Part shown: piece after piece, positions 1-64,000 of the stretch
How the letters are laid out: every line of letters begins with the position of its first letter
Numbering within the stretch: the first letter of the stretch is position 1
Assembly: GCF_028583425.1 (NCBI RefSeq)
Contig: NC_072791.1
Span: 45,019,368 to 45,083,367, forward strand
From: Eublepharis macularius
Taxonomy: Eukaryota; Chordata; Lepidosauria; Squamata; Eublepharidae
Reading direction: 5' to 3'
Length of the DNA stretch: 64,000 bases
Notes under the pieces: generated by a model
Seen by the model: only the letters and a program-made list of their open reading frames with translations
Databases searched by the model: none
Told to the model about the DNA's origin: nothing
Translations under genes and position numbers: made by a program

Positions 1-270
1 AGAGCAGAACAGGAGGTCTCTGGTTGGCAGACAGACCTGCCTAACAGGGTTTGGAGGGATGAAATTGGTGTTTCCCATGGCTACAGAAGGCCCATCTCTT
101 CAGTTGCCTAGAGGATTAACCCCCGCCCCTGCTCCTTGCTGTATAGGGCAGAATGGAAGCTCTCCAGTTGGCAAGGAGAGCTGCCTATCAAGGTTATGTG
201 GGCTAAAATTGGGGTTTCCAATGGCAACAAAAGGTCTGCAGACATTCCAGGCCTATGTTGCCTAGGGAAT
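1..270. repeat. Diverged tandem pair, unclassified repeat
   Basis: Two related units, at about 14-116 and 160-266, share CTCTnnnTTGGCA, CTGCCTA, GGTnTTTCC, ATGGC and GTTGCCTAG in the same order. The following 270-424 is rich in CGAATC/GATTCG motifs. I cannot place it in a family. Confidence 0.4.
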
Positions 271-424
271 CAATGGATCAGCGCCAGCCTGTCTGGCATC
301 ACGAATCATTCAGAAATCGGCTCCAAAAGTCGTGAATTTCATGAAAACCACAGCCCCGCGAAACACATTTTGCGAAATACGAATTGGCCCGATTCATCAC
401 AAAATTTGATTCGTATTTCGATTC

Positions 425-1416
425 GTGCCCATGTCTAATAAGGAAGTGTTAGGCCCAGGAGATAAAGAGAGGGCAGAACTGTTCAATTCCTACTTTGCCT
501 TGGTCTTCTCTTGCAAGGGGAACTGTGCTCAACCAGGCAAAAAGAAAACACATGATGAAGGAAGGGAATCACAGCCTAGGATAAACATAGGGGTGGTACG
601 TAAACACCTAGTTTCTTTAAATGAAATCAAGTCCTTGAGGCATCCTAGAGTATTAAAGGAACTTGCTGATGCAATTGCAGAGCCTCTATCATTGAGATTA
701 GGTGAGATGCTAGAAGATTGGAGGGGATCAAATGTATACCATTACACCTTCTTGCATGCATCAGTTGCAGTTAAAGAAGAACTGAGGGAGTGATCCGCTC
801 GCCCCCATCCCCTTATAGCTGTGCCTACTGAAAAAAGCACGCAAAAAGGTCGGGTGAGCGTCTCATGCCTTTTGGAACTCTGACATGTCCGCAGCTGGCC
901 AGCACATGCAGAGTTCCGATGTGGGACTGCACAGAAGACAAGACGATGAACAATGGGTTAAAATTAAAGCAAAAGAGTTTTCAGCTAAACATTAGGAAGA
1001 ACTTCCTGAAAGTGAGACAAGTTCCTCTGTGGAACAGGCTTCCTTAGGAGGTGGTGGGCTCTCCTTCCTTGGAGGTATTTATGAAATGGCTAGCTGGCCA
1101 CCTGACAGCAATGATGATTCCATGACTCAATATGAATATACGCAGATTAGGAGAGGGAGGACATGAAGGGATGAGAATCTCATGGCTCTTTCTAATATGC
1201 CCAGGATAATACTGATCACCACTTTGGGCTCAGGAAGGAATTTTCCTTCAGGCCAGATTGGCCGAGGATCCTGGATGATTTTTGCCTTCCTCTGGGCTCA
1301 GAGCAGGGGTCACTGGGGGAGGTGAAGGGAGGAAACAGCTGTGAATTTCCTGCACTGTGCAGGGGTCTGGACTAGATGACCCTTGGGGTCCCTTCCAGCT
1401 CTTATGTTTCTATTTT
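425..1416 (+). mobile_element. CR1 LINE, internally deleted 3' part
   Basis: 425-790 translates to CR1 ORF2 sequence (DKERAELFNSYFALVF, RVLKELADAIAEPLSLRLGE). 950-1050 gives the ORF2 C-terminus (LNIRKNFLKVRQVPLWNRLP). These parts are normally separated by most of the reverse transcriptase, so about 1 kb or more is missing between them. The 3' UTR follows, with CCTTGGAGGTATTTATG, CAGGAAGGAATTTTCCTTCA and the terminal GGTCTGGACTAGATGACC / CTTCCAGCTC signature up to about 1416. The element is dead: the reading frame is broken. Confidence 0.85.
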
Positions 1417-1419
1417 TAC

Positions 1420-2900
1420 CTCAGCCGTAAAAACCTGTTTACATACATAAACACACCGTTCTATGGTGCAGCAAATCTGTGCAAACATTATTATAAGGTA
1501 TCACTAACATCATGCATACGTTATGATTATTTATTTAATTAATTAATATGGGTGATTTATATGCTAACTTTCCATGGGCAATCACACTCAAGGTGACTCA
1601 CAAAATTAAAATGAAGCACAAATAAAATATGATAGATAATACAATAACATCCTAAAACCCTAACAGTACATAAAACCCAGAGATAACAGCAGAGTCTAAG
1701 TAAAGACCTTCTGGAATAGGCAGTACTATTATGCTGGGAGGCCTGTAATAGGGAGTGGGAAAGTTTGACAAAGTTCCTGGGTAATGGAATTTTACAATTT
1801 AGCTCACTGAAAACAAGATGATACAGGGATGGAACACAGCCAAAGGCAATGCTAGATATGATGTTATACTTACTTCTTAGGCTAGGCCTCCAGTACGTTT
1901 CTATGTATTATATCACTAGCTTCCTGCTGCCCCCTGCAACACAAACAATCCATTGTTTTCCCCCTAAAGGGACCCAGCTTCAGGACCTAGATTTTAGCTG
2001 CTTCTAATAACTTAACCAAATTCAAATGAGGGAGCAACTTTCTTTTTTGAGGAAATGTTTTCAATTTGATAATATAGTTCACTGAAGAAGTGCATTCTCC
2101 CCTCTAATACACACAGAGTTTATAAGTTTACCAGAAATAGAGGAAAGATAAGGCCAAGCGAAAAAAGAAGATAGAATAGACATCTGCATTGTGACAGCAC
2201 AAGATATGGAAAATGAACAACAACACACACTTATTTGGAGAGTAGATGCCACTGAACTTAGTGAGATTTTCTTCCAAGAAAACACATTCATGACTGTCAC
2301 ATCCAAGACAGAGGACTGGTCAAAGAAGAGGAAGGACAAGATAAAATCTACTGAAACTAAAGGACTGGAAGAAAATCAATGATGATTTTGGCTGAAGGGG
2401 AATGGAAAGTTTGGTGACAGCAGTTCCAGAAAAGTGCAATGGGTAAGTAATATGTTGGTCAAACTGAAGCAAAAAATGCTTCATAAGCTTGAAAACTATG
2501 GAGATGAAAGAAAGGAAGAAGACATGGCAGAGGCTGGAAGGAGGATCAAAAGTAGTTTCTTTAAGGACATGGGAGATCTTAGCTCTTAAAAGTAAAAGAC
2601 AATAAACCAGAGAAGAGGGAAAGAAAGTGAGCTAAATGAAGATAAAATGTCATGAGAGAAAAGATTCAAGACTGAAAATGAAAGCAAACTCTCTCACTAG
2701 AACTAAGACCAGGTAGAGCTGAAGTATCTGACTTAAGGTCACTTCACAGAAATGACTTCCATTGGGAAGTGTGAAGAAATCTAAATGGATCCCACAAACA
2801 GATCACTGTGTAATGATACAAATAGACTTTAAATTTTCTTAGGTCCAATTAGCCAATCAGCTAAAAGTGAGAATATTTTTTATAAAAGTAACAATAACGG
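1420..2900. other. Gene-free stretch
   Basis: AT-rich sequence. 1549-1690 looks like a decayed LINE tail (TTTATATGCTAAC...AAGGTGACTCACAAAATT). The remainder is A-rich on the + strand and I recognise nothing else. Confidence 0.5.
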
Positions 2901-2903
2901 CAC

Positions 2904-3075
2904 TTATAGACTGCTCTTCCAGACAAATTAGTGCCCGTCTCAGAGTAGTGAACACAGTCAGTTATTATTATCCCCACAATACAGCAGGGGAGCTGGAGCT
3001 GAGTTTTTTACTCAAGACCACCAACTGAGCTCATGGCAATAGTGGGATTCAAACCAGCAGACTGCTGATTTGCAG
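2904..3075 (-). mobile_element. MIR-like tRNA-derived SINE
   Basis: On the - strand the unit carries a tRNA-like B-box region (opposite GGGATTCAAACCAGCAG). It also has the CORE-like complement of CAAGACCACCAACTGAGCTC and TTATTATTATCCCCACAA. This layout is typical of reptile MIR/CORE SINEs. Confidence 0.55.
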
Positions 3076-4406
3076 CCTAATGACCCCGCCCCATTGCGGA
3101 AACGGCATCCGTCCTACTATTGAAGCAGTTTGTTTGCAGTTTGAAATAACCGCTACATGGTTCTCTTTGCCCTTGATAAAGCTTGTGTATGCGAAACAAA
3201 CCAAGCTAGCAGTTTGTCGGGCAAGACATATTGGTTCTCCGCAGCAATTGGTGGGCTGGACCTTACAGGACTGAGCCAATGTACTTATGTATGTATGACT
3301 TCAACACTTCGGTACAATTAGAAAACAACGGAACAGTGCAATAAGAAATATATATGGACTGCATTAACTAATGATTGGACATGCCTCAGTTGTAATGACA
3401 AAATTATAACAGTTTACTGATTGTTTATTACAATTATTGTATAACTCTGGATTGATAGATATATATTTGTATTTGTGGAATTCACTTGAAGCACTGAGCA
3501 CTTTAAAGATAACAGTAAATAGTTTGAATTTTGTTGAGGAGGGAGCTCTTGTTAATAGTGCATAGCCTGTTATTCCTGCCTTTTTCCTGCTTTAGGTCTG
3601 TGGCTTGCTGAGTCACCCCAACAACTCATCCTCCACATGCAGTACCCACAAGTACTTACCTTTAGTTGTGAGGTCACAGGAAAACCTCCAAACAGTACCA
3701 AAAAATGGTTTTGGAGGAGAAGTTGGGCACTTTTGTCATCACAGCCTAAGAACACTCACCCCCTTTTAATTTTTTACTTTGCACATGTGCGACTGCATGC
3801 AGCTACTGTTGCAAGCATGCTTCTGTGGCTGAACAGAAATGTGAAGAAGGAAAGGCAAGAGCTTCGGAGGAAGAACTGGGCAGAGACTGAGAAGAGTAGG
3901 AGGTTTCTTCAGAAATGCTTTAAGTGTTTATATGCCAGAAAGTTGGGGGGGGGGAAACGCACCATAAACCCGTAACAAAAAGAAAAGAACAAGTGCAGTC
4001 CCGGTAAATACACAGAAGATGCAGTAAACAAACAATATGCACACAGTTGGCAAATGATAATGTGAGCAAGCTTGGAGAAAAGACACCACAGTTCTGAGGG
4101 TGAACCATACCTCTAAGGGCATGCAAAAATGGCCGAGGTAAGGGCATAACTACACAATATAGCCAATACATGTGGGGTCAAGGGCGTACAACCAGACTCA
4201 CATCAGATGTACATCAGAGGAACTCACCTTAAAAGCACTTGTTTGCTTGGCACTGCAAGGAGGAAGGACCTTCTATTTCTGTTTCTCTCCCACCCCACTT
4301 TTGCCAGCAGAATGGGTGGCAGCAGTAACTCCTTGTCCCTTTCTCTAGTTTCACCCTTGCAGTACTACTTTACATCACCAAGCAAATGAGTGTTTTTCAA
4401 GATGAG

Positions 4407-4500
4407 TTCCTATTTATTTATTTATTTATTTATTTCAAATTTCTATTCCGCCCTCCCCGCAAGCAGGCTCAGGGTAGATAACAACATATTAAAATACAAT
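4407..4500 (-). mobile_element. LINE 3' tail (L2-like)
   Basis: The - strand reads CCTGCTTGCGGGGAGGGCGG followed by AATAGAAATTTGAAATAAAT and TAAATAAA repeats. This is the usual 3' terminus of a squamate L2-type LINE. Confidence 0.55.
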
Positions 4501-4534
4501 AAAACTGAAATTACCTGGTGACACTATAGAGTCT

Positions 4535-4762
4535 CTGAACCAATGCCGGATAGCTACAGTTGAATGGCTAAGGGTAAACAAGCTGAAACTGAATCCTGAC
4601 AAGTTGAAGGTAATGTTAATTGGGAAGGCTGAGGCCTCTCCACTACTGATGAGCTCTAACTGTCTCTCACTGAGCTTAAGGGTGATTCTGGATCCAGCTT
4701 TATTACTGGAGCTGATGCAGCTGCAAAAAAAGGCATTCTACCAACTGCATTTAACTCAGGGT
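4535..4762 (+). mobile_element. L2 LINE ORF2 fragment
   Basis: An open stretch of 76 codons reads WLRVNKLKLNPDKLKVMLIG, LRVILDPALLLELMQL and KKAFYQLHLTQ. These are the conserved C-terminal reverse-transcriptase blocks of L2 (W...NKLKLNPDKTEVLLVG, VxLDPxL, AFYQLR). There is no intact element around it. Confidence 0.75.
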
Positions 4763-5169
4763 GGAAATACATGTTACTAAGTTCCTAAGGATGCTCAAGT
4801 GAACCTCATTTCATGTGTCCCCCCCTCCAATTTTCCATGCACTCACTTGCACAGCCATACTTTAATTTGCTCCATGTGAACGCATTCACGTGTTTGATAT
4901 CAGTTCCTCCTCAACTGCTAAAAGTGTCCCAGTTTCATTCAGTGAAATGCATAGCTTGACACTTTCTCACAACTTGAAGAAATGCAAATTGGCAAGTTAT
5001 AGGAGCCTACAGTACTTGTTCTCAAAGCGAAGGACTCACTTGCAGATGCAATCACACAATGGGAGCTCCCATGAAAGCAGCATTCACGTGCAACAAGCAA
5101 GAACAGCCTGCACATGAATTGAGGGCCACATATATAATCCTGCACTTGAGCATCCCCAAGTAATTCACA

Positions 5170-5530
5170 ATGTGTATTCCCCCCTGCCCCAGTCGGAATG
5201 CAGAGGCAGACACCAAAATTGGGGTATAAAGGGTCATTTTATTGAATAATGACAACGTAACTTGCAACCATGGCAAGGGCCTGACTGGCAGCACAGGTCA
5301 GACCCTGGAGTCGTTCTTGGACCTCCGCCCTGACCTATCTTGGTGAGCCACCCTCTGCCCCAAGTGCAAGCCATCCCTCGTATGGCTGTGCCTTGGCCTG
5401 GCCAGGCGATGTGGTTCCCCATTAAAGCTCCCCCCTGTCCGCAAAGCTGGGGGAGGACCCAACCCTCAAGCCACGACTTTCTCCCTCTTTCTTTGGTGGT
5501 CTCAGGTTGGAAAGTATTCAAAGAATGAAA
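5170..5530 (-). mobile_element. Possible LTR-element fossil (fragment)
   Basis: On the - strand the segment resembles the end of a long terminal repeat, with a poly(A)-signal region followed by a short U5-like tract. The family cannot be assigned and no internal genes are recognised. It is broken and appears old. Confidence 0.35.
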
Positions 5531-6739
5531 TAAATGTGCAGAAATAGAATTTTAATATAACTAGTTCCCATCAGTTTATGCTCAGCACTCAGCAATCATC
5601 AGCATAGACTACTAAATGAAGCGCTGGGAAATACAGATGCTTGAAAGAGTTATTTTGGTGAGAATGATGAAAAATGTTATTGAGGATCAGGAGATAACCC
5701 CAGCAGGCTGAAAATAACTAGGCATCTATTCAGGGTGCCAAGAGCTGGAGAGAAAGCCTCAGGGAGCTCCAGGGTGAATGAGGCTAGAGCTAATACTGGG
5801 GAAGCTGGCCTAATTAGGGAACATGAGTACAACTACATTTTTCAGATTCCAGCTGCAGAATCTGGCCTTATTGCAAGTGAACAGCTGGAAGTCCAACACT
5901 TCTGCAGGCAACTAGGTGGCTTTAAGAGGAGATACATGAATTCATTCTACAGAGATGCAAGTGAAACACACATTAGCTTCTGCCCTTACCCTTCTCCTGA
6001 TGGAAAATGCGTTTCTCCTACCAGACAAGGCCAACTAGGAAATAGTAAGATATTTCAGTTCAAGGTCTTCTGAGGGGATGTGAAAGGTAATTTAGCACTG
6101 ACGATAGCCCCAAGAGCCTAACCTCAAAACTGTCTCAGTGTACAGCACTGGTGAGCTACAACTCTCTGAATGATACGCTACATTCATATGGTAGCAAAGC
6201 ATCCACATGTTTTGTCACATGTCTATGGCTTGCTTTCACATTCAGATCTTATGTTCCATAATGATCTCCAGGTGATATGCTGTCCACCAGCATGGTGTGT
6301 AGCATGTTTACACCAAGCTGAGAGCAGTAAAGATAACAGCTAAAATGCAGCACTGCAGAGGTTGGACAGTTCCCACCATGGCAAGCTTGATAAGAAAGTA
6401 ACCTTTCCCCATCCTCTAACAAAGAATACACTAATTTTGAAACACAATAACACTGTAAGAGTTACTTTGCACGTCAATTTTCCTAAGTGTAGCCCTATTT
6501 TTTTAGAGTACATCTAAATTATGAAGTGAGAATACATATTAACAAATGTGTATATTACATAAATGTATCTATATGTGATTCCTAATATATCCTCAGAGGC
6601 AGATCTAAGTTTGCTGCCATACAGTTTAGTGTAAAAGGCCACAGAAATTTATCCAATTACCACACCATTCAAACAAAAAGCAGAATCAGGTACGGTGAAC
6701 ACCTCAGAGCAAGAACCAAAACTGGCTCAGATACAGCTT

Positions 6740-6960
6740 GGCAGTCACCTGTTAATTCCACAGTGTGAACTATTTATCTACCTAGCACATTTGAAATTGC
6801 CTTCCTTATTCTGTCCCCCAGTAGCACCGTGAAGTAGGTTAAGATGACAGATATAGTGCCTGTCCCAAGGTTACTCAGTAAGTATCATGGTTGAGAAGTG
6901 ATCTGTACTTGGGTTTCCCTGCTCCTAATACAGCACCTTAACCGCTACACTGCACAAGAC
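6740..6960 (-). mobile_element. MIR-like SINE (decayed)
   Basis: The - strand carries a tRNA-like head opposite CAGCACCTTAACCGCTACACTGC and a CORE-like middle (GTGAAGTAGGTTAAGATGACAG in the + direction). Boundaries are vague. Confidence 0.45.
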
Positions 6961-7314
6961 ATTCGCTACCCAAGAACTGAAAATACTATCTGGCGCAAAG
7001 TGGCTAATCTTTCTAATATTATAATGGAGCCCAGCAGACAAAGATGTCATCTCACAACTCCTCTGGCTGCCTCTGATATTACAGAGGTGCCCCTTTTGGG
7101 CAGGCAACTAGGCACTAAAGTTGATTTAGATGATCTTAACATTTGAATAATATAGTCAGTGATAAACTTTTGAAAAGTTATATAAATAAGGTGTTAAATG
7201 CATGAGTTTTCAAATAACACCTTCCGGGTGGATGCAGTTAGACTGAGTGGTTTAGGAGGTTTTTTTCACGAAAGGAGAAAACCAGGGGACAATTATGCTT
7301 GTGTGCAAACATAT

Positions 7315-7461
7315 GCTGATTCCACACATGTTGGATAAAGCACTTTCAATGCACTTTATCAATCGTTTGAGGTGGGTTTTTTGTTCCGCACATGAAAAAA
7401 TCCGTTCCAAATGATCTATAAAGAGGATTGGAAGTACATCATCCAATGTGTGCGGAATCAC
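7315..7461. mobile_element. Short palindromic MITE
   Basis: GCTGATTCCACACATGTTGG on the left is inverted as CCAATGTGTGCGGAATCAC on the right. Inner blocks such as AAATCCGTTCCAAATGATC mirror the left side, so nearly the whole 147 bp is one imperfect hairpin. No open frame is present. The superfamily is uncertain. Confidence 0.65.
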
Positions 7462-8848
7462 TAATATATGATTATAGCCATCAGAGATATATTATTTGGG
7501 CAACCAGCAGTCTGATCTTCACAACTGGCAGACTGAAGTGTTTGCTATAGTTCAACCTTCGAACGCTGAAGAGCAGTTACACAATACAAGACAAAGCACT
7601 TAGAATAGAGACAGCCCTCTGTTTATGCAAACATCCCGACTCCTACAACATTTATTTATTATATTTATATCCAGCTTCGGACAATTGCCCAAAACAACTC
7701 AAGAGGGAAAGACCTTGTCTTCATGTTTACAAACTAAGAAAGAAGACACAAAAGGGCAGAGGAATTGAGGGTCAAGAAAAAGGAAGGAGACTGTTTTGGC
7801 AGTGTCAAAAAGAATTTATATCCAGTTGGGGCCAGGCTGATCTTTCCTGTCTGGTGTTCTTGCTTGGATGTAGGTGGTGCAGCCTTTCAGCAGACCCCAC
7901 AATCTTCTGGCTGGTGACAGAGGTCGGGATCTCCTTCTCCTTGCTTCTGCAGTTTCAGGGCAAATCTTATTCACATCCTTCCAGCTCATCAACCAGGTTT
8001 TGTTCCTCATACCACCACTCAATTATCTTTGTTCAGCTTCATCACCTACTTTGCAGGCATTCAAGTTCATCCCAGAGACCAGAGTGATTTAAATGGCACA
8101 CAGCCACCTGACAGGACACAGGTCAAGTTCTGCAGAAGGCAAAAGTCCAGAGTGAAAGATGTCATGAGGTACAGCAGTCCCCAGCTCAAAATGTTTGCTC
8201 ATTACATTCAGCCAGCCAGCCAGAAGCTACCTTTGTCTCCACAAATGAGAAATGCATGCCAAATACAGAAGAACTTGGATCCAAACATCTGGCCCTAAGG
8301 GGGTTCAGAAAAAGAGCACAAAGAGTGACCAGGGAGTTGGGAAGGGCCAAGAAGGAGAATGACTAAAGATTACAAGTATTTCAAGCTTGGCTAAGCAGCA
8401 AAGAATTGCACAGGACAAGTGTACAAGCTTTTAAAGTTTTGAGCACTTTATAGGCAAGGGTGGAGGAGGACTCTCAGAACTATTTCACAGAAGACGGTCA
8501 CGTTGTAACAGAAATTTTGTGTCGAGGACACCTCCCCTCCCTGTTGTCATTACAAAAAAATCCCTCTAGCAACTACACCAACAAATGCTCATATTCATAG
8601 TCTCCAGTTATTTCCATGAGATTAAGCAGCTGGGAGTCAAGAGGGATCAGTACCACGTAATTAGACAACACTTCCAGCAAGGACTCCGGAGACCAGAGCT
8701 CTGGAACCCTTTGCAGGATACAAAGGGATGCAAGCAGAACTAATAAGAGAGGGGTTTTTTTAAAGTTCCCCTGCTGCAAAAATAGCAGGCACCATCCAGT
8801 CAAAGTTAAGAACATTTAAATCTCACTTATTTCAATGTGAGATTTAAG

Positions 8849-9080
8849 TATCTGCAGGATATATTGTCGAAGGCTTTCACGGCTGGAGAACAATGGTTGT
8901 TGTGGATTTTTCGGGCTGTATTGCCGTGGTCTTGGCATTGTAGTTCCTGACGTTTTGCCAGCACCTTCGGTGCTACACCTCTGAAGATGCCAGCCACAGC
9001 TGCTGGCGAAACGTCAGGAACTACAATGCCAAGACCACGGCAATACAGCCCGGAAAACCCACAACAACTATCTGCAGGAT
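8849..9080 (+). mobile_element. Penelope-like element copy A, palindromic, with 12-bp target-site duplication
   Basis: TATCTGCAGGAT flanks the insert at 8849-8860 and 9069-9080, so the insert is 8861-9068. Inverted arms of about 68-69 nt lie at 8895-8963 and 9001-9068. On the + strand 8980-9025 reads CCTCTGAAGA, a 6-bp stem GCCAGC/GCTGGC, then GAAACGTCAGG. This matches the minimal hammerhead ribozyme of Penelope-like retroelements (CUGANGA - stem II - GAAA - short stem III - GUC). Family assignment is inferred from that motif and the palindromic layout. Confidence 0.7.
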
Positions 9081-10409
9081 GTTTTATCCAGTGAGACTGA
9101 AGAATCAGTGTGAGAAGAGCTATCACTTGTGATACAATCTAGTTTTCATTTCTCAATTAGGCATGCTAACAACTTTGACATGAACACAATCATCAGGTAA
9201 ACTTACTTGCTCAAATTTCCTTAACTACATGCAAGGTGAACACCTGATCAGATCCCCACAAAATTCCCTGCTGAAGTTCATCTTGAGCACACCACCATGC
9301 TGAGCAGCTTTAGCCTGGAAACTGGCCACTTGTACTATAGGGCCAGGTCACTGCAGCTTATAGCTGCTTTTACGCAAACTAAGAACTAAATCATTATATT
9401 TATGAGAGAAGAGGAACTATCTTCAGCAGTCATAGCTGGGTCATAAACCGACCAGCTTATACTGCGAAGCACAGAATTGTTTGCACTCATTTCCTCTTTC
9501 CATCTGCATAGTTGGATATATCCTTTTAGATGGGATAGATTGCATTGCCTGCATTTTGCACCTGTGCAGTTAGCAGCATCTACTGGAAAATCAATTCAAG
9601 AACTGATCACAAGATTAGCTAGGTTCATGGACAGACACCGAAGGAACACAGAGACATCAACATATTAATTCTCAACTTGAACCTCAGATTGATTTTTTTC
9701 TTATTGCTATGTGCCTTTTAAATGTCTGAGGTGCCGGTGGGGAGCTGCTTGTGCAAGAAAGCTTTGCTCTGTTCAAATCAGATGTCTCCAAACAGTTTGC
9801 CCAACAATTAGCTCCCTTCTCACAGAGGGTAAACAAGTAGTGAGCCAAACCAGGGAATGATCAAACATAACTAGTCACAACCAATTGTTGAAGAATTAAC
9901 TTGAAGCAACAGTCCTACTGTAACTCACAAAAATTTAAAAAATTAGGTTCTTTTAGTATTACTATTTTTATGATTTTGTAGGGAAGGGAACTGAATCAAA
10001 ATACTCTCTCCATATTAAAATCATACTGGAAGGCAACGTTCTATCAGGGCTTCCAGCAACGGCTAGTCAGATCCCCCCATGAAGCACAGGCAGGTGTGAT
10101 ATAATAAGCTATGCCCTTTTGCTTGCTTCCAACATCCACACCAATACAAGGAAGTGTGCCAACACAGCTATTATTATTATTGCAGCACAAGTAAATTATA
10201 CAATCAATATAAACACAACAGTTTCGATTCCATTCAATTCAATGTGGCTGCAAACTTGTTCCAATAGACTGAGAGAGTCAAGTCCCATATGTTAACGGAA
10301 CTTCTTTATCACAGGCTGCAAACGGTGCCAGTTGAAGTTAATCGGTGGCGTCCAAGATTTATGAGCTCCAAGGTGGCGACGAGCTATACCGGTCTATTCC
10401 TTTTTGTTT

Positions 10410-10640
10410 TGGTTGTGCTTCCAACATCCAGCAGTTAGAAGCACATGGGCTCGAACCATCCAAGTCCCATTTAGCTGGTCACAGCTAATATCCATCAATG
10501 GGTTTATCTTGTATGTTTAATCCTATTTAAAAAACATCTAAGCTAGTGCCCATCACCACATATGGTGGCAACAATTTCTGTAAGTTAATTATGTATTGAA
10601 GAAATACTTCCTTTTGCCTGGCCTGAAACATAACTTCAGA
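10410..10640 (-). mobile_element. CR1 LINE 3' fragment
   Basis: The - strand reads AAGGAAGTATTTCTTCAATA, then AATTAACTTACAGAAATTGT and GTGGTGATGGGCACTAGCTT. This corresponds to the CR1 ORF2 C-terminus (KKYFL...) and the start of the 3' UTR. The frame is broken. Confidence 0.6.
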
Positions 10641-11980
10641 AGGAATAAAGATAGAATCTTGGCCTCATTTGTTTAGACTTCACAAATGACTACAGCACCA
10701 GAAGGGGATAGAAATATTGTATGATTAGGGACAAAAAATAAAATAAAATCCCTGTTCATGATTGACTCCAACCTATGCTGACAGACAGGTGTGAAACTGA
10801 AAAGGCAATGCCATTCCAGCCACCCTAAGGCTTAATAGAGCAGCAAACACATAAATTGTTTGGAAAACACACTAGGCTCAGAGACATCCACCATACTCAC
10901 AAGCATTTAACAGCTACATCTGCTTTTAGCCTGCAGCTGAAACCAGGCTTGGAAAGACATCAACTCTGAGCTTATTTTGAAACAGAAATGGCGCACCTCA
11001 TGCCTCTCGTAAACAGCTACAAAACTGCACCTTCAAGGCTTTAGAATTTGTCATCACTGATTTTTACAAAGGAAAAGACTTGCCTCTGCATCTCTTGAGA
11101 GGCATAACTGTCATCACAGACTAGCTAATACAACTTCCTGTGATAGTAAACATACACCGCAGAAACCTACAAAACCCATACCCTACTGATAAACCTGCAA
11201 AGTAAAAGAAACATTTATGAAGGATGACGTCTTCAGGTTGGTCTTGGAACTGCCATAAAACAGTAGCTTTTATATAAAAATTAGGAAAACAAAAGTTAAG
11301 AATGTGGCCAGGGGATGATTAAGAGCTTGCATAACAAGCGCTGTTCTGCAGGATGCAAGGTTCTGTTGATTGGCAACCCCCACCCCGGAGAACTTTTCTC
11401 TGCTTCCAAGTCCATTTGTGCATCCAGGAAATTAGTGCACCGATTGCCACTCACCACTTTCAGTTCTAGCCAATTGTTCCCTGAATCCCTACCTGTATCC
11501 CTAATATGCATGTTTCTTTCCATGTTTTGATCTCCATAACCTCTCCACATACCAACTAGTACCCATTTCTTAATATTACAATTTATTTTTGATCCTGCTG
11601 TTCCACCCTCTCCAAATACCAGCAGTGCAACCCACATGGTTATCTGAGGTCTGCAGAGCTACTAAAGAGCCACAGCACAAATGAGCATCTGACATGAGAT
11701 TCTGTAGATCACTAAGGAAGCATTTGATCCAGTAATATGGAATGCTGTAGAAAATAGGGCCTATGACTAAAAGTGTAGGACACTGTGCTTCATTCACAGA
11801 GCTAGCCATCTTCTGTTAGATGCCACTGCAATAAAGACTATACATCTGTTTCTCAGTTCATGCTGAGAGATTTATCATGGAAAATAAAGTGAGAAAAGGA
11901 AAGAAATGAGCACAGCTGCTGCTGTCAAAATGGCACCGGACATACATTGCTATGGTTTCCTCATCTGTAGTCTTCACAGA
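10640..11980. other. Gene-free stretch
   Basis: Apparently unique, moderately AT-rich sequence. I found no exon of IFT43 or of another gene here on either strand. Confidence 0.4.
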
Positions 11981-11983
11981 GAT

Positions 11984-12720
11984 GACTTTATTTATTTAAA
12001 ACATTTGTATGCCGCCTTTGTACCCAAGCAGGGCCCCAAGGTGGTGAATGTTTAAAAAATTTTAAACATTTAAAAAATTAAATATAAAACAACTTAAAAT
12101 AATGTAAAAATAACTCAATAAACACACACACAAACACACAACTAGAAGAACAGGAAAGAGGGCCTATAACAGTTATTGGGGGTATACCAAACAAAACAAC
12201 AAAGTCTTCACCCACTGGTGGAAGAAAGCGACAGAGGGGACAGATGCCCAAGGAGGAAGTATGAAAGTTCTGGCACTGTGATTGAAAATGACTGTGCAGC
12301 CTCAAATGGCATTGTCACCTGAAGCAGGGCCTCCAAAGATGACCAGAGCGAATTGGAAGGTTCATATGGGAGAAGGCGGTCCTTCAGATATGATGGCCCC
12401 AAGCCATACAAGGCTTTAAAGGTCAATATCAGCATCTTGAATTGGGCCTGGAAGCAAATCAAGAGCCAATGTTGATGGAACAACATTGGAGAGATATGGT
12501 TCCTACAACTCACACCAGACAGTATTCTGGCCATATCATTCTGTACCAGTTGTAGCTTCTGAACAACTGTCAAGCGCAGCCACATGTAGACCACATTACA
12601 GTAATCTAATCTAGATGTACCACAGTGGCAAGATCTTTCCTTTCCAGAAAGGGCAGAAGCTGGCGAAAGACATCCCAGGCCACTGTTGACACCTATTTAC
12701 CCAACAATATCCCCAGGTCC
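11984..12720 (-). mobile_element. L2-type LINE 3' end
   Basis: The - strand frame at 12594-12208 reads KLQLVQNDMARILSGVSCR, FQAQFKMLILTFKALYGLGP and SYLKDRLLPYEPS, the L2 ORF2 C-terminus. It is followed by 3' UTR and ends in the tail opposite TTTATTTATTTAAAACATTTG at 11984. A related 3' UTR recurs at 21335-21560. The element is a fragment with no 5' half. Confidence 0.75.
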
Positions 12721-12924
12721 AGCAGCATTTGATGCATTTACACATGATGTGTATGGATTTCTTATAAAAAGGCTTCTCCCTTCCCTCTGAGCTCCATAAA
12801 TTTGCCACTCCCATTCAGGTGACTGAAGTGGCTCAAAAAGAGAACACAAAGCAGACAAAGATGAAACATCCTTAAACATAAAAGGTGAGCCATATTTCAG
12901 ATGACTCACTTTTTATGTGGTACA

Positions 12925-13692
12925 GGCGCAGTCTGCACATGGGTGGGAAGGACGGCCCTCTTCCCAGCCCTTCGCTGCCACGATAGGCCAGCGCAGGGAA
13001 TGGTCCACCCGCCTGCATGGCCCTCTGCTCAGGCAAGGAGGCAGTAGGATGGGCGACCCCGCCTCCCAGCCCTTCCTCGCTATGATCGGGATGCTGGGGA
13101 GAGGGCAATGTCTGGCCCCTGCCGCCCTGCCCTTCTCCCCCTGCCCCACATCAAGGTACTGTGGAGGGGTCAATGCCCAGCCCTGCCGCCCTGTCCTCCT
13201 CCAGATCAGGGCGCTAGGAAGGGGGCAATGCCTGGCCCGGCTGCCCTGCCTTCATCCAGCTCGGGGCACTAGGGATGGAGCAATGCCTGGCTCTGCTGCC
13301 CTGCCCTCCTCCCCCCATCCCAGATCAGGGCGCTGGGGAGGGGGCCCTATCCATGCTGCCCTATCCTCCTCCCCTCACCCCAGATTGGGTCACTTGGGAG
13401 GGGTCAATGCCCAGCCCCGCCGCCCTGCCCTCCTCCAGATCAGGGCACTAGGGAGGGGGCAGTGTCCTGCCCTGCTGCCCTGCCCTCCTTCCTCCACCCC
13501 ATATCGGGGTGCTGGGGAGGAGGCAATGCCTGGCCCAACCACCCTGCCCTCCTCCAGATCGGGGTGCTAGGGAGGGGGCAATGTCCAGTCCTGCCGCCCT
13601 AACCTCCTACCCCCACTCCAGATCGGGGCACTGGGGAGGAGGCAATGCCCATCCCCACCACCCTGCCCTCCTCCCCCTGCCCCAGATCTTGC
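12925..13692. repeat. GC-rich minisatellite, about 11 units of 55-66 bp
   Basis: The unit is close to GATCGGGGCGCTGGGGAGGG, then GGCAATGCCCAGCCCCGCCG and CCCTGCCCTCCTCC, with or without a CCCCACCCCA spacer. Units alternate between about 55 and 66 bp and are diverged from one another. The + strand stays open for 217 codons at 12917-13570 only because most units keep the same frame. No protein family is recognisable. Confidence 0.85.
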
Positions 13693-13974
13693 AGAAATAA
13701 ACAAATTCCATAGTAAAGGTTCTGGTACTGGGATGAAGTGCCAAATCTAAATTGCCTGACTTGACAGAATCTCTCTGGTACAAGGAGAATTCCGAAGTAG
13801 ACAAAGGTTATGGCTAATGTACATCTATACACTACTACTCCTATCTCCAATAGTAAAGCAGCTGGCCCCTATTTTAGTCACAAGCAAAATGATGCCAACA
13901 ACAAACAAGGTAAGGAGGGCTGCTAGATATTCTGGGGACTGAATATACTCCAGAACACAATGTTGGCATCAGTT

Positions 13975-14050
13975 TATTTTTTTATTTATTTTTTTATATT
14001 TCAATATTTTTATATACCACCCATACTCAGGGGCTCTGGGTGGTGTGATA
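13975..14050 (-). mobile_element. LINE 3' tail
   Basis: The + strand reads TTTATTTTTTTATTTATTTT followed by TATATACCACCCATACTCAG. It is the complement of the usual A-rich 3' end of a reptile LINE. Confidence 0.45.
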
Positions 14051-14299
14051 GTTGAGTGATAGTTAAAGGAAAGAGAAAGGGGGGCAGAGGAAAGGAAATC
14101 TGCTTTTTCAAGCCCCTGAGAACTTATAAGATCTGTGGATGGGGAAGCATTTCCAAATTGTTCTCCTCTTCCACAATTCCTTGCAGTCCTCCCACCAACA
14201 CTTGTAACCAACAAACTGCTAACCAGCAATTTTTTTTCCTCACAAGAGGCTCCTGCTGGACTGTATGGCTTTAAAAGCTCTGTTTTCATACTGGAGGCT

Positions 14300-15930
14300 G
14301 CCAAATAAAACTACCAAGGAACAGGAAAAAAACCCGCGGAAACAGTAATGTCTTTAAAGTGCACTGTGCCTAATTATTACAACTGTTTGATATCACTATT
14401 TAATGTCAGTAACTTCACAATCCTAGAGTCTAAAGTGCACAGTGCAAAAAATGAACTCATACAGTCACAAATCACAATTACAATATGTTCACATCCGAGA
14501 ATCTAAGCAGTTAATTACAATGTATTCACATCTGAGAATCCACATAATATTAAAGACACATCAAAGAGTCTTTGAAGTTCAATTTTCTCTATTATTCAAT
14601 AGAGATTTGCAGTCCAACAAAATTCTTATAGCAGTGTCCTCATATGATTTCTTTTCTAGGTGGACTCCTGCAACCAGAAGCAAGATGGTGCACTTTAAAG
14701 ACTACTGTTTTTGTGGGTTTTTTCCCTGTTCCTTGTTAGCATCCCCGTGGGGTCCCTTTGTTTAGTTAAATAAAACTACCAAACAGAAGACCAATACCGG
14801 TTTATTAAGACTCTCATTCTACTTGCAAATTATTATGCCTGTGCTTTGCAAGACGGGCTTGTCATTCCCAAAGTTTTTCAGCTCTTGCTATTGGCTGTCA
14901 TTATACTACACATAGCTATAGAAGGATAAAAAATTGTCATGATCAATGTCTGTAGCAGGAGCAGTAAATGCAAGAATAACACTTAAGGAATATTCCACCA
15001 ACTGTCTTCAGAAAAGTCAATATTCTAACCATCTACTCAAGAACAGTCTACCTTTTCTGTAGTGTCTTCATCCTAGAATGGAATAAGCAAAGAGAAAAAA
15101 GCAGAAAAGAAAAAATGTCATGAATGTGCAGCCACCAGAAGAGACAGGATCCTGTGCTTGGATGTGTTCATGCAAGGAACCCCAAGAGCCTCTCTCTTCT
15201 TGCCCCACACTCAGGGCTTCCCTATGCTCATTTGTTTACTTTTGACCAATGGTATAGGAAGATGATTTGGGCCTATTTACACATCATCTGCAACATCTAC
15301 ACTGCCAACACTGAGACTTCATACCATGTTGCTTTCAATAGACATTGTCAGAAATTCCCCCTTCATCCTGACATGGCATTTGTATCTTGGATGAGATACT
15401 GTGGTCTTGTGCACTCCTTTACCTTTTCCCTTTTTACCACTGACTTTCCCTGTGGCTTCAAAAATAATAAATGGACTCACATAAGCCTGTTTTCTACATT
15501 GTTCTTTATAATTTCTTGTTTTTCTTGTGCAAGTGTCCATTTTTATATCATGATATAAAAATGCATAGTATGGTCACAGTGTGGTGGTGTGGCAGCTAAT
15601 GATAGGGGAGGGGAATAAAAGAGGAGAGAGGTATCAGAGGAAATGCTCCTCTGGACTTATGGCTGTTCACTCCTACATTCTGGTTCTTCCTTTTATTTGT
15701 TTAAGCTCCAGCTACCCACAATCAGTAAAAAGAGGTAACACAAGCTTTGATTAACTGGTTGGTAGCGTGTACGCTCTGTGCTCCCTAAAGGGCTTTCATT
15801 TGGGACCCTACTAGAATAATGCACTTAATTGTGAGGTAATATAAACCCCCTTTCACAGTTATTTTGACAGGACAGACAAGATGCAGAGAGTGATGAACAA
15901 GAAAGATTTGTTTACAGAAAACAAGGTACA
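14300..15930. other. Gene-free stretch
   Basis: AT-rich sequence without recognisable repeats. A 144-codon open frame at 15124-15558 shows no homology I recognise and no splice context for IFT43. Confidence 0.4.
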
Positions 15931-15939
15931 GATTTTGGG

Positions 15940-16190
15940 TTTGGTGTAGTGGTTAAGAGCGCAGGACTCTAATCTGGAGAACCGGATTTGATTCCTCACT
16001 CCTCCACTTGAAGCCAACTGGGTGACCTTGGATCAGTCACAGCTTCTAGCTCTCTAAGCCCCACCCATCTCACAGGGTGTTTTGTTGTGGGGATAATAGT
16101 AACATACTTTGCAAACCACTCTGAGTGGGTGTTAAGTCATCCTGAAGGGCAGTATATAAATCGAATGTTGTTGTTGTTATTATTGGAATA
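15940..16190 (+). mobile_element. MIR/CORE-type tRNA-derived SINE
   Basis: The tRNA-like head has GTGTAGTGGTTAAGAGCGCA (A-box region) and a B-box-like GGATTTGATTCCTC. A CORE-like middle follows (TGACCTTGGATCAGTCACAG, TCTCACAGGGTG), and then a tail GGCAGTATATAAATCGAATG and TTGTTGTT. A close relative lies at 56820-57066. Confidence 0.75.
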
Positions 16191-16874
16191 CTTCAGTATA
16201 GAATGAACAACTGGCTCTTAACTTCACTCCCTGGAGAGTATAAGTTTTCTTCATGGGAGTTAACTCTTAGATTTGCATGTGGCCAAAATTACAAAGATTG
16301 GTCCATAGCCCTGGAGGATAGGTTCTTTGGAAGTGATTGCCACAGTGGAAATTCCCAATTTCCCCCAACAAAGGGCAATGTAGGACATGACAGATAAGCA
16401 AAACTCTTTCCTCCACAACCCCGTACAAAAAGGTGACCACATTCACAGACTATAGGGAATGTGCTGCTACAGTGTTCTGCTACAGTGTTCTCAGATTCTT
16501 TACTTAGTGTAATGCTTTGGCCAAGTCACATTAACAGCATTTTTTGTTTGTTACAAACAGGACTGAAACTGATGGGGGCACAGTCAGGATGCACACTGAG
16601 AAACAAACCCAAGGAGAAACTGGTGGAAAGCCAGTTTCAAATTATGTTAAGAGAATGCAGCGGCTATGATGATAGGAAGTTAGAGGCTGTAGCCCATAGG
16701 TTATTTGGTGACTACTATAACAAGTACAAAAGAAATTACCCACATATTTGAGGTCATCAATAACCTATTGATTACATCATACAGCTGAACAAGGACAGTT
16801 GGCCTATATAATAAATGGACTGAGTGAGTGAAAAGGAAAAGCAGCTTTAGTCCAAAAAATGAAAAATCAGGAAT

Positions 16875-17150
16875 GGAAGGGAAAGATGGTTGTTGTGGAT
16901 TTTCCGGGCTGTATAGCCGTGGTCTTGGCATTGTAGTTCCTGACGTTTCGCCAGCAGCTGTGACTGGCATCTTCAGAGGTGTAGCACCAAAAGACAGAGA
17001 TCTCTCAGTGTCACAGTGTGGAGAAGATGTTGGCAGGTAATTTATATCTACTCAGGAAGGTAGGTTTGGGCTGAGTCATCCTGTAAAAGTTTCCCAGGGT
17101 GTGGAATGCTAATGGAGGGAGGCTTCGCTGTATTCTGAGGAAGGGAAAGA
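16875..17150 (-). mobile_element. Penelope-like element copy B with 12-bp target-site duplication
   Basis: GGAAGGGAAAGA occurs at 16875-16886 and 17139-17150, bounding a 252-bp insert. The insert begins TGGTTGTTGTGGATTTTCCG on the + strand. Read on the - strand it carries CCTCTGAAGA, a stem GCCAGT/GCTGGC (with one wobble pair) and GAAACGTCAGG, so the hammerhead core is intact. It also extends farther upstream than the other copies (to CTGAGTCATCCTGTAAAAG). It sits in IFT43 intron 2 if that intron extends leftward. Confidence 0.7.
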
Positions 17151-17568
17151 GTTCTAAGACTATGGCAAGTTTGTTACGTCTTGCCAAAAGAAAAGAGTTT
17201 CATGACACATCTGCACCCAACCTGAAATCCAGGGAAGCAGTAAACTTCCCCTCAACAGGATAATAAAATGATGAGCTTACCAAGTGGTTACATGTATCCT
17301 ATGATAAATAATCACCTGCAAAAAGTTCATTTGTGTTTTACAAGCAATGTAAGAGCCAAGATTCTTCAACTTTCCAAGGACCCCTTGGTAGTAAATCTAT
17401 ACATATCTATCAGAGAAGGTAAACATAGCAGCCTGGTTCTAGAACACATGTTCTTGTATGAGAAGAGAAACAGAAGAAGCCAGCTAAGGTTTAGAGTAGA
17501 CTTTTATCTTGGATGAAAATTCAACGTATCTCAATTTTTCAGCTGAAAATTGAGCTAGTTGCACTCAC

Positions 17569-17649
17569 CTCTCCAGCTGAAGAGCAGGTAGGGCTAAGAT
17601 GGTTTTCCTCCAAGTGAGAATCCTGCTGAGCTCGTCTGCCCATCTTTAC
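17569..17649 (-). CDS. IFT43: IFT43 coding exon 2
   Basis: The exon has 27 codons in phase 0. The acceptor is TTCCATTCTACGCAG and the donor GTGAGT. The residues VKMGRRAQQDSHLEENHLSP are clearly the conserved KMGRRAQQ block of IFT43. The exon begins GTAAAG, so the acceptor and a donor-like sequence overlap (AG|GTAAAG). Confidence 0.93.
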
Positions 17650-19960
17650 CTGCGTAGAATGGAAAGGAAAACTTCAGAAGCATACACAGTGCCAGTGGTG
17701 GAGACAGTATGGCAGGGATGATTAAACTTTGACCAAGCAGTCCACATGAGTTTCTGTAACAATTTGTGTATGGCTCCCAAAACCATGTTACTAGAAGGAA
17801 TGAGAGCCTTATCTTATTCTCTGGAATTAGGAGGCAGTAGCAACAACTGACTGGGAAAGGTGGAGTAAAGATCTGGTTCTGGTGGGGAGGAAAAAAGAGA
17901 TTAGAAGAAAGAAACACATTATTAGCAGGGAAAGTAGCTACAAGGGAGTAACAGAAAAAGCAGCAGTGGGTGATAGTTTTTTTATTTATTCATTTTTGAT
18001 TTTTATATTATATTATATTATATTATATTATATTATATTATATTATATTATATTATATTATATTATATTATATTATATTATATTATATTATATTATATTA
18101 TATTATATTATATTATATTATATTATATTATATTATATTATAGTGAAAGACAGGTGGGGAGGCTTAGATGGAGAAGCATTTGGTAGCAGAGCTGCTGGGA
18201 AGAAAGGAAGATCTATGGAGACTCTTGTGACTAGCCACCTCAGGAATATTTTATTGACTCATGTGTAAATATTTTATAAAATAAATATAACAAGGGAATG
18301 AATATTTACTTGGAGTAGAAAAATAATCCAGGAAGGATCTCATAATCTTTATTATCAGGCTTGCATAATTTATAATACACCAGCCAAACACAACCACCAG
18401 CTTTTGTGATCCCAAGCTGGCAACAAAACCAGGAAAGACGTCCAGTTCATGGAGGGAGGGGAGAAATATTCATCTTGGTGGGCTGTAGGCTGTGCAGATA
18501 ATATGTAATACAAACAGAATAAAAGGCTGGTTAAAGAAGCCAATACAAATACTGCATAGAGAACTTCAGCACAAAATTAATTCACAGCATTGGGCTTTGC
18601 TGAAGAAAAAGGCGATTTTGCTTGTCTCATTTCCCCTTTGCTGTTATTATGACATTATGACACATTAAGCATTTATAACTATACTGGACAGCAGCATCCA
18701 TCTCCTCCCTAATGAGTTTGAGACACCTTGCACCTGAGTCCTACAGCAAGCCTTTGCAAGGTGACGCTTAGCAAAGAAGCCCTGTAGTGTTCAACTACAA
18801 GATGGAAAGCTGAGGCACTTCCTGAAGCAAGCAGGACACCAGCTCCAATGTTGCTAGGGTTGCCAGCTCCCAGCGGGGCAATTCCTAGAGTTTTGGGGGG
18901 TAGAAGTTGGAGATGGTGGGGTTTGGAGAGGGGAGGCACCTCAGCTGGGTATAATGCCACAGAGTCCACCTTCCAAGGCAGCCATTTTCTCCAGGGGAAC
19001 TGATTTTTGTTGCCTGCAGATCAGTTGTAATTCTGGGAGATCTCCAGCCTCTACCTGGAGGCTGGCAACCATAAATTTGCAGCTGCACATGGCACAGGAA
19101 CACAGGTATTGAGGGCTCCCAATATTTCATTAGAGAACAGTACATATATTTCAGTAATTTCTATTATTGCCAATCTCCAGGTGGGGTCTGGAGATCTCCT
19201 GGAATTACAGCTGATCTCCAGATGACAGAGATCAGCTCCCCTGGAGAAAATGGCTGCTTTGGAAGATGGCCTCTGGTATTTCGCACCACTGAGGCCCCTC
19301 CCCAGGCTGCACCCCCAAATATTCAGGCATTTCCCAAAGCAGTGGTGGCAACCGTAGCCATGTCCATTAACCTTCTGCTCAGGGTGAGCCCTGGAAGCCT
19401 TAAGCAGAATGAAAAAGGCTGAGCCTGGCTGCCCTTCAGAGGGCTCTTTAACCGTTCAGAGTTACTTCAAAATCTTACTCCGGTATAATGCCATAGTGCA
19501 TCCTCCAAAGCAGCCATTTCTCCAGGCGAACTGATCTCTGTGGCCTGAAGATCAGTCAAAATTCCAGGAGATCTCTAGTCACCGCCTGGAGGTTGGCATG
19601 GCACGCATTCCACAAGTTAGGCCCTTTCCAAGCCGGGGGCTTTCTGCAGCAAAAATGCCTTTCTCGGAGTTAGCCTTCGCCCAATCAGAAGTAACTGTTT
19701 TTAGGGAACTTGCCGGACGGAGGCCTAGAAAGGGCGCATTTGCCACGATTCCCCTCGGATATGGGGAAAAAGCAGCGGGGTGGACGGGAATGATTGCGTG
19801 TGAGTGGCTGGCGGTTTAGCGGGAACAGGCCCCTCGTCGCTATGGCAACGCGGCCTTCACGGGCAACTGAGCCGCCCAGGCCGCTTCGCCGGAACGGCAT
19901 CGCTCTTACCGCGCCTCCCCCCTTCCGCGGCTCATCGCCCAGCTGTGGATCATCGTCCAT
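17569..19960 (-). CDS. IFT43: IFT43, intraflagellar transport protein 43 (5' part: coding exons 1 and 2)
   Basis: The gene runs leftward and is joined from 19960-19910 and 17649-17569, giving 44 residues. IFT43 is a small subunit of the IFT-A complex, which drives retrograde transport and ciliary entry of membrane proteins. Exon 1 reads MDDDPQLGDEPRKGGGA and aligns without gaps to the first 17 residues of mouse IFT43 as I remember it. Exon 2 begins VKMGRRAQQDS and contains ENHL and SSAGE, matching KMGRRAQQES...ENHL in mammals. The gene is divergent from TGFB3, as in mammals. The conserved core (SEEIEDFRLRPQSLNGSDYG onward) was not found in 1-17568, so the rest is probably beyond the window. 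Confidence 0.9.
17996..18141. repeat. (TATTA)n pentanucleotide microsatellite
   Basis: About 28 near-perfect units of TATTA lie in IFT43 intron 1. Because TATTA lacks stop codons in one + frame, a spurious YYIIL repeat protein can be read through it. Confidence 0.97.
18857..19070 (+). mobile_element. GGTTGCCAG-type short DNA element, copy 1
   Basis: The start is GGGTTGCCAGCTCC and the end GGAGGCTGGCAACC, an imperfect terminal inverted repeat of about 14 bp. The interior has CCATTTTCTCCAGGGGAACT followed by GAT and GGGAGATCTCCAG. No open frame is present. A non-autonomous DNA transposon is inferred. Confidence 0.65.
19167..19353 (-). mobile_element. GGTTGCCAG-type short DNA element, copy 2
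   Basis: This is an inverted copy of the same family, with GGAGATCTCCTGGAATTACA, CCCCTGGAGAAAATGGCTGC and a GTGGTGGCAACC end. It is diverged from copy 1. Confidence 0.6.
19481..19599 (+). mobile_element. GGTTGCCAG-type short DNA element, copy 3 (partial)
   Basis: Only the right half is present, from the GGTATAATGCCATAG block to GCCTGGAGGTTGGCA. It abuts the IFT43 CpG island. Confidence 0.6.
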
Positions 19961-20120
19961 CCCGTAGGCTTAGCCGCTTGCAGGCCGGGCGGGTGCTCGT
20001 GAAGACCGCGGCTGACTTCCGGAGGGAAAGCCCGCGCGTCCTTAGCAACCCTTAAAGGGAGCGCAGCCTTGGCTAGACGAATGCATTGAGGGACCATTCC
20101 TGGGAAAGCAGCAGGGGGCG
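19590..20120 (-). promoter_or_regulatory. IFT43: IFT43 CpG-island promoter with X-box and ETS motifs
   Basis: About 0.5 kb is rich in CpG between flanking repeats. GTCGCT-AT-GGCAAC at 19836-19849 is one mismatch from the RFX X-box GTNRCC-N2-RGYAAC. GCGTCC-TT-AGCAAC at 20036-20049 is a second X-box-like site with a weaker left half. ACTTCCGG at 20015-20022 is an ETS site. RFX factors are the established activators of ciliary genes, which fits IFT43. The transcription start is not visible but should lie between about 19965 and 20060 on the - strand. Confidence 0.75.
19910..19960 (-). CDS. IFT43: IFT43 coding exon 1
   Basis: Seventeen codons run from an ATG with G at -3 and G at +4 (good Kozak context) to a phase-0 donor GTAAGA. 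It lies in a CpG island. The acidic MDDD...LGDE opening fits the start of IFT43, and the length to the splice site equals that in mouse. Short exons are easy to mis-call, but exon 2 confirms the gene. Confidence 0.87.
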
Positions 20121-20140
20121 TAAGATGCATTGTACACATA

Positions 20141-20329
20141 GGGTTGCCAGCTCCAAGTTGGGGAATTCCTAGGGGTGGAGATTGGGGAGGGAAGGGACCT
20201 CAGCAGGGTACAATGCCTCTCTCCCAAGCAGCCACTTTCTCTACAAAAACTGATCCATATAGCCAGGAGATCAATTGTAATTCCGGGAGATCTCAAGTAA
20301 CCATCTAGATTCTGGAGGTTGGCAGCCCT
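20141..20329 (+). mobile_element. GGTTGCCAG-type short DNA element, copy 4
   Basis: The start is GGGTTGCCAGCTCC and the end TCTGGAGGTTGGCAGCCCT, with both termini present. It lies immediately upstream of the IFT43 CpG island. Confidence 0.65.
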
Positions 20330-20346
20330 TGGTCTCCAGTAGAACA

Positions 20347-20461
20347 GCAAGATTCAAGTCCAGTAGCACCTTAAAAGACCAACAGGATTTTCTTCTACCC
20401 TAAAAGCTTATGCCCTGAAATTCTTGTTGATCTTTAAGGTGCTAATGGACTCAAGTCTTGC
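20347..20461. mobile_element. Foldback repeat (hairpin element)
   Basis: GCAAGATTCAAGTCCAGTAG is inverted as CTAATGGACTCAAGTCTTGC. The interior carries ACCTTAAAAGACCAACAGG and AAGCTTATGCCCTGAAA. The same family recurs at 27140-27245, 32968-33131, 36927-37010, 48466-48634 and 56695-56815. Confidence 0.7.
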
Positions 20462-20626
20462 TTTATCAGAATAAACAACATGAAACAAAGAAAGCAGCAC
20501 AAAAACTACAGGAGTTCTTCATGGCAGATTGCCACAGTCCAATTTATCCAAGATCTAGGCCTAGATAAACCTAGGCAGGAGCTGCTTTAGATTCTGGTAT
20601 CCTGGAACTATACTAAAACATGAAAT

Positions 20627-21029
20627 AGAGTTTTGACTGTCGAAGGCGTTCACGGCCGGAGAACGATGGTTGTTGTGGGTTTTCCGGGCTGTATTGCCGT
20701 GGTCTTGGCATTGTAGTTCCTGACGTTTTGCCAGCAGCTGTGGCTGGCATCTTCAAAGGTGTAGCACCAAAAGACAGAGATCTCTCAGTGTCACAGTGTG
20801 GAAAAGATGTTGGCAGGTCATTTGTATCTACCCCAACCCCACCCCTCCTGAGTAGATACAAATGACCTGCCAACATCTTTTCCACACTGTGACACTGAGA
20901 GATCTCTGTCTTTTGGTGCTACACCTCTGAAGATGCCAGCCACAGCTGCTGGCGAAACGTCAGGAACTACAATGCCAAGACCACGGCAATACAGCCCGGA
21001 AAACCCACAACAACCAGAGTTTTGACTGT
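20627..21029 (+). mobile_element. Penelope-like element copy C, near-perfect 164-bp inverted arms, 14-bp target-site duplication
   Basis: AGAGTTTTGACTGT flanks the insert at 20627-20640 and 21016-21029. The arms are 20668-20831 and 20852-21015 around a 20-nt spacer and differ at only two positions, both inside the hammerhead-like block of the left arm. The right arm keeps the intact motif (CTCTGAAGA ... GCGAAACGTCAGG) at about 20923-20972 on the + strand. A 27-nt extension (20641-20667) lies outside the left arm. The high arm identity suggests a young insertion. Confidence 0.75.
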
Positions 21030-21074
21030 TACAAGGGGAGCTGGGGAAGCATCTTTTCCTATCAATTCTGGAAC

Positions 21075-21290
21075 AGATCTAGGGTCTCCTCATCCAGTAC
21101 ACTTAGCATTTATATAGCACCATGAGTGTTCAAAACCCTTTGCATACAGTATCTTCTTGCAACAACCTTGAAAGGTAGGCTAATATTATCCCAAAATTGC
21201 AGATAAACTAAGAGGCTTGCCAAAGGCCATCAAACCCAGTCCATCAAACCCAGATCTCCTTCAATTAATCACACCAGCTTCCAGTCACAA
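21075..21290 (-). mobile_element. MIR-like SINE (decayed)
   Basis: The + strand shows the complementary signature of a CORE SINE: CATTTATATAGCACCATGAG, CAACCTTGAAAGGTAGGCTA and ATTATCCCAAAATTGCAGAT. The head is lost or diverged. Confidence 0.45.
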
Positions 21291-21334
21291 TGATCCAGGA
21301 CTGCATTCACACACTGCTGTAAATTGTACTGTTG

Positions 21335-21560
21335 TTAAACTACAGAAATAATTTTGCAGCTGGTGTGTATACTATAAAAACAATTCAATAAACACACATA
21401 AACACAACATAAAGAACAGAGGAGACCACCAATAACAGTTATTGGGGGTATGCCAGACAAAACAAAGAAGTCCTTAACCTCTAGTGGAAGACAGACTCTT
21501 CCTGGGGGAATCTCCCTAGGGAAGGAGTGCCAAAGATTTGGTACCACAAATGAGAAGGCC
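21335..21560 (-). mobile_element. L2-type LINE 3' UTR fragment
   Basis: CAATAAACACACATAAACAC, AATAACAGTTATTGGGGGTA and CCTCTAGTGGAAGACAG are closely related to 12117-12230. It is therefore the 3' UTR of the same LINE family in the same orientation. Confidence 0.6.
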
Positions 21561-22630
21561 CTTAGCTGTCAATCCACACAGCTAAAAGGAAAACTTTCTG
21601 GGCAGAATGCACTATATTTGAGCTTCTGCACTTTCCATTTCAGCGACAAAACACTGTAATTTCCTATTTCATATTACTTTTGTCTCCTCCTCCATCCCTT
21701 ATTGACTTTTAAGCTTGCTTTTCTCACAAAGGGTCCAAGAGGTGAACAATAATACATAATAAAGTATATAAAAATGTAAATGGTTTCTTCTTTAAAGGAA
21801 TGCTTCAAAACCTTCTATAGTCTCATTGGAGTTTTTCTCTCCAAGGTTCTCCAGCCAGCTTCATGGGGATTATTTGTTTTAAGAGAGGCTCCTGTAGACT
21901 ACCAACCTGTTAGGATAGTGGGCAAGCCAGGACAGCTAGTAAAGATCTGGCAGTTGACTAGATCCAGACTGGTCTTTTCTCTTCCTCCAGTCCTTAACAC
22001 TTAAAGTGGAAATTCTGTTGGCTAGAAGAGAAGAGGTAGACAGATGTCTCTTCCTTGTATTGTTTCTGCAAAAAAAAAAATCATGAGTTTCAGTTAAAGG
22101 ATACTGTGAGGTTTGCTGATGTCTGCTCTATAGACTTCTGTGGAAAGGAATGCTATTTAAAAACAGATTAAAAGCTAAGCATTTTTCTGCATCATTCTCT
22201 AGTTCCTGGCCCCCATAGATCTGGGTTCATCATGGAATGCTCCTATGACCATTCTTATGTCAATTGTAACATGAACTGAGGGCGAGTACTCATCAGACGA
22301 CTTGTCCTCCTTGTTATAGACATATCTTGAGAAGGGAAGGATAGATGCCTTTTCAGTGTAGATAAGAAAGTGATAAGAAGGGAAGAAAACAGCTTTCCGT
22401 TAGCCATCTTTTAACAGGTGCCCCACTTCTGTAGCAATTATGCCGATTGCTCGCATGATGGAAAGGTCACATTAGGAAAGCTCAGCTGTAAATAAATAAG
22501 AAGAAAGAACTCAAAGCCAAGTACCCAACCCACTCTTTTTTTTTCCAGCCCAAGAGCAAGCTTTCTTGGAATCTAGGCCTATATATAAACAAGGATGCCC
22601 CCTGGGAGGTATCGCACGGGTGTATCCTGC

Positions 22631-22645
22631 CCGCCAGAGGGCGCC
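22631..22645 (+). promoter_or_regulatory. CTCF-like motif between IFT43 and TGFB3
   Basis: CCGCCAGAGGGCGCC agrees with the CTCF core consensus (CCASYAGRKGGC-type). It lies about 1 kb upstream of the TGFB3 promoter. A single motif match is suggestive only. Confidence 0.45.
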
Positions 22646-23633
22646 ATCGGCTTTCCTTCGCTACCCTTGCGTCCGGGGAGAGGGAATGAGAGACTGGTAA
22701 AATAAATGAAGCGAGGCCTGCCTCAGTTACGAGCGAGAGCACCGAGCCTCAGCCTCTCGCCTCAGCCCAACCTAGCCCTTGGCTTCTCTAAACACACAGC
22801 ATCCCCTTCGAAGGCTGTCCAACAATGGCCCACACTTTAGGGAGGAAGAATTTGCGAGAAGTGAATTGTGCAGATGGCGCATACGCCACTTTTTTCAGAT
22901 CAGCCCTTGGCTTTCACCCAGCTTTGATGCTAACAGCATCTTGCAACAGCAGCACCTAAAGTAGAGACTGGGTAACAAAAGGAGTAAAGTGAAGGAAATG
23001 CTCCCTTCCGCTCTCTCGCCGTTCCCTTGGAAGCATTAGGCTCCTAGAGAAAGACGCACTTCTGCTGCACCCATCCGACGCCCTCTCCCCGATTCCAGCT
23101 GTTTACTTTCGAGCAGGGCTGCAGTCGTCCTAAACAGCAGAGCGAGAAGTAAATTGGAATCGGTGGGACTGACTTCCAAGTGAACGTGGTGCTGCGGTGT
23201 TCAGCGTGTCACCCTGAACTCGCCACTTCTTGGCTCTGCCTCGCTGTTTAGTGACAAACCACGACAGAGGACTGCCCTCCCTCCTCTTCTCTAATCGACG
23301 CCGGGCAAGAATCGAGAGGACACAAACCAGGGCGGGCAGTTCTTGCCCATCAGTTAACACCCCCACCCCCGCCGCCCCTTGATGTGATCTCGCGCTCAGC
23401 ACCCCCAAACTCTCCAGGCAGCAATCGTTCAAGCGAGAGCTGACCGCCTGAAGAAAAAGGCGAGGGGCGAGCGTGCGTGCGTGTGTGGCAGCGGCTCCCC
23501 TTCCCTCTCTCCCTCCCTCGCCGCTGCCTTTCCACAGGACGCGCCTGTTGAACGCATTAAAACTGTGCTGGATGCAAAGGTTGGGCTTGGAGATTCCTCT
23601 TGCGCTCCCCCTTTCGCCGTCCCGGTCCCAGAG

Positions 23634-23657
23634 ACGTCATGGGAGGGAGGTATAAAA
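23634..23657 (+). promoter_or_regulatory. TGFB3: TGFB3 core promoter: CRE-like site and TATA box
   Basis: ACGTCA at 23634-23639 is most of a CRE/ATF site (TGACGTCA). TATAAAA at 23651-23657 is a clear TATA box. The mammalian TGFB3 promoter is known for a CRE close upstream of a TATA box, and this spacing agrees. Transcription should begin near 23675-23685. The surrounding 23.26-24.65 kb is rich in GC and CpG. Confidence 0.85.
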
Positions 23658-23665
23658 TTTCAGGC

Positions 23666-23756
23666 CAGAAGAGGAGAGGGAGGCAGTGTGCGCGGCGAGC
23701 GACGGCTGGGCAGGAGCAGCGGAGGCCGGGCGCGAGCAGGGGCCGGCAGCCGAGAG
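23666..23756 (+). repeat. 91-bp duplicated segment, copy 1 (TGFB3 promoter-proximal 5' UTR)
   Basis: This segment begins about 15 bp after the start of the TATA box and runs CAGAAGAGGAGAGGGAGGCA to GGCCGGCAGCCGAGAG. It is identical base for base to 24945-25035 in TGFB3 intron 1. It is taken as the source copy because it sits in the natural promoter and leader context. Confidence 0.95.
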
Positions 23757-24300
23757 GCCGCGGTCCACCTGGAGCTGCGGGTCGGACTGCGGAGACGAGG
23801 AAGGACGCCGGGCGAGCCCCGGGCGAGCAGCGGGAGGCGCCTGTGTCGCTCCGCAATGAAGCCGAGGCGCAGCTGCTGAGGGGCGAGTCCGCCGGGGCGC
23901 CGCTGCCGAGGGGCACGTCCAGCCCGCGGGAGGCATGAGCGGGGCGCGCCGGCGGCCACCAGCGCGCTCCTGGGCCCGCCTGACACGTGCGCTCCCGGTT
24001 GCGCCCCCGCGACGCCTGCCTGGGGAGCTGCCCGGTGCAGAGTGAGTGCCGAGCGCGGCCGCGGCCGGCCGACTGGCAGGTTCTCCTCGCCCCTGCGAAG
24101 CTCGCCGCCGCCGCTTCGCCTCCGGACTCATGGAGAGGGACCCCGGCGGGGCGAGGCGCCGCCCCGCTTCCTCCTGTCCCCCGGCGGCCGGCGCCTCATA
24201 AAGTGCTGCCCTCGCTCCCGGCCGATCCCTTCCTTCATGCCCCTTCTCGCCCAGCGCCTCTCGGCCAGGATCCCTCTGCGCGCCCGCCCCGTCCCCGAAG
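23680..24300 (+). other. TGFB3: TGFB3 5' UTR (long, GC-rich, several upstream ORFs)
   Basis: The 5' leader is about 620 nt if transcription starts about 30 bp after the TATA box. Upstream ATGs open short reading frames at 23856-23879 (7 codons), 23935-24045 (36 codons) and 24130-24201 (23 codons). A fourth ATG at 24237 is out of frame and overlaps the main start. Mammalian TGFB3 mRNA is known to be translationally restrained by upstream ORFs, so this is probably conserved in kind. The start of transcription is inferred. Confidence 0.7.
23935..24045 (+). other. Upstream ORF in the TGFB3 leader (36 codons)
   Basis: ATG at 23935 (GGCATGAGC, G at -3) opens an Arg/Pro-rich frame ending in TGA at 24043-24045. 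It is the longest closed upstream ORF in the leader. A regulatory role is inferred from the known behaviour of TGFB3 leaders. Confidence 0.45.
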
Positions 24301-50641
<26,341 letters not shown>

Positions 50642-51480
50642 AAAGGACTCAGCACCACCAGTAGCTGAGGAATTGCAATGATGCACCTGCTGTTCACTGA
50701 GCAAAACGAACAACAAAGAACTTGGGGGGGGGCACTGTGGACTAGCCCTCTCAGTCTGCAATCCAGAACAAATGACCCATTTGAATGGCATTTTTTAAAA
50801 AAAAAAAAAAACATTGAACAACTCTGCCTTACTGGTTTTGTCATCTTTTGTCCGGGAGTTTCTTTGGCAACATGGACGCTTGTGAAAGTGAAGCCGTGTA
50901 CCAGCTAGATGTTTAGAGGTGCAAATATCAACCACATGGGAAGAACTACATTCAAGGAGGCAAGCCTGAACAGGGCTATGGACAGAGAAAACATGGAAAA
51001 GGAGAGTTTTGTCCTACCACTAGCTTTCTAGTAGCCCAGCTTTTTCTACAGGATGAGGATTTTCTTTTGAAGGAACAACTTGCTACTTTCTTAGAAACCA
51101 GACATGTCCATCACTAAAGAAGTCACTTACTGCTTTAGAAATGGGATCCAGCTTTAGAATGTTTGTACCATTCTGCTCAGAATGAACAGTCTTGAGCAAG
51201 TTAATTCTCATACAGGAACTGTAGAAATCTACAGTTTTAACCTCCTTATGAAGTCCCTGCAACATGACTTCTGGAGTTGGTGGGCAGCCTTGCTCCTATA
51301 CACAACCATTTACATAGACAATAATCTTCAAAGAATCCTGTATTTGCTGCGGTGGTTGAAGTATTATAAGGAAATCTGCACATTTCTTGCACAAGAACCT
51401 GGCCCAGGACACACCTGCCAAGGTTTTATTAAAAAGTATTAATCTCAAATATTGTAAAAAATAAATATTTTTTGGAAATT
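50642..51480 (+). other. TGFB3: TGFB3 3' UTR with poly(A) signal
   Basis: No coding continues after the stop. AATAAA occurs at 51460-51465, inside AAAAAATAAATATT, and is the first canonical poly(A) signal downstream. It implies a 3' UTR of roughly 0.85 kb. An A-run at about 50798-50812 lies inside the UTR and could cause internal priming of cDNA. Confidence 0.75.
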
Positions 51481-51885
51481 GGAATTTTCTATTCATGAAT
51501 GTTATTTGATCAGGGAAAGGGAAGGTGTGGATGAGAGCTCAAGGTCTGTTGTGGAGTAACAGTAGGCATTGGTCAAAATTGAGTCACATGCCGAAGCTTG
51601 CTGAATGGAATCAGTTGATGTAAAGATGATAGATTTATGCTCAGGACAAAGCAGTTGATCATGGTGATTTTTCCTTCCTTGTGGAGCGCCTACTGAAGGA
51701 CTGATTTCATCCATGAGATGAAAACATTTACAACAGCTGCATTCCGACATTCTAGGATGATTGTGAGAATCTATCTGTGAAGCTGCTTTAGATCAAGTCC
51801 ATCTATCCCAGCACTGTCTTATTGTGACTGGAAGCATTTTCTAATGTCTCAGGTAAGGGCCTAAAATGGTATATACTTTTGGGCT

Positions 51886-52175
51886 TTTTTTCTGAGAAGA
51901 GGTGGTGGAACTCACTGGGTACCATGCACATGCGTGTGCTCCTGGGACCGCATGATGACATCACAAGAAGTAACATCATCATGCAGGCCATGGCTGCCCC
52001 AGGAGTGCTCCCACACTCCACAGGGGGCCCGATTCAGACCCAAATCAGCCTGGAATGCACCGCTGCTGCATGGGAGACGGGGGAACCCTCTCCCGCCTGG
52101 CAGCGGCCTGAGCCTGGCCATTTCGGGCCCTTTTGGGCCCCAAATGGCCAAAACAGAATACCTACCAGTCACATG
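51886..52175 (+). mobile_element. hAT-type MITE-related fragment
   Basis: GGGCTTTTTTTCTGAGAAGA and GGTGGTGGAACTCA match the left terminus of the MITE at 31083. The right side is a different GC-rich sequence and no matching right terminus is seen. Confidence 0.5.
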
Positions 52176-52182
52176 CAGTACT

Positions 52183-52265
52183 ACCCAAAATCTTTTTAAC
52201 AGGCAATGCCAGTGATTGAACCTCTGACCTGCATGTGCTCTACCACTGAGCTACAGCAGAAGGTA
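52183..52265 (-). mobile_element. tRNA-derived SINE head fragment
   Basis: The - strand reads CTGTAGCTCAGTGGTAGAGC, ACATGCAGGTCAGAGG and TTCAATCACTGGC, the A and B boxes of the SINE at 45661. It is truncated after the head. Confidence 0.6.
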
Positions 52266-52269
52266 GTAA

Positions 52270-55200
52270 CCAAGGGGGCAAACCAACTACCCTGCTTCTC
52301 TGCCTCTCAAATTCCATGAGGAATTTGCTGGCTTCTCTGAGGAGCTGTGACTAGAATGACCCAGCCCAGTTTGCCTTCTTCTGCCAGCATATCTTGCCCT
52401 GTGTGATCCTTTAAGGAATTTCGGTACAGAACCTGCAAGATCTATATTTAACAGGGTGCTTTGTAGGAAAGAGATCATCAGGGAGGGATTTCCCATTACA
52501 GCTTCACCCACCAGAGTTTTCCCTCCTATGCAACTCTGAAAGGTACAAGACACACTGGGGGACTGGGACCGGCCTCTGCTTACGGAGCTTGAAATGTTAC
52601 AAATGTTCTAAGACTTTGGGTTGTAGGTCAGACTTCAGGGGTCCCCACTAAGGATAAAAGCAGGATATAACTAAAAATTGATAAAAGTAAAATGAAACTG
52701 GAAACTTCCTTCAGCCAACAGCTCTCTTCAGCTTAAAAGGGAGCTTGAAGGTTTCCAGGACTACCCTATCTGATGATCACTGCCACAAAATCCCATGGCA
52801 GGTTACAGCATTTGATGTGATGTTGCACAGATACAGTAGGCAACCCCCTCTCAAAACAATCCAATTGCAATTGCTTCTGCTGATACAACGCTAAGAGGAA
52901 TGTTGCCTCCCATACCAGTGTTAGCCAGCATAAATTCTGGTGTAACATCCTTTTTCCCATGAACTATCACTCACAAAGGAATATACATGGGGAAATGATT
53001 TTGGTCCAAATAAAAATGTTCATGTAATTTTGGAAGAAGAAAAGGAGCAGATGGTGCTGCAAAAATCCATGTGGATTTCTATGGGGGGAACATTCCAGCA
53101 GATTTGGCCCTAGCTCTGACAACATCATTGAGATTCTAATTCTGGGAATTAGGTGCACTGTTTCAACACTTCCCCGCAGTCTAGATATATGGAGTGCTTG
53201 CTCGGTGCTTGTTTGCTATCTTGACAGCTTGCCATGCCCTCATCTCTGCTAACCCTTCAATCAAATCCCAGCCAGGCCTTTCTGCAGCATAAGACTGTTG
53301 CTGCTCATCACCTAACAGGCTGCTAAAATTTGTAATTTCAAGCATTTTTATGAGGCATGAGGAACTCCAGATACAGCAGCTGGACTGGTGTCAATCCATC
53401 ATTCCAGCTCTTTTGGCTGAGCGCCTGTGACAGGGGAACTCAGGCACAGATAAGAGGGTACTTCCCACTCATTGCTTGTCAGCCTTCTCATTTCTTTTTG
53501 GGTCTCCTTGACCTACAATTATTTTCTGAGGAAACAAATAATTCCATTCTGAGTTTTTAACCATATATTTTAACTCGTGAGTGGACAACGTGAAATTTTG
53601 TAATCCCTCCACTAACAGGATCTCCTTTTCAAATGATAGAACTAGTGCTGCAATAAGACATGAGAACAAACCACTGATTTGTATGCTTGTGCTTCACAGT
53701 TCTTTGTATCTTTCCTCTTTTGAGTTTGAGCCTTCTTAAAAACAATAGATATTGTATATTTGAGTTATCTTAACAGGATATAAGTTGTTATGTAGAGTAG
53801 TGTAAGCTGTTGGGGTCAATGCCATTTTCCCCACCAAGGTAGTTTGTTATTGCAAGCTGATCTGCACTTTGATTTCCATATGGTGTGGTTGCAGTTTTAC
53901 TTCAGAGCACAGCTAGACCATGCCAACATTTCCCATTATTTTTTAAAAAACAACAGTCACCACTCAAATACTTTGACCCGCAGCAAAATTTGTTATCATT
54001 CTGTTCAGTCTTTTCTCAAGATGCTCAACAAATATTATTCTAGAATTCCGGGTATTGTATGGGATTTTTCTACTTAAGAAAGAAAATCAAGCACTTGTCC
54101 AACCTCTTTCCCTTCCAGTGCCTCAGGAAGAATAGCTACATCTAGCAGCATTCATCTCTGTCTAGGAAAAAGGGGCCAACCTTATGGCCAACTACTTCTT
54201 GCACATAATTGCACATAAAAAAAGCCATAGCTCCTTCTTTGTTGAAAAGCACTGCCAGGAGGGGATGATTTTCAACAGAGTAATAAGAGAGGGGGAGCTT
54301 TCCTTCCCCAGTTTTTTCATATCACCTCTCTCCTTCCTCACTCCCTCCCCAAATTCCAGTAGCTTCTTTCCCCCTTTAGGATTCCTGTGCAGGAAAAGGC
54401 AGCAGGGGCAGGGCCGTTGCAGTGGAAGAGTAGATAAAGTGTACACAATTTTGCACCTCTCTGCTGAAAATCACCTCCCTCTGAAAGAAGCTGCTGGTAG
54501 TGGGATGTGTTTGTCATCCCTTCGTTTAGCCCTAAGGCACAGATGTGGCAGTCAGAGATAGGGAAGCTAGTAGCTCCAGCTAGTAGCACCACCATGACAC
54601 AGTAGCACAATTTAGCCTGCATTGTTCAGATTTCCTGGATATGCACTTCGGGGCAGAGTTTAAAATCCAAAGTCTTCATTATTCATACAACCTCAGGGAT
54701 AGTGCTAGCTGCAGTGCAAGTGCCTGGTCACAGAACTGACTGCAGCCATTTGCTTCTGATCTACACAATATCGATTTTAGAAAGCACAACTGGTGAGGGT
54801 ACTGCAGCACAGGCAGGAAGAATACTGATGGACCACAGCAGCAGCGGCTGCTTTGCTATGCCACAATTAAGGAAGCAACCTTAAAGAGCTGCTTCTCACA
54901 TTCATTCGAAGAAAGCACTGAGTCAGGGGCCCCCATGTGCAGAGGCAGCATATAGCTCTCACACTCGTGGCAAATAGTCTACAGCAATAACAAGATTTTC
55001 CCCCTGGTGTGTGGACTGTAATGCAGGCTGAGGCTTTTTCTGTGAACTTCTGTGGTGAAAAGGGCAGTTTCTGAACTAGTAAGTCACAACACTGAGCAAC
55101 CTGTAATAAGGCATATGGTTGTCACTGGAAAGTATGGTACAATGGACAGACCGTGTGGTTTGGGTTTAAAAGAATAAAGATAAATTCCTGCTCAGTGATT

Positions 55201-55530
55201 AAGGAGTATTTTGTGGTTTTACAAGTCACTCTCAGCCTAATCTACCTCAAAGAAAGTAAGTATAACCCTTTTAGTATGCTAAAAATGCCACAGAATTATA
55301 GGCTCACTCTGAAAACCTAGTCACACTCCGTATCCAGTTGCTACAGTCCCTAGAATCAGGCTGGGTCTTGAAAATACAATGTTTAGAACAGCAGCTTACA
55401 AAATGTAAATAAGCAGGAGGAAAAGCTACATAATTAAGCATAAATTTAAACACAGACACATAGAACCTCCTAATGAAATAAAATTAAATCTGAGCTGATT
55501 GGAAAAAGTTTACCCAGTTAAATAAATGTA
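52270..55530. other. Gene-free flank downstream of TGFB3
   Basis: Apparently unique sequence of ordinary composition. I recognised no exon, RNA gene or repeat of known family. Confidence 0.4.
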
Positions 55531-55539
55531 AATGATAAG

Positions 55540-56104
55540 ATAAACAAAATGAATGACTTTATTGAGATTGAGCATTTCTATGGCTTCCTGCCAAAATTCA
55601 AGATAGCAGCCAATACAAGTGTCTCTTGTCAGTCAGCACTCTAATTCTCTCATGTCACTGATGGCCTTATGGTATTAACTTTGCCCACTAGCTGGTAAGA
55701 AACCTTTACTGTTCTCAGAGTGAGCTGAAATAACCAAGAGGATGAAGAGACTTGGATCCTGGGACACACAATACAGACACAGTAATCCGACAAACCTTCT
55801 CTCTTGCACTGAGACACAACCACAATTGGAGGGCTGGCTAGTGGAAGGAGATGGGATAAGAGGATACAAAGGAAGCCCTGAAGCTTAAGTAGAAAGTTTC
55901 AAGAGTTCCAGCGCCAGGTCCACGGAACTCAGTTGCTCTCCTGTCCTGAGGGAAATTCTGGAGTGTGCAATAGGCATTGCTGCCGATCTGAGTGTGGCTG
56001 GACATATGGAACGGTGAACAGTCATGATGACTTCATCTCCTTCTTACATGCTGAAGCGCTAAACTGGTGATTTGTCTGTTATTTAAAGTAAGTGCAATCA
56101 GGAG
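55540..56104 (-). other. Candidate terminal exon of a leftward gene (TTLL5 expected by synteny)
   Basis: The - strand shows a strong acceptor (GTGTTTTTTTTTCCAG) ending at 56105. An open frame of 23 codons follows (56104-56033, LLIALTLNNRQITSLALQHV, then RRR and TGA). AATAAA on the - strand at 55563-55558 could end such a transcript. In mammals TTLL5 converges on the TGFB3 3' end. I cannot confirm homology from memory, and a second open frame at 55997-55838 is an alternative. This is a suggestion only. Confidence 0.2.
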
Positions 56105-56694
56105 CTGGAAAAAAAAACACAAGAGAAAAGCCAGTGAACAATTTCAAAGAAGTGTGTACGGATGCAGGCATTTCCATTGACACACCCACAACTTAATCAT
56201 GACACCTGCAGGATATTTCCAGACAGCTGTAGTGTCAGGCCTTAGAAATTATTCTTACAGCACTTCTGATCCCTGCTGTCCAGACTGAAGCATAGAACCT
56301 ACTAGTCTATACGGCTGGCAGAGATGAACATAGGCTTTGCAGTCACATAGTTGCCTTTCCGCAGAAAGTCCCAAGGACAGACACACCTGCCGGTTCTTGT
56401 AGCACAATAACCTTGCTCCAAAATAGATGCACAACATCCAACCAACACTGTGGAAAGAAGATACCCAGCAATGCCCTAAATGGGGAAGAATATACTAAAC
56501 CAGCATGACAAATACTCCTGTATGCAATTGCATCTATTACAGCTCCTCAGTCTATTTAAGCAGTTGGCAATGTCATAAACAATCCCTTCATCTTTTTTTA
56601 AAAAACAAACTCTGCCTTGCTGAGTCACTTCTTTTCTTAGCTGCAGCATAGGGCCTTTTGACTCTGCATATATATAGGTGGGTAGCTGTGTTAG

Positions 56695-56815
56695 TTTGCA
56701 GAACAAAATTTGAGTCCAGTAGCACTTTAGAGACCAATACAATTTTCCAGGGTATACACTTTCACTTCCAGGGTATACACATACACAGGACACTTTCACT
56801 TCATTAGATACAAAT
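56695..56815 (+). mobile_element. Foldback-family fragment
   Basis: GAACAAAATTTGAGTCCAGT, AGCACTTTAGAGACCAATAC and AATTTTCCAGGGTATACACT form one arm of the foldback family. TTCCAGGGTATACAC is tandemly duplicated inside it. Confidence 0.65.
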
Positions 56816-56819
56816 AGAA

Positions 56820-57066
56820 TGGGAGCCAGTTTGATGAAGTGGTTAAGAGCGTGGGACTCTAATCTGGAGAACCGGGTTTGATTCCCCACTCCTCCACTTG
56901 TAGCCAGCTGTGTGACCTTGGGTCAGTCACAGCATCTAGGAGCTCTCTCAGACCCATCCACCTCACAGGGTGATTATTGTGGAGATGATAATGACATATG
57001 TTGTAAATTGCTCTGAGTGGGCATTAAGTTGTCCTGAAGGGCAGTATATAAATCGAATGTTATTAT
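56820..57066 (+). mobile_element. MIR/CORE-type tRNA-derived SINE
   Basis: GAAGTGGTTAAGAGCGTGGG, CCGGGTTTGATTCCCCACTC, TGTGACCTTGGGTCAGTCAC and the tail GGCAGTATATAAATCGAATG followed by TTATTATT. It is about as complete as the copy at 15940. Confidence 0.75.
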
Positions 57067-57069
57067 TAT

Positions 57070-57690
57070 GTTACTAGCTTTATACCCGTGCTTCACTATA
57101 GTATTTAACTACTTTAAATCCAGTTACCGCCTTTCTTCAATTGTCTGCAGTTTCCTTGACCTGATTTTGACCTCAGAACACAGAGTTCCACAGCTGACTA
57201 ATCAGAGAGAGGGGAGTGCAAACAAACAGAAGCCTGCCAGCCATACAGGAAAGCCAGGCCCACAGGGAGATTGGCAGCCCTAGTGAACTTTTAAGGGAGG
57301 ACTGAGAGGTGCATTTTACCTCAGGACACATTCAATGACTCCCAACAGCAACTGCATACTGTTCAGAATGTCAGGGGGGGGTGAGGATCAATCATGCCGC
57401 ATATGCAAATGACCTTGAAAGGCTGGCCCAATCAGGGAAGAGTGGCCGAGGTGGCAGTGGGCAAGGGTGCAAGCAGGTAGCAGCCTGCCAGCCACACAGG
57501 GAAGCTGTATCCCTTTGGGAAAAAACATTTTACTCCTTTTTACCCCCTAAGGGGGCGAATTTCTTATAATCTCTTCTTAGTGGCTGTCTACATCGTGAAA
57601 TGAATGTTCTCCACAAATTTCATGTTTCTAGGTCCAGGCGTTTGGGCTGGGCAATGATGAGTCAGTCAGGACACTTGTCTTTATATATAT
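57070..57690. repeat. Unclassified interspersed repeat
   Basis: It starts CTAGCTTTATACCCGTGCTT and ends in a short TATATATATATAG run. It contains near-duplicate phrases about 240 bp apart (GCCTGCCAGCCATACAGGAA and GCCTGCCAGCCACACAGGGA). I cannot assign a family. Confidence 0.35.
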
Positions 57691-57699
57691 ATAGGTTAG

Positions 57700-58760
57700 C
57701 CCTATCTGGGGATGGGCACCCCGCCCTGCCCCCCCAGACTCACTGAGGCTGCCCCAAGACTCACTGCCCCCAGAGCAGGTGGTGCCTGGAGAGCCTGAAG
57801 ATGGCACCAATGGGCACACGGCCAGAACCAGGAGGGAGGCAGAGGAAGCCACATGACCACAGCAGGTGCATGGAGCAGGAGCCAGTTCAATGTCGGCAGC
57901 AGAGGCTACAGCGACAGCTGGGAGAGAGGGCTTGATGGCGGGCGATGAGGGCCAGAGCCGAGTGCACCCTGCAGAGCTTGCTGGAGCCCAGAGCACAACA
58001 CTGCCGCCACAGCCACACTAAACAGCATACCACCAACAAGAGGGGCTGCGGCGGCAGCTGGGAGAGGGGTCTTGACAGCAGGTGAAGAGGGTCGGAACCA
58101 AGCACACCCCATGAAGCCCAGGCCACCAGGCACTGCCCCATGCAGCTAGGCACTCTCCTGATGGGGCAAGCCCCTTCCCTCTGCCACAGCAAGCGCGAGG
58201 CGGTGGCCCAGGCATCCAGTGGCCTATGCACTCCAGGCCAGGGCCCCGTGGGGGTATCGTGCATCCAGGAAGCCAGGGTGTCCAGCCCAATGGAGGGGGG
58301 GCAAGATGAGTCAGCTGGAGCGGCCCAGCCAGCCCTGCTCTGAGGGAAGGCACCAGGGCAGGGGAGGAACGCCCCAGAGTCGCCCCGACAGGCCAGCTGT
58401 ACAAGCATTCACCTCAGGGAAGGAAGAAAGCCACCTGATAGGGCTAAGGCTGGAGGAAAGGGCAGGAACCCCTCTAGAATGGCCCTATAAAAGTGGGCCC
58501 TCCAGGAAAGGTGGGGTGGAGTGTTTAGGAGCAAAGGGCGAGGAGGCAGGGAGAAGACTGGGAGAGGCATGGAAAGGAGTCCAAAGAGAGGGAAGAGAGG
58601 TAGCCAGGGCAGCTCCAATGGAGGATGAGAGGGTTTGAGGGTGATTTATACCCCCTCCTCCCCCCATGCAGGAGCGTACACCAACCCTGGCCACACCTGA
58701 AGTGTGCCAAGAGGGCGTGCACAGCCCAAAGCTCAGCAGCACCCTGGAAGGACACGACAA
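57700..58760. repeat. GC-rich block with a tandem pair of about 138 bp
   Basis: Units beginning at about 57904 and 58041 share GAGGCTACAGCGACAGCTGG / GGGCTGCGGCGGCAGCTGGG and the following GAGAG, TTGA, GGGC phrases. CCCTATAAAAGTGGGCCC at about 58481 is TATA-like. Several long open frames exist on both strands because of high GC. No protein family is recognisable. It may be part of an unidentified repeat or an old mobile element. Confidence 0.4.
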
Positions 58761-60548
58761 GCCCTTATATCTAAGTCAAAAGGTGAGAGGTGTTGCAAAG
58801 AATGGCATGCTGGAGTCAGGATGCAGATATATAATGCAGATATATAATGCAAAATATAATCATCTTGATTAAAACTAGGATGCATAGAGGTGGGAAATTA
58901 GCATCTGAAATGAGATGATAATCCTATGTCCCTACTGAACCCTTGTGGGGCCACATTCTTGAACTTGTGAATAAATTCTAGTTCCGCAATCTAGTCTTTT
59001 AGTCTTTTTTTGAAGCCTCTCTGTAGAATTGCCACTCTTAGGACAACAATGGAATGTCCTGGAAGATTAAAATCTTTACCCACTGCTTTCTGAGTATAGT
59101 TTTTGCAGAAATTTCTTCCTCAAATGTATGTATATGTGTGTACTCCATCTGTTTATCAACCTACCCACCCCAATTTCCTAGGAACCATAATGGGTTCTAT
59201 GGATAAACTGTGGGACAAAATATGCCGTGTATTTAGGAAATCAGTTTTGTTAAAACTGTTATTTTTGCCTTAAGTAACATTTTCTAAGCTTTGAGTTGTT
59301 AAAAATATTAGGAGCGATTTACATAAACATATTTGCTCTCTTTAAGAGCCAAGCATCACACAAGCATGTGGGATTTGGAATTATGTCTAGGTCTTGACTG
59401 TAAAGAAATTATTTGCAAGCAAGTCCTGTGGAATTCAGTAGAACTATAATAATATTTTTTTTAAAACTTGAAAACTGGGCCATTCAACAGAAATCTTGGG
59501 AAGTTAACTTAGTACAAAGTTGTCTACTTTTGAAGGTGAATTTTCATATTACACGCATTCTCACACCACTCACATTTATACTACTAAAAAGAACCATCTA
59601 TACTGTAACCTAAGACAGACTGTGTTTATATTTTGGTCCCAACACTTGCATTAGTAACCCAATATATGCTTTGCCTTCCTAACACAATTGCATGCTTAGT
59701 CTTACATTAGTTTAATACAGATATACAAAAAAGCATCTATAACATCTGTGTGCAAAGAATGCTATGGAAGTAGATAACCTGAGAACCTACAGGGTCCCTA
59801 TTTTTCTTGAGGGAAAGTATGTCTGTTGTATCTTGTGACTTTATAATAATTTTGCTTATCAGAGTACCTTTGTCCCACAACAGACCTATTCCATTCATAA
59901 ATTTTGAGAGTTCCTGATTTTCCTGAGCCCAGGGCCACATCCTACATTGGAAGCTTCATTGGCATACTCCTCAAAGTCACAAAGACAACATGTGATAAAT
60001 ACATGTACTCAGATCTACACACAAATGAGAGGCACAGCACCACCCTAAAACCCTCTTGATAACTCATAGATCCCTTTGTAACTTTCAATAACATCAAACA
60101 TGTTAGCCTCCTGACTCAACTGGAAACTCTAGGTCGGGAACCTGTAGGATACAATTTCTTTTAAACAACAAACTTTCTTATTTGTTGTCAAAGAAACCAC
60201 TATGATCCTGCCTCTATGTTATACTCATCATGTGAAAAGTAGCCTTGTGTAGGCCAAGCTCTGGCATGTAAAAACAGCATAGATACGCAGAAGATGGAGA
60301 AAGGCAGCCAGTGGCAATAGAATCCCCACCCATTCATGAAGGGCCTCCAAAATTCTCGACATTCAGAGCCTGGTTTCCACATGGTGACACTGACATCCCA
60401 CTTGATTTGTGCAATGTGTTGTCAAGATCTAAATTCTAAGTGCTAACCTATACCTTACAGAGAAAGACGTGGCAGGCTAAGAATCAAACTAGGCAAGAGA
60501 CTGAAAGATCCATTTAGGGATCGCCAAGGAGTTTATTACAGCTAAAGA

Positions 60549-60830
<282 letters not shown>

Positions 60831-61114
60831 TCCCTTTGCACCATTTTCCTATTTTCAAATGCTACCCCTCCCCCCCACAAAAGAGCTGTTTGAGGTTGGG
60901 AAAATTGTATGGGTGGAGGGGAAGAGTTAGTCCTCCCTCCCATTGCATGGCCCCAATTGAAATCATGTTTACTGCCTCATCTGGTTGCGGTGCTATATTT
61001 CCAGATTACTGCCTGAAAATACAGGTGGAAAGAAAGGTTTGGATACTCCTACTGATGTAAGAAGTTCTCTGCATGCAGTAAGCTAACACATAAGCAAGAG
61101 AACTACACCAAAAA

Positions 61115-61355
61115 TCTACCTCTGATATGGAGTGGAGAGTGCCCTCAAGTCATAGCTGACTTACAGCAATCCCTGACAAGGTTTTTATGGCAAAAGACCT
61201 ACAGAGGTGGTTTGCCATTGCCTGCCTCTGCAATCCTGGTCTTCACTGGAGGTCTCTCATCCAATTATTAACTAAAGCCGACCATGCTTAGCTCCTGATA
61301 TCTGACAAGATCAGGCTAAACTGGGCTATCCTGGTCAGGGTCTACCTCTGATATG
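61115..61355 (-). mobile_element. 5S-rRNA-derived SINE, copy 3, with perfect 15-bp target-site duplication
   Basis: TCTACCTCTGATATG lies at 61115-61129 and again at 61341-61355, so the 211-bp element is 61130-61340. On the - strand it begins CCCTGACCAGGATAGCCCAG and carries the 5S-like AGCTAAGCATGGTCGGCTTT and TTGGATGAGAGACC. It then has the body shared with copies 1 and 2. The clear duplication fixes both ends of the family. Confidence 0.85.
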
Positions 61356-61359
61356 CTAG

Positions 61360-64000
61360 AGACATTTTTTCATGTGGGGAGGGTTTTTTTTTAACACTGG
61401 GAAAGAACATTACAAAACAGTGGTGCAGCCTAGAATTCTACCACCTCATTCTGCACAAGATGTAGTGCTATTCTCAGCTCAGGGAGCTAGTTTGAAGTGC
61501 TGCTTTTTCTCTCACTCCAGCATCTCATACAGCTTCCCATACAGGAGAAATACTCAGCCGCCATTGTTTTAGTTAGCATGCATCCAGCAGATAACAGGAA
61601 ACATCTTCTTCCTCTCATAAAACAGACAGGCTGATTTAAGGTACTAAAGGCAGACTGGACATTCTCATATGCTGAGGATTAAGAGTTACTGTCCACTACT
61701 TGTTTGATGTGATCACCAGCCTTCAGGAGGTGGCTGTCTGGTTTGTCATTGTGCAATTCCTTCAGGAAGGACTTTCGAGGAATGCTGCCCTCAAAAAGTA
61801 GCTTTAAAATTTTCTGGGATTGCAATGTCTCACTGAAAACTTTAACAAACAATTACAGTGAGAAAGAATTGTTAATTTCAGAAGACCTGTACTAAATCTG
61901 GACACATTTCTCAATAGCTAGTCTGCTGAAGTGGTAAAAACTGCTAGTAGCTCTTAGTTTTGTGTTCCTTCCTGATGTTAATTCCAGTATGGGTTTTTTT
62001 CACCAATGCTAATAGTAATGCCTCAAAAAGTTGTACTAACTTTGCCCAATCAAATTATTTGCTCCCTAGCCAATCATCTGCTCCTCCTCCACATTATGTA
62101 GTTAGGCACAGGTCTATCTATTTCAGTCATCGCTAATAACTATCATTTCTTTGCTCTATCTCAGTCAAGCCCTTCTCCCAAATCCTAGGGCCATAAAATC
62201 CGGTAATACCGTCAGTTAGCCAAGAATTCTGGAGAGTCCCATTGGAGCTACAGATATAACTATTTAGATAACTGTTTGATCTTCTGTTGTGGGTTTTGCC
62301 TTCGGTGGATTATCCTATACATTTTCTTTCATAGAAGTATACATCTCAATCTTCATTCTTTTAATTTTTTTTAGTACCTGAACAAACCTATTTTCGTTTG
62401 AACTGATAACAGTTCCTACATTTTTAATTTACTAATTTATTGACTTTATTTATAGCCTGCCTTTCTCACTCAGACTTTCTCACTCAGACTTCAGGTGATG
62501 ATGGGGCAGGGAGGGAGGAATGGTCATCTGTGGCTACCCAAACCCAGGTCATTACCAAAAATGCAATGGTCCTTCCACATCCTCTAGCCATTCCCCAAAT
62601 TCACAAGGAGGATATTCAAAGAGGGGAGGAGCCTGGAGAAGGCCTTGGTACTTATAAAGATAATGGATGGATTTAGAAAGATAATGTGAAGGAACAGATG
62701 GGAAATCAAATACTCTGTATCCCAAGGCATCATCTCTTCTTCAATGCATTGTCATGCTTCTTTCGGTATTCCCGTGACACGGACAGATTGCATTTCCTGC
62801 TAATCCTCTCCTTACCACTAAAAGGCTCTCAGAACATCAACAGAAGCAGCTGACCAGGATGTGGCTCTATCAGATAACCAACTGTTTGCATGCAAAATGA
62901 GGGCACTGACATTTCAAGCAGCCCACTGAACTTTTCTCAGATGCCTCTAAGAATCACTGAAAGCAAGGTATCATAATCCTAACTTTATTTTTTTCGTACT
63001 GGGGCAGAGAGATGTATTCAGAGGTAACTTCCTTGTCCATTGAGGTATTTCACACCCATGCAGCCAAAACAAGGGAAGGCTGAGGTCACTTGAGGTGTTA
63101 TTGGAAGTTATCTTTCAGATCACAGACTACTTCTGCAATCACTCATCAGAAGGAGGATACAGATTGGAGGAATGTGTCATATATGTCTGTCTACATATCT
63201 GCCATGAGTATGTTTCTGTATTCTGCGCTCTGTACTGGTCCTCTGAGAGTATATGAAGTTGCCTATCAGGGGCCTGTTTGGCTGGGAGTTGCTTATCTTA
63301 CAAGTGCCTACTTTCGTTTTTGCAGCTGCTGGAGAAAGTGTCTTTGAGAGCCAGCTTGCGCCTGGGAACTGAAATGACTTCATTTTTGCTTCTCTCCTCC
63401 AGTTCTCCTTTGCTCCTATCTCAAAACCAACTTCCCACCCCTTCCTGGCTCTTTCACACCAGAATCCTAACCGTCCAAATCCTACAGGCGGGAACTTGCT
63501 CTATAACTAATCCCTCCAAACCTTTACACATCACTTCCGCCAATGCCCTTGTCTGTGTATGCTGATACTGATGGATCTCTAATAAAGTAACTTTAACTGC
63601 CAGAACCTGACAGAATGAAAATTAGGACTCGGATTAATGGAATTACTATGGTGGGGGAAGGGAATCAGTGACAGACAGAAAATGAAGGGTTTCTTGTTTC
63701 CAGATACTCCTGTTTTTATTTCCATTCTTTTCTCTGCTGGAGGTCTGCCAATAGTCAGAGTGTCTATTTGTCTTACCTGATGTCTGAGAGAGGCATACCA
63801 GCACTTAGGGAGATGTCCTTTCTCATAAGAACAAGTGATGCAACTCACTTGATCTCAGTCAGAAAAGTAATTGCTGCCAAAGAATTGGATGCAGAAATTC
63901 AACCCTTTGTCACCTGCAGCTTACTAAATTTGACTTATCTTTGTATCTGGCAAAATAAGGAATTCCTTTTAAAAAGTACAAATGCAGATAGATGCCCATT
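61360..64000. other. Gene-free right flank
   Basis: Mostly unique sequence with a LINE-tail-like patch near 62430-62500. An AATAAA with a preceding CT-rich tract near 63580 is not enough to call a gene. No exon was recognised. Confidence 0.35.

Follow-up and report, generated by a model that had tools for sequence, protein, structure and literature searches.

Head-to-head Penelope-like insertions with a minimal hammerhead motif and a near-strict two-end rule in Eublepharis macularius

Introduction

Minimal type I hammerheads of Penelope-like elements (PLEs) were reportedly described by Cervera and De la Pena in 2014 and by Lunse et al. in 2017. PAc is the Poseidon-type Penelope element of Anolis carolinensis, and the available portions of its 2024 biochemical study state that both target strands were cut and extended in vitro, that two RT start sites bound a tail, that these start sites were alike on both strands, and that hammerhead cleavage was protein-assisted and dispensable for insertion; later insertion steps were left for validation (PMC11167929). 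The strings “palindrom” and “head-to-head” are absent from the text of that study, and its single “inverted” refers to a chemical group. A 2013 study of the Penelope element of the rotifer Adineta vaga, in its available portions, proposed antisense self-priming for head-to-head copies (PMC3846280); the word “hammerhead” is absent from it. Retrozymes, according to the available portions of PMC7761336, are non-autonomous elements with a circular RNA, in which hammerheads delimit monomers of a few hundred bp arranged head to tail.

We examined three PLE copies (A, B and C) within a window of 64,000 nucleotides of E. macularius contig NC_072791.1, this being the whole stretch of DNA analysed. A hammerhead is ordinary for PLEs; the less ordinary part of what is reported here is a near-strict two-end rule in mirror-image copies, which hints at the copying mode of the element. 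The rule bears on PLE insertion and on the frequent head-to-head arrangement, and the family that shows it has matches in the tens of thousands.

Materials and Methods

Insertions were sampled in two sets. Set 1 was picked by a 29-mer containing the GAAA half of the hammerhead motif, and its source was 82 loci (L033-L114) plus copies A-C from the window, with 20 refetched longer. Fifteen loci judged by eye to be segmental duplicates were removed and longer fetches took the place of 24, giving 105 arms from 66 loci; one stretch was counted twice, since the first arm of L085 and the AC arm of L133 coincide. There were 33 candidate opposed pairs in set 1, of which 28 were kept and five without an 8-nt duplication were dropped. 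Set 2 comprised 40 of 50 listed places, from a list that was independent of the tail; these were chosen by length.

Results

The three copies each represent the 3' end of a PLE, probably of the GIY-YIG type, and are flanked by target-site duplications (TSDs) of 12-14 nt. Their features were as follows.

8849..8860, no strand: left TSD of copy A (TATCTGCAGGAT)
8861..8966, minus strand: tail-site arm of copy A, outer end left, without the 5' half of the hammerhead
8946-8962, minus strand: 3' half of the hammerhead in the left arm of copy A, G12>A
8966..9068, plus strand: AC-rich-site arm of copy A (CCCACAACAAC)
8978..9018, plus strand: intact hammerhead motif of copy A, predicted cut after GTC and before AGG
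9069..9080, no strand: right TSD of copy A
16875..16886, no strand: left TSD of copy B (GGAAGGGAAAGA)
16887..17138, minus strand: copy B, one 5'-truncated arm with its AC-type 3' end at left
16939..16979, minus strand: hammerhead of copy B, with a stem II C-G pair made U-G by C>T
17139..17150, no strand: right TSD of copy B
20627..20640, no strand: left TSD of copy C (AGAGTTTTGACTGT)
20641..20831, minus strand: tail-site arm of copy C, outer end left
20719..20759, minus strand: damaged hammerhead in the left arm of copy C (C3>U, G12>A)
20832..21015, plus strand: AC-rich-site arm of copy C, its inner end about 18 nt beyond that of the tail-site arm
20924..20964, plus strand: intact hammerhead in the right arm of copy C
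21016..21029, no strand: right TSD of copy C

The initial annotation had placed three insertions between 8849 and 21029. The three PLE copies and both limits were upheld, the limits being the outer TSD edges of copies A and C, but A and C are not simple insertions; each is a head-to-head double insertion with two opposed arms inside one TSD pair. Nested insertion of one copy into another was rejected, since one duplication encloses both arms in the kept pairs.

A 29-base piece of the element occurred 31,946 times in the 2.24-Gb genome (reversed-pattern control, 0). A full-size relative in the same genome, L131, has an 824 aa ORF that matched PF00078 RVT_1 (E 1.1e-12) and gave a weak match, below the cut-off of 20, to T5orf172 (E 0.0057, 17.6 bits), which we take to be a member of the GIY-YIG superfamily; a GVY...YIG motif was seen by eye in the translation. 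In this one copy examined, a tandem repeat of 1018 nt, 99.7% identical, lies around the ORF with a period of 2669 bp. The RVT_1 domain, the tandem structure, the TSDs, which varied in length (exact duplications of 8-15 nt in 27 of the 28 kept set 1 pairs; 5 nt in L113), and the weak GIY-YIG-type match bear out the Penelope-like parentage first suggested; of a full-length RT/GIY-YIG element, the RT domain was found in L131, and the GIY-YIG part as the sub-cut-off match and the motif seen by eye. A retrozyme identity was rejected, as the short copies were by eye single-armed or head-to-head and the sole tandem, L131, has the long period and an ORF. One 28-base pattern of the element gave 0 matches in a viral contig collection. 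In a genome contig collection there were 32 places with an 18-mer match, all titled as bacterial genomes or bins and taken as chance; among the matches listed, the blastn alignment at these places reached at most 25 nt into the element.

The intact motif is 41 nt long in copy A and in the right arm of copy C, and copy B differs from it by one C>T in stem II, at the end next to the loop. Its occurrence exceeds chance: CCTCTGAAGATGCCAGC, when 3 mismatches were allowed, had 4 matches in the window vs 0.32 expected, and GCTGGCGAAACGTCAGGA had 5 vs 0.02 expected; the bare CTGANGA-N(10-40)-GAAA pattern was weakly specific (15 matches, 7.2 expected; at least 15 in 0 of 100 shuffles). The sequence that the annotation gave as shared by the three copies needed one correction: the motif is present in A, B and the right arm of C, but a T separates CTGAAGA from GCCAGC. 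Without this intervening T, CCTCTGAAGA followed by GCCAGC was absent from the copies, and its 3 three-mismatch matches elsewhere were equalled in 4 of 100 shuffles. The core of CUGANGA and GAAA was present as claimed, and the whole 41-nt motif was unchanged in 68 of 97 complete motifs, which fell into 23 haplotypes (read by eye) and were too alike for covariation. The ACGT of the proposed two-base-pair stem III is also present, but it is loopless, so that it could not close within one molecule, only between two. The left arm of copy C has indeed lost two core positions (C3>U and G12>A) and its right arm is intact; G12>A is found in the left arm of copy A as well, where the 5' half of the motif is missing.

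The motif spans the start codon of the element and overlaps the first ORF codons. It resembles the minimal type I PLE hammerheads, as partly described, in its core of CUGANGA and GAAA, its GUC, a short predicted stem I, a predicted stem II and the want of a closed helix III, and differs from them by one U between core and stem II. In the textbook hammerhead the core sits directly on helix II, whereas here the extra U keeps them from being joined directly; the PAc layout, in the available portions of its description, implies the same U, and there is hence no evident departure from the PLE form (PMC11167929). The described PAc hammerhead likewise lies across the start codon, with C3 and G8 before it, and is cut 26 nt past the start codon (PMC11167929, in part).

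As judged from its letters, the hammerhead part is of an already known kind, the minimal type I PLE hammerhead, and its reading as such a motif in the pLTR/ORF start, a putative ribozyme, is partly supported. The covariance-model check gave no Rfam hammerhead match at gathering level in the whole window, and no hammerhead was reported at E up to 10 for stretches of copies A and B. Copy A, being a hairpin, drew Rfam matches to microRNA precursors below threshold. Pairing is possible for the 3 bp of stem I and the 6 bp of stem II; in a 59-nt RNA the hammerhead pairs alone lay 6.5 kcal/mol above the best fold, and for 91 nt of the left arm of copy C, with its damaged core, the best fold included the stem I and stem II pairs. 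The non-hammerhead minimum-energy fold of the 59-nt RNA, the missing Rfam match, the want of testable covariation among the copies and the overlap with the first codons would also suit a motif that is no ribozyme, a chance resemblance maintained by coding constraint at the ORF start. We consider this quite improbable, since the core, cleavage triplet and start-codon position fit the PAc motif as described, for which cleavage in vitro, seen with protein, is abolished by C3 or G8 changes (PMC11167929, in part), and since minimal hammerheads are reported, in the portions available, to be general in PLEs (PMC6155905, PMC7761336). Taken as a putative ribozyme, the motif may serve RNA processing in tandem elements; the head-to-head arms of A and C would instead pair with each other, not fold as tandem hammerheads, and there it is most likely a passive remnant.

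The outer ends of the arms were assigned to an AC-rich site or to a tail site about 30 nt further out, which end about 84 nt and 116 nt, respectively, past the A of ATG. All 28 kept set 1 pairs had one AC and one tail end (27 by script, L047 by eye), as did 30 of 30 after L074 (by eye) and L135 were added. In set 2, with duplications of at least 8 nt in 39 of 40, there were 39 of 40 AC + tail insertions, 0 tail + tail, and one (L170) scored AC + AC, so that overall 69 of 70 accepted double-armed insertions had one end of each type. The outer arm of L170 ends at reference position 1030, closer to where AC arms end (1018-1028) than to the ends of tail arms (1046-1050), and L170 stands against the rule. 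Single-armed copies with duplications used either site (11 AC, 6 tail). Head-to-head sites of one spacing class numbered 2,436 in the genome (reversed-pattern control, 0). RNA secondary structure at the two start sites was not distinctive (z-scores -0.36 and -0.40), and by eye no inner ends were seen at the hammerhead cut, set 1 being biased in this respect with a 29-mer that extends upstream of the cut.

As described, PAc has a similar layout, with a pLTR tandem, an ORF with RT and GIY-YIG, and a tail between two neighbouring RT start sites; the AC-rich start of PAc is placed 111-118 nt inside the ORF vs about 84 nt here, and the sites are equated from the description, not from an alignment (PMC11167929, in part). 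Since the PAc start sites are alike between strands, a strict asymmetry is not predicted by the available portions of that study. The A. vaga Penelope shares head-to-head inverted pLTRs, TSDs, partial tandems and a tail on one inverted pLTR, and its palindromes were attributed to antisense self-priming; its tail was termed optional, whereas exactly one tail was present here in 69 of 70 accepted double-armed copies (PMC3846280, in part).

We compared the two arms of each pair. Shared minor alleles numbered 18 vs 3.2 (sd 1.6) in set 1 (27 pairs) and 41 vs 6.5 (sd 2.9) in set 2 (40 pairs), levels reached by 0 of 5000 re-pairings in either set. The long arms of L118 and L133 were identical (0/888 and 0/1018 differences), with other copies about 1% apart at the median. 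Arms differed at common polymorphisms in L124, L134 and copy A (3 of 28 set 1 pairs), and 31 of 317 cells at common sites of set 2 were discordant vs 77.4 expected by re-pairing; the source was thus not always one RNA, or different tandem units were copied. Inner ends matched in 12 of 24 set 1 cases vs 3.17 by re-pairing, and lay within 3 nt in 25 of 40 of the length-chosen set 2, little more than re-pairing gave (mean 16.8, max 27). We tested 12 centre fillers against the arms: 8 matched at no more than 1 in 1000 shuffles, two did so at 7 and 24 of 1000, and two were unmatched (55 and 154).

In L135 and L121 the AC arm exceeded the tail arm at the inner end by about 1253 and 562 nt, respectively, yet was without the tail; in L105, L106 and copies A and C the AC arm was longer inward and the tail arm had about 30 nt absent from the AC arm. 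Each arm in these insertions holds sequence missing from the other, so neither was copied from the other. This contradicts, for all of them, a snap-back of one cDNA, with the second arm copied as DNA from the first. A snap-back would account for near-identity of the arms and for their similar inner ends, and it could still hold for some insertions, e.g. L124 and L133, in which the longer arm is the tail arm; as the source of the head-to-head arms it seems very improbable.

Discussion

The anatomy of copies A, B and C probably reflects a staggered target cut with reverse transcription started at one of its sides or at both. We propose more tentatively that one PLE RNA is copied twice per insertion, bidirectional target-primed reverse transcription with end joining being the normal head-to-head route. 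The element protein would cut both target strands and each target 3' end would prime one cDNA, with the two RT starts at the two neighbouring sites, each used once and usually on one RNA; alternatively, the template could be two same-source RNAs held by a dimeric protein. The cDNAs would either reach the 5' end of the RNA or drop off before it, and would then be joined head to head with local re-copying; gap filling would yield the TSD, and a single cDNA would give a single-armed copy such as B.

The copying of two different sense RNAs in an asymmetric dimer, with one subunit per site (AC and tail), is possible but doubtful. PAc is predicted to be dimeric (PMC11167929, in part), and 3 of 28 pairs seem to have been copied from two templates or units; against this, rare alleles were common to pairs well above re-pairing and the long arms of L118 and L133 were identical, two results that a cis preference for one locus could mimic. 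We regard as improbable the self-priming of an antisense transcript that folds back on itself to give head-to-head arms, as proposed from palindromes at inverted junctions of the rotifer Penelope (PMC3846280, in part). It would account for variants common to both arms, but would not predict outer ends resembling two sense-RNA RT start sites, the one-of-each ends, centre fillers re-copied from the arms, or arms discordant at common polymorphisms.

Bidirectional two-start copying of one RNA, if true, would replace the antisense self-priming idea. The near-strict one-of-each rule, the two template-sharing tests and the cases that exclude snap-back together make a two-sided mechanism testable in the existing in vitro system.

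A longer AC arm as a rule, as a trailing enzyme might leave, was rejected (10 vs 2 in set 1, 7 vs 7 in set 2). In the dropped pairs L097, L116, L117 and L126 one arm ended at neither site, and in L097, L116 and L126 this unclassified arm ended inside the ORF. Taken as single insertions, these would violate the end rule and be more like twin-primed inversions.

Hammerhead motifs in the window

The initial annotation placed a minimal hammerhead motif within three Penelope-like element (PLE) insertions, A, B and C. With their flanking duplications these span 8849-9080 (A), 16875-17150 (B) and 20627-21029 (C). All three bear the motif: two motif copies are intact, one has a single C>T and one is damaged. 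The string as annotated, with CTGAAGA joined straight to GCCAGC, is absent from the copies, where a T intervenes. The motif copies (by sequence match) and exact flanking duplications are:

8978-9018, + strand, intact 41-nt hammerhead motif, copy A
16939-16979, - strand, hammerhead motif with single C>T, copy B
20719-20759, - strand, damaged hammerhead motif, copy C left arm
20924-20964, + strand, intact 41-nt hammerhead motif, copy C right arm
Copy A, exact flanking duplication: TATCTGCAGGAT
Copy B, exact flanking duplication: GGAAGGGAAAGA
Copy C, exact flanking duplication: AGAGTTTTGACTGT

Matches to the motif halves in the window far exceed chance; the bare hammerhead consensus exceeds it less. 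A and C are pairs of opposed arms (an arm being one copy of the element 3' end) lying head-to-head, and B is one arm; the arms of C are 98% complementary over 170 nt.

Parent element and state of the putative ribozyme

The family was counted in its own genome (2.24 Gb, 72 contigs), where a 29-mer of the motif 3' half gave 15,929 + 16,017 matches and the reversed-pattern control gave 0. The first 100 places listed for this 29-mer (L033-L114), with longer flanks for some (L115-L134), were the source of set 1. One place, L131, is a partial tandem (period 2669 bp) with an 824-codon reading frame, upstream of which the tail region holds an in-frame stop. The frame matches RVT_1 (E 1.1e-12) and its C-terminus matches T5orf172 weakly, under the cut-off. 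The motif overlaps the reading-frame start: core positions C3 and G8 precede the ATG, and cleavage is predicted 26 nt past it, the same layout as that described, in the relevant passages of PMC11167929, for PAc, the Penelope element of Anolis carolinensis. A Penelope-like parent, as annotated, agrees with the RVT_1 frame, the partial tandem and this layout. Judged from sequence, the RVT_1 and weak T5orf172 matches together with the PAc-like layout mark the family as a probable GIY-YIG-type PLE with the minimal hammerhead known from PLEs, which review passages call general in these elements (PMC6155905, PMC7761336).

Among 97 complete motifs (105 arms, 66 loci), 68 were identical and there were 23 haplotypes, too little variation for compensatory change in stem II to show. 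In a 59-nt RNA the energy of the hammerhead pairs by themselves was -11.9 kcal/mol, versus -18.4 for the best fold; stems I and II were present in the best fold of 91 nt from the copy C left arm. The PAc hammerhead in vitro cleaves only with protein and is dispensable for insertion, according to passages of PMC11167929. A ribozyme is likely in tandem transcripts of the family, and in A and C we take the motif as idle.

Paired arms nearly always end at two different sites

Mapped on the reference, arms end at an AC-rich site (AC end, 1018-1028) or at a tail site about 30 nt further out (tail end, 1046-1050). In set 1, 15 segmental duplicates were removed by eye and 24 loci were swapped for longer fetches; 5 of 33 candidate opposed pairs were without an 8-nt duplication and were dropped. 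All 28 kept pairs had one AC and one tail end, i.e., were mixed (27 by script, L047 by eye), with duplications of 8-15 nt in 27. The second insertion in L074 (by eye) and L135 were also mixed, giving 30/30. Dropped pair L046 has AC and tail ends; the other four, L097, L116, L117 and L126, each have one arm ending at neither site (inside the ORF in all but L117). Possible explanations for these four are greater age, separate insertion events or twin priming; any that is a single insertion would break the rule. In the opposed arms of L116 (3478-4203) and L126 (163-779), one arm comes from within the ORF and, in element coordinates, adjoins or overlaps its partner; no duplication was found, and these arms resemble twin-primed inversions. 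Within L046, 421 nt of unrelated-looking sequence (1009-1429) separates the AC arm from the tail arm, with no common duplication; this is possibly captured sequence, or L046 is two separate insertions.

A later gapped pattern, for one spacing class, found 2,436 head-to-head genomic sites, segmental duplicates included (control 0). Of 50 listed places, set 1 already covered 9, one was left out and 40 were fetched as set 2 (L136-L175). Here 39/40 were mixed and none was tail/tail; L170 was AC/AC by script, its outer arm stopping at position 1030, roughly 12 nt inside the tail. Duplications of at least 8 nt were present in 39/40, all different by eye. A matching pattern in which one side had to carry the exact tail gave 1,858 genomic sites. 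Since 27/40 fetched sites recur there (counted by eye), about 1,640 of the 2,436 are expected in that list if all are mixed; as the exact-tail pattern also takes sites with an altered AC motif, the agreement with 1,858 is no more than rough. The ends are coupled, as 69/70 pairs (also 69/74) are mixed and independent choice gives mixed in at most half. The 39 unpaired arms included 11 AC and 6 tail ends with a duplication of at least 8 nt, L122 being set aside (8-nt A/T-rich match); a possible 7-nt AC-arm stub is seen in L108.

A probable common template for the two arms

Minor alleles common to both arms numbered 18 in 27 set 1 pairs, versus 3.2 (sd 1.6) when arms were re-paired, and 41 in 40 set 2 pairs versus 6.5 (sd 2.9); 0/5000 re-pairings reached either value. 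Arm identity extended over 888 nt in L118 and 1018 nt in L133, and the further arm tying with L133 is most likely that of L085, the same genomic place. Counting against template sharing, arms disagree at common polymorphisms in L124, L134 and window A, and 31/317 set 2 cells at common sites were discordant.

Antisense self-priming, proposed for rotifer Penelope elements (PMC3846280), accounts for the variants common to both arms, but leaves the end rule unexplained. For the following insertions we rejected the arms as copies of each other: the AC arm reaches further inward than the tail arm by about 1253 nt in L135 and 562 nt in L121 and is without the tail that its partner carries, and a smaller version of this asymmetry is seen in L105, L106 and copies A and C of the window. 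In L124 and L133 the longer arm is the tail arm. The simplest reading is one RNA with two start sites, each used once per insertion; its main rival has an asymmetric dimer carrying two RNAs from a single source.

PAc in vitro is described, in passages of PMC11167929, as cutting and extending both target strands from two adjacent start sites. The genomic copies resemble what such two-strand, two-start priming would leave behind, with the further rule that the two starts within an insertion differ. The AC-rich start of PAc lies 111-118 nt into the ORF in that description, against about 84 for the AC end and about 116 for the tail end in this family, the sites being equated by description alone. 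The two-start reading for both arms was not found in titles, abstract openings and selected passages (PMC12910113 and PMC5718144 being covered for PLE passages), a survey with most subscription journals outside its coverage.

Insertion centres often contain short fillers re-copied from the arms. Of 14 gaps of at least 7 nt, 12 were tested (the long gaps of L039 and L046 were left out), and 10/12 fillers, not those of L047 and L096, matched the arms so well that at most 24 of 1000 shuffles did equally well. End joining by polymerase theta is expected to leave re-copied fillers, and those seen fit end joining or template jumping. Most inner ends of both arms in set 2, a set picked by spacing, cluster at reference q32-42, 30-40 nt 5' of the motif, which may mark the RNA 5' end.

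Other features of the window and genome

Identical flanks recur, some in inverted order, in L033/L036, L034/L035, L054/L057/L069 and L053/L056/L060/L062/L065/L070 (contig C1, 1.3-7.1 Mb), a sign that this contig holds segmental duplications or duplicates of assembly within its first 8 Mb. Within the window, frames at 24202-24663 (+) (E 1.6e-13) and 34511-34978 (+) (E 1.4e-4; 22.1 bits, below the 25.8 cut-off) match TGF-beta propeptide and are likely to be exons of a gene from the TGF-beta family, the insertions lying upstream. The window also holds a perfect (TTATA)x28 microsatellite (18003-18142, 100% matches), a GC-rich minisatellite of period about 119 bp (13057-13688), and a tRNA-Gly-like sequence (31365-31434) overlapping a stretch repeated at 45673-45842 with 71% identity, perhaps a tRNA-derived SINE. 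The copy A palindrome (8933-9031) matched a microRNA precursor family at E 0.0001, below the family cut-off; such palindromic insertions could pass wrongly for microRNA genes.
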